From Clostridia bacterium (lineage in GTDB: Bacteria; Bacillota; Clostridia; Acetivibrionales; JAFADI01): a DNA stretch of 64,000 nt. The notes beneath the pieces were generated by a model, which saw only the letters and a list, made by a program, of their open reading frames with translations, ran no database searches and was not told the origin of the DNA. Location of the stretch: positions 47,835-111,834 of the forward strand of contig JAOACY010000104.1 of assembly GCA_026417615.1 (NCBI GenBank). The letters are read 5' to 3'. How positions within the stretch are numbered: position 1 is the stretch's first letter; every line of letters begins with the position of its first letter. Shown in pieces: positions 1 through 64,000 of the stretch. The position numbers and the translations under genes were made by a program.

Positions 1-866
1 TGTCTTCTTTCATAAATAGGAGCCATATATTCAGTCATCTTGCCAGCCAGATTTTTTTTGCATGCCACACAGCCTATTTTTCCGTCTCTGCAGCTTTCCT
101 CTATTTCAGCCACTTCTCCTTCATTGAATACCTTGTGAAATGCAAAAACCGCACAGACTTCCGGGTGTCCCGGGTCATCCTTCTTTATCCTTGCAGGGTC
201 GGTAATCATCTGACTTACCTTTTTTCTTATTTCATCCGGGCTGTCTGAAAGAGCAATTGTGTTTTGGTAGCTCTTGCTCATTTTTCTTCCGTCAATACCC
301 GGCAAAACCTTCGCCTTTGTGAGTTTTGGCTGGGGTTCCGGGAAAATTTCTCCGTACAGGAAGTTAAAGCGTCGCGCTATCTCTCTGGTAAGCTCCAAAT
401 GAGGGAGCTGGTCCTCTCCCACAGGAACTGCATCAGCTTTATAAACAAGTATGTCAGCAGCCTGCAAGCATGGGTAGCCTAAAAACCCGTATGTGGTAAT
501 ATTCCTGTCTTTCATTTGTGCCAGCTGGTCCTTATAAGTCGGGCATCGTGTCAGCCAGGACAGAGGGGTTATCATGGAAAACAGGAGGTGCAGCTCTGCG
601 TGCTCCTTTACATGGGACTGGAGGAATATTTTGCATTTTTCCGGATCCAGGCCAGCGCTCAGCCAATCTATAATCATTTCATTTATATTGTTTTTTATAT
701 CCGAGGTATCCTCATAACCGGTTGTAAGGGCGTGCCAGTCAACTATAGTAAAAAAGCAGTTGTATTCATCCTGCAGCTTAACCCAGTTTTCCAGAGCTCC
801 GAAATAATTCCCCAGATGCAGGGAACCTGTAGGTCTCATGCCGCTCAAAATTGTTCCTTTTTTCAT
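1..866 (-). CDS. trpS: Tryptophanyl-tRNA synthetase (C-terminus cut by window edge)
   Basis: Minus-strand frame reads MKKGTILSGMRPTGSLHLGNYFGALENWV...KMSKSYQNTIALSD...; class I HIGH-like and KMSKS motifs; not in ORF track because partial. Confidence 0.95.
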   Translation of the reverse strand, partial: MKKGTILSGMRPTGSLHLGNYFGALENWVKLQDEYNCFFTIVDWHALTTGYEDTSDIKNNINEMIIDWLSAGLDPEKCKIFLQSHVKEHAELHLLFSMITPLSWLTRCPTYKDQLAQMKDRNITTYGFLGYPCLQAADILVYKADAVPVGEDQLPHLELTREIARRFNFLYGEIFPEPQPKLTKAKVLPGIDGRKMSKSYQNTIALSDSPDEIRKKVSQMITDPARIKKDDPGHPEVCAVFAFHKVFNEGEVAEIEESCRDGKIGCVACKKNLAGKMTEYMAPIYERR

Positions 867-1062
867 TGGTCTTTCACTCTCCTGTCAACATTTGATTAAA
901 CCAACCTTAAATAATAATAGCACATACATTTTGACATGTAAACTTTCATGAGGAATAAACAATAAATGCTTGAAATGTAGAATGAAGCAAAGACATATCC
1001 TAGACAACAACTTATTCATCTGATAAAATTTTGATTAACTTACAATGACAGGAGCTTAATAT

Positions 1063-1701
1063 ATGTTTGGTCGAGATATTACGGAAATATTGCTTACATT
1101 GCCCGGTATAATCATCGGTTTGGCTTTTCATGAATTTGCCCATGCAGCCATGTCTGACAGGCTGGGAGACCCGACCCCCCGCAATATGGGGAGGCTTACT
1201 CTTTCGCCCTTGCCCCACATTGATCCTATCGGGCTTTTGCTTATAGTTCTGGCAGGCTTTGGCTGGGCACGACCTGTTCAGGTGAACCCAAGGTACTATA
1301 AGAATCCTAGAAGAGATGAAATTCTTGTGTCGGCTGCAGGCCCCATTATGAATCTTTTAATCGCTGTGTTATTCGGTATTGTTTTAAAGGCATTTTTAAC
1401 CTTCGGAGTTCTCGAAAGCCTGAATAACAGCATGGGAAGAAATTTATACCTCATTATGTATTACACCATATGGATAAATGTAATATTGATGATTTTCAAC
1501 CTGCTGCCCCTGCCTCCCCTTGACGGCTCCCACATCCTTGCAAATATACTGCCCTACCGCTATCTCGGAATAATATACAAGCTGGAGCAGTACAGCAATA
1601 TTATTTTAATATTGCTTATTGTAACAAAAATAACCAGATATATCGTTGGTATACCGGCAGGAATTGTCATGACGGGTTTGAAGCTTCTTATAGGCTTTTA
1701 A
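1063..1701 (+). CDS. Site-2 protease family (M50) membrane metalloprotease
   Basis: HEFAHA zinc motif, NLLPLPPLDGSHIL motif. Confidence 0.9.
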   Translation: MFGRDITEILLTLPGIIIGLAFHEFAHAAMSDRLGDPTPRNMGRLTLSPLPHIDPIGLLLIVLAGFGWARPVQVNPRYYKNPRRDEILVSAAGPIMNLLIAVLFGIVLKAFLTFGVLESLNNSMGRNLYLIMYYTIWINVILMIFNLLPLPPLDGSHILANILPYRYLGIIYKLEQYSNIILILLIVTKITRYIVGIPAGIVMTGLKLLIGF

Positions 1702-1742
1702 AAAAAGCAGCAGCTGAACTTAATTTCAGCTGCTGCTTTTTT
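1701..1742. terminator. Bidirectional intrinsic terminator
   Basis: AAAAAAGCAGCAGCTGAA-CTTAA-TTTCAGCTGCTGCTTTTTT perfect stem between convergent genes. Confidence 0.9.
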
Positions 1743-1753
1743 GAGGCATGATT

Positions 1754-3067
1754 TTATAAATCCTCCGGCATTATGTCATTTCTTATGATATCCTCATACG
1801 TTTCCCTTTTTACAATAACTCTTGCAGTACCATCTTTTACAAGTATGACGGGAGGTCTCGGTATTCTGTTGTAGTTGCTGGACATTGAGTAGTTGTATGC
1901 CCCTGTTGCAAGAACAGCAAGAATGTCCCCTGATTTCATTTCCGGCATGGTGATATCCTTAATCAGCAAATCTCCTGATTCACAGCACTTACCGGCAATA
2001 GTAACCGTATCGCATCTTACGGCATCAGGCCTGTTTGCAATGACAGCATCGTAAGGTGACTGGTATAATGCATATCTTGGGTTGTCTGTCATCCCGCCAT
2101 CAACAGAAACATATTTTCTTACATTCTTAATATCCTTCACCGCACCGATGGTGTACAACGTAATACCTGCGGAAGCCACAATAGATCTGCCGGGTTCCAT
2201 CACAATAAACGGAAGCTTTATTTTCCTGTCCTCACAAAGGCTTTTTACAACCTTTGAAACTGACTCAATGTAATGGTCATACTCAATAGGATCATGCTCG
2301 TTGATATATTTTATTCCAAAGCCTCCGCCCAGATTCAGCTCATCTATCTCGATACCCAGTTCATTCTTCAGCTTTGATATGAACTCAATCATAACCTTCG
2401 CCGCAAGCTCAAATGGAGCAAGGTCGAAAATCTGGGAACCGATGTGGCAGTGTACCCCGATAACCTTAACATTTTTTAATGAGGCTGCGTATTTGACAAT
2501 TTCAAAAGCTTCACCATTTTCAAGGGCTACTCCGAATTTGGAATCAATCTGACCTGTCTGGATAAAATCATGGGTATGGGCATCAATACCAGGCTTTATT
2601 CTAAAAGAAATATTTACAACCTTGCCCTTTTGTGCGGCAATATCATTGATTCTGTCAAGCTCTTCCCTGTTGTCTACTACGAATCTTCTTATATTGTTGT
2701 CTATGCCCATGTTTATTTCATCCAAGGTTTTGTTGTTTCCGTGAAAATAAACCCTGTCCATGGGGAAGCCTGCTTTGATTGCCGTGTATAGCTCCCCGCC
2801 TGACACAACATCAAGCCCAAGACCTTCCTGCTGTGCAATTCTGCAAATCGCCATGGTGCAGAAGGCTTTGCTGGCAAAAAGCACCAATCCATTGCCGTTA
2901 TAATAATTATCCATGGCATTCTTATATGTTCTGCAATTTTTTCTTATCAAGCCTTCATCCATTACATAAAGGGGAGTTCCGTATTCCTTTGCCAGTTCAA
3001 CACAATCGCAGCCCCCTATTTCAAGATGTCCCTGGCTGTTTATTTTTAGAGCTTCAGATACAAACAC
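1754..3067 (-). CDS. lysA: Diaminopimelate decarboxylase
   Basis: PLP decarboxylase motifs (FASKAF, HCHIGSQ, EPGRS); GTG start with nearby SD. Confidence 0.95.
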   Translation of the reverse strand: MFVSEALKINSQGHLEIGGCDCVELAKEYGTPLYVMDEGLIRKNCRTYKNAMDNYYNGNGLVLFASKAFCTMAICRIAQQEGLGLDVVSGGELYTAIKAGFPMDRVYFHGNNKTLDEINMGIDNNIRRFVVDNREELDRINDIAAQKGKVVNISFRIKPGIDAHTHDFIQTGQIDSKFGVALENGEAFEIVKYAASLKNVKVIGVHCHIGSQIFDLAPFELAAKVMIEFISKLKNELGIEIDELNLGGGFGIKYINEHDPIEYDHYIESVSKVVKSLCEDRKIKLPFIVMEPGRSIVASAGITLYTIGAVKDIKNVRKYVSVDGGMTDNPRYALYQSPYDAVIANRPDAVRCDTVTIAGKCCESGDLLIKDITMPEMKSGDILAVLATGAYNYSMSSNYNRIPRPPVILVKDGTARVIVKRETYEDIIRNDIMPEDL

Positions 3068-3224
3068 CTTTAATCACCTTCCTAACTATTTGACAAATAA
3101 CATAAGCTCTTGTTTGACTTTAATTATGGTAACATTTATAAATGCAGGAGTCAAGAAGGAATCCTTCATTTTCCACGGTAAAATCACGAATAGTCATCTT
3201 GAATAAAATTCCCGTCAGAAATTT

Positions 3225-3245
3225 AAAAAAAGCACCGTTGCGGTG
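3225..3245 (-). terminator. Intrinsic terminator after RDD gene
   Basis: Minus strand CACCGCAACGGTG followed by CTTTTTTT. Confidence 0.75.
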
Positions 3246-3256
3246 TATTATAAGGA

Positions 3257-4021
3257 TTATTTGAGAGCGTTCATCCGAACAATGTCTTCAAAGAATTCTG
3301 CAGGAGTGGTGTAGATTGGCTCAGGCAAGGCAAACTTCTCCATAAAATACTTATTCAGATGATATGCAAAGACCGGTTCTCTTGCACCAAGCGTTTCCTT
3401 TCTCGAAAGAAATTCCTTTAATATTCCATACTCATAGTTGGTTACCGGATAGATATTCACTGACCTTTCAAGGTCTTCCCCTGCCGAAGCCTTTTTAAGC
3501 AAATTTTCAAGGCTCACAGGCTGCTCGTTTCTTCTAATCTTGACAACTACGGTATTTGCCGCAAAATCACCAATTCTCTTGTAGTTTTTTGAAAACAGTA
3601 TAAAAGCCGCGCCAAGCAAGTTCAAGGAGGGTAAAAAATCGGCGATTCTAAGTATATTTCTTAATAATGATTCCCAAAACCCCACAGGCTCTCCGTTTTG
3701 CTTAATCACCCTGAGCCTGGCTGCCTTTTTTCCGGGAGTCTGGCCATTTAGCAGCAGCTCAAAAAGAATGTGGTATCCGAAGAATACAAAGAAAATCAGA
3801 AGTATGCCTACAGCAACAAGCCACAGGTTAAAGTACTCAAAGCTTTCTAAATCTATTCTTCCGGCAATGATTCCAACCGCAACCAGAGCAATTACCCCAA
3901 GCTGTATCAGAGTATCGATGAAAAACGCGATAAACCTTGAGCCTAAACCTGCCAATTCGTATTCAACATAAACATTTTCCGGAGTAAGTATATCGATGAT
4001 TTTCCTCATTATTACCACCAA
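3257..4021 (-). CDS. RDD family membrane protein
   Basis: RFIAFFIDTLIQ ... NGQTPGKKAARLRVI, typical RDD domain. Confidence 0.9.
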   Translation of the reverse strand: MVVIMRKIIDILTPENVYVEYELAGLGSRFIAFFIDTLIQLGVIALVAVGIIAGRIDLESFEYFNLWLVAVGILLIFFVFFGYHILFELLLNGQTPGKKAARLRVIKQNGEPVGFWESLLRNILRIADFLPSLNLLGAAFILFSKNYKRIGDFAANTVVVKIRRNEQPVSLENLLKKASAGEDLERSVNIYPVTNYEYGILKEFLSRKETLGAREPVFAYHLNKYFMEKFALPEPIYTTPAEFFEDIVRMNALK

Positions 4022-4116
4022 ATATAAAGTATTTTTTTTATTGTATCAGAAATTCATTTTTGTTAAAATAGTTTTTGTATATTTACTTAAAGATGTATAA
4101 TCGTGGGAGAAAATTA

Positions 4117-5073
4117 ATGAAGGAAGATAAGTTTATAAAGGAAAACCAAAGGGTTTGGATCCAACTTGAAGACACCTTGAAAAAATTGAAATCAAAGGGT
4201 ATAAAAAGCTTTGAAAGCAGTGATTTTGAGCTATTGCTGACTAATTACAACAAAGCCTGCGGACATCTTTCATACAGTCGAACCTACTACGGCAATTCCG
4301 ACACAACCAGCTATCTGAACAGGCTTGTTGCAGCTGCCCACAGCTATATTTACACAACTGAAACCTCTACCGTAAAAAAGCTCAAGGACTTTTTCCTTAT
4401 TGACTTTCCTTCATTAATAAGAAAGAACTCATTTTTTGTTGCTCTCTCCGCAGGTTTATTTTTTCTTGGTATACTGTTAAGCTTCATCTTTACTTTAATT
4501 TCTGCGGAGAATGCTGCCGCCTTCATTCCTCAGCATATACTTGACAGTGTCAGCTTTGAAGGCAGTTCTTCTTCATGGAAAGGTCCTGTTGAATCTACGT
4601 TTATTTTAACAAACAATATCAGAGTAGGCTTTTCCGCCTTTGCCATGGGTATTACTCTCGGCATCGGCACCGTATATGTGCTGGTTTACAACGGGTTCAT
4701 GCTGGGAACCCTTGCAGCGCTGGCTTTAATAAAGGGTGTGAATATAAAATTCTGGTCCATGATACTTCCGCATGGTGTGATTGAACTATTTGCCATATTT
4801 GTTTGCGGCGCAGCAGGATTAATAATAGGCTATTCCCTCATTAATCCGGGAAATTTCTCGAGAAAAGACAGCCTTATAATTAAAGGAAGGACAGCCATAA
4901 AGCTGGTATGCGGCACCATACCGCTTTTTACGGTCGCCGGCTTCATTGAAGGCTTCCTCACTCCATCTGGCCTTTCACAAAGCATAAAGCTCGGCTTCGC
5001 CCTCTTTACCCTGCTCCTGCTTTTTTTATATATGTTCTGGCCCCTGATCCCTCTAGCTTCCAGAAACAAATAA
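4117..5073 (+). CDS. Stage II sporulation protein M-like membrane protein (COG1300)
   Basis: ORF 4075-5073, likely start MKEDKF; NNIRVGFSAFAMGITLGIGT and HGVIEL motifs. Confidence 0.8.
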   Translation: MKEDKFIKENQRVWIQLEDTLKKLKSKGIKSFESSDFELLLTNYNKACGHLSYSRTYYGNSDTTSYLNRLVAAAHSYIYTTETSTVKKLKDFFLIDFPSLIRKNSFFVALSAGLFFLGILLSFIFTLISAENAAAFIPQHILDSVSFEGSSSSWKGPVESTFILTNNIRVGFSAFAMGITLGIGTVYVLVYNGFMLGTLAALALIKGVNIKFWSMILPHGVIELFAIFVCGAAGLIIGYSLINPGNFSRKDSLIIKGRTAIKLVCGTIPLFTVAGFIEGFLTPSGLSQSIKLGFALFTLLLLFLYMFWPLIPLASRNK

Positions 5074-5091
5074 CTCTTCATTCTTCTTTGC

Positions 5092-6396
5092 TTAAACAGT
5101 TGTTTTCATCGAAAGGTACTTGTTCAGCACCTCAATAGAAAGCTTATCCGGAGGTGCATCAATGGCGGCAACACCTGACTCCGTAAGGGTCCTTCTTACC
5201 TTTTCCCTTTCTTCATGGAATCTTATCGCTGCTGTTTTGATAAAAACATCCTCTAATTCTGCAACATCCGATTCAGCCTTTTCTTCTATTCTTGTATCGT
5301 TTATGGTGATAACCACAGGCATATGGTTCTTAGCGTGTGATTTGAGTGTGACAGCGAGATTTAATGCCTCTTCTGAATTAAAAAGCTCCGTAAAAATTAA
5401 TAAAAGGCTTCTTCGTTTATGGTTCTGGTTCAAGTAAGTCAAAGCAGCCTTGTAATCAGCTGTTACCATGTTCTCTTGCACATTGTAAAGGTTTTCTGCA
5501 ATCAGCTGGAAATGTGCCATACCCTTTCCGGGCTTGATGTATCTTTTTACGCTGCTGTCAAAGACCAAAAGTCCTATATTGTCGCCTTTCCTAATAGCAA
5601 AATCAGCAAAAAGGAAGGATGAGTTTATTGCATAGTCCAGCTTCTTAATAAAGTTTATTTCTGAATTCATAACGCGGCTGGCATCTAAGAGAATAAAAAT
5701 CTGCTGATTTCTCTCCGGCTCATAGGTATTGACAATAAGCTTATGTGCCCTGGCAGTGGCAAGCCAGTTTATTTTCCTGTAATCGTCACCTTCAGTGTAC
5801 TCCCTTAGGCTCTCGAATTCAGTTCCCATACCATATGTCTTTACCTTCTTTACCCCCTGGATAAGCTGGCTTTTTTTCAATGCTGAGAGTGTATACCGTC
5901 TCAAATCCCTTATGTTTGGATAAACTTTGTAATCCCTGCCAGCGGCAAAGCTGCCTGACTTTGAGCACAGCCCAAGAACCCCGTCGTAACGGCAGAATAT
6001 TGAACCAAAGCTGAATTGTCCGCGTTTTTGGGGAACAACAGCATAAATTCCGATGCTTTCATGGTGAGGTACAAGCTGTATTTTAAGCAAAACATCCTCA
6101 TGCTTGAAACAGTTTGGGACAGTATCTCTAAATTCAGCCTTCAACAAGTATCTGCTGGAATTTCTTACTTTAATGGCAACCATATTTTCAGCACCAAGAG
6201 AAAATTTCTCCTCACACTGCCTTGAAACCTCAAAATTACGAGGTCCCGGCGTAAGAAAAAAATCCAGAATCAAAAGCAATAATATAGTTGAATTATATAT
6301 AATAAAAATGTGGAAGGCCCATCCCATTAGAGAGCCAATGACCAATGGCGCCACTCCTGCCAGAACCAGCAAAGCAAATCTTTTACTAAACGGCAT
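5092..6396 (-). CDS. DUF58 domain protein
   Basis: GTEFESLREYTEGDDYRKINWLATAR signature. Confidence 0.92.
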   Translation of the reverse strand: MPFSKRFALLVLAGVAPLVIGSLMGWAFHIFIIYNSTILLLLILDFFLTPGPRNFEVSRQCEEKFSLGAENMVAIKVRNSSRYLLKAEFRDTVPNCFKHEDVLLKIQLVPHHESIGIYAVVPQKRGQFSFGSIFCRYDGVLGLCSKSGSFAAGRDYKVYPNIRDLRRYTLSALKKSQLIQGVKKVKTYGMGTEFESLREYTEGDDYRKINWLATARAHKLIVNTYEPERNQQIFILLDASRVMNSEINFIKKLDYAINSSFLFADFAIRKGDNIGLLVFDSSVKRYIKPGKGMAHFQLIAENLYNVQENMVTADYKAALTYLNQNHKRRSLLLIFTELFNSEEALNLAVTLKSHAKNHMPVVITINDTRIEEKAESDVAELEDVFIKTAAIRFHEEREKVRRTLTESGVAAIDAPPDKLSIEVLNKYLSMKTTV

Positions 6397-6418
6397 TCCT
6401 TTAATAAACCTCCAGCCT

Positions 6419-7390
6419 CTATCTGGGTACTTCTACCTTGTTCAATATGCTTCTTGCAACATCATCTGTCTTTAGTCCGTCTATTCCTGCCTCAGGCTTT
6501 AATACAATACGATGCCTCAAAACCGGTATGGCAATATCCTTAACATCATCAGGAGTTACAAAGCTCCTGCCCTGCATGGCGGCAAAGGTCTTTGCAGCAA
6601 GCAGCAAAGATATTGAAGCCCTGGGACTGGCTCCAAGTATGAGGCTTGGAGAATTCCTGGTGGCTCTTGTTATTGACGTTATATAATTTATTATTCCGCT
6701 TTCAACCTGAACAGCTTGAATCTCCTGCCGGCACCTCTTGATATCCTCAAAGCTGCAGACCGGAGAAATTTTTTCGTTTTCAAGATTATAGCTGCTAAAG
6801 CCTGAGTTGTATTTTACAAGCAGCATATTTTCGAATTTCTGAGGTATATAATCAACAACCAGCTTCATCATAAACCTGTCAAGCTGTGCTTCGGGAAGAG
6901 GGTATGTACCCTCGTATTCCACAGGATTCTGAGTGGCAAGCACCATAAAGGGCTCTTGAAGGCTGTGGGTTTCACCGTCAATAGTTATTGCTCTCTCCTC
7001 CATAGCCTCTAAAAGCGCAGCCTGTGTTTTAGGCGGGGTTCTGTTTATTTCATCAGCCAGAAATATATTCGTAAATAAAGGGCCTTTTTTAAGATAGAAG
7101 CTTCCGCTCTTGGCATCGAAAACCTTTGTGCCTGTAATATCGGCAGGCATAAGATCAGGCGTGAACTGAACTCTTTTGAACTCCGAGCGTACGGTTTTTG
7201 CCATAACCTTGGCTGCCAGAGTTTTCGCCAATCCCGGAACCCCCTCAATCAGAGCATGTCCTCCTGCAAGCATAACCACCACCATCTGTTCGATAAACTC
7301 ATATTGTCCTATGACTATTTTTGAGACCTCGTCTATCACAGCTTTAGCTTTTTCCTGTGTAAATTCACAGCATTTCATTTGTTCCATCAC
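6419..7390 (-). CDS. MoxR family AAA ATPase
   Basis: GVPGLAKT Walker A, DEINR, ATQNPVEYEGTYPLPEAQLDRF. Confidence 0.95.
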   Translation of the reverse strand: MMEQMKCCEFTQEKAKAVIDEVSKIVIGQYEFIEQMVVVMLAGGHALIEGVPGLAKTLAAKVMAKTVRSEFKRVQFTPDLMPADITGTKVFDAKSGSFYLKKGPLFTNIFLADEINRTPPKTQAALLEAMEERAITIDGETHSLQEPFMVLATQNPVEYEGTYPLPEAQLDRFMMKLVVDYIPQKFENMLLVKYNSGFSSYNLENEKISPVCSFEDIKRCRQEIQAVQVESGIINYITSITRATRNSPSLILGASPRASISLLLAAKTFAAMQGRSFVTPDDVKDIAIPVLRHRIVLKPEAGIDGLKTDDVARSILNKVEVPR

Positions 7391-8397
7391 TTAATCTCCT
7401 TTCGTATGTTTTCCAGAGCTGTTACGAGCCTTAATAACTCTTTCCCTTTTATTCCATTATTTAAAATATAGTCCTCGCATTTCTTTAGTGTATATGCGGT
7501 ATTCATTGATTCCAGCATTTTATTTCCCCTCAAATGCAAAATCAGTTCGCTTAAATTGCGTGTATGCCCAAGTCCAAGGTATTTGGAAAGCTGCTTTGTA
7601 AAATACCCTAAATAGCAGTCAAGGACCAGACGGTAGGACTTTGCTTTTATGTACATGCGTGACAGCGCATATAGATTCTCATTTTCCTTCCTTTTGACTA
7701 TTTCCAATACCTGTACCGGTTTGCCAAGCCTACGTGATTTAATATGCATGAAAACAGCAACCGCTGCCAATGACTGGAACAGCACCAGAAGCCCTGTCTG
7801 CCCGAGAATGTCCCAAAGAGTAATTCCAGTTGTCCCTTGATTATGGTAGTATTCGTTGAAAAAAACAGTTTTATTGCCGGCATAATCAAGAACACGGATA
7901 AACTCAACCGAAGGGTCTATTGCTTTAAGCCCCTTGTTTGTAAAGTCTGCGGCGCCGTCTGAATATATAAGCTTACCCTTTCCCCAGGTGTAAACACTTA
8001 CAGGTCTGCCCGCATCCAAATCTTCAACATGCTTTAAATCAAAATTCTCAAGTCTTAAATCACTCAAATTTCCAGCATCATGCAGAAGAATCAGTGTATT
8101 GCCTCTTTCCACCCAGGATTTAAGGTGCTTGATTTCCAGTTCGTTACCAAATCTTTTCAACTCAGGCTTTATAATCACATGGGTAACACCGTCAGGCAGG
8201 AACCTGGCCGGTCTTTCATACCTCACAGCATCAAATCCCATCTGTCCGGCAACAAGGTAAAGTGCTTTCAAACCCTGCGGCTTGCTGCTGTAGGTTGAAT
8301 AGTCAGGATACTTTTCCTTTACCCTTCCTCCGTAGACATAAAGCCCAACAAGCATCAGAAACAGTATGCACGTTGAATATATAATCAGCTTCTTCAT
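7387..8397 (-). CDS. DUF4350 domain membrane protein
   Basis: Position after MoxR/DUF58 partners; YSSKPQGLKALY start and TM segments. Confidence 0.8.
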   Translation of the reverse strand: MKKLIIYSTCILFLMLVGLYVYGGRVKEKYPDYSTYSSKPQGLKALYLVAGQMGFDAVRYERPARFLPDGVTHVIIKPELKRFGNELEIKHLKSWVERGNTLILLHDAGNLSDLRLENFDLKHVEDLDAGRPVSVYTWGKGKLIYSDGAADFTNKGLKAIDPSVEFIRVLDYAGNKTVFFNEYYHNQGTTGITLWDILGQTGLLVLFQSLAAVAVFMHIKSRRLGKPVQVLEIVKRKENENLYALSRMYIKAKSYRLVLDCYLGYFTKQLSKYLGLGHTRNLSELILHLRGNKMLESMNTAYTLKKCEDYILNNGIKGKELLRLVTALENIRKEIK

Positions 8398-9173
8398 TTT
8401 TCAAGCCCCCTCGACAGAAGGTCATAATTCCGCTTCCAAAGCTCAAACCTTTCTCTTGCTGCAGGCTTGTTCCCATACCAGAACATATTGAAATCGTAAG
8501 TAAATTCCAGAATTAATTGAATTTTTTCAGGCAGCTTGTCCCTTATCTCATTTACATATTGCCTGTTTGTCTTCGACTTGTCAATTTTAATTATTTCGAA
8601 CTCATTCAACTTAAGAAGCAGTGCGATATATAGAAATCTTATTCCTTGCCTGAAATCTCCATTGCTGCCGTATTCCAGCGCCTTTTGAAGCATAACGTCC
8701 GAGTCCGCAAGACTCAAAAGAAGGTCTGCATCCTCTCTTTCTCGCACATTCCCGGATCTTCTGAAATTTCTTGCAGAAATATAGATAACCAGAAACAAAA
8801 TGACTGCTACAAAAGCAATTCCAAAAGCCTTAAAAACACCGTTCAATGCAGCTCCCAATCCGTCGTCAATTGGAGCAATCTTTGCTTCAGACGGAATAAG
8901 CTTTGATAAAAGCTGCTTAATCCTTTCCCATATACCGTCAACAAAATCTTTTAAACCCCTTGCAATATTGACCAAGACTTCGGATTCATTTTCCCTGGCA
9001 GCAAACTCCCTTGAATTTATAACACGTTCAGTTCTTGCCCTAACTTCCTTGTCTCTTGAACTGTCGGTTCCATCAGCCGCGAATGTATAAATTATTATCT
9101 GAGAAAGCAGGAATACCGTCAGGATAATTACAACTAATTTTATACACCTATAACTACTACTGTAAAAGTCCAT
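8394..9173 (-). CDS. DUF4129 domain membrane protein
   Basis: C-terminal LEFTYDFNMFWYGNKPAARERFELWKRNYD; gene context; start likely MDFYSSSYRC. Confidence 0.8.
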   Translation of the reverse strand: MDFYSSSYRCIKLVVIILTVFLLSQIIIYTFAADGTDSSRDKEVRARTERVINSREFAARENESEVLVNIARGLKDFVDGIWERIKQLLSKLIPSEAKIAPIDDGLGAALNGVFKAFGIAFVAVILFLVIYISARNFRRSGNVREREDADLLLSLADSDVMLQKALEYGSNGDFRQGIRFLYIALLLKLNEFEIIKIDKSKTNRQYVNEIRDKLPEKIQLILEFTYDFNMFWYGNKPAARERFELWKRNYDLLSRGLEK

Positions 9174-10224
9174 TCTCTTCCTTCCTTCTCTTTTCCTCAA
9201 GAAGTCTGTCCACCTTTACTTCCAGGTCAAGGCCTTCTTTCTCTACTTTAAGATTGATAAAAAGCATTGTCATTAAAATCCATATGAAAGGGTAAAAAAT
9301 CGAGCTTAAAAGCTGGGATGCAACATATCCAAGTATGAATGCTGCTTTCCCGAAGAATCCTAGAGCAAAGGAACTCACAGTAACAATAAAAGGAATGAAA
9401 TAGACCAGTCCTCCCCCGATGGTTAGCGTAAGTACTATCAGCCAGAATCTGCCTTTGGTAAGCTGCCAGCTTCTGCTTATACCCTTTGCTCCATCTATAT
9501 CCTCAATTACAACAGCTATCTTTCCAAGCACAAACCTGACGGCGAAATATGCTGTTGTAATCAGAAAGCCAAGAAAAATCAATATTCCGACAATTACAGC
9601 CGCTGCAATCAGAAAAACGGACTGCTCTTTTTGGCCAGCTGCCACTCCAAAAAAAGCTATTGAAAAGAACACCGCGATAATAACTAAAACAATCAGTGAC
9701 ACAAAATATATGGCACCTACAATAAGCCAGTATATAAGCTTGTTCAGCGCAAGAGGTCCCATCTTTTTGAAGCTGTTTTTAAGGGTGGGCACTGCCTTTT
9801 CGCTGGTTCCTTTAATGACATCCGAATAGACAATTTTAATTATAGCAGCATCCATCACCAGCATTATTGTAAAGGAATAGACAATATAAATGAGGTTCAT
9901 AAGCTGGCTGAGTAAGTAAAAGACCCAGTAGCTTGTCCCGGGATTTTTTGCAAAGTCTTCAAATTCATTTGGTGATGCAGATATGCCTGAAAAAATATTT
10001 TTGAATAACGATCCATACTCAGAAAGCATTCCCCCTGCAAAAAATCCCTGCAGGAGTGTAAATGGCATATAGCAAATCAGCACCAGCAAGGTTAGCTGGC
10101 TGAAGTTCCTCTTATATACTTCGATAGAGTAATCCAGTACATCCCCCAGGGACATTTTGCTCAAAAATCTTTCCTTATCTCTCATTAGCCTCTCCTTATA
10201 AATATTGAATCCAGAAACTAACAT
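9157..10224 (-). CDS. Polytopic membrane protein (glycerophosphoryl diester phosphodiesterase membrane-domain-like)
   Basis: Multiple TM segments, cluster context. Confidence 0.6.
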   Translation of the reverse strand: MLVSGFNIYKERLMRDKERFLSKMSLGDVLDYSIEVYKRNFSQLTLLVLICYMPFTLLQGFFAGGMLSEYGSLFKNIFSGISASPNEFEDFAKNPGTSYWVFYLLSQLMNLIYIVYSFTIMLVMDAAIIKIVYSDVIKGTSEKAVPTLKNSFKKMGPLALNKLIYWLIVGAIYFVSLIVLVIIAVFFSIAFFGVAAGQKEQSVFLIAAAVIVGILIFLGFLITTAYFAVRFVLGKIAVVIEDIDGAKGISRSWQLTKGRFWLIVLTLTIGGGLVYFIPFIVTVSSFALGFFGKAAFILGYVASQLLSSIFYPFIWILMTMLFINLKVEKEGLDLEVKVDRLLEEKRRKEENGLLQ

Positions 10225-10267
10225 TTATACCATACTAAAATATCACAAGTCGAGAAATATTTCAACT

Positions 10268-11485
10268 TTATCTGCCCATACCGAACCAAGCGACAATCAG
10301 CTTGAAGAATAGCCTTAGAAAGGAAGCCTTTTCAACCTTGCCTTCAGCTACTACATCAAATTTCCCAAGCTCCTTGCCTTCTACGGAAAAAATAACCTCA
10401 CCCAGCTTTTGCCCTTTTTCAACAGGCGCATTTACATTTTCCGGAAGCTTGACTTCCTTGGCAATGCTGTCCTTCCCTCCTTTAGCAACTACCAGGTTGA
10501 CATCCCCATCCAATACGGCATTAACCTTTGTATCAAGGCCTTTTTTAACCATTACCTCCCCGATGCCATCACCCTTGCTGTTTATCTTTGCAACTTCATA
10601 ATTTGCAAAACCGTAATTCAACAGTTTTTGGACTTCTGCAAACCTAGTATTGGAATCAGGCGCCCCCAATACAACCGCAATCAGCTGCAGCCCGTTTCTT
10701 TCTGCAGAAGCAGACAGGCAGTAGCGCGCAGCATTTGTGAATCCGGTTTTAAGTCCTGTAGCCCCCTCATAGAACCTGATGAGCTTATTTGTGTTATAAA
10801 GACCGATTTCACCCTTTGCTGCACCTTCTCTGAACTTTTTGTTCCACTGGCCGGTAAATTCAATCACCTTTGGGTGCTTGACGAGAAGCTCCCTGGACAT
10901 TAAGGCTATATCGTATGCAGTGCTGTAGTGCCCTTCATCAGTGAGGCCTGTGCAATCAAGGAAGTTGGTATTCACCATTCCCAATGCCTTTGCCTTTTCA
11001 TTCATCATGGCTACAAAAGCTTCCTCGCTGCCTGCAATATGTTCGGCAAGAGCCACCGTGCAATCATTAGCGGAGCCTATGGCAACCGCATACATCATTT
11101 CTCTTACAGAAAAGGTCTCCCCTGGTTTTAGCCAAACCTGAGACCCACCCATGCTGTAAGAATGCTCCGATACTGTGACAATATCGTCATAGCCCAGCCT
11201 TCCCTCATCAATAGCCTCCATGATAAGCAGCATTGACATTATCTTGGTCACACTGGCAATTGGCAATTTTTCGTGGCTGTTCTGCTCCATAAGTACATTG
11301 GCGGACTTTGGCTCCATGAGTATTGCAGACTTGGACTTCAATTCGTTTAAATTTGTCCTGCTGATTATCTTGGTAACGGTTACCGCATCATAAGCATCAA
11401 CTTGTGCAGCATAAGCAGGAAGAATAATTAAATTTACGGCAAAGCATATTATGAGCAGAAGGCTTAGTATGCTCTTTCTATTCAC
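10268..11485 (-). CDS. D-alanyl-D-alanine carboxypeptidase (PBP5/DacF-like)
   Basis: Signal peptide, PIASVTKIM (SxxK), SAN, KTGFT (KTG) motifs. Confidence 0.95.
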   Translation of the reverse strand: MNRKSILSLLLIICFAVNLIILPAYAAQVDAYDAVTVTKIISRTNLNELKSKSAILMEPKSANVLMEQNSHEKLPIASVTKIMSMLLIMEAIDEGRLGYDDIVTVSEHSYSMGGSQVWLKPGETFSVREMMYAVAIGSANDCTVALAEHIAGSEEAFVAMMNEKAKALGMVNTNFLDCTGLTDEGHYSTAYDIALMSRELLVKHPKVIEFTGQWNKKFREGAAKGEIGLYNTNKLIRFYEGATGLKTGFTNAARYCLSASAERNGLQLIAVVLGAPDSNTRFAEVQKLLNYGFANYEVAKINSKGDGIGEVMVKKGLDTKVNAVLDGDVNLVVAKGGKDSIAKEVKLPENVNAPVEKGQKLGEVIFSVEGKELGKFDVVAEGKVEKASFLRLFFKLIVAWFGMGR

Positions 11486-11624
11486 AAGAACCCCTCCCCG
11501 GCAATTCTATAGATTTGTCTACATCTAATAAATTGTTATGCCAAAGAGGTCTATTATATGCTGTGTATTTAATACTTCTTAGCTTCAACTGCAAAGCCCG
11601 TTTTCGGATATTTCCATGAAATCA

Positions 11625-12962
11625 CTAACACCTTGTATTGCACGTCCTTTTCACACCATATGAGTCAACATAAGCTAAAATCAAAGGCTTTTGAGCGGGA
11701 CTTGCCTGCGAAATGTTAATAGCGCTTTTTAATATGGAAATTGACTCTTTTATTTTTTCTTTATTATTGGTATATAATGTGGCTATGGTATCTCCTCTGG
11801 TGACTCTCATCCCTGTCTTTTTATAAAGCATTATCCCCGCGGAGTAGTCGATCGGGCTTTCTTTTGTTTCCCTTCCCGCACCAAGAACAAGGGATGCTGT
11901 TCCTAGCAAATCTGTTTTTACAGAATGTATATATCCATCCTCCTCAGCTATGAAATTAGCAATGCCGCAAGCCTGAGGGAACAGTCCGTAGTCTGACAAT
12001 ACACCCAGGTTTCCGCCCTGAGCTTCAATCATATCGCCAAGCTTTGCAAGCGCACTGCCGTTTTCAACGCATGCTTTTGCCATTTCAAGACATTTGCTCC
12101 GTTCGCCCTTTCCTGCAAGCTGAAGCATTTTTGCAGCCAGCTCAAAGGATACCTCCTGCAGATCCTTTGGACCATTGCCCTTTAACGTCTCTATTGCCTC
12201 AATAACTTCAAGAGAGTTTCCAATTGCATTGCCCAAAGGAATGTCCATTTCCGTTATAATGGCAGCAGTTTTTCTGCCGATACGCTCTCCTATATCAACC
12301 ATAGCTTTCGCAAGCTCCACAGCCTGGTCAAGAGTCTTCATGAAGGCTCCGCTTCCTGTTTTTACATCCAGCACAATGCAATCAGCACCGGAAGCTATTT
12401 TTTTACTCATAATACTGCTTGCGATCAAAGACAGATTGTTTATTGTTGCCGTAACATCCCTTAGTGCATACAGCTTCTTGTCAGCAGGGGCAAGATTCCC
12501 TGTCTGTCCTGCGATAGCTATCCCAAGCCTTTTTACATTTCTAATAAATTCCTCCCGCGTCAGTGATGTGTTGAAACCGGGTATTGCTTCAAGCTTGTCT
12601 ATTGTGCCGCCGGTATGCCCAAGGCCCCTTCCGGACATCTTTGCGACAGGTACTCCGCATGCAGCAACAATAGGAGCAAGGATCAGAGTTGTCTTGTCTC
12701 CGACTCCTCCCGTGCTGTGCTTGTCAACCTTGATTCCGGGAATTTCCGACAAATCCACACGATCACCTGAATTGGCCATGATTTCTGTCAGATCAGCAGT
12801 TTCACGCTGATTCATACCCCTGATGAATATAGCCATCAAAAGAGCAGAGGCCTGATAATCGGGGATGCTGCCGTCGCAATAGCCTTTTATAAAAAAACTG
12901 ATTTCCTCGTAGCTTAGCTCCCTGCCATCCCTTTTCTTTTCAATGATATCATACATTCTCAT
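11625..12962 (-). CDS. pdp: Pyrimidine-nucleoside phosphorylase
   Basis: [40 protein letters not shown]. Confidence 0.96.
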
Positions 12963-14127
12963 GGCATACCTCTTTCAAAAAGCTTGTACCATTTGCAAGC
13001 TCTTCCGTTCCAAGATATTGCGCCACAGTTGCAGCTATGTCGGCAAAGGTTTTCCTGGTTCCTAAGTTTACACCTTTTTTAAGGCCTTTTCCATATACCA
13101 GCAAAGGAACATATTCCCGGGAATGGTCGGTGCTTTCTGTCGTAGGATCACAGCCATGATCAGCTGTAATTATCAGAATATCCTCTTCCTGAAGGCGTTC
13201 TATAATCTCCGGCAGACGTGAATCAAACTCCATAAGGGAATCTGCATAACCCTTTACATTGTTCCTGTGTCCATATATCATGTCAAAATCAACGAGATTT
13301 GTGAATAGTATGCCTTCAAACCGCTCTTTAATATACTCAAGGGTTCTGTCAACACCGTCCATGTTGCTATGTGTATGTATATGCTCTGTAATTCCCCTGT
13401 TATTGAATATATCAACTATCTTGCCCACAGCTTTCACCTTAAGGCCTTTTTTAACAGCTAAATCAAGGATTGTAATACCTGTCGGATCAAGAGAAAAGTC
13501 ATGCCGCCTGTCTGTTCTATTATAATTTCCCGATGAGCCTGCAAATGGCCTTGCAATAACCCTTCCAACCGCATGCTCTCCAGATAGCAGCTTGCGGGCT
13601 GTTTCACACATTTCATAAAGCTTGTCAATCGGAATGACTTCTTCATGGGCTGCAATCTGGAATACACTGTCAGCAGAGGTATAAACAATCGGATATCCTG
13701 TCCTTACATGCTGATCTCCTAACTGCTTAATAATCTCGGTGCCTGAAGCAGGATAATTCCCAATGGTTTTAGTGCCTATAGCCTTTTCAAAGCTTTCAAT
13801 CACATCTTTTGGAAAGCCATTCGGGTATACCGGAAACGGACGGTCGAGAATAATTCCTGCTATCTCCCAGTGGCCTGTTGTTGTATCCTTTCCGGCAGAC
13901 ATCTCAGCCATCCTTCCAAAACAGCCCTGAGGCAAAGCCGAAGGGTCAAATCCGCTTATATTGTCTATATTGCCAAGTCCCAGCATCTCCATGTTTGGCA
14001 GTCTTAAGTTTTTTACTTCTTTTGCAATATTTCCAAGGGTATTGCTTCCTTCGTCACCGTATTTTCCGGCATCAGGCAGCTCCCCCATACCAACGCTGTC
14101 CAAAACTATGATTATTGCACGTTTCAT
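12949..14127 (-). CDS. deoB: Phosphopentomutase
   Basis: [20 protein letters not shown]...[10 protein letters not shown]. Confidence 0.96.
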
Positions 14128-14156
14128 TTGCGTACCTCCTGAAATTTTTTATCTTG

Positions 14157-14229
14157 TTAATGAATCTGCTGCAACAGAGGTGAGTGATTTACTCATCTTG
14201 TTTAAAGATTTTGCAGTGGATTTCATTAA
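14157..14229 (-). repeat. Foldback repeat copy upstream of deoB
   Basis: TTAATGAA...TTCATTAA ends; minus strand ACAAGATGAGTAAATCACTC...GTTGCAGCA matches copy at 63835-63870. Confidence 0.65.
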
Positions 14230-14273
14230 TGTATTTTACCATAATTAATCATATTTTAAGTAAAATAGGCAAA

Positions 14274-14304
14274 AAAAAAGAACGAACATGCTGTCCGCTC
14301 CTGT
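14274..14304 (-). terminator. Intrinsic terminator after xerD
   Basis: Minus strand GAGCGGAC-AGCAT-GTTCGTTC followed by T run. Confidence 0.65.
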
Positions 14305-14324
14305 TTCTGCCTTTTTAATTGTTT

Positions 14325-15209
14325 TTACGCCCTGGGGTGGGTTTTTTTATATATTTCTTTTATCTTATTTTTAGCAATCTGCGCATAGATTTGGGTAGAG
14401 GAAATATCCGAATGCCCCAGCATTTCCTGAATGGATCTCAAATCAGCACCATTTTCAAGGAGATGTGCTGCAAAAGAATGCCGCAGTGTATGAGGAGTTA
14501 TATCCTTACTAATCTGCGCCTGATTTTTGTACTGCTTTATTATTTTCCAAAAGCCCTGCCTGGTCAGCCTTTTTCCGTTGATATTAACAAAAAGTGCTTT
14601 TTCATTATTGTTTTGAAGCAGAAGTCCTCTTGCTTTACTTATGTACTCCTGCAACGCGGTAAGAGCAATGGAACCGATAGGTATCACTCTTTCTCTTGCG
14701 CCCTTGTTGCACCTTATGTATCCTGCCTCAAGGTTCACGTCAGACATATCAAGGGAGATAAGCTCTGTTACCCTTATACCGGTTGCATAAAGCAGCTCCA
14801 GCATCGCTTTATCTCTAAACCCCTTAAGGTCAACACATTTTGGCTGCTCCAGAAGCAGCTCCACTTCCTGTGTTGACAAAATCTGCGGAAGCTTCTTCTC
14901 TACCTTAGGAGATTCCAGATCGGATGTAGGATCATTTTCAATGAGCTTATTCTTTGCAGAATACTGATAGAAGGACCTGATTGAAGCAAGGTTTCGCGAA
15001 ATAGTTGAAGTAGCTCGACCTTTCTTCTGCAGGTGGAGAAGATAAGCAATAACAGTTGTTTTATTGGTGTTGCTGATATTGTTAAGGTTCAATTCGCTCA
15101 AATAGGAGATGTATTGCTCAATATCCCTTTTGTATGACTGAAGAGTATTATTCGACAGCCTCTTATCTTTCTCTAGAAAATTAATAAATTTTTGTACTAA
15201 AGCTTCCAT
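14325..15209 (-). CDS. xerD: Tyrosine recombinase XerD-like
   Basis: Tyrosine recombinase motifs LLYATGIRVTEL, HTLRHSFAAHLLENGADLRSIQEMLGHSDISSTQIY. Confidence 0.9.
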   Translation of the reverse strand: MEALVQKFINFLEKDKRLSNNTLQSYKRDIEQYISYLSELNLNNISNTNKTTVIAYLLHLQKKGRATSTISRNLASIRSFYQYSAKNKLIENDPTSDLESPKVEKKLPQILSTQEVELLLEQPKCVDLKGFRDKAMLELLYATGIRVTELISLDMSDVNLEAGYIRCNKGARERVIPIGSIALTALQEYISKARGLLLQNNNEKALFVNINGKRLTRQGFWKIIKQYKNQAQISKDITPHTLRHSFAAHLLENGADLRSIQEMLGHSDISSTQIYAQIAKNKIKEIYKKTHPRA

Positions 15210-15473
15210 TAACCAACTACCCCTTTTGTTTCTGTTAAATTAGTTTATTCATAATTTTATTGAATTTTCAATTTTATTCCATAGATAGATTGTAATATAT
15301 TTCTAATCGTTTTTAAAGAAAATTTTGCTATAATTTATAAAATAATCTGATATTTTGTAATAATATTCTAATATTAAGCATAATACAATTAAAATTCTAT
15401 AAATTTAATATTTTGTTTTTTTATGTAATCGTAATTTATTTGTATTATTAACGTATAATACCATAAATATACA

Positions 15474-16115
15474 TTAATTTGCAATAATTGGTGAAATAAT
15501 TCTTATAACCACAGGTGTAATATATGCCTCCAGAAAAATCCCTCCAAGTATGAAGCAGGAATAGAACAATGTAACAAAACAATAGGCCAGAAAGCTGGTT
15601 CTAAGGCTTTCCTTGAAAAGATGCTTTGCAGACCTGCTTTTTATTATATTTAGAGAAAAGTTTATCCCATTTACACCCAGAGCAATAATGCACGGGACAA
15701 ATATAATTTCCTTTGGGAACAGAGTTAATAATGTAAACAGAACACCTTTAAATCCCAAGGCTTCAACAAGAAAGCCTGATGCAAAGCCTGTTATGAAGCC
15801 GCGTATTCCGATAATGAGATAAATAAACGGTATTCCGATGATTGTAACACCAAGTATCCACAATACGGCAACTATTTTTAAATTTTCCATCATAGACAGC
15901 TTTAACAGTTCTACATTATCAACCTGCTGGTTATCAAAAAGCTGTAGAAAGCCTTGGAAATAATGGGTAAGCTCATCTCTCTGCATAGCGCTTAGTCCAT
16001 TTACAGTGAAAGCCCCCGCAGAAAGCCCTGTGATAAAGACAAGGAACAATGCAAAATAGGTGCTTGAGTTGTTCTTTACATGTTTTACGAGCATGTTGCC
16101 AATTTTAGAGAGCAA
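15474..16115 (-). CDS. spoIIM: Stage II sporulation protein M
   Basis: SpoIIM-like TM pattern and length; next to xerD/nudix as in clostridia. Confidence 0.88.
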   Translation of the reverse strand: MLSKIGNMLVKHVKNNSSTYFALFLVFITGLSAGAFTVNGLSAMQRDELTHYFQGFLQLFDNQQVDNVELLKLSMMENLKIVAVLWILGVTIIGIPFIYLIIGIRGFITGFASGFLVEALGFKGVLFTLLTLFPKEIIFVPCIIALGVNGINFSLNIIKSRSAKHLFKESLRTSFLAYCFVTLFYSCFILGGIFLEAYITPVVIRIISPIIAN

Positions 16116-16173
16116 GCTTATTTCCCCTTTGCCATAATTTCGCCTATTATGATTCTATGCCCGTTAAAAATAA

Positions 16174-16206
16174 AAAATTACAACACAGGTGTACTGTAAT
16201 TTTTAA
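16174..16206. terminator. Intrinsic hairpin
   Basis: AAAAATTACA ... TGTAATTTTT. Confidence 0.6.
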
Positions 16207-16219
16207 AAGTCAACATGCC

Positions 16220-16768
16220 CTAAAATTTGATTGCTCCCTTTATTATCTTATCTGCCATCAATATCCCTATTATACTCTTTGCGTCTGTTATTTCACCCTT
16301 CAGCACCATGGCAAGCAGTTCATCCACCTTATATTTTTCTGTAGATAAAAACTCATCTTCATCGGTGCAGGACTCTCCTTCTTCCAGCCCTGTTGCCACA
16401 TACATATGCAGCAATTCATTGCAAAAGCCCGGAGTGGTGTTGAAGCTCAGCACATGTCTGATTTGCGCCGCCCTAAGCCCTGTTTCCTCTCTTAGCTCCC
16501 TTTTCGCACATTCTGCCGGGTCTTCGCCCTGATCAAGCTTTCCTGCCGGAAGCTCAAGCGAAAATGCTTCCAATGGCTTTCGAAACTGTCTTACCATATA
16601 GACCTCGCCGTTTTCGTTTATAGGTATCACAAACGCACCTCCCGGATGAAGCACTATGTCTCGCTTTGCAGTTTTCCCATTTGGAAGGATAACCTCGTGT
16701 ACCTCCACATCTATTACTGCTCCATTAAAAACTTTTCTTTTTGAAATGGTTTTTTCCTCGTAGTTCAT
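16220..16768 (-). CDS. NUDIX hydrolase (ADP-ribose pyrophosphatase family)
   Basis: Nudix box GKLDQGEDPAECAKRELREETGL. Confidence 0.93.
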   Translation of the reverse strand: MNYEEKTISKRKVFNGAVIDVEVHEVILPNGKTAKRDIVLHPGGAFVIPINENGEVYMVRQFRKPLEAFSLELPAGKLDQGEDPAECAKRELREETGLRAAQIRHVLSFNTTPGFCNELLHMYVATGLEEGESCTDEDEFLSTEKYKVDELLAMVLKGEITDAKSIIGILMADKIIKGAIKF

Positions 16769-16781
16769 TTAAATCCTCCAA

Positions 16782-17234
16782 TCAGCCCTGAGCTTCCTTT
16801 TTGCGTTTTTTTATTTCGTCAACGGCCAGCTTGTCACACCTGTTATTAAATTCATTGTCAGAATGGCCCTTAACTTTAATCCATTTTATTGAGTGTATTT
16901 TATTAAGCCTGTCCAGTTCCTGCCACAAATCAATATTTTTTACCGGATCTTTGCCAGCCGTTATCCAACCGTTGCGTTTCCAGTTGTAAATCCAGCCCTT
17001 TTCAAAACCGCTTATCAAATAAGCACTGTCGCTGTAAAGCTCAACCTCGCAAGGAGCTTTTAAAGCTTTCAGTCCTTCTATGGCAGCTATCATCTCCATT
17101 CTATTGTTTGTTGTCTCGTCCTCAGAACCAGTCAATATCTTCTCATGCTCCCCATACTTAAGTATGGCTGCCCATCCTCCCATTCCAGGGTTTCCAGAGC
17201 AGGCTCCGTCCGTGTATATTATAACCCTTTTCAC
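16782..17234 (-). CDS. rnhA: Ribonuclease HI
   Basis: IYTDGACSGNPGMGGWA, TTNNRMEM, VKGHSDNEFNNRCD. Confidence 0.95.
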   Translation of the reverse strand: MKRVIIYTDGACSGNPGMGGWAAILKYGEHEKILTGSEDETTNNRMEMIAAIEGLKALKAPCEVELYSDSAYLISGFEKGWIYNWKRNGWITAGKDPVKNIDLWQELDRLNKIHSIKWIKVKGHSDNEFNNRCDKLAVDEIKKRKKEAQG

Positions 17235-17261
17235 AAGCCTCTCCTTATTCTTATTTCTTTA

Positions 17262-18116
17262 TTATTTCCCATAAGCTTCGGCTATCTCCCTTGCCCTTTT
17301 TGTGCATTCTCTCATTGCATCCATGACAGCATATCTGAATCCATTTTTTTCTAAAGCCGCTACGGCTTCAATGGTCGTTCCTGAAGGGGAACATACCTGA
17401 TCCTTCAACTCGCCAGGATGCTTATCCGTTTCCAGAACCATCTTCGCTGAACCAAGTAGTGCCTGGGCTGCAAGCTTATATGCCAGCTTTCTCGGAATTC
17501 CAGACTGCACGGCTGCATCAGCCATAGCTTCAATAAACATATATACATAAGCTGGACTGCTGCCTGTAAGGGCTGTTACCTCGCTCATCAGCTTTTCCTC
17601 AAGAAACTCTACCTTTCCAATGCATTCAAAAAGCTTTTTAACCTCTGATATTTCTTCTGCACCAATACTGTTATCGAAGGAAATCAAAGTCATTCCTTCT
17701 CCGACCAAAGCTGGTGTATTTGGCATTGTCCTTATTATTTTGCTGCCATTGCCCAATATGCTTTTATAAAAGCTGATTGGTATGCCTACTGCAATAGAAA
17801 CAAGAATTTTTGCCTCGTTAAATGCGGTTTTGCAATTCTCCAGTACATTTTTTATGACATTTGGTTTAACTGCAAGAATAATAATGTCGCTTTCTTCTAC
17901 TACCTTCAGGCTGCTTTCCTGCAAATTGATATCGATTTCTTTTTTTAATTCCTCCAGCTTAAACATATCCAAATCATATATGTATATATTTCCCGCCGGA
18001 ACAATGCCTGACCTTGCGATGCTTTTAATCATAGCGGCCCCCATATTCCCCGCTCCAATAAAGCCTAGCTTTATATTCATATCAAAATCCTCCTGAATGA
18101 TGAGTATAAATTTCAA
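17262..18116 (-). CDS. proC: Pyrroline-5-carboxylate reductase
   Basis: GFIGAGNMGAAM, ALTGSSPAYVYMFIEAMADAAVQSG, C-terminal SPSGTTIEAV. Confidence 0.95.
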   Translation of the reverse strand: MKFILIIQEDFDMNIKLGFIGAGNMGAAMIKSIARSGIVPAGNIYIYDLDMFKLEELKKEIDINLQESSLKVVEESDIIILAVKPNVIKNVLENCKTAFNEAKILVSIAVGIPISFYKSILGNGSKIIRTMPNTPALVGEGMTLISFDNSIGAEEISEVKKLFECIGKVEFLEEKLMSEVTALTGSSPAYVYMFIEAMADAAVQSGIPRKLAYKLAAQALLGSAKMVLETDKHPGELKDQVCSPSGTTIEAVAALEKNGFRYAVMDAMRECTKRAREIAEAYGK

Positions 18117-18251
18117 TTACCATATTACCACAAAATTTATTTAAATCCATATTTTTTTAGCTTTTAGATGGAAATATGAGATAATTTAGATTCTTACTAC
18201 AATTTACCCGTTGACACATATTTTTCGCTAGTGTATACTAGTAAAGCGCGT

Positions 18252-18326
18252 AGGGGAGTAGTTCAATGGTAGAGCAACGGTCTCCAAAACCGTGTGTTGC
18301 GTGTTCGAGTCGCGTCTCCCCTGCCA
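18252..18326 (+). tRNA. tRNA-Trp (CCA)
   Basis: Cloverleaf AGGGGAG...CTCCCCT-G-CCA, anticodon loop CTCCAAA. Confidence 0.95.
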
Positions 18327-18330
18327 GTAT

Positions 18331-18364
18331 AAACCGCTAACCGTAAGGGTTGGCGGTTTTTTAT
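18331..18364 (+). terminator. Intrinsic terminator after tRNA-Trp
   Basis: AACCGCTAACCGTAAGGGTTGGCGGTTTTTT. Confidence 0.8.
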
Positions 18365-18391
18365 AATGAATTTCAAAATAAAAAGACACCC

Positions 18392-18577
18392 TTATGGGTG
18401 TCTCACAACAAAATCTAAATTTAACTTTTTTTTGGGTCTTATGCCCAAGGCTATATTCCTTTGCTGTCCACAACCGCTGCATTGTAATGTGTACTTGCTT
18501 ACCACAATGCGTCTGTCTGAAACGCTCCTTAACTCAGAATGCTTTTCTTTACAACAGCTTAAGCAGAAATCAGCCAT
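18392..18577 (-). CDS. Small zinc-ribbon-like protein (61 aa)
   Basis: CLSC...CSGC pairs; strong SD GGGGGGAAC before ATG. Confidence 0.6.
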   Translation of the reverse strand: MADFCLSCCKEKHSELRSVSDRRIVVSKYTLQCSGCGQQRNIALGIRPKKKLNLDFVVRHP

Positions 18578-18708
18578 ATGTTCCCCCCGTATTCTATTTT
18601 TTATGTGCCACTCAATTTATCGACCTGTCTTCACAGAAAAGGTCTTTTTTTTATTATACCATGTCTTTTTAATAATTCCATATAAATTTTAATTTTACAA
18701 TTCCAAGC

Positions 18709-19860
18709 CTAGCACCTGGTTGGATTTTTTTCAGTTGCCTTCCTGCTTTTTTTTATACGTGCTGCCATTAGTATTATTATAGTCAATCCAAACGACAATA
18801 TCCAGGACCATCTTCTGAAATATTGAGAATCTATCTGGATTGAAGCCATAAGACTTGGGGACAACAGGGCAATAGTTGATACAATTGCAGCAAAGGGTAA
18901 AGCTAGAGGTCTTGAATACTCAAGCCTGAAGGTTTTTCTGAAAACCTCAAGGCAGAAGTAAAATGCCACAGATATATATAAAAGTCCTGCCCCGGCCCAG
19001 ATAAACACAAACACCGATTCAATCCTTTGGAAGAACCTGCCGTAATCAATAAGCCTTGACATTGGATATATCGGAAGGATTCTTTCCAGTGCTACGGGAT
19101 ATGTCATTACTCCGATGTATGTTATTGCCCCTGTTAACAGAAAAAAGCATGAAAATCCAAGAGCCGTATATCCTGATATTTTTAAATTCCTGTTGGATCT
19201 TAAATATGGAGCCATAAGGAATAGAAGTATCAATTCTGCAAAAATCGATAGCCTGCTAAAGCCTTTTATAAAAATTTCATACGGACCTGTGCCAAGAACA
19301 GGCAAAATGTTTTCAAACCGGAACAACGGCAATACTGCAAGTAAAATAATCAAATACCCTGTGGCGATAACCGGCACATAGATGGAATGCAGCCTCACAA
19401 GAGACTCAAGTCCGGTTTTGGCCGATACCAGCATGCCTGTTACAAAAAATAACATTACATAGCTTATTGGTGAAATGCTAAGACTTATAATTTTCAGGTT
19501 CTCTGCGTACAGCCTTAGATGATATGCAGTAAAGTATAGCATAAGCAGAGTAAGCACAATGCCCGCTGCTACCCTGCCTGTGTTGCCGGCCGCCAATTCC
19601 GCAAGCTCAATAGGGTCCTTTCCCTCAAAGCCCTTGTAAAGACCTGATATTATATAGAAACCAATAAAGGCAAGAATTGAAATATAAATCGTCAGCAACC
19701 AGGAAGCCGTACCAGCATCCTCAACCATAAATCTGGGAAAGCTTATGAAGATTTTTGTGCAAATCATATTTATTATAACTGTAATTGCTTCCCAATTTCC
19801 AAATACAATTTTCTTGTTCATTTTTACTCCTTTATTACTATCAATAAGTATAAATATCAA
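18709..19860 (-). CDS. Spore germination permease, GerB/GerAB family
   Basis: Polytopic APC-like permease; gene order with GerA and Ger(x)C. Confidence 0.9.
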   Translation of the reverse strand: MIFILIDSNKGVKMNKKIVFGNWEAITVIINMICTKIFISFPRFMVEDAGTASWLLTIYISILAFIGFYIISGLYKGFEGKDPIELAELAAGNTGRVAAGIVLTLLMLYFTAYHLRLYAENLKIISLSISPISYVMLFFVTGMLVSAKTGLESLVRLHSIYVPVIATGYLIILLAVLPLFRFENILPVLGTGPYEIFIKGFSRLSIFAELILLFLMAPYLRSNRNLKISGYTALGFSCFFLLTGAITYIGVMTYPVALERILPIYPMSRLIDYGRFFQRIESVFVFIWAGAGLLYISVAFYFCLEVFRKTFRLEYSRPLALPFAAIVSTIALLSPSLMASIQIDSQYFRRWSWILSFGLTIIILMAARIKKSRKATEKNPTRC

Positions 19861-20033
19861 CCTTCTCTGAAAAGCAATGCATAAACCGGCAGCGCTAATG
19901 AAGCGGCAGCCAAAAGCATAAGCATTATGGCACCAAGCTTATTTTCTCTTTTCCATGTCCACACACCATAGCTTGCTGTATAAATAAAAATCCAAATGAG
20001 AAAAACCAAAATAAAAATTCTTCCTATGTTCAT
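19857..20033 (-). CDS. Small membrane protein in ger operon (58 aa)
   Basis: Not in ORF track; minus frame MNIGRIFILVFLIWIFIYTASYGVWTWKRENKLGAIMLMLLAAASLALPVYALLFREG*; overlaps gerB start. Confidence 0.7.
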   Translation of the reverse strand: MNIGRIFILVFLIWIFIYTASYGVWTWKRENKLGAIMLMLLAAASLALPVYALLFREG

Positions 20034-20055
20034 TTTATTGCTCTGCCTTTCCTTC

Positions 20056-21339
20056 TTATGAATTGGGAGGTGATGTCCTAACCATCAAGCCTGGCCTTCT
20101 GATCTTAAGATCAACCTCAACATCGAACTTACAATCTTTGTACCTGCCTGGCCAGTCGAATTTTACCCAATCCTGCCAGGTAAGGAAGTTCTTTTTCAAA
20201 TGGGCTCCGAAACCGCAAATATCTGAATTTAATTCCCTGGCTGTGCGGTTTAGGTACCTCAGCATACCTTCCTTAATTGAGTTTTCAGCCGCTTCTTCAA
20301 GTTTGCTTAAGTTTTCGGGTTTTTCATAGTTTATTCCTGATTGAATTGACATTATATCCGCCTCAAGGATTAATTTTGTGTAAATGTGGGGATTATCACC
20401 TTCCATTTTTATCCTTTGTTGAGGCATTCTGCTTTGCTTTACATTCAGTACAATAAAGTTGTTCTTTGTAACGGGATCAAGAAAAGTCATGGAGGAATAG
20501 TTATACTCACCCGTTGCCATAAGATACATACCGGCTTCCTCTCCGTCAAGCTCTCCAACCATTTTATCTCCTCTGAATACAGCAAGACCCATTACCTCTG
20601 CCTTCAAACCACCAGAGTTTGGTATTTTCCCCGCTTTAAAATCTCCTTCAAAGGGTAAATCTCTGCCTTTGTCCTTATATGTCGAATCCTCAAGCTTTAT
20701 ATCTTCTGAACCCTCGTATGAACTAACTGCAGCAAGTATTGCGACAGGCTGCTGGTCAATAGCTACGGATTGTCTGTAAAATTTATGAAAATCAGTATTT
20801 GCTATAAAACCTGTGTAGTTAAAGCCAGCAAGTGTCAACTCGTAGTATCTGGCAGTATTGGCCTCCAGCCTGGGTTTTACGTTGCGGATGAACTTCTCTG
20901 CTGAGGTTTTGGATACCAGTACATTCATATCAGGCCTGAACTCCCTGTTCCTGGTAATTGCATTAATATAAGGCTTCACACCCTCTCTGGCCAATTCCTC
21001 CGAAAAAATCAGCGCTTTGGTGTGAGACAGGTTAAGCTGCCTGCTTACAAAAGTATTGGCTATATTTATTCCCGAGTAAATGGTTGGTGTTTCTACAGTA
21101 ATTTCATAGGAACTCTCACTTCCTCCTTCACCTCCTCCGTTTTCTTTCCCTCCTCCTGTTGCTGCCGAAGGAATAGCAATCTGCAGGGTCATTCTGAGAG
21201 CATTAGTTTTGCCCTTGTCAAGTCCTACAGCCATTACATACGCAAGCTCATCTATTTCTCTTCTGTCAAAGCAGCCAGAAAACATTGAAAATAAAATTGA
21301 AATCATCAAAAGTAAAGAAATCTTCTTTATCAAGCACAA
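20056..21339 (-). CDS. Ger(x)C family spore germination lipoprotein
   Basis: Lipobox SGCFDRREIDELAYVMAVGLDKG. Confidence 0.93.
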   Translation of the reverse strand: MCLIKKISLLLMISILFSMFSGCFDRREIDELAYVMAVGLDKGKTNALRMTLQIAIPSAATGGGKENGGGEGGSESSYEITVETPTIYSGINIANTFVSRQLNLSHTKALIFSEELAREGVKPYINAITRNREFRPDMNVLVSKTSAEKFIRNVKPRLEANTARYYELTLAGFNYTGFIANTDFHKFYRQSVAIDQQPVAILAAVSSYEGSEDIKLEDSTYKDKGRDLPFEGDFKAGKIPNSGGLKAEVMGLAVFRGDKMVGELDGEEAGMYLMATGEYNYSSMTFLDPVTKNNFIVLNVKQSRMPQQRIKMEGDNPHIYTKLILEADIMSIQSGINYEKPENLSKLEEAAENSIKEGMLRYLNRTARELNSDICGFGAHLKKNFLTWQDWVKFDWPGRYKDCKFDVEVDLKIRRPGLMVRTSPPNS

Positions 21340-21346
21340 TTACCCC

Positions 21347-23173
21347 TTACTCTTTACTATTATCTGCATTTTTGTTTTCTTCATTTTGTTTTTTTGTTTT
21401 TTCTTCAGCCTGCGTCCATTCCCTGCTTATTTTGGGCTGCTTTTTCAAGTCCTTTGTGTTAAGATAATCAGGCCGCGTCTCCTGCTTCCATATGGGCGCC
21501 CTTGTAAGCTCGTCTGCAAATCCGCCTTTAGTCCTTGGGGCAAAAGGAGCCAGGAAGGGCACGCCGAAGGATTTTGCTGATGTCAGCCAAAGTCCCTGTA
21601 TGAACAGTCCCGTGGTTATACCCAGAAAACCAGATATCGCTCCAAGGAATATATAAACAAACCTTAGAATCCTGAATGCTATAGCCAGTGAATAATTCGG
21701 TATGGCAAAGGAACCTATTCCTGTTACAGCTACAATTATAATCAGTATGGGACTTACTATATTGGCTGCAACTGCAGCCTGACCGAGAATAAGAGCTCCG
21801 ATAATACCAAGCGTAGGTCCAATAGGCCCCGGTATTCTAATACCCGCTTCTCTTATAAGCTCAAAAGAAAACTCCATTATCAAAATTTCAACAACTGACG
21901 GGAAGGGCACTTTTTCACGGGCTGCTTCAATTGCCAGAAGCAAATCCGTAGGGATCATTTCATGATGATAGTTTGTTATGGCAACATACAATCCCGGCAG
22001 CAAAAGTGACATAAAAATGGCTACAATTCGTATGGTTCTCAAAAAGTTAGTGTACGGGAACCTTAGAAAGGCATCCTCCGCCGAGTGCATAAGGTCGTAA
22101 TTTGTTGCTGGCATAATCAGAGCAAAGGGACTGCCGTGCATGATAACAGCTACCTTGCCCTCAGTAAGTGCTGCCGCCACTCTGTCCGGTCTTTCGGTTG
22201 CAATGATCTGCGGTGCAGGAAGGAAGGTGTGGTCTTCAAGATATTGCTCAAGCATTCCGGAGTCAATTACATAGTCAGTTTTTATGCTCTTTATCCTTCT
22301 CTTCACTTCTTTCACAAGATCATCGTTTGCAATATCCTTTATATAGAGTATTGAGCATGGGGTTTTGCTTCTTCTGCCCAGGGATGCGTTTTCGGCTACA
22401 AGGTCTTCATCCTTTAGTATTTTCCTGACTAATGCAGTATTGCATCTTAATACCTCATTGAAGCCCTCCTGAGGGCCTCTTATGATTATTTCCGTATTCG
22501 GCCTCTCTATGCCCCTGTGTTCCCAGCCCTTAACATCGCACACAAAAGCAATTTCAGAACCATCGACAAACAATCCGACTCCACCGAAATTTACTTCTTC
22601 AATAACTTCATCGAATTTTGTGGTAACCTTCAATTGGTTGTGAGGAAGCAAGCGTTTCTTTACCTGTTCCCCAACTTCATCTTCTCTTTGCTCTATTTCA
22701 ATGTTTGAGAGCAGCATAAGGGGTTGAAGTATATTTGTATTAATAATTGTACGGTCTATCATTCCGTCAATCAAAATTATAAAAGCTTCAGCCACTTTGT
22801 CTTTTTTTAATGTTACTGCAAATTCACGAATAACAATATCACCGTTTTCAGGAACATAGAATACTTTCTTCATGTAATCAAGATTTTCATGAAGGTGCTT
22901 GCTGATATATTCCTTTGGCTGTGAATGGTCATCCTCCTGCTTTGTTTTCTGTTCTTTGCTCTCTGATGAGGCATATTTCTCCTCGTTTGGATCAAAGAGC
23001 TTCTTTATTACACTCCTGTCTCTCTTCTTTTTCTGCTGCTCTTGCTTAATTTCAATTTCTTCTTTTTTTATCTGATTCTTTTCTTCTTCTGTTTCCTTTA
23101 ATATGAATTTATCATCTTTTTTAGGCTCATTAAACAAGAACAGTTCTTTAAGCATTTTTTTTATATCACGCAA
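21347..23173 (-). CDS. GerA family spore germination protein
   Basis: PFPSVVEILIMEFSFELIREAGIRIPGPIGPTLGIIGALILGQAAV signature; charged N-terminus. Confidence 0.95.
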   Translation of the reverse strand: MRDIKKMLKELFLFNEPKKDDKFILKETEEEKNQIKKEEIEIKQEQQKKKRDRSVIKKLFDPNEEKYASSESKEQKTKQEDDHSQPKEYISKHLHENLDYMKKVFYVPENGDIVIREFAVTLKKDKVAEAFIILIDGMIDRTIINTNILQPLMLLSNIEIEQREDEVGEQVKKRLLPHNQLKVTTKFDEVIEEVNFGGVGLFVDGSEIAFVCDVKGWEHRGIERPNTEIIIRGPQEGFNEVLRCNTALVRKILKDEDLVAENASLGRRSKTPCSILYIKDIANDDLVKEVKRRIKSIKTDYVIDSGMLEQYLEDHTFLPAPQIIATERPDRVAAALTEGKVAVIMHGSPFALIMPATNYDLMHSAEDAFLRFPYTNFLRTIRIVAIFMSLLLPGLYVAITNYHHEMIPTDLLLAIEAAREKVPFPSVVEILIMEFSFELIREAGIRIPGPIGPTLGIIGALILGQAAVAANIVSPILIIIVAVTGIGSFAIPNYSLAIAFRILRFVYIFLGAISGFLGITTGLFIQGLWLTSAKSFGVPFLAPFAPRTKGGFADELTRAPIWKQETRPDYLNTKDLKKQPKISREWTQAEEKTKKQNEENKNADNSKE

Positions 23174-23254
23174 GGAATCACCTCTGATATTGTATTTCCA
23201 GATTATTATGGATTATTAAATATTAAAATATTCAAATTGGATTTTAGCCCCTTA

Positions 23255-24100
23255 TTAAAATTTTATATCCTCCACATATCCTTTTCCCATCTTGACAAGA
23301 TAAACATCCCACTGCTTCGAACCCAGATTTTTTGCAAAATTCTTGTCAAACACAGCAAAATCAAATCGTTTCTGCCCTTTTATTGCACTTCCTGTGTCCA
23401 TTGCCACAGCATACCCAAGGCCTTTGATGTAGAAAACCGTGCCGTAAGGCCAGTGATTTTTATCCACTGCTACAGAAATTCCCGGAACTATAGGCTTGCC
23501 CGAATTTGTAATACCCTTGTTATTCCCGCATTCGTCGGCGCTTGGGGTATACGCTGTGCCCAGAAACTTTCCCAGATAACTTCCTCTATCAAGCTCCCCC
23601 CTGGAACTTATGCCATCGAAGTTTGTGTAGTTTTGAGGCTTAATCCCAACCGCTGCTGCCTTTTTCAGTGAGTTTTGGAGAGCTATATTGTCATCTACCA
23701 GTTCTTTGTTCTTCCTTGCAAGTTCTTCATTTGTTTTTTTAATCTCCTCCATCTGTCGCAAAATCTCCTGATTCTGCGCAGACAATACTGAATTAAGCTC
23801 TTTTAAACTGTTGTTTTCTTTTTTTATTATCAGATTTTCTTCCAATAACTTTTTATTACTTCTGGTTAATTCAGACCGCTCGTGATTTCCGGCTTTCATG
23901 CCGTTCAATGATTCCTCAAAGCTTTGCTTGAAGTTCTTATAGGAAATGAAAAGATATAAATTGTTTACACATAATATCATTACCGTAATAAGCAAGACAC
24001 AATAGGTTAAGAAATATCTGTTTGCAGGCCTTGTTTTGGCTTTGTGCCTTAAAGCTTTTATTTGAGGCTTTATATCAGCTGCAGCCTCATAATCAGACAT
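23255..24100 (-). CDS. 3D domain protein with N-terminal TM and coiled coil
   Basis: GTAYTPSADECG...VAVDKNHWPYGTVFYIKGLGYAVAMDTGSAIKGQKRFDFAV. Confidence 0.88.
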   Translation of the reverse strand: MSDYEAAADIKPQIKALRHKAKTRPANRYFLTYCVLLITVMILCVNNLYLFISYKNFKQSFEESLNGMKAGNHERSELTRSNKKLLEENLIIKKENNSLKELNSVLSAQNQEILRQMEEIKKTNEELARKNKELVDDNIALQNSLKKAAAVGIKPQNYTNFDGISSRGELDRGSYLGKFLGTAYTPSADECGNNKGITNSGKPIVPGISVAVDKNHWPYGTVFYIKGLGYAVAMDTGSAIKGQKRFDFAVFDKNFAKNLGSKQWDVYLVKMGKGYVEDIKF

Positions 24101-24273
24101 ATTAAAGCCCTCCCGTAATTTTTGCGTAAATTATAAAACGCCATAAATACTTTTATAGCGTTCTATAATCAAGATTATTTTCAAATTTCTATATCTTTAT
24201 TCACTGCCATATAATGTAAATATTTCACTCTTTACAATAGCAAAATGTGTGTGCTATAATAATTAAGCGCCGT

Positions 24274-24351
24274 CGGGGTGTGGCTCAGTTTGGCTAGAGT
24301 GCTTGCTTGGGGTGCAAGAGGTCGCTGGTTCAAGTCCAGTCACTCCGACCA
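24274..24351 (+). tRNA. tRNA-Pro (GGG)
   Basis: Acceptor CGGGGTG/CACTCCG-A-CCA, loop TTGGGGT. Confidence 0.93.
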
Positions 24352-24359
24352 GTAAAATA

Positions 24360-24388
24360 AAGGGCTTGCGGATTCGCAGGCCCTTTAT
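24360..24388 (+). terminator. Intrinsic terminator after tRNA-Pro
   Basis: AAAGGGCTTGCGGATTCGCAGGCCCTTTATTTTT. Confidence 0.8.
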
Positions 24389-24442
24389 TTTTATAATCAT
24401 ATGGTTCTTTTATGTACTTATTAGAAACATATACTTACTCAA

Positions 24443-25612
24443 TTATGTCAAGATGATTACATACCCTCCAACTGCTATAAGTACAAACGCAGTAGCCAGC
24501 TTGATAATCGGAAGCCTTTTTCTCAATGCTTCAGACAATTCCATGAGCCTTTTAGTTCGAACCAGTACAAGCAGTATAAAAAGAGATGGAATGATGAAGC
24601 TTAAGGAATAAATTGTTAGATATGCAAAAGCACTTAGATTAAAGTTTCCTTCAGCCTGAACAAAATAAATTATTGTAGCCAGGTACACCTGACCAGTACA
24701 AAGAAATTCACCAATTGAGACTACAATTCCTAAAATACCTGCAGCAACTGATAGACCAAGCTGTCCATTGATTAGTTTGGTTTTTGATATAATAGTATGA
24801 TTAAATTTACGCAACAAACTAGGCAATTGATTTTTTATTTCACCATATTTCTCTTTCTTTGCACTAAAATAATCTCTTATATTCAAATAAGCAGTAAAAG
24901 AAATAAAGACACCCATAACGAGCTTCATAACGAGACTGTATAGGTTCATGTCAATTACCTTTAAAAACTCATACAAAACAGTACCGAGAAAAATGTATGT
25001 GATAAGCTTGGCAAATATAAATATCATGCCTATAGACAATATTTTCATATCTTTTTTTACAATAAGCAGAGAGAGCAGAAAAAGCAGCATTGACAGTGAG
25101 CAAGGGTTTAAACCGTTAATAAGACCTGCGGCGCACACACTAGCAAGTTTAAGGGAATTAAAGCTTTGCATGATTATATCTGCGCCTTTTTGAGAATGGT
25201 TTGCAACCAAAAGCTCTGGGATTATTCCTGTATCTAATTGTTTTCCAAGCTCATTCAGACCTTTTTCTATATTCTCTTCTCCCTGGAAATATTGCCTGCC
25301 GACGAAGAGTAGGGGCACCCTGTTTGCATCATCCGGTACGCCATAAACATGGCAGTACTCCTGCATAAGTTCAAGACCTTCTCTTTGAGAAATATTGTAG
25401 CTATAAAAGCCAAATTCAAATTGCGGGCTTTTCTTTGTTATTAGACTGATGTAATGATCTATTCTGTCTTCGGCCTCCCTGCATTCATCACATGTATTGA
25501 CGTAGAAGTAACAAAGCCTGATTACTTTTTTCTCAGCAAAGGAGTATGATGTAAACAAGCTTAAAAAAACAACAACACAAATTGCCAGACTTAAAATCTT
25601 AAATTTGTTCAT
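24443..25612 (-). CDS. Thioredoxin-like plus CcdA-type transmembrane protein
   Basis: NTCDECREAEDRI motif after signal peptide, then CcdA-like TM region GLINGLNPCSLSMLLFLLSLL. Confidence 0.7.
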   Translation of the reverse strand: MNKFKILSLAICVVVFLSLFTSYSFAEKKVIRLCYFYVNTCDECREAEDRIDHYISLITKKSPQFEFGFYSYNISQREGLELMQEYCHVYGVPDDANRVPLLFVGRQYFQGEENIEKGLNELGKQLDTGIIPELLVANHSQKGADIIMQSFNSLKLASVCAAGLINGLNPCSLSMLLFLLSLLIVKKDMKILSIGMIFIFAKLITYIFLGTVLYEFLKVIDMNLYSLVMKLVMGVFISFTAYLNIRDYFSAKKEKYGEIKNQLPSLLRKFNHTIISKTKLINGQLGLSVAAGILGIVVSIGEFLCTGQVYLATIIYFVQAEGNFNLSAFAYLTIYSLSFIIPSLFILLVLVRTKRLMELSEALRKRLPIIKLATAFVLIAVGGYVIILT

Positions 25613-25940
25613 TCCACTTAACTGAAACAGCTGCAATAGGTTTTTCTCCATACAGAATATTTTTAAATCCGTCCTCAAGCTCATCCCATTTATAACTAGT
25701 GTTTTGACCCGAAGATAAAGCCTTAAGACCTTCTTCAAGTTCAAAGAGGATTCTGTTCACTGATGCAGAACGGTGAATAAAGCAGGGGTTTTGATCATTA
25801 AAGTACTCAATACACTTATTTAGAATGAGTGACTCTCTTAAAGACAGTGCTGAAAAAGCACCCTCGTAAATTTTTTCGCCATTTTCACCATGAAGTATTA
25901 TTATATTTGCCGTTTTTTTACTGCTTTTCTTAAAAAACAT
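25599..25940 (-). CDS. Hypothetical protein, last short gene after phnE
   Basis: 113 aa ORF 11 bp after the second permease. Confidence 0.65.
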   Translation of the reverse strand: MFFKKSSKKTANIIILHGENGEKIYEGAFSALSLRESLILNKCIEYFNDQNPCFIHRSASVNRILFELEEGLKALSSGQNTSYKWDELEDGFKNILYGEKPIAAVSVKWNEQI

Positions 25941-25951
25941 AGCTCTACCTG

Positions 25952-26821
25952 TCAGTCAAATCCGCTGAGCTTTACCTTCATCCTGGTTGATATGACTTCA
26001 AGAACTAATGCGACAGCAAGAATAATGTATGTAATGAAGCCAACCTCTCGAAGGTCAAAATAATGGCCGCCGGCCATATACAGGTCAAAACCTATGCCGC
26101 CTGCTCCGGCAGCAGCTCCCATAAGGATAGCATAGGTAAAGTTTATCTCAAACCTTAGAAATGTCCAGGAAATCAGGTATGACGCACAAGAAGGAATGAC
26201 TGCCTGGAATACTATCTGCCACCAGTTTGCTCCGCTTCCCTTCAGAGCTTCAATAACTCCCTTGTCCAGTTCTTCAAAGGACTCGGAAAAGGCTTTTATA
26301 AGATATCCAATAGTATGGAAGGTAATTCCTATTACTGCTGCCACGCTCCCTAAGCCTGCCGCCACAGCAAATATAAGCACCCACAGTACTGTAGGCACTG
26401 CTCTTATAAAAGCTACAACAGCTTTAATTATATTGGATGCTAATTTGGTTGAAAGATTTTGTGCAGCGAAAAGACCGAAGAAAAGTGCAATAACGCTACC
26501 TATCAGAGTTGTAAGAACAGTAAGCCCCAAGGTCACAATCAGCTGCCATATTGTTTCGTGAACACTGAAATGCTTTAAATGGGGCTCAAGAAATACAATT
26601 TTCAGATTATAAAATGTACTCGAAAACGCTTCAATTAAATTAACATTCTTATAATCAAATGTAAAAAAAGCATATATGGAAACTATTGCCAGAAATAATA
26701 AAGTAGCATTCATAACAATTGATGCTTTGCTTATTTTTCTTATGCTCATCGGCCTCTCATCATTGCTGATGTCATTTGAAGGCTCTTCCCAGGCTGTATT
26801 CAAGGTTTCTTCCATTTGCAT
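25952..26821 (-). CDS. phnE: Phosphonate ABC transporter permease
   Basis: PhnE motifs, EALKGSGANWWQIVFQAVIPSC. Confidence 0.92.
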   Translation of the reverse strand: MQMEETLNTAWEEPSNDISNDERPMSIRKISKASIVMNATLLFLAIVSIYAFFTFDYKNVNLIEAFSSTFYNLKIVFLEPHLKHFSVHETIWQLIVTLGLTVLTTLIGSVIALFFGLFAAQNLSTKLASNIIKAVVAFIRAVPTVLWVLIFAVAAGLGSVAAVIGITFHTIGYLIKAFSESFEELDKGVIEALKGSGANWWQIVFQAVIPSCASYLISWTFLRFEINFTYAILMGAAAGAGGIGFDLYMAGGHYFDLREVGFITYIILAVALVLEVISTRMKVKLSGFD

Positions 26822-27606
26822 TATATAATCACCCTTCTCACATAATTTGAAATGAACTCTACCGCAAAAACAACAATAACCACAACAAGAACAACAAGGC
26901 TTGCTGCATTATAATTCATACTCTTGTAATAAAGCTCAAAGGAAAATCCTATTCCCGTTCCCGTCAGTATTCCAACAAGTGTGGCGCTCCTGATATTGGT
27001 TTCAATGGTATAAAGCACCCAGCTTATCATCTGTGGTGCAGCAGAAGGAAGAACAGCCTGAAAAATAGTTTGCAGGTAGCTTGCGCCTGAAGCTCTGAGA
27101 GCTTCAACAGAGCTTGTGCTTGTTTCATCCATTGTCTCAATAAAAGCCCTGACAAGAAAGCCAAAGCTGGTAAAAAACAAAGCCAGATATCCAGTCATTG
27201 CACTTTGACCGAAAGAAAAAAGCAGCACCATAGCCCATGCTACTATAGGAACATTTCTGAATATTGATGCAATGAGTCTGCTCACGGAACCAAGTATATT
27301 GTTTATCTTAGTGACCTTAGAACCAAACAATGCAAAGGGTATCGAAAATATTGCAGCAAAGGTAGTTGAGGATATTGACATAAGTATTGTTTCCTGAAGC
27401 TTTGGAAGAATATCAGGCAACTTGGCCATTGCCTTTGCATTCGGATAAAAATTTGCCACTGCCCAGACTGCCGCCTTAAAAACACTGGTAAAGCCTTTAA
27501 CCACATCGTATTCTGTAACAATAATTGATGCAATAGTTATCAAACCAAGCAAAGAAAAGAATATAAGATTGTCCTTCCTTCTTTTTGCAAAAATGTCAGC
27601 TTGCAT
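26821..27606 (-). CDS. phnE: Phosphonate ABC transporter permease
   Basis: EALRASGASYLQTIFQAVLPSAAPQMISW; likely start MQADIFAKRR. Confidence 0.92.
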   Translation of the reverse strand: MQADIFAKRRKDNLIFFSLLGLITIASIIVTEYDVVKGFTSVFKAAVWAVANFYPNAKAMAKLPDILPKLQETILMSISSTTFAAIFSIPFALFGSKVTKINNILGSVSRLIASIFRNVPIVAWAMVLLFSFGQSAMTGYLALFFTSFGFLVRAFIETMDETSTSSVEALRASGASYLQTIFQAVLPSAAPQMISWVLYTIETNIRSATLVGILTGTGIGFSFELYYKSMNYNAASLVVLVVVIVVFAVEFISNYVRRVII

Positions 27607-28381
27607 TTCTACCTCCGATATCGATATCAAGCTCTTCGGCTTCCGAACCATAAATGCTGTAAACTATATCGGAAGTCATTTCCGAAGGTGCTCCGTCAAA
27701 AACAACCTTGCTGCTGTTTATACCTATTATCCTGTCTGAGTATTTTAATGCAACATTCACCTGATGCAGATTTACAAGACAAGTTATACCCATTTTTGAA
27801 GATATGTTCCTTAAATGATCCATTATTATTTTTGAGGCGTTCGGATCAAGTGAAGCAATAGGCTCATCGCAAAGCATAAGCCTTGGCTTCTGAATAAGGG
27901 CTCTTCCGATTCCTACACGCTGCTTCTGGCCTCCGCTTAGCTGATCGCACCTTTTGTATACCTGCTCCTTAAGTCCTAGTATTTCTATAATTTTAAATGC
28001 GGATTTTTTTTCTTCTTCATTGTATATGCCAAATATTCCCTCAAAAGTATTTTTATATCCAAGTCTTCCATGCAATATATTCTCTATTACACTCAGTCTG
28101 TCAACAAGGTTGTAATGCTGAAATATCATACCAATCTTTGTTCTTAAATTTCTCAACTCATTCTTGCTTAATGTTGAAACGTTCACTCCATCAAAAAGGA
28201 TGTATCCGCTGCTGGCTTCAATCATTCTGTTTATACACCGAAGGAGAGTTGATTTTCCTGCACCGGATGGACCGATGACAGAAACGAACTCCCCTTCATT
28301 AATAGTCAGGTTTACATCGCTTAAGGCCAATGTATCAGCATTATACTTCTTCGTGAGATTTTTTATCTCAAGTAACGGCAT
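27596..28381 (-). CDS. phnC: Phosphonate ABC transporter ATP-binding protein
   Basis: GPSGAGKST, LSGGQKQRVGIGRAL, DEPIASLDP. Confidence 0.95.
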   Translation of the reverse strand: MPLLEIKNLTKKYNADTLALSDVNLTINEGEFVSVIGPSGAGKSTLLRCINRMIEASSGYILFDGVNVSTLSKNELRNLRTKIGMIFQHYNLVDRLSVIENILHGRLGYKNTFEGIFGIYNEEEKKSAFKIIEILGLKEQVYKRCDQLSGGQKQRVGIGRALIQKPRLMLCDEPIASLDPNASKIIMDHLRNISSKMGITCLVNLHQVNVALKYSDRIIGINSSKVVFDGAPSEMTSDIVYSIYGSEAEELDIDIGGRNAS

Positions 28382-28409
28382 AGTTACTTCCCCATTTCAT
28401 TTATAAATT

Positions 28410-28436
28410 GCAGGGGACAACATAGCCGTCCCCTGC
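28410..28436 (-). terminator. Hairpin between phnD and phnC
   Basis: GCAGGGGAC-AACATAGCC-GTCCCCTGC. Confidence 0.65.
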
Positions 28437-28446
28437 ATATAATATA

Positions 28447-29541
28447 TTATTTTGATAATTCTCTTATAGGATTGAACCACTCGTCATTAACTTCAACAAA
28501 TCTCTCTTTTTCTTTAAAGAGCCCCTTGAACTTGGAATCCTTTGGAACGAATATTTCCTTGTTTGCAGCAGTTTCATCAGACATCATTGCGTCTTTTATT
28601 GCCTTGACTGTCTTTTCGCTGAGCTTTTCTGTGTTGACTGCAAAAGGAGCGTTTAAAACAGGTGTAACAGATATAACTACAAACTCCTGTCCAGCAAAAT
28701 TTTTGAAAGGATCAACCGCATCCTTCTTTACTCTGTATACCGCACCTGCAGTGTTTTCTTTACCTTCAGCAAGCTCAACATAGTTTGCTACGCAAGTATC
28801 ACAGAAAGCCGCAACATCTGCTTTTCCAGAAAGAAGATTAACTGCGGAGCCCTGATGTGAACCGCCGAAAAGAACTTCGCTGAAGAACTTGTCCTTTCCG
28901 CCTTCAATAAGATTTTCTGATTTGAGATTCTTCCATTTGTCTTGCTTTGAAAAGTGTGACACAATGCCTGCAGATGGAACCTTAAAACCAGATGTTGAGC
29001 TGTTTGAAACAAAGGAGAATTTTTTCCCCTGGATGTTGTCTATGGTGTATTTTCCATCCTTCATGTACTCGCTTTCTTTTCCCTTCTTAACATTTAACCA
29101 GCTGTAATACATGGCATCCTTAAGCGTGCCTGATGCTCCGCTGTTTACAACGAGAGGTATTACCTTAGGGTTTTTGTTGTGCGCTTCTATGTAACCCTGA
29201 GCCCCCATAAATGCGACATGTGCATTTCCTGTTGCTATTGCTTCAATAGCTATTACATAATCTGTAGTAAGCTTGTGCTGAATTTTCTTTCCTGTTGCTT
29301 TTTCAAGCACCATGCCGATAGCATCACGAGCAGCTTTTAATTCTTCCCCTGATTCATTAGGGTACCATACCATGGTTAATGTGTCTCCCTCGCCGCTTAA
29401 AGCTGAGTCTTTTGATGTACCGCTCTGAGTGCTTGATGAAGCATTGGTTGTGTTGTCTTTCCCGCCGCTTGTTCCTGAACAGCCAGCAAAAGAAGCAAGA
29501 ATAACTGTGACAGCTAGCAAAAGTAATAATATCTTCTTCAT
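28447..29541 (-). CDS. phnD: Phosphonate/phosphate substrate-binding lipoprotein
   Basis: Lipobox ASFAGCSG; PhnD features, context. Confidence 0.93.
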   Translation of the reverse strand: MKKILLLLLAVTVILASFAGCSGTSGGKDNTTNASSSTQSGTSKDSALSGEGDTLTMVWYPNESGEELKAARDAIGMVLEKATGKKIQHKLTTDYVIAIEAIATGNAHVAFMGAQGYIEAHNKNPKVIPLVVNSGASGTLKDAMYYSWLNVKKGKESEYMKDGKYTIDNIQGKKFSFVSNSSTSGFKVPSAGIVSHFSKQDKWKNLKSENLIEGGKDKFFSEVLFGGSHQGSAVNLLSGKADVAAFCDTCVANYVELAEGKENTAGAVYRVKKDAVDPFKNFAGQEFVVISVTPVLNAPFAVNTEKLSEKTVKAIKDAMMSDETAANKEIFVPKDSKFKGLFKEKERFVEVNDEWFNPIRELSK

Positions 29542-29679
29542 ATTGAATCTCCTTTCAAATTTATATTTAATGAAAGTTTATATGTAAATTATTAGGTATA
29601 TATAAACACAATGTTAATTGATGTTAATAAATCATTAATTTATCTTTGTAAATAATAATTTCAATTTCTGTAAAATAAT

Positions 29680-30555
29680 CTATATATATAGCTTGAGCAT
29701 TTCTCTTCGGCTCTTTATGCTTCTATCCTTCAGTTCTTCAATATGCTGCATTCCAAGCTTTCTGCACCCTGGTTTAACTGGCTTCTCACCATATGCGCCG
29801 TGAAAATCACTGCCTCCTGTTAAAACCAGGTTGTATTTTTCCGCAATTTCAAGGCACCTATCCTCATTCTCGGCGTTGTGTGAAGGATGATAGGCTTCTA
29901 TACCATCAAGTCCTTCACTTACCCATTCACCAACCGCGTCAAAATTTCCATATTGTCCCGGATGCGCCAGGACAGCAACTCCGCCCGCTGCCTTGACAGC
30001 CTTTATAGCTTGAATTACATCAATATACTCAATCGGAGTATATGCTATGCCAGGTATGCCTGAGTCGTAACTTCTGGAAAAGAGTCTTTTATATAAATCA
30101 CAATAAATCTGCGTGCAATAGCCCATATCTAAAAGAGCATGCATTATATGCTGCTTATAAACTCCAGTACCTCCTTCGGCATAGCTCTCGACCTGCTTCC
30201 AGGTTATTTTGTACCCTGCGTCAATAATTCTGTTCACCATGTTTTGTGATGCAATACTCCGTCTTTGCACCATGGTTCTGCATATGTTTTCAATTGCCGG
30301 ATGTCCCGCTTCAATGTAAAAGCCGAGTATATGTGCTTTTTTATTTCTTTTGTAATCAAAAGCTGATATTTCTATTCCCGGTATTATGTTTACTCCTGCT
30401 TCAGCCCCCAGAATTACAGCTTCCTTTAAGCCTGAAGTTGTATCATGATCCGTAATTCCAAGGTATTTTACACCCACATTCTTGGCAAGCTGTATTACGT
30501 CCCGGATTGTCATGGAACAATCAGATATTTTTGTATGGCAGTGAAGATCATTCAT
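29680..30555 (-). CDS. PHP domain phosphoesterase (candidate PhnPP-type cyclic phosphodiesterase)
   Basis: DLHCHTKISDCSM, ITDHDTTSG, HPGQYG, GSDFHG PHP motifs; inside phn operon. Confidence 0.8.
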   Translation of the reverse strand: MNDLHCHTKISDCSMTIRDVIQLAKNVGVKYLGITDHDTTSGLKEAVILGAEAGVNIIPGIEISAFDYKRNKKAHILGFYIEAGHPAIENICRTMVQRRSIASQNMVNRIIDAGYKITWKQVESYAEGGTGVYKQHIMHALLDMGYCTQIYCDLYKRLFSRSYDSGIPGIAYTPIEYIDVIQAIKAVKAAGGVAVLAHPGQYGNFDAVGEWVSEGLDGIEAYHPSHNAENEDRCLEIAEKYNLVLTGGSDFHGAYGEKPVKPGCRKLGMQHIEELKDRSIKSRREMLKLYI

Positions 30556-30991
30556 GATCCTTCACCTCAACCATAAAACTAATACCATGCTGTTCAAAGC
30601 CCAATTCCTCATAAAACCTGTGAGCTCTCACGCGCTTTTTGTTGCTCGAAAGCATGAGCTTGTAGCAGCCTTGTTCTCTGGCGCGTTTCATCGCATCCTG
30701 CATGAGCTGTCGTCCTATGCCCTTGCTTCTGTAGTAGGGGTGAACAACCACACTTTCAACAACAGCGAGGGGTTTCCCTCCATGCCCCAGGTTGTCAATC
30801 ACTATGATGCAGTACGTTCCTATTATTGTTCCATCAAGCTCAGCTACCAGCATCTTGTAATAAGGATAGCTCTTTATTCTATCCCATATGTGCGCGATTT
30901 TTTCGGCAGTGATTTCTTCACTGTCACCTATATCAGTATATAGCTCCAGTATATTCGCGATATCATCAAATACAGCCTCTCTTATAAGCAT
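30548..30991 (-). CDS. GNAT family N-acetyltransferase
   Basis: VVHPYYRSKGIGRQLMQDAM acetyl-CoA motif; in phn operon. Confidence 0.85.
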   Translation of the reverse strand: MLIREAVFDDIANILELYTDIGDSEEITAEKIAHIWDRIKSYPYYKMLVAELDGTIIGTYCIIVIDNLGHGGKPLAVVESVVVHPYYRSKGIGRQLMQDAMKRAREQGCYKLMLSSNKKRVRAHRFYEELGFEQHGISFMVEVKDHE

Positions 30992-32229
30992 AGCTTCTCC
31001 TCCTCAAGGCACTTAATTATATGGAAGTTATTTTGATATACAGTTTCACCTTCGACTATTGTCCTTCTTACCAGGGGATAGCCGTTATGCATCTCCACCA
31101 GAACAAGATTCGCCTTTTTGCCGGCCTCAATTGAGCCAAGTTCCGAATCAATGCCAAGTGCCTTTGCGGGATTTAGGGTAACCATGTTTACTGCTTTATG
31201 AAGTCCTACCCCCTCCTCGTGTACTATAAATACAGCCGGAATCATGGATGAGGGAAGATAGTCGGAACAAATTATATCGGCAGCTCCTTCCATTACTGCA
31301 TCCATTGCCCTCATGTTTTTACTGTGAGAGCTTCCCCTTACTATATTGGGAGCTCCGACACAAACGTGTATACCCTTATCCTTTGCGTACCTGGCAGTCT
31401 CAATGTTTATAGGGAACTCCGAAACGTTACCCTTATAGCATACCAAGGCATCTATCTTTCCCATGCAGTCATCATCATGGCTTGCAAGCTTTATTCCAAG
31501 CCTGTTTGCCTTATTTGCAAGGGCAGCGAGTCTATTCCAATCTATTTTCTCCTTAAGGTTTAAAAGTTTTTCCACTGACGCCTCCGCCATATCAGCAGTG
31601 AACCCGTATGACTTCATCATGAACTCATGATACGCCCCATTCTTTGCAAACTGTCCCTGTCCGGGCGTATGATCCATAAAGGACAGAAAATCAATCAACT
31701 CCTTATCAAGCATTTCATCAATCAATTCCAATCCCTCAAGAAATGTAACCTCATATCTTAGATGAATCCGATGGTCGATCATTGCACGAATTTTTTGATA
31801 ATTCCGTATACCCTCTATTATTTCAAGCACTGTGCTCCTTCCTCTTACACCCCACTCACTGCTAAGGCTCAGAGAATGATACATTGTTGTTATCCCGCAT
31901 CCGGCCAGTTTCTTTTCCAACTCCCGGAAGGACATATACAGCGGAAACATGGCATTTGGCCTGGGCTGAATTTCCTTTTCCATCGCATCACTGTGAATAT
32001 CAATAACACCTGGCATCAGGTACATTCCATCTGCCTCGATAACTTCCAAAGGCCTTTCAATAGACATTGCACTGTTGCAATCCTTATATATGCCTTTTAT
32101 TCGTCCATCCTCAATATGAACGTCCCCCTTTATAACTTCATCAGGAAGAACAATATGAGAATTTCTTATCAATTTGCTCGCACTAATCATATCACCCTCC
32201 GCTAAACCTCTCAATAAATTCATTTTCAA
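30982..32229 (-). CDS. phnM: Alpha-D-ribose 1-methylphosphonate 5-triphosphate diphosphatase
   Basis: LMPGVIDIHSDAMEKEIQPRPNAMFP, ASHDDD. Confidence 0.95.
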   Translation of the reverse strand: MKMNLLRGLAEGDMISASKLIRNSHIVLPDEVIKGDVHIEDGRIKGIYKDCNSAMSIERPLEVIEADGMYLMPGVIDIHSDAMEKEIQPRPNAMFPLYMSFRELEKKLAGCGITTMYHSLSLSSEWGVRGRSTVLEIIEGIRNYQKIRAMIDHRIHLRYEVTFLEGLELIDEMLDKELIDFLSFMDHTPGQGQFAKNGAYHEFMMKSYGFTADMAEASVEKLLNLKEKIDWNRLAALANKANRLGIKLASHDDDCMGKIDALVCYKGNVSEFPINIETARYAKDKGIHVCVGAPNIVRGSSHSKNMRAMDAVMEGAADIICSDYLPSSMIPAVFIVHEEGVGLHKAVNMVTLNPAKALGIDSELGSIEAGKKANLVLVEMHNGYPLVRRTIVEGETVYQNNFHIIKCLEEEKLCL

Positions 32230-32981
32230 GCATATACGCAGCCCCTTCCTTCTTTTAAGTCAATACGGCTGTCTGCCAGCTTGTTAAGAGTATCATAATC
32301 ATGAAATACCCCTATCATGGCTGTACCCTCACTTTTTAGCTCCAAAATCAGATTTACAACCTCATGCCTTGTCTTTGGGTCGAGAGATGCTGTCGGTTCA
32401 TCAAGCATAAGCAGTCTGGGTCTGGTTATGATTGCATGGATGATGTTTAGTCTCTGCTTTTCTCCTCCGCTAAAGGTAGATGGAAACATATCCCAAAGAG
32501 AAGGAGAAATATTCATCCTCTCAAGCAGCTCTTTTGCTCTTTCAATGCTTGCCTGTCTATCCTGCCCCCTGGATATAAGGGCCCCCGAAAGTATTTCAAG
32601 AGCAGACACGCGTGGTATTACATGAAAAAACTGTGAAATATATCCCAATTCATTTCTTCTGAGCTTTAGCACTGTATGATCATCTGCAGAGGAAAGATTG
32701 TATTCCTTACCTGTCGAGTCGGTATACCAGATATCTCCCTCAGTTGGAAGGTATGTCCTGTAAATGCACTTAAGCAGCGAAGACTTTCCTATTCCACTTG
32801 GTCCGGTTACGCCGATAAATTCGCCCTTAGCTGCACTAAAGCTTACATTCTTGAAGCTTAATATCTTCTTGCCTCCACGTATATGCATTGTAAATGTCTT
32901 TGATAAATTAACTACATTAAGCACGCGTTCAACCTCTTTCCTTTTAAAGCATTGAATGTACAAGCAGCTGGGCATAGGCAT
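32226..32981 (-). CDS. phnL: C-P lyase system ATP-binding protein PhnL
   Basis: GPSGIGKSSLLKCIYRTYLPTEGDIWY; FSGGEKQRLNII. Confidence 0.93.
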   Translation of the reverse strand: MPMPSCLYIQCFKRKEVERVLNVVNLSKTFTMHIRGGKKILSFKNVSFSAAKGEFIGVTGPSGIGKSSLLKCIYRTYLPTEGDIWYTDSTGKEYNLSSADDHTVLKLRRNELGYISQFFHVIPRVSALEILSGALISRGQDRQASIERAKELLERMNISPSLWDMFPSTFSGGEKQRLNIIHAIITRPRLLMLDEPTASLDPKTRHEVVNLILELKSEGTAMIGVFHDYDTLNKLADSRIDLKEGRGCVYA

Positions 32982-33787
32982 GCTGAGGGTCTTCCAGCAC
33001 CTGATCCGTCAATCCTTTTTCTACTATCCTTCCATTCTTCAGTACGATTGTCCTGTTTGTAAGAAGTCTTATAACACCAAGGTCATGTGATACCACTATC
33101 ATGGATATGTTTAAATCCTGCTGCAGGCTTTTTATAAGATCCAGTACCTTTGCCTGAACGGAAACATCAAGGCCTGTGGTTACTTCATCCAGAAGGAGAA
33201 GCGGAGGATTGTTGGCCAGGGCCTTTGCAATCTGAACCCTTTGCTGCATGCCTCCACTGAGTCTCTTAGGCATTTCATCCATATAGTAAAGAGGTATCTC
33301 TGTTTTACCCAGAAGTTCTTTTCCCCTTGCCCTTATGGATTCAAAATGAAACATATCTGCCGAAAGCAGCTTTTCTGCAATGTTTCCTCCGCTGGTAACA
33401 TTAAGTCTCAAACCTCTCACGGAATTCTGATATACCATGCCCATCATATGGTTTCTGATAAATCTCTTTTTGCTTTCTGGAGCTTTCAGGATATTCGAAA
33501 GTCCATTATCAAAGCAGCACAGGTAAGCTTCGCCATGTGAAGCCTCCTGGTCAAAGTAAAGGCACTGCACCAGACTGCTTTTCCCAGAGCCGCTTTCTCC
33601 CACTATCCCAAGGATTTCTCCCTGGTAAAGTTCGAAGCTTATGTCCTGCAAAGCCACAACTGTTCCGCACTTTGGGCAAACATTACTGTTATGCTCAGGC
33701 CCAGTGAGCTTTTCACATTGACTGCAGCCTTTTCCGAATTTCTTGCTGAGATTGTTCACCTTTAAGATTAATTTATCACAATCCATT
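32944..33787 (-). CDS. phnK: C-P lyase system ATP-binding protein PhnK
   Basis: GESGSGKSS, LSGGMQQRVQIAKALANNPPLLLLDEVTTGLDVSVQAKVLD; start MDCDKLIL overlaps phnJ stop. Confidence 0.93.
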
Positions 33788-34627
33788 TCTTTCCAAACCC
33801 CCAAGCCGGCTGTCACAGTATCCTGTGTCAGAACACACATGATACTTGCAGCCTGTTTCTTCATCGTATATTTCATCCAGATAAGCATCAACTGCTCCGC
33901 ACCTGCAGCAGCAAAGCCCCTCAAAGCTTTCCACCTCAAATGGCTTGTCGGCAAACTGCAATGGCTCAACATCAGTGTAAGGAGGCACAGCGTATATACG
34001 TTTTTCCCTGCCGGCTCCAAAAAGATACAGGCACTCTGACTGGTGCAGCTTATAGATATCCCATTTTGGAATAGGTGAAGGGGACATAACATAGTGTCCG
34101 TTAACCTTACATGGGTAGCTTGCTCCAATTGATATGGAACCCCATTTCACAATATCCTCATACAGTGTAACCCACAGTCGGCTGTAATCCTTCTCCGAAT
34201 GCATCCTTCTCGTTTCCGCTTCACTGGGCTCAACCAATCTCAAGGGTTCTGGAAGTGGTACCTGGAATACTAAAATCTGCCCTTCTTTCATGGGCACTTC
34301 AGGTATCCTGTGCCTTGTCTGAATTATTGTTGCCTTATGTGTCTCAAAAGTAGTTCTTACACCTGTGGTTTTAGAAATAAGCTTTCTTAGGTTTACTGCG
34401 TTAACGCTTCCGTCGCATCCCTGGTCTATTACTTTAAGCACATCTTCGGGGCCTATTATTGCCATTGTTATCTGCAGCCCCCCAGTCCCCCAGCCCCTGG
34501 CGATAGGCAGCTCTCTTGATGCAAATGGCACCTGATGTCCTGGAATAGCAATTGCCTTCAGCAGCTTCCTCCGTATTTCCTTTTTGGCATTTTCGTCTAT
34601 GAAAGCAAAATTATACTCAAAGGTCAT
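33776..34627 (-). CDS. phnJ: Alpha-D-ribose 1-methylphosphonate 5-phosphate C-P lyase
   Basis: FAFIDENAKKEIRRKLLKAIAIPGHQVPFASRELPIARGWGTGG; CCCRCGAVDAYLDE Cys cluster. Confidence 0.97.
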   Translation of the reverse strand: MTFEYNFAFIDENAKKEIRRKLLKAIAIPGHQVPFASRELPIARGWGTGGLQITMAIIGPEDVLKVIDQGCDGSVNAVNLRKLISKTTGVRTTFETHKATIIQTRHRIPEVPMKEGQILVFQVPLPEPLRLVEPSEAETRRMHSEKDYSRLWVTLYEDIVKWGSISIGASYPCKVNGHYVMSPSPIPKWDIYKLHQSECLYLFGAGREKRIYAVPPYTDVEPLQFADKPFEVESFEGLCCCRCGAVDAYLDEIYDEETGCKYHVCSDTGYCDSRLGGLERNGL

Positions 34628-35741
34628 TAATGTTCTCCCCTGTCTTAACTTCTTTTTTGGATTTTTTCTCCTGGGTTGCTCTTAGCCTGTCAAGATCCGA
34701 TTGAAAGGTAATATAGTGGGGAAGCTTGAAATGTGCACAAAAGCCTGATGACTCAATCCCATCGGTATGCATCAGGACGAATTCCTGATCCTGAGCGGGT
34801 GCATCAGCCTTTTCCTCCTTCATAGTCCTGTCCAGCACTGCCATTGAAATTGCTTTGACTTCATTGCACCCAAAACAGCATCCGTAACCCAACGTAAAAT
34901 AAGGCTTCTCATCCTGTCCGCAAGACTCAAACTTTGCAAGTATTTCCGCTTCAGTCACTTGTATTGAACCTATTGTAACAGTTTCATTCTCTCTGAACGG
35001 ATGAGGAATGCGCACCGGAACATGTCCGACTCTTAGCTCTGCAATTGTCGGGTGGATGCTGCCATAACCCCTCATACTGCTGTATGCCAGGGCGAGCACT
35101 CCTCCCGTCTCGCTTCTGGAAAGCATTTGAAGGCTTGAGCTTCTATCTGCGGGAAATGCTACAGATTCCTTCGTGATATCCGCCGCAGCTTCCTCCGTCT
35201 CTCTAGCCGCCTCTTTCACAAGGCCCTGGCTCTTTAATATGTCAACAACCTTAACAAAGCCTTTTTCTCCAATGGGCTTAGGTTTTAATTCCGCTTCATA
35301 GTCAGACAGAGCCTTGTGCATTGCTTCCTCGTCTTCCTCAACGAGCGAAAAATCCAGCATGCGCTGTTTGTAATCCTGGGTGGGGCCCAGTATTTGCCCC
35401 CCCGGAATATCTTTAAAAGCAGAGGAAATTCTTCTTGTAATTCTTTGTTCCTGCATATTGAGAGGCAATGTGTCAACAATTCTTTTCAAGGTTGACCTGT
35501 AAGCTCTGATATAGAAAGCCGCCTCCAGAGGATCCCCTTCAGATTGCTTAATTGCAAGAGCTGCATGAAAAGGAGAATAAAGGCTGCCCTCCCCCATGAC
35601 ACGGTCAACCAAAAAACGCAGCTGGTCTTGAATCTGTTTTACCGTCAATGGCAGGCTTTTTCCTTTCAGCCTCAGATAGTTTGAAAGCTTTTCTGAGTTT
35701 TCTATGGCGTCCGTTCCGCCTTGAACCGCTACATAGCCCAT
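34617..35741 (-). CDS. phnI: C-P lyase complex subunit PhnI
   Basis: MGYVAVQGGTDAIENSEKL; context. Confidence 0.96.
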   Translation of the reverse strand: MGYVAVQGGTDAIENSEKLSNYLRLKGKSLPLTVKQIQDQLRFLVDRVMGEGSLYSPFHAALAIKQSEGDPLEAAFYIRAYRSTLKRIVDTLPLNMQEQRITRRISSAFKDIPGGQILGPTQDYKQRMLDFSLVEEDEEAMHKALSDYEAELKPKPIGEKGFVKVVDILKSQGLVKEAARETEEAAADITKESVAFPADRSSSLQMLSRSETGGVLALAYSSMRGYGSIHPTIAELRVGHVPVRIPHPFRENETVTIGSIQVTEAEILAKFESCGQDEKPYFTLGYGCCFGCNEVKAISMAVLDRTMKEEKADAPAQDQEFVLMHTDGIESSGFCAHFKLPHYITFQSDLDRLRATQEKKSKKEVKTGENINDL

Positions 35742-35744
35742 AAT

Positions 35745-36374
35745 TTATGCCACCTCCACCTTCGATGTCCTCGGAATGCAAACAATATTGCCCGACCAGT
35801 CTATAAGCATAACATCAATACCTATTGGAAATTCTGAATTTATTTCGGGCAATGCTGTAAGATAATTCAAATCCAGTCCCTCTAAAGCAAAAAGGTTTTC
35901 TGATTTTACACCCGGTCCTTTTATTCTGACCCTCATACCATTCTCATCAACCCTGCCGTTAATTCCCGTATATATTCTTTCTACTGATATAATGGCAGTT
36001 GCGCTGTTCTCCGGAAATTCCGAAGTGCCTTTGTTTAACCTCTCATAAGCGCAGCTGTAATCATTTCCTTCAAACAGCACAAAATCAGCAGCTTCTTCCT
36101 TATCAAATCCAGCACCCGTATTAATTTCTATGTATCTTTTCCATTCGTCACTTTTTTTCGAAGAAATCCCAAACTTCACACAATTGTCGCATAATGTTTT
36201 CAATATTAGCAAAGAGTATGGGTTTAAGCCATCAGCCACCTCTTTAAAGCAATGCTCACCCAGGTTCTTAATTCTGCCCGGGTAACTCATTGCTTCCATA
36301 ATAACCCTGAATATTCTCTGAGAGTCAAACACCTCGTCAAAGCCTGCTTCTTTAACAATCTGCTGCATTTTCAA
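35745..36374 (-). CDS. phnH: C-P lyase subunit PhnH
   Basis: DEVFDSQRIFRVIMEAMSYPGRI; PEINSEFPIGIDVMLID. Confidence 0.95.
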   Translation of the reverse strand: MKMQQIVKEAGFDEVFDSQRIFRVIMEAMSYPGRIKNLGEHCFKEVADGLNPYSLLILKTLCDNCVKFGISSKKSDEWKRYIEINTGAGFDKEEAADFVLFEGNDYSCAYERLNKGTSEFPENSATAIISVERIYTGINGRVDENGMRVRIKGPGVKSENLFALEGLDLNYLTALPEINSEFPIGIDVMLIDWSGNIVCIPRTSKVEVA

Positions 36375-36805
36375 CCCTTCTTTACATCAAAATTAACCCT
36401 GGTGGAAGCTACCCTTGCCGCTTCCTGTTCCCATAAGCTGTATAAAGCTTTCTCCAGGTCATCAATCATGGGCTTGATTTGGTCTGAAAGCTTATGACCG
36501 GATCCCAAAACCGCATCAACAACTGCTGCATAAAAAGCCCTCTCGGGCTCATATCCAAGCACGCACCCATATCCAAGATTTCTGTCAACCTCGACCTCAC
36601 ATTCCAGCACGAATGCCTCTCCCATGTAAAAAGGAGTACCCTCCACGGAATCCCTGTGTCTGACCATAACCATGGCAGGCGTAACATTTCGTATTATTTT
36701 TATCTGTGCATTTTGGGAAATGTGATCAAATATCTTTTTGAGTCCTTCCATGCTGCCTTCTGCCACTACTTGTGAATAATGCATATGTGCCTCCCTCCGG
36801 GTCAC
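36371..36805 (-). CDS. phnG: C-P lyase subunit PhnG
   Basis: GLVM-like/FYMGEAFVLECEVEVDRNLGYGCVLGYEPERAFYAAVVDAVL; order GHIJK. Confidence 0.93.
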   Translation of the reverse strand: MTRREAHMHYSQVVAEGSMEGLKKIFDHISQNAQIKIIRNVTPAMVMVRHRDSVEGTPFYMGEAFVLECEVEVDRNLGYGCVLGYEPERAFYAAVVDAVLGSGHKLSDQIKPMIDDLEKALYSLWEQEAARVASTRVNFDVKKG

Positions 36806-36857
36806 TTCATTTTTATCCTGCTTTCAGGAACAGCTGAACTGCTCCATTTCTTAAAAC

Positions 36858-37622
36858 TCAGCGCAAAAGTCCCTTTTCTTCGTCGAAACGCACTGATACT
36901 TTGACTATATCCGACCTAAACTTGGATATGCACTGTTCAATCGGGACACCTGCCTGATCAACCGCAATGCTTGTTACCTGAAGCAGCGGGGAGTTTAATC
37001 TTATGGATAGCAGCTTGCTTTCCTTTTTATCAGCCAGCGAGGCTTCATATACCGAGCTTATCCTTACAGGCTTGATACCGTATTCATTTTCAAAGGTTTT
37101 ATACAAAGAAAGATATTTTACTATATGTAAATTAAGATCAGGCACACGTTTTTCAGGGATAAAGGAGCGGGTAAGGATTGCAGGTATATTATTGTAATGT
37201 CTTAAAAAATAAATCAACCAGACAACTTCACCCCTGTTCATGCCGAAAAGACTCACTTGCTCCTCTGTTGGATATACAGTCTGAATCTCCAGAATATTTA
37301 CGCAAGGAATCATATTGTTCTCAATTATGGTATTCGAGTAGCTGGTATTCTTGTTTATAGTAAGATTTATACAGTCAGTTTTAACAAAATAACCCTTTCT
37401 CCTTATTGTGTATACGTAGCCGTCAGCAATAAGCTTTTCAATCGCTCTTCTTACTGTAAATCTGTTTACACCCATTTTTTCAGACAAAGCCCTTTCCGAA
37501 GGCAGCTGCTGACTGGTGTCATATTCACCCTTTTCGATACTGTTCTTTATGAATTGATAAACTTGATAATAACAAGGTATAGGACTATCCTTGTTTACAA
37601 TATTCATTTTCTTTCTCCTCAT
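36858..37622 (-). CDS. phnF: GntR family (UTRA domain) regulator, PhnF-like
   Basis: N-terminal GntR wHTH, UTRA C-terminus, first gene of phn operon. Confidence 0.88.
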   Translation of the reverse strand: MRRKKMNIVNKDSPIPCYYQVYQFIKNSIEKGEYDTSQQLPSERALSEKMGVNRFTVRRAIEKLIADGYVYTIRRKGYFVKTDCINLTINKNTSYSNTIIENNMIPCVNILEIQTVYPTEEQVSLFGMNRGEVVWLIYFLRHYNNIPAILTRSFIPEKRVPDLNLHIVKYLSLYKTFENEYGIKPVRISSVYEASLADKKESKLLSIRLNSPLLQVTSIAVDQAGVPIEQCISKFRSDIVKVSVRFDEEKGLLR

Positions 37623-37642
37623 AATTTATGAAACAAAAGGCC

Positions 37643-37664
37643 CTGGTATATATTTGTATACCAG
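37643..37664. promoter_or_regulatory. Candidate PhnF operator
   Basis: CTGGTATA-TATTTG-TATACCAG perfect inverted repeat just upstream of phnF. Confidence 0.6.
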
Positions 37665-37807
37665 CACATTCAAATAATATACTTAAAGTATTATAGTTGT
37701 ATTATTGAAAGGTAAAATAGGATTAATTGAATGTTAAAGAAATGTTAATATACGCAATAAATAAGCAGTTGAATTCAGTAAGTTTTTCTATGAGTTAATC
37801 AAGATTC

Positions 37808-38974
37808 TTAATTTTTTTGTACTTCCCTTGAAATTTCATTTAATGCAGAAATGGTAAAGTCAATTTCCTCCACCGTATTAAAGCAGCCTACGCTTAGCCT
37901 GACAAGCCCGCACTTTAGCGTGCCAAGGCTTTTATGAGCCAGAGGAGCACAGTGCAAGCCAGCTCTTGTTGCAATGTGATATTTCCTGTCAAGCAGGCTG
38001 CTTATTTCATTAGAGTCCATATTTTTAAAACAAAGAGCCACAATGCCCGAATTCTTATTGATATCACTTTTGCTGTAGAGCTTTGCTTCCTTTATATCCA
38101 CGATACCTTCATGCAGCCTCTTAATAAGCTCAGACTTGTAATGCTTGATATTTTCAATTCCGAAGCTTTTAATAAAGCTGGCGCCAAACCCTAAACCAAC
38201 TATCCCGGGTGTGTTCAAAGTGCCGCTTTCCATGTAATCAGGCATAAATTCAGGCTGCAGGACACTTTCGGAGCTGCTTCCTGTTCCCCCCTGCATCAGA
38301 CAGTTTATATGCACTCCCTCCCTGACGTACAGACCTCCTGTGCCCTGTGGCCCAAGCAAGCCCTTGTGGCCCGGGAAGGCAAGCATATCAATATTCATAT
38401 CTTCTACATCAATTGTTACGCTGCCGGCTCCCTGGGATCCGTCTACCAGAAAGGTTATGCCTTTATCCCTGGCAATTGCGCCTATTTCTTTTACAGGTAA
38501 AATGATTCCGTTTACATTTGATGATAAGGTAGCAGCAATAAGCTTTGTATTCGGCCTGATGCATCTGCCTATATCCTCGGGCTGTATCTCTCCGAAATCA
38601 TTTCCTCGTACAATGGACAGCTCAACACCAAAGTCTCTTTCAAGGGTTTTTAAGGGTCTTATTACAGAGTTGTGCTCCATGCCGGTGGTTATGGCATGGT
38701 CTCCTGGCTTAAGACCCCCCTTGATTGCAATATTCAAAGCTTCTGTCGCATTTTTGGTAAAAACAAGCTGCAAGGGATTACTAATATTAAACAGGCTGCT
38801 GATTGTGTCTCTTGCTTGCATAACAGCCCTTCCCGCTTCAATGGACATGGCGTGTCCGCTTCTGCCGGGGTTGGCACAGTACTCCCGCATGCATCTTGCT
38901 ATTTCTTCATAGACCTTTTCAGGCTTTGGAAATGATGTTGCGGCATTATCAAGATATATCATCCTGGCCTCCAC
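37808..38974 (-). CDS. Class V aminotransferase / cysteine desulfurase family
   Basis: MIYLDNAATSFPKPE, VDGSQGAG, HKGLLGPQGTGGLYV. Confidence 0.93.
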   Translation of the reverse strand: MEARMIYLDNAATSFPKPEKVYEEIARCMREYCANPGRSGHAMSIEAGRAVMQARDTISSLFNISNPLQLVFTKNATEALNIAIKGGLKPGDHAITTGMEHNSVIRPLKTLERDFGVELSIVRGNDFGEIQPEDIGRCIRPNTKLIAATLSSNVNGIILPVKEIGAIARDKGITFLVDGSQGAGSVTIDVEDMNIDMLAFPGHKGLLGPQGTGGLYVREGVHINCLMQGGTGSSSESVLQPEFMPDYMESGTLNTPGIVGLGFGASFIKSFGIENIKHYKSELIKRLHEGIVDIKEAKLYSKSDINKNSGIVALCFKNMDSNEISSLLDRKYHIATRAGLHCAPLAHKSLGTLKCGLVRLSVGCFNTVEEIDFTISALNEISREVQKN

Positions 38975-39034
38975 AATGTATCTTAAAATATGGGCTTTTA
39001 TATTATTTTATGTTTGGGAGGCAGGAAATGATTA

Positions 39035-39595
39035 TTATTCTTTTATTGCTTTACCCAGAGCTTTTATTATTAAAAGTGCAACAGCTCCGCCAAGGAGTGC
39101 CGTCCAAAGCTGCGCAACCCCGAAAAGAACACCTAGAGTCTTTGCCAGTTGGGGCTTTACCGTAACAACCCCAAGGAATATATTAATTCCGACAAAGAGG
39201 ACTGCAAATTTAGTTATTGCACCGGCAGCAACCCCGAGTATCTGATTTTTATTTTTTAACAGGTAAAACAGAACGACTAGAACCGCATTGCCAAGAGCTA
39301 TAACCGGTGCAAATGAAAGCAGCACAGTTGCGATTGGAGCATGATTGTTAATAAGGGATGTAAAGGGTGATAGTACCGCTATCAAAACACCGCCCCAAAG
39401 CCCCGCAAATGCAGCAGCCACTATAAGGCAGGCGTTTACCAGTGGTCCGACGATAAAGTTGCTTACACCGGGAGGAAGCATCCTTCCTATCATCTGTACA
39501 GAAACTACTAAAGCCAGCAGTATTGCCGTTCTTGTTATAAATCTTACCTTTGAATTTTTCATACACAATACCTCCGCAAATAAATTTTTAACCAA
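39035..39595 (-). CDS. ECF transporter S component
   Basis: RTAILLALVVSVQMIG...VGPLVNACLIVAA, multi-TM. Confidence 0.85.
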   Translation of the reverse strand: MVKNLFAEVLCMKNSKVRFITRTAILLALVVSVQMIGRMLPPGVSNFIVGPLVNACLIVAAAFAGLWGGVLIAVLSPFTSLINNHAPIATVLLSFAPVIALGNAVLVVLFYLLKNKNQILGVAAGAITKFAVLFVGINIFLGVVTVKPQLAKTLGVLFGVAQLWTALLGGAVALLIIKALGKAIKE

Positions 39596-39600
39596 TTAAA

Positions 39601-39765
39601 CTAAAAACTCCCCTCGACACAAGCTTTCAGCACCAGGTCAAGAAGAGTTCGCATATGTATTTCTCATAACATTCTCCCCCTTCGCATTGGAACCTACCTT
39701 CACGTCAGGCCTTTTATTCAACTTCCTCGAGGAAGGAGAATTCCCGCCTCTCAGAAAATTAGAAA
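39601..39765 (-). promoter_or_regulatory. Structured 5' leader with intrinsic terminator upstream of ECF S component (candidate cis-regulator)
   Basis: ATTCTCC/GGAGAAT closing stem, CTTCCTCGAGGAAG hairpin, then AACTCTTCTTGAC...GTCGAGGGGAGTTTTTAG terminator before the ATG. Confidence 0.55.
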
Positions 39766-39777
39766 AATTTATTTTTT

Positions 39778-39817
39778 ATTCCGCTGCAAAAACAGCTTTT
39801 CTTGAAAGCAGTGGAAT
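39778..39817. terminator. Hairpin/terminator after TM1266-like gene, containing repeat core
   Basis: ATTCCGCTGC...GCAGTGGAAT with flanking A/T runs; loop contains AAAAACAGCTTTTCTTG. Confidence 0.65.
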
Positions 39818-39823
39818 CTTTTT

Positions 39824-40075
39824 TTAGCACATAAGAGCTACTTTTACTTTAATACCTTTAATATTGCCCAGCTTTCCTGTCAAAGCCCCTATTTCATCAT
39901 TGGTGCCGTCTGCTATTACCGACATGACCGAAAGCTCTCTTTCCTTATATGGTATACCCATTCTCCCCACTATTATATTGCCGTAATTACTTAGTATTTC
40001 ATTGACTTTTTTGGCTGCTTCTTCCCTGTTGCCCACAATTATTCCTATGACGGCAACCCTGTTTTCCTTTTCCAT
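39824..40075 (-). CDS. TM1266-family iron-only hydrogenase system putative regulator
   Basis: VAVIGIIVGNREEAAKKVNEILSNYGNIIVGRMGIPYKERELSVMSVIADGT. Confidence 0.85.
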   Translation of the reverse strand: MEKENRVAVIGIIVGNREEAAKKVNEILSNYGNIIVGRMGIPYKERELSVMSVIADGTNDEIGALTGKLGNIKGIKVKVALMC

Positions 40076-40164
40076 AGACCACCTGTGTTATTTTTTTAAC
40101 TATTATATGTCTATAATATACCAATAATTTTTCTGTGTAAACAGATTTTTGTTCAACGAATACG

Positions 40165-40208
40165 AGACCTATAAAAACAAAAGCACCAGCCATTTAAGCC
40201 GGTGCCTT
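40165..40208 (-). terminator. Terminator after rnpB
   Basis: GCACCGGC-TTAAAT-GGCTGGTGC followed by T-rich on minus strand. Confidence 0.75.
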
Positions 40209-40217
40209 TGATACTTT

Positions 40218-40656
40218 GTTCGAGTAAACCTGTAAGCCGGGTTCTGTATTAAACAATCATCTATCTAGGCCATGCATTTCTGCAAGGCTCAAGCCACCTT
40301 CACGGAACTGGCGGGCAGCCTTAACGTCCCAATCGAGGTGTTGCTCCGGGTGGGGTTTACATAGACCGGCAAGTCGCCATGCCGCTGGTGAGCTCTTACC
40401 TCACCTTTCCACCCTTACAAACCAGAGACTAGACACTAGAGACCAGGCACCAGATTTAAGAACGGCCATAAAGCCCTTCCAGCTTTCTAGTATCTAGTTT
40501 CTAGCATCTAGTTTCTAGTATGCGGTATATCTCTGTTGCACTTTCCTTGAAGTCGCCTTCACCGGGAGTTACCCGGCACCCTTGCCCTATGGAGCCCGGA
40601 CTTTCCTCATGTGCGGCCTTGCGGCGCTGCACACGCGATTGTCTGGTTTACTCAAC
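40218..40656 (-). ncRNA. rnpB: RNase P RNA (bacterial type A-like)
   Basis: Minus strand GAGGAAAGTCCGGGCTCC...GGTAACTCCCGGTGAAGGCGAC...AGAACCCGGCTTACAG; P1 GAGTAAACC/GGTTTACTC. Confidence 0.95.
40421..40519 (-). repeat. Heptad repeats in both strands of RNase P P12 arm
   Basis: ACTAGAA ACTAGAT GCTAGAA ACTAGAT ACTAGAA arm paired with CTGGTCT CTAGTGT CTAGTCT CTGGTTT arm (minus strand). Confidence 0.85.
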
Positions 40657-40679
40657 ACTATTTTTCAGATAACAATTAT

Positions 40680-40744
40680 GATTCCGCTTCAAAAACAGCT
40701 TTTATTAAAACAGGTTGCGAAAATCACTCAACCTGAGCAGCAAA
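40680..40744 (+). repeat. Degenerate copy of foldback repeat
   Basis: GATTCCGCTTCAAAAACAGCTTTTATT...AATCACTCAAC...GAGCAGCAA resembles 63804-63869. Confidence 0.5.
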
Positions 40745-40773
40745 GTTTATTATACTATTTTAAATAGTTGAGG

Positions 40774-41892
40774 TCAATAGTAGATAAATGGGTCTTTTTC
40801 CACCGTGCTTCCAACAACCTCAATACCCGGGAACCTCTTTGAAAGAATATATGCCAGCTTCTCGACAATTATGCGTTCAGTACCAAAATGGCCCGCATCC
40901 ATAACACATATGCCAGCCTGAACAGCATCTACTGCAGAATGGTGCTTAACGTCTCCGGTTACAAGTATATCGCACTTATTGGCTACACTATTGACAAGTC
41001 CATCATCAAAGGCTCCGCAAAATACCCCAACCTTTTTTATCACACCAGTCATACCAGCAATCCTCAGGTTGCTCACCGCTATTTTTCCCTTGACATATGC
41101 GGCAAAGCTTTCGAGATTTAAGCCTTCCTGCAGTTCTCCTACCCTGCCCAAGCCATACGCTTTGCCTTTGATTTCCAAAGGATAAATGTCATAGGCCGCT
41201 TCTTCATAGGGATGAGCTTCAAGCATTGACTTTAAGGCTCTATTTAAGTGTTCTTCCGGTATAATTGTTTCAAGCCTGTATTCATCCACTTTTTCAAGTG
41301 TGCTTTTTGTTCCGATATAAGGGGTCGCGCCTTCAAGCGGTCTGAAGGTACCTATCCCCTGCGTCATAAAGGTACAGTCGCTGTAATTGCCGATGCAGCC
41401 TGCACCTGCTTGACAAAGCGCTTCCCGCACCTTTTCCATTGCCTCACCGGGAACAAAAACCACCAGCTTGTAAAGCTTCTCTGATTTATATTCCTTAAGG
41501 ATTTGTATATTCTGCAGCCCCAGTTTTTCCGCCAGCCAATCATTTAAGCCTCCCATGGCAAAATCCAGGTTGGTGTGAAGACTGTAAACCCCTATATCAT
41601 GCTTTATCAGTTTATGTATCAAAAGTCCTTTCGAATCTTCATCGCTTATTTTTTTTAAAGCTTTAAATATTAAGGGATGGTGAGAAATAATCAAATCCGT
41701 CCTGCTAATAATTGCCTCCTCAGCAACATCAGGCGTAACATCCAGGCATACCAAAACTTTTTTTACAGCTCTGCCTGCCCCCCCAACCATTAAACCTGTA
41801 TTGTCCCATTCTTCTGCCAGCTTTTTAGGCGCCAGGCTCTCTAGATATTGAAAAATCTCGCTGCATTTTAAGCTCATAATGTCCTCCTTCAT
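40774..41892 (-). CDS. Nif3-like dinuclear metal center hexameric protein
   Basis: EEWDNTGLMVGG, IISHHPLIF, HTNLD; C-terminal DAGHFGTE. Confidence 0.94.
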   Translation of the reverse strand: MKEDIMSLKCSEIFQYLESLAPKKLAEEWDNTGLMVGGAGRAVKKVLVCLDVTPDVAEEAIISRTDLIISHHPLIFKALKKISDEDSKGLLIHKLIKHDIGVYSLHTNLDFAMGGLNDWLAEKLGLQNIQILKEYKSEKLYKLVVFVPGEAMEKVREALCQAGAGCIGNYSDCTFMTQGIGTFRPLEGATPYIGTKSTLEKVDEYRLETIIPEEHLNRALKSMLEAHPYEEAAYDIYPLEIKGKAYGLGRVGELQEGLNLESFAAYVKGKIAVSNLRIAGMTGVIKKVGVFCGAFDDGLVNSVANKCDILVTGDVKHHSAVDAVQAGICVMDAGHFGTERIIVEKLAYILSKRFPGIEVVGSTVEKDPFIYY

Positions 41893-42581
41893 TTTATGGC
41901 ATTCAATAATCTACTTAACAGTTCAAGTACCTTCATATTCTTTTCAAGAATCTCCCCAGTGTATTTTGAACTATTTCTTATTTCATAAATCACCTTCACC
42001 GTCTGACTTATTTTTTTATCCAGGTATTTTGCAAGCAACGGGTCCTGCTTTTCGATTAGCTTTTCTCCTATAATGCAGTCAAGCTCTTTTCTTGCAACCC
42101 TAACTCCTGTGTACCTGGAACAAAGCACCACATATACCTTGTCATCCTCTGCCTCAAGTTCCTCATCATATATTTCAAAGCCTTCGGCATAGAGCCACTG
42201 CCTCAACGCCTCAACCGCATACATAGGCTGAAGTACAAGTGTACCTGTGGCGCAGGCCTTTTTGTATTCCTCCGACAGTATATTCCTGATCAAAAGCCCT
42301 CCCATTCCGGCAATCACAACAGTGTCACATTCACCCATCCCCAAAGGCTGAAGACCGCTGCCCATCCTTGTCTCAATGAGTTCATCCAAACCGTGGCTTT
42401 GAATATTCTTCTTCGCAGTGTTAACAGGACCTTCCTTAATATCAGCTGCAACTGCTTTTTTACATATACCCTTTTGTATTAGATAAATGGGTATAAATGC
42501 GTGGTCTGTGCCAACATCTCCAACCGTGTGACATCTGGGAACCTTGTCTGCTATTAATTTGAGCCGTCCCTTTAATTCCAT
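41889..42581 (-). CDS. trmK: tRNA (adenine22-N1)-methyltransferase TrmK family
   Basis: DVGTDHAFIPIYLI, VVIAGMGGLLIRNIL. Confidence 0.92.
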   Translation of the reverse strand: MELKGRLKLIADKVPRCHTVGDVGTDHAFIPIYLIQKGICKKAVAADIKEGPVNTAKKNIQSHGLDELIETRMGSGLQPLGMGECDTVVIAGMGGLLIRNILSEEYKKACATGTLVLQPMYAVEALRQWLYAEGFEIYDEELEAEDDKVYVVLCSRYTGVRVARKELDCIIGEKLIEKQDPLLAKYLDKKISQTVKVIYEIRNSSKYTGEILEKNMKVLELLSRLLNAIK

Positions 42582-42680
42582 ATTACCACCTTGTTCTTTT
42601 CATTTGCAAAAATACATAAATATTATATATCTGCTTATACTTTTAAAAAAGGGCTAGTTGTAAAAAGGAGTATAGATCTT

Positions 42681-42863
42681 ATGCAAAATTTTAGGGGTAA
42701 AAACTCAAAGGACATTGAAGCTGCGAAAGAAACTGTGATAATTAATGTTAAATCACCTGAGCTTTACTTCAGCAGAATTAACCCTGAGCTTGATAAGAGT
42801 GTTTCAGCCCAGCAGATAAAAGATGAGGAATTTGAAGGGGAAATGGAGAAAAGAAAGCGATAA
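42681..42863 (+). CDS. Short hypothetical protein
   Basis: AAAGGAG SD then ATG, MQNFRGKNSKDIEAAKETV...; inside ORF 42591-42863. Confidence 0.55.
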   Translation: MQNFRGKNSKDIEAAKETVIINVKSPELYFSRINPELDKSVSAQQIKDEEFEGEMEKRKR

Positions 42864-42890
42864 AAAGGAGTTCAATTGAACTCCTTTTAT
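42864..42890. terminator. Palindromic terminator at left element boundary
   Basis: AAAAGGAGTTCAATTGAACTCCTTTT. Confidence 0.8.
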
Positions 42891-44338
42891 GGTGGAGTGG
42901 ATAAGTCTAAATCCGAAACAGTTATAGTGTTGTTATCACCGCTGTAATTGTAGGTTATAACAACCTTATCCTCATACACGAACACAGCATTTATAAATGT
43001 GTCTATGATTTGTTGGCAATATTTTTCATCATCAATAGAGCCGCCTTTGAAGCTGGAGAGGAAAAATATAATTTGCTCTTTCGTTATGAGTTTTTGGGAG
43101 ATATTTTCTTTAGCAATCTCAATTTCAAGTTGTTGTTTCTGCTCCTCCAGCTCAACAAGACGTTTTTTCGTGCTTTCGGTAATAATGCCCTGTTCAATAG
43201 CGGTAACAACATTCTTTACTGAACGCTCAACCTCAATCAATGTACTCTGCAAGTATTTTAGAGTGTTATTATTGGACAACTCACGCTCTTGCACTTCTAT
43301 AGCCTTTCCAGCTATATACTCTATTACATCATCTTTCAATATTTCATTGATTGTATGAAGCACTACAAGCCGCTCAATCCAATCTTTTTTAATATTAGAT
43401 TTATTGCAAGCCTTTTCTTTTTTTCTCTTAGTACATTTGTAATAGTGATATTTACCGCCATGCCTACCAGTACCACTCTCACCAACCATATTAGAGCCGC
43501 ACTCACCGCAAAATAATTTTGTTGATAACATATAATTTACATTTGCTTTAGCTCTTGCAGGAGCTTTTTTATTTTTGTCCATCTTCTCACCTACACTATA
43601 GAATAATTCTTTATCAATAATAGCGGGTACGCCATCGGGAATGGCTATATCTCCAGACTTGTAAACGCCAATATATTTTTCATTCCTCAATATGGTATGT
43701 AGGCTATTTTTATTAAAAGAAACGCCACGAGAAGTTTTTAGCCCTTGTCTATTCAATGTATCGCAAATTTGAGTTACTGTCTTACCTTCATTATACATTT
43801 TATATATCTGAATGACTATAGGAGCGGTTTGCTCGTCAATTATAAAATGCAGATCCGCATCAACTTTATAGCCGAGCGGCAAGTTACCACCTGTAGCCTT
43901 ACATTTTAAGGCATTTTCCCTCATTCCTCGCTTTATTTTCAAAGACAATTCGGCACTATAATACTCTGCCATGCCCTCTAACATACTCTCCAGAATAATA
44001 CTCTCTGGTGTACCGTTCAAGTTTTCCATTGCTGAAAGGACTTTTACGCCATTCTTTTTTAGCTTCTGCTTATTAACGGCACTATCATAGCGGTTACGAG
44101 AGAAGCGATCCAGACGATACACAATAACCGCTTCAAATTGCTTTTTAGCACTATCAATAAGCATTTGTTGAAATGCTGGGCGGTTATCTGTTTTGCCACT
44201 TATTGCTCTATCTATATAAGTATCAATTATAGTTATTTCGTTAGCTTCTGCAAACGAATAGCATTCCCTTAATTGCCCTTCTATACTCTGCTCTGTTTGC
44301 CTATCGCTGGAGTATCGGGCATATATTACCGCCCTCAT
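42887..44338 (-). CDS. Large serine recombinase / integrase
   Basis: AVIYARYSSDRQTEQSIEGQL, YRLDRFSRNRYDSA, zinc ribbon CGECGSN...C..C, C-terminal coiled coil. Confidence 0.96.
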   Translation of the reverse strand: MRAVIYARYSSDRQTEQSIEGQLRECYSFAEANEITIIDTYIDRAISGKTDNRPAFQQMLIDSAKKQFEAVIVYRLDRFSRNRYDSAVNKQKLKKNGVKVLSAMENLNGTPESIILESMLEGMAEYYSAELSLKIKRGMRENALKCKATGGNLPLGYKVDADLHFIIDEQTAPIVIQIYKMYNEGKTVTQICDTLNRQGLKTSRGVSFNKNSLHTILRNEKYIGVYKSGDIAIPDGVPAIIDKELFYSVGEKMDKNKKAPARAKANVNYMLSTKLFCGECGSNMVGESGTGRHGGKYHYYKCTKRKKEKACNKSNIKKDWIERLVVLHTINEILKDDVIEYIAGKAIEVQERELSNNNTLKYLQSTLIEVERSVKNVVTAIEQGIITESTKKRLVELEEQKQQLEIEIAKENISQKLITKEQIIFFLSSFKGGSIDDEKYCQQIIDTFINAVFVYEDKVVITYNYSGDNNTITVSDLDLSTPP

Positions 44339-44550
44339 TTCTGATCGCCTTTCTGTATGTCAACTTTTTTAGTAAGAAAATCAAAAGTTTTTAAAACGGC
44401 AACTTGATCCTTTCTATCTAAAGAACGAAAAGCCAGCTCCATTTTGCATTTATCAGAATTTAAAGCATTACTTATACTCTCACGTTGAGCTTGCGTTATA
44501 TCTTTATTAAGCAAAGACATTATAAGGAGGTTAGTAATTCGACTGTTCAT
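44335..44550 (-). CDS. Hypothetical 71 aa protein
   Basis: Overlaps integrase start and repressor stop by 4 bp (operon-like). Confidence 0.6.
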   Translation of the reverse strand: MNSRITNLLIMSLLNKDITQAQRESISNALNSDKCKMELAFRSLDRKDQVAVLKTFDFLTKKVDIQKGDQK

Positions 44551-45068
44551 AATTTATCACCTTTTTCAATATTTTCAGTATACAGGGGGAGCATAAGCAA
44601 CTCATTAAGATAATCCCTTAGCCTATTAAAACCTCTATCATTCAATTTCATAGCATCAAATAAAATTTTAATAATATCACTATCAATTACGCCAGCTAAT
44701 ACAAGCGATAAACGTATTGTTTGTAACTGTCCTTCATCAAATGAGAATTTATCTTCAAAAAATTTCATAACCTCATTTGCAAAATCATCACCAAATTGCA
44801 AAGCGAGCCTTTCTTCATTGCTCAAAGCATTATTATCCATAGAAGCAAAATTAATCATATCATTTAAGGTATAGTCACCAATTAAATCACTTGGAGTAAT
44901 GCCAAGTGCATCACATAGCAGTTTAATAGTGTCAATGTCGGGCTGATTAGTATTGTTTTCCCAATTACTAATTGTAGAGTTTGCAACCCCAATCATTTTC
45001 GCTAATTCCTTTTGCTTTATACCTCTATTTTTTCTAACTTCTTTTAGCCTATCACCAAAGGTTTTCAT
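44547..45068 (-). CDS. XRE/CI-type repressor
   Basis: FGDRLKEVRKNRGIKQKELAKMIGVANSTISNWENNTNQPDIDTI HTH. Confidence 0.92.
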   Translation of the reverse strand: MKTFGDRLKEVRKNRGIKQKELAKMIGVANSTISNWENNTNQPDIDTIKLLCDALGITPSDLIGDYTLNDMINFASMDNNALSNEERLALQFGDDFANEVMKFFEDKFSFDEGQLQTIRLSLVLAGVIDSDIIKILFDAMKLNDRGFNRLRDYLNELLMLPLYTENIEKGDKL

Positions 45069-45105
45069 ACTCAACACACTCCTATGATTTTGATTATAAT
45101 ATAAA

Positions 45106-45224
45106 ATTCCGAATTTGTAAATTAAAAAAAACAGAAAATCGGAATTTATTTGCAAAATCATATTGACATTTCCGAATGTCGGAACTATAATGAAAATAAA
45201 TACAGCAAGTCGGAATTTTAGACA
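45106..45224. promoter_or_regulatory. Divergent lysogeny-type control region
   Basis: TTGACA-17 bp-TATAAT at 45163-45191 with palindrome TTCCGAATGTCGGAA in the spacer; further TCGGAAT half-sites at ~45107, 45138, 45213. Confidence 0.8.
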
Positions 45225-45260
45225 GCAAAATTTATTAATTTGCAAAGGAGGTTACTTTTT

Positions 45261-45476
45261 ATGCGAGTTGTTGACAAAATTAAAATTTACCTTGTAAAAG
45301 AGCATATTTCACAAAAAGAACTATCTGAAAAAACAGGTATTCCACAACCTAAATTAAGTATGTCACTTAATGGAACACGAAAATTAACGGTTGATGAATT
45401 TGAAACAATTGTAAATGCATTAAGCATTAGTGCTAATGAGTTTATCGAAGAAAAAATTTTGGAGAAAGGAGCTTAG
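45261..45476 (+). CDS. Cro-like XRE regulator
   Basis: HISQKELSEKTGIPQPKLSMSLNGTRKLTVDEFE HTH; ATG at 45261 after AAGGAGG. Confidence 0.88.
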   Translation: MRVVDKIKIYLVKEHISQKELSEKTGIPQPKLSMSLNGTRKLTVDEFETIVNALSISANEFIEEKILEKGA

Positions 45477-45479
45477 AGC

Positions 45480-45908
45480 ATGGATAACAATTATTTAAAG
45501 CTTAATAACCAGCTTACCAATCTAAAGGCAGATCTTCAAAAGCTTATTGATACAGGAAGTACGAAAAGTTTTGAAGATAAAATTGCATATGGCTATATCG
45601 AAAGCCTTTTTGATAGCGTTGATATGGCTATCTACAAAATTGAGCATTTTTCAAAGCCCACTATTGAAGGTACTTTGCACGAAAACGCAAGCGGCAAATT
45701 TGATTTACTGGACAGGAGCGGCAAGTATATTACTTATTTCTCTTGCGGATCGCCTATTGAGTGCTTTATAGAAGAGGACGGCGAGAAACAATGGATTGCT
45801 GGGCGTGTTGAGCATACAACAAAGAACGGCAATTCGGGCTATTACTTCTATGGCGGCGATAAGCCATTTTTACACAACGGAATGAGAGCCAGAATAAGAA
45901 AAGACTAA
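45480..45908 (+). CDS. DUF5348-like protein
   Basis: C-terminal GKFDLLDRSGKYITYFSCGSPIECFI...YYFYGGDKPFLHNGMRARIR. Confidence 0.65.
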   Translation: MDNNYLKLNNQLTNLKADLQKLIDTGSTKSFEDKIAYGYIESLFDSVDMAIYKIEHFSKPTIEGTLHENASGKFDLLDRSGKYITYFSCGSPIECFIEEDGEKQWIAGRVEHTTKNGNSGYYFYGGDKPFLHNGMRARIRKD

Positions 45909-45945
45909 CCCCAAACTATATTTTATAACGAAAGGAAGCGGAAAT

Positions 45946-46317
45946 ATGAATTACAAAGAGATTTGCACAAACTTAGAGGAAACATTTTTAAAAAGCGGCT
46001 ACAAGATGGTCTACAAGAGGTTTAATGATGACTCTATCAATTGCTTAGGTACATTAATGCTACTTAATGAAGGTACTGAAAAAGAAGAAAAAAGGCTCAT
46101 TATCAATCTGAATACAAGCTATGAAGAAAGGCTACAGGTATTAATTGCTTTAATACTCAAATTAGAAGCAAGTACACCATTTGAAACTAAATGTTTCCAC
46201 ATAACAAAGGAATTCAACTTAAAGCCAAGCTATATTAAAAATTTAACCGATATTGCTATGAAAATTATACTTGCAACGCATGGTAAAGATTTGAAAGCAT
46301 TTGCAAAGGCAGTTTAG
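45946..46317 (+). CDS. Hypothetical accessory protein
   Basis: 123 aa ORF with SD; ends ...KAFAKAV. Confidence 0.75.
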   Translation: MNYKEICTNLEETFLKSGYKMVYKRFNDDSINCLGTLMLLNEGTEKEEKRLIINLNTSYEERLQVLIALILKLEASTPFETKCFHITKEFNLKPSYIKNLTDIAMKIILATHGKDLKAFAKAV

Positions 46318-46353
46318 CCCACAACCACAAACAAATTGAAAGGAAGCGATATT

Positions 46354-46758
46354 ATGAGAAGATATAAAGATCCTATCAGAAGGTACAAAAAAGAAGAATT
46401 TGAGGATGCTTATACAAGGCTTAAAAACTCAATAATAGAAGTTGGTGGAAATTACAGGGTTAAAGAAGAAATCATTGAGAAAAAAGGTTATACAGGAGCG
46501 TTAATTGTTGTTGGTGAGGATAAAAAGGACAGGCTTATTGGATTAATGGTTGATCCAACGGCAAGAGCCGAAGAAAAATTCTATACTCTTCTCCGCCTTA
46601 TACTTGTTGCTCAATTCAACTTATCTTTACAGGAAAATAAGGCTTATTATGTAAATCCGTATGATGCAATTATTGGCAATATTAGAACATTTACAGCCAT
46701 TATTACAGAAACCATTATGAATGGCGGAGAAATACCAGCCTTTGCAAAAGCGGTTTAG
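46354..46758 (+). CDS. Hypothetical accessory protein
   Basis: ORF 46336-46758, likely start MRRYKD; ends ...PAFAKAV like its neighbour. Confidence 0.75.
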   Translation: MRRYKDPIRRYKKEEFEDAYTRLKNSIIEVGGNYRVKEEIIEKKGYTGALIVVGEDKKDRLIGLMVDPTARAEEKFYTLLRLILVAQFNLSLQENKAYYVNPYDAIIGNIRTFTAIITETIMNGGEIPAFAKAV

Positions 46759-46774
46759 CGGAAAGAGGGATTAT

Positions 46775-46963
46775 ATGAGTAATACTATTGCGATAAACAC
46801 AAAAAGCATACCAAACGCCGTTATGGACAAGCATTGTCTTACTCTATTGAGTTGCGTTGCTAAATTCTTTGAAGATCCGAAGAATAACGCCGCTTACATA
46901 GAATGGCACAAGGAAAAGTACGGCAGAATGCCAGAGGAAGCTAAGAAATGCATAAAAAAATAG
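46775..46963 (+). CDS. Hypothetical 62 aa protein
   Basis: MSNTIAINTKSIPNAVMDKHCLTLL... in ORF 46721-46963. Confidence 0.65.
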   Translation: MSNTIAINTKSIPNAVMDKHCLTLLSCVAKFFEDPKNNAAYIEWHKEKYGRMPEEAKKCIKK

Positions 46964-47152
46964 TGATTACTCCAAGTTCGCCAACCCGATAATCACTAAT
47001 TTCTACAAACACTTGCAAAAGTGCTTACAAATTCACTTATAGTATAGCATAAGTGCGGTACTTTTGCAATTTATTTTGCGAGCCTAAGTGCTTATTATCC
47101 TCGTAAAAAACATTAACTTATGGGATATAGATACCCATAGGTAAAAAATGTT
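46961..47152. other. Three consecutive hairpins, candidate replication origin
   Basis: TAGTGATTA/TAATCACTA (46961-46998), TTGCAAAAGT/ACTTTTGCAA enclosing CACTTAT/ATAAGTG (47013-47069), AACATT..TATGGG/CCCATA..AATGTT (47110-47152), directly before rep. Confidence 0.55.
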
Positions 47153-47216
47153 AATACAAGAGGATGGAAAAAGCTCTTTACTCTATTAAATATTATTGAC
47201 AGGAGGAAAAGAAATT

Positions 47217-48002
47217 ATGCCTTACTATGAGAAAAAAATAATAAGTGGAGATCTGATTGAGATAGAAAGATATTTTGCAACAAAAACAGGAAATAAAATG
47301 CCGAGGAGTGTTGGGCTGAATGAAAGTAGCAAGGGGCAAGAGGATTTAAATAATAAAAATGCACAGAAGAGGTTAATTCGATTGCTGAATGCAAACTTTA
47401 GCGGCAAAGCTGGAGATTTATTTGTAACCCTAACCTATAAAGATCCTGTTGAAGAGGAAGCGGCAAAAAGAGAAGTAACAAATTTCATTAGGAGGGTACG
47501 CCGCCACAGAAATAAAAAAGGGCTACCAGAAATGAAATACATAATTATTACTGAAAACCAAGGGCGTTGGCATCACCATATTATTATGAATGCTATGCCA
47601 ATGGAAGATATAACAGAATTATGGGGGCATGGCAGGACAACTATATCAAAAGTTGACCAAGCATATAACTTTGAGGATTTAGGGCGTTATCTGATTAAAG
47701 GCGAAAAAGCTTCTAAGAATACCCCAGATATTGAGAATGCAAAAGAGAAGCGAAAAAAGCATTCTCGCAGATGGATAAGTAGCCGTAACCTAACACAACC
47801 AATTATTGAGATAAAGGAAATTAAGAAAGGCATAACAAAGACACCGCCGAAAGCTCCAGAGGGTTATTACCTCCTTCCCGACTGGAGAATAGGAACGGAT
47901 GTACAAGGCAATTTATATCAATCCTTTAAATGTGTGAAGCTGGAGGAAAAGCCAGTTAACCATAAAAGCAAAGCAAGGAGGAGGAAAGAAAATGTATTAT
48001 AG
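47217..48002 (+). CDS. Rolling-circle replication initiator (HUH-like Rep)
   Basis: FVTLTYKD motif 1, GRWHHHIIMN His cluster motif 2, YNFEDLGRYLIKGE motif 3. Confidence 0.82.
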   Translation: MPYYEKKIISGDLIEIERYFATKTGNKMPRSVGLNESSKGQEDLNNKNAQKRLIRLLNANFSGKAGDLFVTLTYKDPVEEEAAKREVTNFIRRVRRHRNKKGLPEMKYIIITENQGRWHHHIIMNAMPMEDITELWGHGRTTISKVDQAYNFEDLGRYLIKGEKASKNTPDIENAKEKRKKHSRRWISSRNLTQPIIEIKEIKKGITKTPPKAPEGYYLLPDWRIGTDVQGNLYQSFKCVKLEEKPVNHKSKARRRKENVL

Positions 48003-48138
48003 GCAATGTGATATATGCGGATCACACCTTGATCCAAACGAAAAATGCGATTGTCAAAGTAACAACCAAAGGAGCAATCAAGCAATAAAGGAAAAGCAAG
48101 CTCCAGAGAGAAAGGCGGTGCAAAATGAGAAAAAGTAA
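47992..48138 (+). CDS. Small Cys-rich protein (48 aa)
   Basis: Not in ORF track; MYYRQCDICGSHLDPNEKCDCQSNNQRSNQAIKEKQAPERKAVQNEKK*; SD GGAGGA. Confidence 0.6.
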   Translation: MYYRQCDICGSHLDPNEKCDCQSNNQRSNQAIKEKQAPERKAVQNEKK

Positions 48139-48164
48139 AATAAAAATTAGTGAGGGGGTTAAGC

Positions 48165-49415
48165 ATGGCGAGCATATTTTCAAGGATATTTAAGAAAAAG
48201 CCCTCTCCAGAGGGTATTACAACAAGTGCGGAAGTCATAGGAAGCGGCGGGAATGTCTTTACAGCATGGAGCGGCGATGCATACGCAAATGATATTTACC
48301 GAGGAGCGGTTGACAGCATAGCGAGAAACGGTGCGAAGCTAAAAGGCTCTCATGTTATCAAATATCAAGAGCATAACAGGGTTGAAGGTGATTGCAAGCT
48401 CAATAGAGTATTGCAGATTGAGCCTAACCCTTATATGAGTGCGTTTGATATGCTTTACAAGCTCATTACACATTATTTTCTTTACAACAATGCGTTTGCG
48501 TTTATTCAGAAAGATAACAAGGGGCAGTTATTAGGCATATACCCTCTTAACCCTCTTCATGTTGATTTTATGAGTGATGAAAACGCAAATTTGTATTGCA
48601 ATTTTTTATTTACAGGCGGTAAAGAAGTATTATTGCCGTATACCGACATTATCCATTTACGCCGCAATTTCAATGATAATGATTTATTGGGGGATCTGAA
48701 TACTGCCCTCTCTCCTACTCTACAGCTTGCACACACTCAAAACGAGGGAATTATTCAAGCAATAAAAAGCAGTGCGAATATTAGAGGGATATTAAAGCGT
48801 AACCAGCTATCATCAGTGGATAAGCTCAAAGAAATTCAAGAAAATTTTATAAAAGATTATCTCAACATTGCTAATAATGGCGGCATTGCGGTTATAGATC
48901 AAGGAGCGGAATATATACCGATAGACAACAAGCCCTATGTTATTGACGAAAAGCAATTACAGACAGTCAAAACGAAAATATATGATTATTTAGGCATTTC
49001 GGAAAAAATCGTAAATAGCAGTTATACCGAGGATGAATGGGCGGCGTTTTATGAAAGCACTATTGAGCCTTTAGCGGTGCAATTCAGCCTTGAATTTACA
49101 AGAAAGCTCTTTAATGATAGAGAGCGGGCGTTTGGTAACTCTATTATGTTTGAGAGCGGGCGTTTGCAATTTAGTAGCAATGCAACAAAAATAAATCTAA
49201 TAGCTCAAATTATGCCGTATGGCTTACTTACAATAAATCAAGCATTAGAGATACTTAATCTTCCTGCTGTAAACGGCGGCGATATTCGATTACAAACGCT
49301 CAATGTAGTTAATGCAGATAAAGCAGAGCAATACCAGCTTAATAATAAAACAATGTCCGAAACGGACACCGCAAAAGCGAATAATAAAAGTGTGTCCGAA
49401 AATAGCACAAAATAA
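48165..49415 (+). CDS. Phage portal protein (HK97-like)
   Basis: MASIFSRIFKKKP...ANDIYRGAVDSIARNGAKLKG, LNPLHVDF, LGISEKIVNSSYTEDEWAAFYESTIEPL. Confidence 0.95.
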   Translation: MASIFSRIFKKKPSPEGITTSAEVIGSGGNVFTAWSGDAYANDIYRGAVDSIARNGAKLKGSHVIKYQEHNRVEGDCKLNRVLQIEPNPYMSAFDMLYKLITHYFLYNNAFAFIQKDNKGQLLGIYPLNPLHVDFMSDENANLYCNFLFTGGKEVLLPYTDIIHLRRNFNDNDLLGDLNTALSPTLQLAHTQNEGIIQAIKSSANIRGILKRNQLSSVDKLKEIQENFIKDYLNIANNGGIAVIDQGAEYIPIDNKPYVIDEKQLQTVKTKIYDYLGISEKIVNSSYTEDEWAAFYESTIEPLAVQFSLEFTRKLFNDRERAFGNSIMFESGRLQFSSNATKINLIAQIMPYGLLTINQALEILNLPAVNGGDIRLQTLNVVNADKAEQYQLNNKTMSETDTAKANNKSVSENSTK

Positions 49416-49435
49416 TGATTTTGGAGGTGCATAGC

Positions 49436-50002
49436 ATGAAAGAATTAAGAATTTGCGAAATAAGAGCAGAAGCGGCGGCAGGTGCGGAAGCTCTTAAATT
49501 AGAGGGTATGCCGATTGTGTACGATCAGCCTACCACTATAAACGATCCAAAAGGGCAGTTTATAGAAATAATCAGATCTGGAGCATTAGACGGAGCGGAT
49601 CTTACTGACTGCCGCCTACTCTATAACCACGATCTAAACAAAGTACCTTTAGCAAGAACGCCTAAAACAATGCAATTTACCAAGAGTGCGGCAGGACTTA
49701 AAATGATTGCATCATTGCCAGATACACCAGAAGCCAGAAGCGTACATACGGCAGTATTGCGGGGCGACTTATCGGGAATGAGTTTTGCGTTTAAAGTGCC
49801 AAAAGGCGGCGACAGGTACGATCCAAAGACCAACACAAGAGAAATCTTGAAAATTGAGAAGGTTTATGAGGTTAGTGTTGTGCCTTTTCCAGCATACCCC
49901 CAAACAAGCGTTGAAGCAAGAGCCACAATGCAACCGCAAAGAAACCAAGCAAAAAAGCAAGCCATCATAATGGCAAATAAAATTTTAATGAAAGAGGTAT
50001 AA
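49436..50002 (+). CDS. HK97 family prohead protease
   Basis: LEGMPIVYDQPTTI, LLYNHDLNKVPLAR, GDLSGMSFAFKVP, VSVVPFPAYPQTSVEAR. Confidence 0.95.
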   Translation: MKELRICEIRAEAAAGAEALKLEGMPIVYDQPTTINDPKGQFIEIIRSGALDGADLTDCRLLYNHDLNKVPLARTPKTMQFTKSAAGLKMIASLPDTPEARSVHTAVLRGDLSGMSFAFKVPKGGDRYDPKTNTREILKIEKVYEVSVVPFPAYPQTSVEARATMQPQRNQAKKQAIIMANKILMKEV

Positions 50003-50006
50003 AAAT

Positions 50007-51254
50007 ATGAAATTTAAAACTATTGGAGAAGCTTTTAACCACTACAGAACCGCAACATTAGAGGAAATTGAAAAAAGAGCGGGAGAAATCAAAGGATCTA
50101 TTGAAACAGATGCCGAAGCGGATATTATAGCACTCAATATTGAATTGAGCGGATTGAAACAGGCAAAGGAAAATCTTTTAAGCAAAGAACCTTCACCAGC
50201 TCCAGGACAAAGATCGGCATTTAACCCAATTACAGGCGGCGACATTAAAACTAATCTCTCACAGGAAGCGGCAGAGGGTGATGTATTTGCAAGCCAAGAG
50301 TATAGAAGTGCATTTTTCAAAAGCCTTTTAGGGCAGAAGCTCACAGAAAACGAGAATAAAGCTTTTACCAGAGCAATGGAAATTGTAGAAGCTGAAAAAA
50401 GAGCGGATGCATTCAATACCGTTACGAGTGCCGCCGCCGTACTGCCTACCGCAACACTCAATGAAGTAATTAAGAAAGCCAGAACAATGGGCGGGCTAAT
50501 ATCTGCTTGCCGTAACTTCAATATACCAACCAAAATTAGCGTACCTGTAGGCACTCCAAGCAATAAAGCAAGTTGGCATACCGAAGGAGCGGCGGTTGAA
50601 AGTGAAACGAATACCGTTGCAAGTGTAAGCTTTAGCGGCTATGAAATTTTGAAAGTATTCTCTATTTCTGCCGCCGCTAAGAAAATGAGCATTACAGCAT
50701 TTGAAGCCTACATTGTAGAGGAGCTAAAAAATACAGTTCTGGAGTGTATCGCTGATGCAATCGTTAACGGCACAGGTGAAGCACAAGGCACAGGCATTTT
50801 AGAGGGTATTACATGGACACCAGACGTTAACCATTTCACATTTCATAAGACAAACGGCTTGAAGTATGCCGATTGCGTGAAGATTGTTGCCGCTTTAAAG
50901 CGTGGTTATGCCAACGGTGCAAAGTGGGCTATGAATAACTCTACTCTCTATACTCTTTTCTATGGGCTTGTTGATACTACAGGCAGACCGATTTTTATAA
51001 CAGATCCTAAAGCCGAAAATATCGGAAAAATATTAGGATTTGAAGTTATTGTAGATGATAACCTTGCAAATGAGGTTATTTTGTTCGGTAACTTTAATTA
51101 CATGGGCTACAATATCCCAGAAGGAGTTATTATTGAAGTGTCAAGGGAGAGTAGCTTTAAAAGCGGCTTGATTGACTACAGGGCAATGGCTGTAGCTGAT
51201 TGTAAACCGATTGTAGAGGAAGCTTTTATTAAGCTTACAAGAGCCACAGTGTAA
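50007..51254 (+). CDS. HK97-like major capsid protein with N-terminal scaffold region
   Basis: FNTVTSAAAVLPTATLNEVIKKARTMGGLISACRNFNIPTKISVPVGT...; C-terminal VADCKPIVEEAFIKLTRA. Confidence 0.95.
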   Translation: MKFKTIGEAFNHYRTATLEEIEKRAGEIKGSIETDAEADIIALNIELSGLKQAKENLLSKEPSPAPGQRSAFNPITGGDIKTNLSQEAAEGDVFASQEYRSAFFKSLLGQKLTENENKAFTRAMEIVEAEKRADAFNTVTSAAAVLPTATLNEVIKKARTMGGLISACRNFNIPTKISVPVGTPSNKASWHTEGAAVESETNTVASVSFSGYEILKVFSISAAAKKMSITAFEAYIVEELKNTVLECIADAIVNGTGEAQGTGILEGITWTPDVNHFTFHKTNGLKYADCVKIVAALKRGYANGAKWAMNNSTLYTLFYGLVDTTGRPIFITDPKAENIGKILGFEVIVDDNLANEVILFGNFNYMGYNIPEGVIIEVSRESSFKSGLIDYRAMAVADCKPIVEEAFIKLTRATV

Positions 51255-51266
51255 AGGTGTGATTAA

Positions 51267-51545
51267 ATGATACTATCACTTGATGAAGCAAGAGAAATAT
51301 TAAGGATTGACGGCACAGACAACGACAATATTATAACGTCATTGGTTGAAGCTATACCAGATTACATTACACTTACAACAGGGATTAAGCCCGAAGAAAT
51401 GAGCGGCATTCCTCTTGTAAAGACGGTAGCAAAGTTTATATTGCAATTCTGGTATAACGCTGAACAATCAGACGGCGACAGGCTACAACGGACAATAGAC
51501 AGCCTGTTAAAGACATTATCACTTATGGCGAGTAGGAGCGTGTAA
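51267..51545 (+). CDS. Head-tail connector (gp6-like)
   Basis: MILSLDEAREILRIDGTDNDNIITSLVEAIPDYITLTTGI. Confidence 0.88.
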   Translation: MILSLDEAREILRIDGTDNDNIITSLVEAIPDYITLTTGIKPEEMSGIPLVKTVAKFILQFWYNAEQSDGDRLQRTIDSLLKTLSLMASRSV

Positions 51546-51548
51546 GAT

Positions 51549-52301
51549 ATGGCTAAGGACTATGCAAGATCGTTTTATGATAGTAGTACATGGAAGAAAA
51601 CCCAAGCACTCTATTTAAGCAGTCAAAACTATATATGCGAAGATTGCGGCGGCGTTGCTTGCATAGTCCACCATATCAAGCACATAACGCCAGACAATAT
51701 TAACGATCCCGATATAACATTAAATTGGGATAACTTAAAGGCGGTATGTACTGAATGCCATGCGATAGAGCATATGGGAAAGGATGCAAGGCTTAACGGC
51801 ATTTCGTTTGATGAAGAGGGAAATGTTATCAAGCAACCAAATGTATATCTTATTTGCGGAAGCCCAGCAAGCGGCAAGACGGCGTATGTCAACAGGAATA
51901 AAACAAATAGAGATCTTGTTATAGATTTAGATTTGATTTGTGCGGCTTTAATGGGTGAAGAAAATAATAATTACTTAAATAACGAGCCAATATTAAGCGT
52001 TGCAATTGAAGTTCGTACCCTTCTCTATAGTATCGTAAAAACAAGGCGTGGTAATTGGGATAAAGCCTATATCATATCAACAATATCCAATATTTTAGAG
52101 CAAAAGGCATTAGCAAACGAGCTTAACGCCGAAATTGTTATTATAAATACACCTTTAGAGGAGTGTATAAGACGGCTACATAAAGACCAACAGCGAGCAG
52201 GAAAAATTAAAATGTTAGAGGAGCTAATAAGCAAATGGCATGAAAACTATAATAAATCGCTTGAATTTTCAAAGCATCCCCCCTATTCCATCACAGATTG
52301 A
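51549..52301 (+). CDS. HNH endonuclease fused to P-loop kinase-like domain
   Basis: CEDCGG..VHHIKHITPDNINDPDITLNWDNLKAVCTECHAIEH then YLICGSPASGKTAYVNRNK. Confidence 0.88.
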   Translation: MAKDYARSFYDSSTWKKTQALYLSSQNYICEDCGGVACIVHHIKHITPDNINDPDITLNWDNLKAVCTECHAIEHMGKDARLNGISFDEEGNVIKQPNVYLICGSPASGKTAYVNRNKTNRDLVIDLDLICAALMGEENNNYLNNEPILSVAIEVRTLLYSIVKTRRGNWDKAYIISTISNILEQKALANELNAEIVIINTPLEECIRRLHKDQQRAGKIKMLEELISKWHENYNKSLEFSKHPPYSITD

Positions 52302-52378
52302 GAGGGGGGCGACACCGTAGGGCGAGGTTTTCCGTACCCCTCCATGAGTTTTCGCATAAGGGGAGGGTTAAAAATTGA
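52278..52378. other. Candidate cos/packaging region
   Basis: G/C-rich inverted repeats CCCCCCT/AGGGGGG and CCCCT/AGGGG flanking GACACCGTAGGGCGAGGTTTTCCGTA between HNH and TerS. Confidence 0.4.
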
Positions 52379-52398
52379 AGGATATGAGGTGATTTACT

Positions 52399-52752
52399 TT
52401 GACAGTTGCCAAAGATAAACAAAACTTGCAGAACATACGAAAACTAAAAAAACTATTAAGGCTAATTCCAGAGGATCGAAAGGCAATAGGCGAAAAGCTT
52501 GTTGAAGAAATCTCTTTTATGTCTGAAACCCTTATGGAGTTGAAAAAGACCGTTTCAGAGAAAGGCGTTGTAGATCTTTTTGAGCAAGGAAAGCAAAAGT
52601 TTATGAGGGAAAGCCCCGCATTGAAAGCATACAATACAACGATCCAACGTTACAGCCTTTTATATAGACAGCTTACCGATCTATTACCCAAGCCAGAGCC
52701 GAGCGACAAGGCAAAAGATGAATTGCTGGAGCATTTACAAGGGAAGGGCTAA
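52399..52752 (+). CDS. Phage terminase small subunit (P27-like)
   Basis: Position before TerL; ESPALKAYNTTIQRYSLLYRQLTDLLPK. Confidence 0.85.
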   Translation: MTVAKDKQNLQNIRKLKKLLRLIPEDRKAIGEKLVEEISFMSETLMELKKTVSEKGVVDLFEQGKQKFMRESPALKAYNTTIQRYSLLYRQLTDLLPKPEPSDKAKDELLEHLQGKG

Positions 52753-52755
52753 CGA

Positions 52756-54399
52756 TTGAATTATCTTTTAGAATACTGGAAAGAGATAGAGGGCGGTAAA
52801 TGTGTTGTATCGAAGAGGGTTAAAAAACAATATGAGAAGCTTATAGATAACATTGTTAATCCTAAAGACAAATTTATATTTGATGAAAAAAGAGCGGAAG
52901 ATCCAATAATTTTTATTGAAAAGTTTTGCAAGCATAGTAAAGGCGAATGGGCGGGAAAGCCTGTTAAGCTGGAATTGTTTCAAAAGGCGTTTATATCTGC
53001 TCTTTTTGGCTTCATAAACAAAGATACAGGATTAAGACAATACCGAGAAGCTATGTTTTATGTAGCAAGGAAAAACGGTAAAAGTACAATGCTTTCGGGA
53101 ATTGCTCTATATATGCTGATTGCCGATAATGAAATGGGATCAGAAGTCTACAGCACTGCAACCAAGAAAGACCAAGCGAAGCTAATATTTGATGAAACGC
53201 ATAACATGATTAAACAAAGCCCTTGCTTACGGAAGCATATAAAGAAGCGGAAAACAGATATATACTTCCCCCTCACCCTCTCCAAGTTCCAAGCATTGGG
53301 AAAGAATAGCGACACCTTAGACGGCTTAAATGCTCATTGCGTTATTATTGATGAATTACATGGAATTAAAGACCGTAACCTATACGAAGTTATGAAACAG
53401 TCGCAGAGTGCAAGGCGGCAACCATTACTAATAATGATAACAACGGCGGGAACGGTTAGAGAGTGTATTTTTGATGATATGTATTCCTATGCTTGCAATA
53501 TAGTTGACGGAAATTTTATAGATAACAGCTTTTTACCTATCCTTTACGAATTAGATAATCGGGAGGAGTGGACATATCCAGAAGCATGGCAGAAAGCTAA
53601 CCCAGCTTTAGGAACAATTAAGAAGCTGGACGATATGAGAAGTAAAATTAGCAGAGCCGAGAATAGCCCCAATGATTTAAACGGAATATTGGTAAAGGAT
53701 TTTAATATAAGAGATACCATAAATACAGCATGGTTAACCCTTGATGATATTATAAACGAGGAAACATTTGATTTATCGCAATTTTGTGATTATTACGCTA
53801 TTGGGGGAGCGGATCTTTCAATTACAAATGATTTAACGTGTGCCACTCTGCTAATGATGGATAAAGCAACGCAAAAGAGGTATGTAACCCAAATGTATTG
53901 GCTACCCAAAGAGAATTTTGAGAAGCGGGTTAAAATAGACAAGATCCCCTATGACAAATGGCACGAAAGAGGGCTATTAAGGCTATGTAATGGAAATACA
54001 ATTAACTACGGCGATATTACAGCATGGTTTATTGAAATGGCTAACCAATATAAGATATTCCCAGCGTGGATATATTACGATAGTTACAGTGCTAAATATT
54101 GGGTTGAGGAAATGGAAAACAACGGTTTTAAAATGGTTAGGTGCATCCAAGGAGCTAAAACCCTCTCCTTACCTCTTCAAATGATGGGAGCGGATTTGCA
54201 AGCCAAAAGAATTAACTATAACAATAACCCGATCCTTAAATGGTGCTTGACTAATACAGGCGTTTACACAGACCGAAACGGAAACATAGTACCGATTAAA
54301 AACCAAGCCGCCAAGCAAAGAATTGACGGCACAGCGAGTATGTTAGATGCTTATGTAGGACTATATGAGCATTATAACGAATATTTAGAAGCTTTATAA
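52756..54399 (+). CDS. Phage terminase large subunit
   Basis: FYVARKNGKSTMLSGIALY Walker A, CVIIDELHG Walker B, nuclease YAIGGADLSITNDLT. Confidence 0.97.
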   Translation: MNYLLEYWKEIEGGKCVVSKRVKKQYEKLIDNIVNPKDKFIFDEKRAEDPIIFIEKFCKHSKGEWAGKPVKLELFQKAFISALFGFINKDTGLRQYREAMFYVARKNGKSTMLSGIALYMLIADNEMGSEVYSTATKKDQAKLIFDETHNMIKQSPCLRKHIKKRKTDIYFPLTLSKFQALGKNSDTLDGLNAHCVIIDELHGIKDRNLYEVMKQSQSARRQPLLIMITTAGTVRECIFDDMYSYACNIVDGNFIDNSFLPILYELDNREEWTYPEAWQKANPALGTIKKLDDMRSKISRAENSPNDLNGILVKDFNIRDTINTAWLTLDDIINEETFDLSQFCDYYAIGGADLSITNDLTCATLLMMDKATQKRYVTQMYWLPKENFEKRVKIDKIPYDKWHERGLLRLCNGNTINYGDITAWFIEMANQYKIFPAWIYYDSYSAKYWVEEMENNGFKMVRCIQGAKTLSLPLQMMGADLQAKRINYNNNPILKWCLTNTGVYTDRNGNIVPIKNQAAKQRIDGTASMLDAYVGLYEHYNEYLEAL

Positions 54400-54414
54400 A
54401 GGGGGCTAATGCAA

Positions 54415-54759
54415 ATGAAGCTAAAAGACAAGAAAATCAAGATCTATTACCATGAAGAGGGAGTTAATGAGAATGGCTTTCCAGTAGATCAATGGCGGCT
54501 ACTCCATGAGGGTACATTATGGGCTTATTACCGCCAATTATCTGGAAGAGAATTTTTTGCCGCCGCTACTGTAAACCAGACAGAGGAAGTAACTTTTCTA
54601 ATTAACTGGAGAAATGATCTAAATACCGCTATGCTCATTGATTACAAAGGCAAACTATACGACATAACCCGCATTGATGATTTTGAGGGCTATAAAAAAG
54701 AATTGCAGATATATTGTAAATTGTCTGCTACCCAAGAAATTGAAATTGCGGAGGAATAG
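54415..54759 (+). CDS. Head-tail adaptor / head closure protein
   Basis: Short protein after TerL: LHEGTLWAYYRQLSGREFFAAATVNQTEEVTFLINWRNDL...YDITRIDDFE. Confidence 0.85.
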   Translation: MKLKDKKIKIYYHEEGVNENGFPVDQWRLLHEGTLWAYYRQLSGREFFAAATVNQTEEVTFLINWRNDLNTAMLIDYKGKLYDITRIDDFEGYKKELQIYCKLSATQEIEIAEE

Positions 54760-54764
54760 GCAAA

Positions 54765-55205
54765 GTGATAGATTGGTTAGAAGTCGCCATTGAGGATTTA
54801 AAAAACTATAGAGATATGATAGAAGAGCAACAGGACTTAGCGGATCGCTTAGAGGAGCTTGAATATAAATATCAGTCTGTAGCCAGTAGCCCAACCGAAA
54901 ATACAAGAGTGCAAGGCGGCAAAATGAGTAGAGAAGATTTTCTAATCAATAATATTACGGAGCGGGAGCGGCTAAAATGTGAGCTTGCGGCAAATAAAAA
55001 GTTAATAGCCATTACTGAAAGAGTTATATTAACCCTTCCAGAAGAGGAAAGAATAATACTCCAGTACATTTATATTGACAAAAGAAAAAAAGCCATACAG
55101 GCTTTAATTGATGAATTGAGCGTGGAGCAATCCCAAATATACCGCATGAAGGACAAGGCAATAATGAGCTTCACTTGTGCTATGTACGGAGTGCGAGAAT
55201 ATTAA
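54765..55205 (+). CDS. RinA/DUF1492-like phage transcriptional regulator
   Basis: VILTLPEEERIILQYIYIDKRKKAIQALIDELSVEQSQIYRMKDKAI sigma4-like C-terminus. Confidence 0.8.
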   Translation: MIDWLEVAIEDLKNYRDMIEEQQDLADRLEELEYKYQSVASSPTENTRVQGGKMSREDFLINNITERERLKCELAANKKLIAITERVILTLPEEERIILQYIYIDKRKKAIQALIDELSVEQSQIYRMKDKAIMSFTCAMYGVREY

Positions 55206-55242
55206 TAAACCGCAATAAGGCATTACACCTTGTTGCGGTTTA
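55206..55242 (+). terminator. Terminator of element late operon
   Basis: TAAACCGCAATAAGG-CATTACA-CCTTGTTGCGGTTTA. Confidence 0.85.
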
Positions 55243-55300
55243 TATTGATTATCAACCCGAACACATTATGCATTATAAAAATGTTCGGATTAGCTTGTTT

Positions 55301-55377
55301 TGGTGGGCCTTCAGGGACTCGAACCCCGGACCAACCGGTTATGAGCCGGTTGCTCTAACCAACTGAGCTAAAGGCCC
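55301..55377 (-). tRNA. tRNA with CAU anticodon (Met, or Ile2)
   Basis: GGGCCTTTAGCTCAG...CTCATAA...AAGGCCC-A-CCA on minus strand. Confidence 0.93.
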
Positions 55378-55380
55378 GTA

Positions 55381-55456
55381 TGGCTCCTCAAGTAGGACTC
55401 GAACCTACGACCCTGCGGTTAACAGCCGCATGCTCTACCGACTGAGCTATTGAGGA
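55381..55456 (-). tRNA. tRNA-Asn (GTT)
   Basis: TCCTCAATAGCTCAG...CTGTTAA...TTGAGGA-G-CCA on minus strand. Confidence 0.95.
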
Positions 55457-55609
55457 ACGTTTGACGCAAATATTATTATACTTATACACCACTTGCAGGT
55501 CAAGGTTTTTTTTTCTCTTTTTGGCCATTCTATCTTGTTTATTATCATATTACTCTATTATTCGCTCACAATGTCTCCATTACTCTTATATATAGGTTAC
55601 GATAAACAT

Positions 55610-55685
55610 CTTGCATTGAGGACAACTTTGATTGTGACACGAGGTCACTCTTCTTGGAATTGCAAGACAAGTCGTCAGTGATGCA
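55610..55685 (+). repeat. Shortened foldback repeat copy
   Basis: GTGACACGAGGTCAC and GGAATTGCAAGACAAGTCGTCAGTGAT match 63911-63966. Confidence 0.75.
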
Positions 55686-55712
55686 ATAATTTCTGCATTT
55701 AATATATAAATA

Positions 55713-55742
55713 AAAAACTCGATTTGGTTTAATCGAGTTAAT
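55713..55742 (-). terminator. Terminator overlapping rpoD stop
   Basis: AACTCGATTTGGTTTAATCGAGTT with T run. Confidence 0.7.
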
Positions 55743-56817
55743 CAAGGTAATCCTTTAATTTTTTGCTTCTGCTGGGATGCCTAAGCTTTCTTAAAGCCTT
55801 GGCCTCAATCTGCCTGATTCTCTCCCTCGTGACATTGAACTCCTTGCCTACCTCTTCAAGAGTTCTTGCACGTCCGTCATCCAAGCCGAACCTTAAACGC
55901 AGAACCTTTTCTTCTCTTGGCGTCAAGGTATCCAAAACATCTATCAGCTGCTCCTTAAGCAGTGTAAACGCAGCAGCTTCAGCCGGAGCCGGCGCATCAT
56001 CGTCAGGAATGAAATCTCCAAGATGGCTGTCTTCTTCCTCCCCTATGGGTGTCTCAAGAGATACGGGCTCCTGTGATATCTTCATAATTTCACGAACCTT
56101 GTCAACAGACATGTTCATTTCCTTTGCAATCTCCTCAGGCTGGGGTTCCCTTCCCAATTCCTGCAGCAGCTGCCTTGACACCCTAATGAGCTTATTTATG
56201 GTTTCAACCATATGGACAGGTATTCTTATTGTTCTTGCCTGGTCAGCAATAGCCCTGGTTATAGCCTGTCTTATCCACCAGGTGGCGTAAGTGCTGAACT
56301 TATAACCCTTGCTGTAATCAAACTTTTCTACAGCCTTTATAAGACCCAGATTGCCTTCCTGAATAAGATCAAGGAAGAGCATCCCACGTCCCACATACCT
56401 CTTTGCAATACTTACAACAAGTCTCAAATTGGCTTCAGCAAGCCTTCTTTTCGCTTCATTGTCTCCTTCTTCCATTCTCTTGGCCAGTTCAATTTCTTCA
56501 TCTGCTGACAGAAGGGGCACTTTACCAATTTCCTTAAGATACATCCTGACAGGATCATCAATGCTTATGCCTTCAGGTATAGAAATATCCAGGTCTTCCT
56601 CGGAGATTTGAATATCTTCAATCTCAGCCTCGATGTCACCCACAACATCTATACCCATGTTTTCCATTGTTTCATAAACCTTCTCAATCTGTTCAGGCTC
56701 CAGCTCAATCTCCTCAAAGGCATCCATAATTTCTTTATATGTCAGCATGCCCTTGGCCTTACCTTTTTCAACCAATTCTTTCAGTATTATCTTTCTCGCC
56801 TCAACGTTAGGCTTCAT
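55738..56817 (-). CDS. rpoD: RNA polymerase primary sigma factor
   Basis: [32 protein letters not shown]...[27 protein letters not shown]. Confidence 0.98.
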
Positions 56818-56847
56818 TTCAACCCCTCCTTTCCTCAGTTGTATTCT

Positions 56848-58644
56848 TTACAAACTCTTTTTCCGAAGCAGTATGGAATTTAGCTCCTGTTTTAATTTTT
56901 CAACATCTCCTTCTGTAAGATGGCTTTTATTGCCCAGTAACTGCAATATTTGCTGCTGTCTTTTTGACAGCCTGAATGCTTCCATCCTTTTAATTATATC
57001 CAAAACAGCTTTATAATTATCTTCACAGTTACATTCCTGCTGGATTATCCTCGTAAATTCATCTGCTATACCGGGTTCAAGCAGGTTCAGCAGTTCCCCT
57101 GCGACCAGTCCCCTATTGTCTTCAAGACGAGCTAGCACTATTTGAGCTATTTTCCTGTTTTCATCGCCTGTAAACTCCAACCCTGCAAGCTTATCCCTGA
57201 CCTTCTTGTATACACTGTTGTCCGTGCACAAAAGAGCAAGAAGCATTCTTTCATCATGTCTTATGCCGCTGTCTTCAACCTTCTCTGTTTTTTTGGATTC
57301 CTTTTTTGCATCGGCAGCAGTTACTTTCCTAAAGCTGGACCTGGGTCTCATTTTCCTGTAAATTTCGGAATATATGGCTTCTTCATTTACATCAAACTCC
57401 TTTGCCAGCTTTTTTATATAAACTTCTCTCTCAATATTGTTATCAACCTTCACCAGAAGATCTGACAATTTATTAAGAAAATTTATTTTACCTTCAGTTG
57501 TTCCCGTATCAATGCTATTTTTTAATATACCGGCTTTATACTCAAGCAGTGTAATAGAATTTTCTATTAACTCCTGCATGGCCTTCGGACCGTTTTTTCT
57601 GACGAACTCATCAGGATCCTTTCCTTCCGGTATGCGCAGCACCTTTACATTGCAGCCAATGTCGTTTAAAATATCCAATCCTCTTAGGGTAGCCGCCTGC
57701 CCTGCTGTGTCTGCATCATAAGATATAATAATCTCTTGCGCATATTTTTTCAGCATGCGGCCTTGACTTTCTGTCAAAGCTGTCCCCAGTGATGCCACGG
57801 TATTTATTATGCCACACTGGTGCAGTGATATTACATCCATGTATCCTTCTACTACTAAAAGCTTATTTTGTCCGGAGTTTTTTGCAAGATTCAGTGCGTA
57901 TAAATTTTTTCCCTTGCTGTAAACCGGTGTTTCAGGAGAATTAACATACTTTGGCTGTGATTTGTCCGCTGTCCTGCTGATTATCCTGCCTCCAAAAGCA
58001 ATTACGTTGCCTCTGATATCAAATATGGGAAAAATAACTCTTTCCCTGAACCTGTCGTAATAACCTCCCTTTTTATTCGGAATCACAAGCCCGCTTTTTA
58101 ATATAAGCTCTTCACTAAAGCCCTTGTCCACTAAATATTTAAAAAGCAAATCCCATTCATCCGTTGAATAACCTATTCCGAACCTTCTTATGGTCTGTTC
58201 ACTGAGGCCTCTGTCCCTTAAGTACCGGAGAGCAATTTCTCCCTGCCTGGAATTAAGGTTGTTGTAATAAAACCTTGCCGCCTCAGTATTAATGCTTATT
58301 ATTTCACGCTTTAACGCAGCTTTTTCCTGCTCCCCGCTGCCGTCTCCTTCAGGAAGCTGTATCCTGGCGCGTTCTGCCAGCAGCTTGATTGCCTCTATAA
58401 AGTCAAGGTTTTCTGCGTTCATTATAAAGTGTATTACATTTCCGCCCTTGCCGCAGCCGAAGCAGTAAAAAATCTGCTTTCCGGGGACAACGCAGAAAGA
58501 AGGTGTTTTCTCCTTGTGGAAAGGACACAATCCGAAAAAATCCTTTCCCTTCTTTTCAAGCTTAACATATTCTGAAACAACATCTGCGATGTCATTATTT
58601 ATTCTTACTTCTTCAATTAGTTCATCCGAATAATAATTGTACAT
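56848..58644 (-). CDS. dnaG: DNA primase
   Basis: Zinc motif CPFHKEKTPSFCVVPGKQIFYCFGCGKGG; TOPRIM VVEGYMDVISLHQ. Confidence 0.97.
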   Translation of the reverse strand: MYNYYSDELIEEVRINNDIADVVSEYVKLEKKGKDFFGLCPFHKEKTPSFCVVPGKQIFYCFGCGKGGNVIHFIMNAENLDFIEAIKLLAERARIQLPEGDGSGEQEKAALKREIISINTEAARFYYNNLNSRQGEIALRYLRDRGLSEQTIRRFGIGYSTDEWDLLFKYLVDKGFSEELILKSGLVIPNKKGGYYDRFRERVIFPIFDIRGNVIAFGGRIISRTADKSQPKYVNSPETPVYSKGKNLYALNLAKNSGQNKLLVVEGYMDVISLHQCGIINTVASLGTALTESQGRMLKKYAQEIIISYDADTAGQAATLRGLDILNDIGCNVKVLRIPEGKDPDEFVRKNGPKAMQELIENSITLLEYKAGILKNSIDTGTTEGKINFLNKLSDLLVKVDNNIEREVYIKKLAKEFDVNEEAIYSEIYRKMRPRSSFRKVTAADAKKESKKTEKVEDSGIRHDERMLLALLCTDNSVYKKVRDKLAGLEFTGDENRKIAQIVLARLEDNRGLVAGELLNLLEPGIADEFTRIIQQECNCEDNYKAVLDIIKRMEAFRLSKRQQQILQLLGNKSHLTEGDVEKLKQELNSILLRKKSL

Positions 58645-58757
58645 CTGCTTTCCTTTTCAAATATGTTTGAAGTCCCTTTTCTAACTAATTATTGTTCGAC
58701 ATATTTACAAATAATCCTTCTTTTTTTTAATAATAAATAAGTTTTTTAAAACAAAAA

Positions 58758-58786
58758 CTCATCTCGTTTTGATCTTTTGAGATGAG
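58758..58786. terminator. Intrinsic hairpin between PLC-like gene and dnaG
   Basis: CTCATCTC...GAGATGAG. Confidence 0.5.
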
Positions 58787-58885
58787 AATTGATTCAAACC
58801 AAATTAGCTAAATGCTAATTTTACTATATTATACCCACGAAATCAATAAATAATCATTTATTTCCCAGTTTAAAAACTGCTGAAA

Positions 58886-61237
58886 TTATTTCTTTCTTGC
58901 ATTAAAGGTTCCGCTGTATACAGTTGCGTTAAAATCCCCTGTGATATATGCTTGGTTAAGCTTGCCTTTAAACGTCATAAATGGCATTTTCAAAACCCCT
59001 GTCTGCTCAGCCCCGAAAAGCCTCACCTTGACCTCACCCTTTGAAATAACCATATCTCCTGTTAAAGTTTCGCCATTAACTTTGACATAGTCTGTACTTG
59101 AAGATATCTGATTCAGTGTTACAGTTATTATCCCGTCAGGATTATCTGCTGGAGGAGGAATAACATTCATCACACAGCTTATAACCGTTCCTTCGATTGA
59201 TACTTTAGTGTTTGGATCAGCGACCTGCCTCTGAAAAACCATGTTAATCATGTGTATTAATGCTTTAAGGAACATATTAATTATATTATTAACAGCCTTC
59301 GCTTCTGTAATAGTATAATCAAGGCTCCATGAACCGAACAGGTTGTTGACTTCAATATCGGCTTGAGCCTCAGCCAGAACACTGTTATTTCTTTTGTCAA
59401 GCATACGGAGCTTTACTGTATACCTGCCTTCCTTCTCATATTTATGCTCTGAAACAGGCTTTGGGGTGTCTTTTGTGGCTGTTCCGTCGCCGAAATCCCA
59501 TGAATAAACAATATTCCTGGGTTCGTTTTTTGCTGCGGCTTTAACCTCCACAGGAGCAAATGTTATACCCTCGAACTGCTTCTTCTCAAATTCCAGCTCT
59601 ATTTTCTCTTCCTTATATATGTAAGCATTGCTGGTAAAATCCCTGCCGCCTGCCTTTAAAGTAATGAAAACACTTTCGTCGTTATCTATTATATAGTTGC
59701 TTATATTTAGCTCTTCGGGAAAATTTTCAGGCCTTGCAATTTTTTTCTGACTGTCCCAGACATATAGTGTTACCGGTCCGTCAACGGCTTTGAACTCTTC
59801 ATTCATTGCAGATGTTCTTATTTTTGTCAGCTTTCCATCCTGAAAAATTAGATCTGCAATTTTTTGCTTTTTGTTTCCGGATTGACGGAACAATTCTCCC
59901 GGACCTGAATATTTTATTTCCAAGCCGTATTCCTTCCACGCTTCGTCTTTTTTAACCTCATGTACCAATTGAGAGTTGATAATGATTTTTTTCCTTATGC
60001 CTATCTTTTCTTCTTCATTTGATACCCTTTGTTCTTTTGCTTCAATTTCAAAGCTAAAGCTTGGAAAGAAATCATAAAAAGCCTTATATGATGCGGTGAT
60101 TGCCAGAGGTGCCAAATAATCGCAGTAATCTGAAGCATAGTAATAGGGAATGGAATATCCAGCTCCTATGAGCTCTTTTCCAAAAATTTTAGTTGCCAGG
60201 GATTCCCTGACCATAGGCACATCACTAAGAAATCTATATGCATGGAATTTTTTATACAACACAGCATAACCTTTATTTTCTACGCGAACGAAATCCGTCA
60301 GCTTTGGCTTGTCATACGGAGGTTCTCCGTTTCCCGGCATCACTCCAAGGGCTTTGTCGTGGATTGTGTCATTTGAAAAAAAAGTTGCATTGGTAAAAGT
60401 GGCAAGTTTCACAAAATTTTTTTCAGGTGTTTGGCTTAGATTTGCCGAGGGATGTGGAGGATAATTTGCAGAAGCATGGATCATTGTGGGCTTGAGGTAA
60501 GCCTCAATTGAATCCAGGTTCCCATTTGGATGGGAGTCATTTCTGACGTGAGCAGGCATAGCCATATCCGAAAGCATGTGCATTGTTTCACCAAGGGATC
60601 TGAATGCCTTTCCAAGGTAATAGTCCCTCTCTATTCTTTTAGAAGCAGGAGAATACTGCATATCCCTGAAATTACCGTTAGCTTGTGGTATGTCATTTGC
60701 TTTTGTACCATCCTCTGATATTTCCATAGATTTTTTGTAATATTCCAGAGCTCTCCTGAAATTAAAGGGATTGTCCGCATGATTAAAGCCCCATTCAAGG
60801 GCTGGAACTGCCTTGTCATACCTTCCGTGAATTGTTGAGTGGTCAGTAAGCTCATGCTTTCCCGACTTAGCCAGAGGATCATAAAAATGCCTTACCGAAT
60901 TATAAAGGTGCGGCTCGTCTGCAGAATAACCTCCATGAATAATCCACTGCTTCAATGTATTGGTTGTGGCAATAACCTTATAGGAATCTGCAATCCCGTC
61001 TACCTTGCCATCTGCAAACAGAGAACTGCTTGAAGTGAATGGGCCGATATACTTGGCATTCATATCCAAAGGTGCATTTTTAAACTTTGGCGCTGCTTTA
61101 TAAAGATTAATCGCTTTATCAACCGCCTCCTGGTTAATAGCCTGATGCTCATCCTGTTCGAAAGCCATGGTTTGCGAAGGATGAATGAGTACTGCAACAG
61201 TTATTATTGTAATAAAAGCCCATAAAAATCTATTCAT
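58886..61237 (-). CDS. Secreted zinc-dependent phospholipase C-like protein with PKD domain
   Basis: Signal peptide MNRFLWAFITIITVAVLIHPSQTMA; ETMHMLSDMAMPAHVRNDSH; PKD YSWDFGDGTATKDTPKPVSEHKYEKEGRYTVKL. Confidence 0.75.
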   Translation of the reverse strand: MNRFLWAFITIITVAVLIHPSQTMAFEQDEHQAINQEAVDKAINLYKAAPKFKNAPLDMNAKYIGPFTSSSSLFADGKVDGIADSYKVIATTNTLKQWIIHGGYSADEPHLYNSVRHFYDPLAKSGKHELTDHSTIHGRYDKAVPALEWGFNHADNPFNFRRALEYYKKSMEISEDGTKANDIPQANGNFRDMQYSPASKRIERDYYLGKAFRSLGETMHMLSDMAMPAHVRNDSHPNGNLDSIEAYLKPTMIHASANYPPHPSANLSQTPEKNFVKLATFTNATFFSNDTIHDKALGVMPGNGEPPYDKPKLTDFVRVENKGYAVLYKKFHAYRFLSDVPMVRESLATKIFGKELIGAGYSIPYYYASDYCDYLAPLAITASYKAFYDFFPSFSFEIEAKEQRVSNEEEKIGIRKKIIINSQLVHEVKKDEAWKEYGLEIKYSGPGELFRQSGNKKQKIADLIFQDGKLTKIRTSAMNEEFKAVDGPVTLYVWDSQKKIARPENFPEELNISNYIIDNDESVFITLKAGGRDFTSNAYIYKEEKIELEFEKKQFEGITFAPVEVKAAAKNEPRNIVYSWDFGDGTATKDTPKPVSEHKYEKEGRYTVKLRMLDKRNNSVLAEAQADIEVNNLFGSWSLDYTITEAKAVNNIINMFLKALIHMINMVFQRQVADPNTKVSIEGTVISCVMNVIPPPADNPDGIITVTLNQISSSTDYVKVNGETLTGDMVISKGEVKVRLFGAEQTGVLKMPFMTFKGKLNQAYITGDFNATVYSGTFNARKK

Positions 61238-61253
61238 ATATACCTCACTTTTT

Positions 61254-61931
61254 TTAAATCCCCATAATAAACCATTTCCCATTAATTTTCTGAAGTTCAA
61301 TTTCATATTGCTTTCCATTAAAAATAACATTAACCACTGCCATTCTGCCTTTTAGATTATCACTCGAGAGCTCCTTTGTGAGGTAGGACAGCTTTGCCGT
61401 TTTTAAGGCTGCAGCAAGGTCTGTCATGCTCTGCGGCTTTGCCTTGAACATTTTAACATATGCATCCTTTTTGTGCGGATGTATTAAAGCGCCTGCAGCC
61501 TCTGCATTTTTATTCTCAAGTAAATCTGCAAGCTCTTGTGTAAACTTTTTTATTTCTTTTTCACATTGGCCTCTTCCAGGCACAAAATACCACTCATATT
61601 TTTGTATGGCCCTTGCTGCAAAGCCTTGCAGAGGTCGGTTGAAATAGATTGCTGCAGATGCTGCTAATGCTATGATTACAAGTAAAGGTAAAAAACGTGC
61701 AATACCCTTTTTCTTTTGAATGCTATAAGGAATCTGCGTGTATTGGTTATTGTAATACTGGTTCTGATTTTCTCCGGTATCATATTGCTGTGTATAGTAT
61801 TGCTGGGAAGTCTCCTGCTGTAAAAAGGATTGTTGAGAATAGTCATATTGAGGATATATGTACTGATTTTCTGACTCATTCAGATAATTGCTGTCTTCAT
61901 ATCCATCTTGACCCTGCATTTGATTGTTCAT
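61254..61931 (-). CDS. Single-pass membrane protein with Q/N/Y-rich N-terminus
   Basis: YPQYDYSQQSFLQQETSQQYYTQQYDTGENQNQYYNNQYTQ, TM, DUF4878-like C-terminus. Confidence 0.7.
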   Translation of the reverse strand: MNNQMQGQDGYEDSNYLNESENQYIYPQYDYSQQSFLQQETSQQYYTQQYDTGENQNQYYNNQYTQIPYSIQKKKGIARFLPLLVIIALAASAAIYFNRPLQGFAARAIQKYEWYFVPGRGQCEKEIKKFTQELADLLENKNAEAAGALIHPHKKDAYVKMFKAKPQSMTDLAAALKTAKLSYLTKELSSDNLKGRMAVVNVIFNGKQYEIELQKINGKWFIMGI

Positions 61932-62092
61932 GGCACCCTCCCATCTCGGTTAACATATAAAGATACTCACATCTTATCAACATAGTATTATAAGTGCATT
62001 AGTATTTCAAGATTTACTATAATAATTCACATAACTTTTTTGTCATGAAAATTTTACGTTCAAATTCATGAAAACATTTAATGAGTCTTTGC

Positions 62093-63091
62093 TTAGTAAT
62101 TCCAAGATGCAGGTATAAAAATATCCTGGAATTTGCGCACTGCATATCGGTCTGTCATCCCAGCTATATAGTCGCAAACCACCCTGTCCAGGTCAAATTT
62201 GTCAAGCATGCTGGAGTATTCATGCGGCAGGTGTTCGGGTGCATTCCTTATATAAATATAAAGCTCCTTTACAATGTTTTTTGCCTTATCCTCGTCCTTT
62301 TTTGCAATGGAACCTACATATACATGCTTGAACATGTAGCTTCTAAGCTCCATCATTGCCTGCATGAATTCTTCATTCATCCTTATAGCACCACACTCTC
62401 TGCTGTTTTCTATAATATTTACAATCATATTGTTTATTCTGGTGCTGGACTTATTCCCCAGTATCTTTACGCATTCTTTTGGAAGATCATCCTCAGATAT
62501 TACTTTTCCTCTTATTGCATCATCAATGTCATGATTTATGTACGCAATACGATCCGCAAATTTTATTATTTGCCCCTCAAGCGTTGCTGCCATCCCATCA
62601 CCGGTGTGATTTCTGATTCCGTCTCTTACCTCCCAGGTAAGATTTAAGCCGTTTTCTCTTTCAAGAACGTCAACAACCCTTATGCTGTGTTCATTATGCT
62701 TAAATCCATGAGGGCATACCTTGTTCAAAACTGCTTCTCCGGAATGCCCGAAGGGTGTGTGCCCAAGGTCATGACCCAAGGCTATTGCCTCTGTCAGGTC
62801 TTCATTGAGCCTTAATGACCTTGCTATAGTTCTTGCAATCTGCGATACTTCCAGTGTATGCGTAAGCCTCGTTCTATAGTGGTCGCCCTCGGGAGATATG
62901 AAAACCTGGGTTTTATGCTTTAGCCTCCTGAAAGCCTTGGAATATATAATACGATCCCTGTCCCTTTGAAAATCAGTCCTCATATGGCAGGGTTCCTCAC
63001 TGTGCTGCCTTCCCCTGGAATTGCAGCTTAGCTGGGCAAAGGGCGAAAGATATGTTTTTTCAAGATTTTCTATCTCCTGTCTAATAGTCAA
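62093..63091 (-). CDS. dgt: Deoxyguanosinetriphosphate triphosphohydrolase-like protein
   Basis: RTRLTHTLEVSQIARTIAR, LGHDLGHTPFGHSGE HD motifs. Confidence 0.95.
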   Translation of the reverse strand: MTIRQEIENLEKTYLSPFAQLSCNSRGRQHSEEPCHMRTDFQRDRDRIIYSKAFRRLKHKTQVFISPEGDHYRTRLTHTLEVSQIARTIARSLRLNEDLTEAIALGHDLGHTPFGHSGEAVLNKVCPHGFKHNEHSIRVVDVLERENGLNLTWEVRDGIRNHTGDGMAATLEGQIIKFADRIAYINHDIDDAIRGKVISEDDLPKECVKILGNKSSTRINNMIVNIIENSRECGAIRMNEEFMQAMMELRSYMFKHVYVGSIAKKDEDKAKNIVKELYIYIRNAPEHLPHEYSSMLDKFDLDRVVCDYIAGMTDRYAVRKFQDIFIPASWNY

Positions 63092-63205
63092 AGGCTGGTC
63101 CTCCCTAAAAGTTAATCATGAATTTTCACTACCAATGTTGGATGTCTTTAATAATTATAATACTATTATATGGATTTTTGAAGGAATTTTATCATCTTAA
63201 ACATA

Positions 63206-63245
63206 TAAAAGGTCAGGCTAAACTCATGTTAAGCCTGACCTTTTA
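63206..63245. terminator. Intrinsic terminator
   Basis: AAAAGGTCAGGCTAA-ACTCATG-TTAAGCCTGACCTTTT. Confidence 0.85.
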
Positions 63246-63260
63246 TAATCATTGGTTTGC

Positions 63261-63575
63261 CTATTTGCCAAGAATATCGTCAAGAACAAATGCAAGCCCC
63301 ACAGGAGTTACAGTGTGATCCGCAAGCATAGCCAGAACTGATTTTGTACTGTCTATACAGCAGGAAAAGTTTTTTACAGTCTCACTCTCAGTAATACCCC
63401 CGTCAGTTTTTTTTACCACCTCGATTCCATATACCTTTTTGCCTGTGAGCTCATCAAATTTATCCATTTCACTCTCAACAAGATAATATTCCAATTCCAT
63501 TGAGATTTCGGATTCATATATGGAATCTCTGTTAGCAACCACATTGATTTTCTTCTCCAACACTTTGTTTATCAT
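63261..63575 (-). CDS. DUF6514-like protein
   Basis: YYLVESE...YGIEVVKK...NFSCCIDSTKSVLAMLADHTVTPVGLAFVLDD. Confidence 0.7.
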   Translation of the reverse strand: MINKVLEKKINVVANRDSIYESEISMELEYYLVESEMDKFDELTGKKVYGIEVVKKTDGGITESETVKNFSCCIDSTKSVLAMLADHTVTPVGLAFVLDDILGK

Positions 63576-63803
63576 TCAGCAATCCTCCCAATAAAAATTT
63601 TACATGCAAATTATATATTATAAGCTGCTGATTTCAAACAAAAATATATCGCATGTTTCTCTGCCAATCATCTTGTTTCGACAACAAATTTATAATTGTT
63701 TGATTTAGTTCCTCGTTATTCGTCGAACAAAATAAAAAAATACATAAATAAAAATATATACATTATTGTATATATTTGTAATTTATGTATTAGTATAAGC
63801 TTT

Positions 63804-64000
63804 GATTCTCCCGCAAAAACAGCTTTTCTTGGAACAAGATGAATAAATCACTCGACGAAGTTGCAGCAATTCTGAAGCCAAAATGCCAAGGAGGGCATTT
63901 TGAGTATCATGTGACACGACGTCACATTGATGCGTGCGAGGAATTGCAAGACAAGTCGTTAGTGATTTCATCGAAGTTTAAGAAAATGGGTTCTTGCGGC
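63804..64000 (+). repeat. Foldback/MITE-like element with long imperfect terminal inverted repeats (truncated by window end)
   Basis: AATCACTCGACGAAGTTGCAGCAATTC (63846) vs GAATTGCAAGACAAGTCGTTAGTGATT (63941-63967); outer arms CCGCAAAAAC..TTTTCTT vs AAGAAAATGGGTTCTTGCGG; inner palindrome ATGTGACACGACGTCACAT. Confidence 0.8.

What the first reader, a model, noticed from the sequence alone, without database searches (positions are those of the whole stretch)
42890..55306. Compact capsid-forming phage satellite (cf-PICI-like) with rolling-circle Rep and serine integrase
Seen in sequence: intact genes for integrase, CI/Cro switch, small accessory proteins, HUH-like Rep, portal, protease, capsid, connector, HNH, TerS, TerL, head-tail adaptor and RinA-like regulator, in ~12.4 kb with almost no intergenic space. 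No tail tape measure, tail tube, baseplate, holin, endolysin, helicase or primase is visible. Established: capsid-forming PICIs encode their own heads and packaging machinery and borrow helper tails. The serine integrase plus rolling-circle Rep is, to my knowledge, not the usual cf-PICI configuration. Inference: this is a distinct clostridial satellite lineage rather than a deleted prophage, because no pseudogenes or remnant tail genes remain and both ends are intact.
Basis: partly seen in the sequence, partly recalled or inferred. Interest (0 to 1): 0.92.

Follow-up and report, generated by a model that had tools for sequence, protein, structure and literature searches.

The report
Capsid-making phage satellite using tRNA-end serine integrase
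A 12.4-kb bacterial stowaway makes its own virus head but no tail, appears to copy itself by rolling circle, and inserts exactly at the end of a tRNA gene using a kind of integrase that rarely does so; relatives in other bacteria show that it is a real, mobile satellite family and not a broken virus.

Summary
The 12,411-bp element has intact genes for a serine integrase, CI/Cro, an HUH Rep, portal, protease, HK97 capsid, connectors, HNH, TerS, TerL and a RinA/ArpU-like regulator, and no tail or lysis genes. It is a cf-PICI-type satellite. About 110 Bacillota loci share TerL (mostly 65-82% identity), nearly all with the same unusual order portal-protease-capsid-connector-HNH-TerS-TerL-adaptor; some are complete 13-14-kb circles. 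Most relatives use a tyrosine integrase and/or a Prirep-type primase-helicase. A well-supported clade (window, L012, L043, L112), plus L002, instead carries a serine integrase, an HUH Rep and an HNH-P-loop fusion.

The integration site was solved. The element sits at the 3' CCACCA of tRNA-Met, and 16 relatives keep the empty rpoD-tRNA-Met site. The integrase family also sits at Ala, Arg and Leu tRNAs and at tmRNA. The tRNA T-loop TTCR lies 16 nt before CCA; the matching motif in the element half-site lies 21 nt before it. This equals the known 5-bp attB/attP shift of serine integrases. The integrase gene runs across attP, so integration is inferred to cut off a conserved tail. Helper dependence, rolling-circle replication and recombination are untested. 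New variant of a known kind.

The parts
42890..42895 (-). int-side attachment core CCACCA (last two codons of int, followed by host DNA)
   Evidence: same hexamer at the tRNA-Met 3' end; host terminator hairpin follows directly
42890..42917 (-). attP half-site inside int: TTCG...CCACCA, 28 nt
   Evidence: TTCR-N21-CCA spacing in 25 of 34 related int 3' ends
42863..42889 (.). displaced host terminator hairpin (AAAAGGAGTTC-AATT-GAACTCCTTTT), originally downstream of tRNA-Met
   Evidence: the same layout at empty sites
42890..44338 (-). large serine integrase, 483 aa when integrated (stop supplied by host DNA)
   Evidence: PF00239, PF07508, PF13408; C-terminus across the junction
44335..44550 (-). 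71-aa ORF, unknown
44547..45068 (-). CI-like repressor
   Evidence: HTH_3, E 7e-19
45093..45191 (.). divergent promoter-like pair: - strand TTTACA-17-TATAAT, + strand TTGACA-17-TATAAT (12/12)
   Evidence: consensus matches only
45258..45476 (+). Cro-like regulator
   Evidence: HTH_3
45480..45908 (+). DUF5348 protein
   Evidence: PF17295
45946..46317 (+). 123-aa accessory ORF, no family above cut-off
46354..46758 (+). 134-aa accessory ORF, no family
46778..46963 (+). 61-aa ORF, homologue in L112
46964..47216 (.). non-coding region with inverted repeats upstream of rep; candidate replication origin (inferred)
47217..48002 (+). HUH-type Rep (rolling-circle initiator family ORF2/G2P)
   Evidence: PF23343; conserved HxH and Tyr in the Rep alignment
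48165..49415 (+). portal
   Evidence: PF04860, TIGR01537
49415..50002 (+). S78 prohead protease
   Evidence: PF04586, TIGR01543
50007..51254 (+). HK97 major capsid protein
   Evidence: PF05065, TIGR01554
51267..51545 (+). gp6-like head-tail connector
   Evidence: PF05135, TIGR01560
51549..52301 (+). HNH endonuclease fused to a P-loop (AAA_33) domain
   Evidence: the P-loop fusion is in all serine-int/HUH relatives
52399..52752 (+). small terminase (by position and homologues)
   Evidence: 96 homologues just upstream of terL
52756..54399 (+). large terminase
   Evidence: PF03354, PF20441
54409..54759 (+). head-closure / head-tail adaptor (gp16-like)
   Evidence: PF05521, TIGR01563, PHROG 25
54765..55205 (+). 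RinA/ArpU-like transcription regulator
   Evidence: PF07374, PHROG 36
55205..55243 (+). terminator hairpin closing the head operon
55223..55300 (-). would-be C-terminal 25 codons of int + stop (KQANPNIFIMHNVFGLIININRNKV), joined to int only in the excised circle
55283..55292 (-). second attP arm TAATCCGAAC
   Evidence: at the same distance in nearly all resolved tRNA-side junctions
55301..55377 (-). tRNA-Met, the attB gene; T-loop TTCGA to CCA = 23 nt (55301-55323)

Best explanation
A capsid-forming phage satellite. Lysogeny is kept by CI/Cro. On induction by an unidentified tailed helper phage (inferred), the serine integrase excises the 12.4-kb circle (inferred), HUH Rep replicates it by rolling circle (inferred from family and motifs), and the RinA-like protein activates the late genes (inferred). 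The satellite's HK97 head is assembled and filled by its own TerS/TerL/HNH, and the gp6-like and gp16-like connectors close it and dock it to the helper's tail (inferred). In a new cell the integrase recombines attP with the 3' end of a tRNA gene. The tRNA's universal T-loop motif TTCR acts as the zinc-ribbon recognition motif of the attB half-site, and the crossover lies in the CCACCA core, so the tRNA stays intact. Integration separates the integrase gene from a conserved C-terminal tail coded on the other side of attP, so integrated and circular forms would make different integrases.
For: Gene content and intactness. The same head-gene order at about 100 Bacillota loci, TerL mostly 65-82% identical. 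Circular or terminally redundant 13-14.3-kb relatives. Complete sisters at other tRNAs: L012 13.8 kb, L112 about 13.3 kb. Clade of four serine-int/HUH elements, support 1.0. Empty rpoD-tRNA-Met sites with the CCACCA followed by non-element DNA, usually a hairpin, in 16 relatives. TTCR-N21-CCA in 25 of 34 int ends against 0-1 at most other spacings; TTCR-N16-CCA in 29 of 29 tRNAs; terminator-like hairpin after the core in 19 of 25 against 4.6% in control stretches. The 5-bp zinc-ribbon shift is shown for LI integrase (PMC3783163). The tail is in frame in all 11 junctions translated (9, of which two tRNA-Arg elements share one tail, plus L112 and L012); codon-position mismatch 0.45/0.24/0.62, synonymous fraction 22% against 4-6% in the other frames.
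Against: No helper found in the host assembly: no second TerL of this family, no PF10145 tape measure, no PHROG 33 Dit; the MAG is 84% complete and only single families were searched. Excision, replication, particles and helper use were not observed. The motif survey was drawn from one integrase family chosen by similarity; many integrases below about 47% identity showed no such motif or no tRNA partner. The 3-nt-shorter spacing (N18) also occurs in 7 of 34 int ends, probably from other CCA triplets near the core. L002 and L027 fall outside the clade, so HUH Rep was gained more than once or reshuffled.
Confidence: 0.82

Rival explanations
1. A deletion derivative: a clostridial siphophage that lost its tail and lysis genes.
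For: Tailed phages share homologous TerL, portal and capsid, and L130, a tailed prophage, also has a serine integrase and an HUH Rep.
Against: In those phages TerL precedes portal, and L130 has portal-capsid-neck-tail in line; the window order is different and is shared by about 100 loci in many genera. All window genes are open and both ends are intact.
Confidence: 0.05
2. A degraded, no longer mobile satellite: once a cf-PICI but now fixed in this host.
For: One copy in one MAG; no helper seen.
Against: Every gene is intact, the attachment core and arms are complete, and sisters occupy other tRNAs in other genomes.
Confidence: 0.1
3. Integrase site choice is ordinary: the TTCR match to the T-loop is a by-product of the shared core, and the conserved sequence beyond attP is DNA-level (arm or hairpin), not a protein tail.
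For: The arm AATCCGAAC and its inverted copy are conserved as DNA.
Against: The TTCR spacing is fixed far from the core and differs by exactly 5 nt; beyond the arm the sequence keeps coding-type codon constraint, and in L012, where the core falls in another codon phase, the frame still gives NPN...FG.
Confidence: 0.2

Closest known systems
cf-PICI (capsid-forming PICIs; definition as quoted in PMC10690885, PMC10803314)
   Same: Own capsid, protease, portal, connectors, TerS, TerL and HNH; no tail; 12-14 kb; integrated with its own integrase and regulators
   Different: Serine integrase and HUH Rep in place of the tyrosine integrase and/or Prirep-type primase-helicase seen in most of its TerL relatives; HNH fused to a P-loop domain
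Streptomyces satellites MulchRoom/MiniFlayer (PMC10690885)
   Same: Satellite-encoded capsid and packaging genes, borrowed or absent tail
   Different: Described as not homologous to cf-PICIs, lacking obvious replicases, with virulent helpers; not compared by sequence here
Clostridial tailed phages with HUH Rep (L130; Terrisporobacter phage TPDSL_ph2, Butyrivibrio phage Arawn)
   Same: PF23343-type Rep (29-37% identity); L130 also has a serine integrase
   Different: Larger genomes; canonical TerL-portal-capsid-tail order in L130
Serine recombinases at tRNA genes: phiRSM1 (tRNA-Ser) and Mycobacterium AICEs (tRNA-Leu), described as rare in PMC3218068
   Same: Serine recombinase inserting at a tRNA gene
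   Different: Here one clostridial family covers tRNA-Met, Ala, Arg, Leu and tmRNA, with a T-loop/5-bp-shift signature; the cited enzymes were not compared by sequence here
rumA-type serine integrases of streptococcal ICEs (PMC4701971)
   Same: One att repeat lies in the integrase gene, so integration changes the integrase C-terminus
   Different: Target is a protein gene; here it is a tRNA end and the lost tail is conserved

Membership tests
cf-PICI | Own capsid genes (capsid, protease, portal, head-tail connectors) | tested here: met
cf-PICI | Own packaging genes (TerS, TerL, HNH) | tested here: met
   (TerS by position and homologues)
cf-PICI | No tail or lysis genes | tested here: met
   all window ORFs accounted for; host genes on both sides
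cf-PICI | Size near 14 kb, integrated at a specific site | tested here: met
   12,411 bp between matched cores; empty sites
cf-PICI | Recurrent unit in different hosts and sites, not a single deletion | tested here: met
cf-PICI | Prirep-type primase-replicase, as in most of its TerL relatives | tested here: not met
   HUH Rep instead; this gene is not part of the quoted definition
cf-PICI | Sequence match to the published cf-PICI models (SatelliteFinder) | not tested
   models and founding papers not held
cf-PICI | Helper-phage induction and use of helper tails | not testable with these tools
   needs wet-lab work; no helper found in the MAG
large serine integrase | Resolvase + Recombinase + zinc-ribbon domains, catalytic Arg8/Ser10 | tested here: met
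   sequence MRAVIYARYS, residues as cited for Bxb1 in PMC12884075
large serine integrase | attB zinc-ribbon motif 5 bp nearer the centre than in attP | tested here: met
   23 against 28 nt to the end of CCA (rule from PMC3783163)
HUH Rep (rolling-circle) | HUH motif and catalytic Tyr | tested here: met
   WHHHII and RYLIK in the Rep alignment; PF23343
HUH Rep (rolling-circle) | Nicking at a double-strand origin and rolling-circle copying | not testable with these tools
   candidate origin 46964-47216 only

The most novel reading that the evidence does not exclude
A clostridial serine integrase family, used by satellites and by other elements, reads the universal tRNA T-loop (TTCR) plus the 3' CCA as its attB half-site, so one enzyme type can enter many tRNA and tmRNA genes. 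Its gene spans attP, so integration itself cuts a conserved C-terminal tail off the enzyme, a built-in switch between circular and integrated states.
Probability: 0.62. Interest if true: 0.75.

Novelty: new variant of a known kind. Interest (0 to 1): 0.62.

Why it matters
It adds a satellite type that replaces the usual integration and replication modules of cf-PICIs and shows that the head module is the stable core of a Bacillota-wide family. The attachment rule makes site choice of a serine integrase predictable from tRNA anatomy (T-loop plus CCA), in an enzyme class for which tRNA targeting is described as rare (PMC3218068), and gives a testable one-way switch through loss of the integrase tail. 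Both could be useful for genetics of Clostridia.

Tried and rejected
Deletion-prophage reading: rejected on gene order and relatives. Resident helper: no TerL_nuclease, PF10145 or PHROG 33 match elsewhere in the assembly. Known defence genes among the accessory ORFs: none; only generic HNH matches. Solved structures for the capsid: none; portal matches only 8cez/8fql weakly. No family for the 123-, 134-, 61- and 71-aa ORFs. I first read the L012 int-side core as CCGCC|G and thought its frame broke the tail; re-measured with the 28-nt rule the core is CCGCCA and the frame holds. Founding cf-PICI and SatelliteFinder papers are not held. Structure prediction was not used. In one search most loci below 47% identity gave no tRNA partner: some lack the motif, others end before the element does.
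Full report
WHAT IS THERE. The window element runs from 42890 to 55306. One leftward block holds a serine integrase, a 71-aa ORF and a CI-like repressor; a rightward block holds Cro, DUF5348, two small unknowns, a 61-aa ORF, HUH Rep, portal, S78 protease, HK97 capsid, gp6-like connector, HNH fused to a P-loop domain, TerS, TerL, head-closure protein and a RinA/ArpU-like regulator. No reading frame is broken. The two blocks diverge from a promoter-like pair, one a perfect sigma-70 consensus at 45163-45191 (a consensus match only). A terminator closes the head operon at 55205-55243. The flanks are host genes: trmK and nif3 to the left; tRNA-Met, tRNA-Asn, rpoD and dnaG to the right. There is no tail, baseplate, holin, endolysin, helicase or primase gene.

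RELATIVES. TerL finds 257 stretches in viral contigs, the best 80 kept, and 33 loci in sequenced genomes, most at 65-82% identity, in Cohnella, Niallia, Cytobacillus, Priestia, Alicyclobacillus, Acetobacterium, Oscillospiraceae, Lachnospiraceae and others. Nearly all share the order portal-protease-capsid-connector-HNH-TerS-TerL-adaptor. Eight records are terminally redundant at 13.0-14.3 kb, which is expected of circles; L039 and L122 appear to be one sequence held in two collections. In the complete circle L121 the ORFs checked are a primase/helicase, ParA, a tyrosine recombinase, an Arc-like repressor and unknowns, with no tail family. Among isolated phages TerL reaches at most 54%. In the phage-like loci L128, L130 and L131 TerL precedes portal; L130 has major tail protein, tape measure and Dit after the capsid and carries a serine integrase (51%) and an HUH Rep (34%) like the window. 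So the head module belongs to a satellite family, and the integrase-Rep module also exists in tailed clostridial phages.

THE SUBTYPE. Typing by HMM shows tyrosine integrase and/or a VapE/NrS-1-type primase-helicase in most relatives; about 20 carry ParA. HUH Rep occurs with a serine integrase in the window, L002, L012, L043 and L112, and in L027, a short contig with no integrase in it. In a tree of portal, protease, capsid and TerL (71 taxa, 1,537 columns) the window, L043, L112 and L012 form one clade with support 1.0; L002 and L027 lie elsewhere, so the Rep type was gained more than once or the modules were reshuffled. The window Rep is nearer L043 (43%) than L012/L112 (24-27%), so the early module also changes inside the clade. 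All five serine/HUH elements have the HNH-P-loop fusion; most other relatives have a short HNH.

ATTACHMENT SITE. The shared core is CCACCA: the last two codons of int at the left end and the 3' end of tRNA-Met at the right end. Host DNA after the left core is a hairpin with a T-run, as expected for the displaced tRNA terminator. In 17 of 19 relatives fetched with the same tRNA pair the tRNA-Met end could be read by script; 16 of these also show rpoD and/or trmK and nif3 alongside, and CCACCA is followed by non-element DNA, usually a terminator-like hairpin. This is the empty site. Sister L112 (integrase about 70% identical) sits at tRNA-Ala, L012 at a third tRNA, L002 has the int-side signature. 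More distant integrases of the family sit at tRNA-Leu (four), tRNA-Arg (two elements with the same tail) and tmRNA, in elements of 6.8 to 35 kb, and some have the integrase end directly abutting tRNA-Met, tRNA-Asn or tmRNA. Serine recombinase integration at tRNA genes is described as rare, with phiRSM1 and Mycobacterium AICEs as the known cases (PMC3218068).

HOW THE SITE IS PROBABLY READ. In 25 of 34 int 3' ends TTC[AG] stands exactly 21 nt before CCA; other spacings give 0-1, except N18 with 7. L002 has TTCT at the same place. In all 29 distinct CCA-ending tRNAs in the fetched DNA, T-loop TTCR stands 16 nt before CCA; tmRNA fits. The difference is 5 nt. For LI integrase the zinc-ribbon motif in attB was shown to be shifted 5 bp towards the centre relative to attP (PMC3783163). 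I infer that the T-loop is the attB zinc-ribbon motif. The second attP arm, TAATCCGAAC, stands 8 nt beyond the core in nearly all resolved junctions and gives a roughly symmetric 45-bp attP. This is inference from pattern; no recombination was measured.

A TAIL THAT INTEGRATION CUTS OFF. Joining int across the core to the DNA at the tRNA side gives an open frame in all 11 junctions translated (the two tRNA-Arg elements are not independent). The tails share NPN followed by (V)FG, e.g. KQANPNIFIMHNVFGLIININRNKV (window), LQSNPNIFVTLDVFGLVVQIER (L112), NHDNPNLVPVGDGFGLLLYID (L182); one, L193, keeps the pattern only loosely. Beyond the DNA arm the mismatch by codon position is 0.45, 0.24 and 0.62, and 22% of differing codons are synonymous against 4-6% in the other two frames (eight sequences). 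In L012 the core falls in another codon phase, yet the frame still yields NPN...FG. So the tail is probably translated from the circle (508 aa) and lost on integration (483 aa). A precedent for integrase C-terminus exchange exists in rumA ICEs (PMC4701971). Its effect on activity is unknown.

MECHANISM, SHOWN AND INFERRED. Shown from sequence: intact genes, exact ends, empty site, recurrent unit, order unlike the tailed phages examined. Inferred from families: CI/Cro lysogeny, rolling-circle replication by HUH Rep (HxH and Tyr conserved), late activation by the RinA-like protein, own head filled by own terminase, helper tails docked through the connectors. Not seen: the helper. The host assembly (84% complete) has no other TerL of this family, no PF10145 and no PHROG 33 match; only these families were searched.

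FILING. The element meets the quoted gene-content definition of a cf-PICI (PMC10690885, PMC10803314). It was not scored with the published models, and helper use was not tested. It differs from most relatives in integrase and replication type. I file it as a new variant of cf-PICI, with the T-loop-reading integrase as the more novel part.

Noticed in passing
L122 (Bacillus ectoiniformans contig, 14,255 bp, 95-bp end repeat); also L063, L065, L070, L073, L121, L125: Relatives that appear to be plasmid-like cf-PICIs: terminally redundant contigs with ParA and a primase-helicase, and either no integrase or only a short tyrosine recombinase. About 20 loci carry ParA.
   Followed up: partly
window 51549-52301; L002, L012, L034, L041, L043, L112: The packaging HNH is fused to a kinase-like P-loop domain in this subgroup; most relatives have a short HNH of about 75-150 aa.
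   Followed up: partly
L002 11249-11884, L043 11486-12358, L051 5243-5944: Some relatives carry a sigma-70-like factor at the end of the head operon, where the window has the RinA/ArpU-like gene.
   Followed up: no
L147 7957-9606 (genome of L112): The same genome holds a second serine integrase of the family, about 50% identical, abutting the 3' end of tmRNA.
   Followed up: partly
L112 4422-4859, L012 11676-12023: Sister elements carry extra neck genes (tail completion/Neck1 and tail terminator-like) that the window lacks, which may reflect different helper tails.
   Followed up: no
window 46292-46314, 46733-46755: The two unknown ORFs of 123 and 134 aa end in the same motif AFAKAV (repeat family D3); possibly tandem paralogues, not tested.
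   Followed up: no
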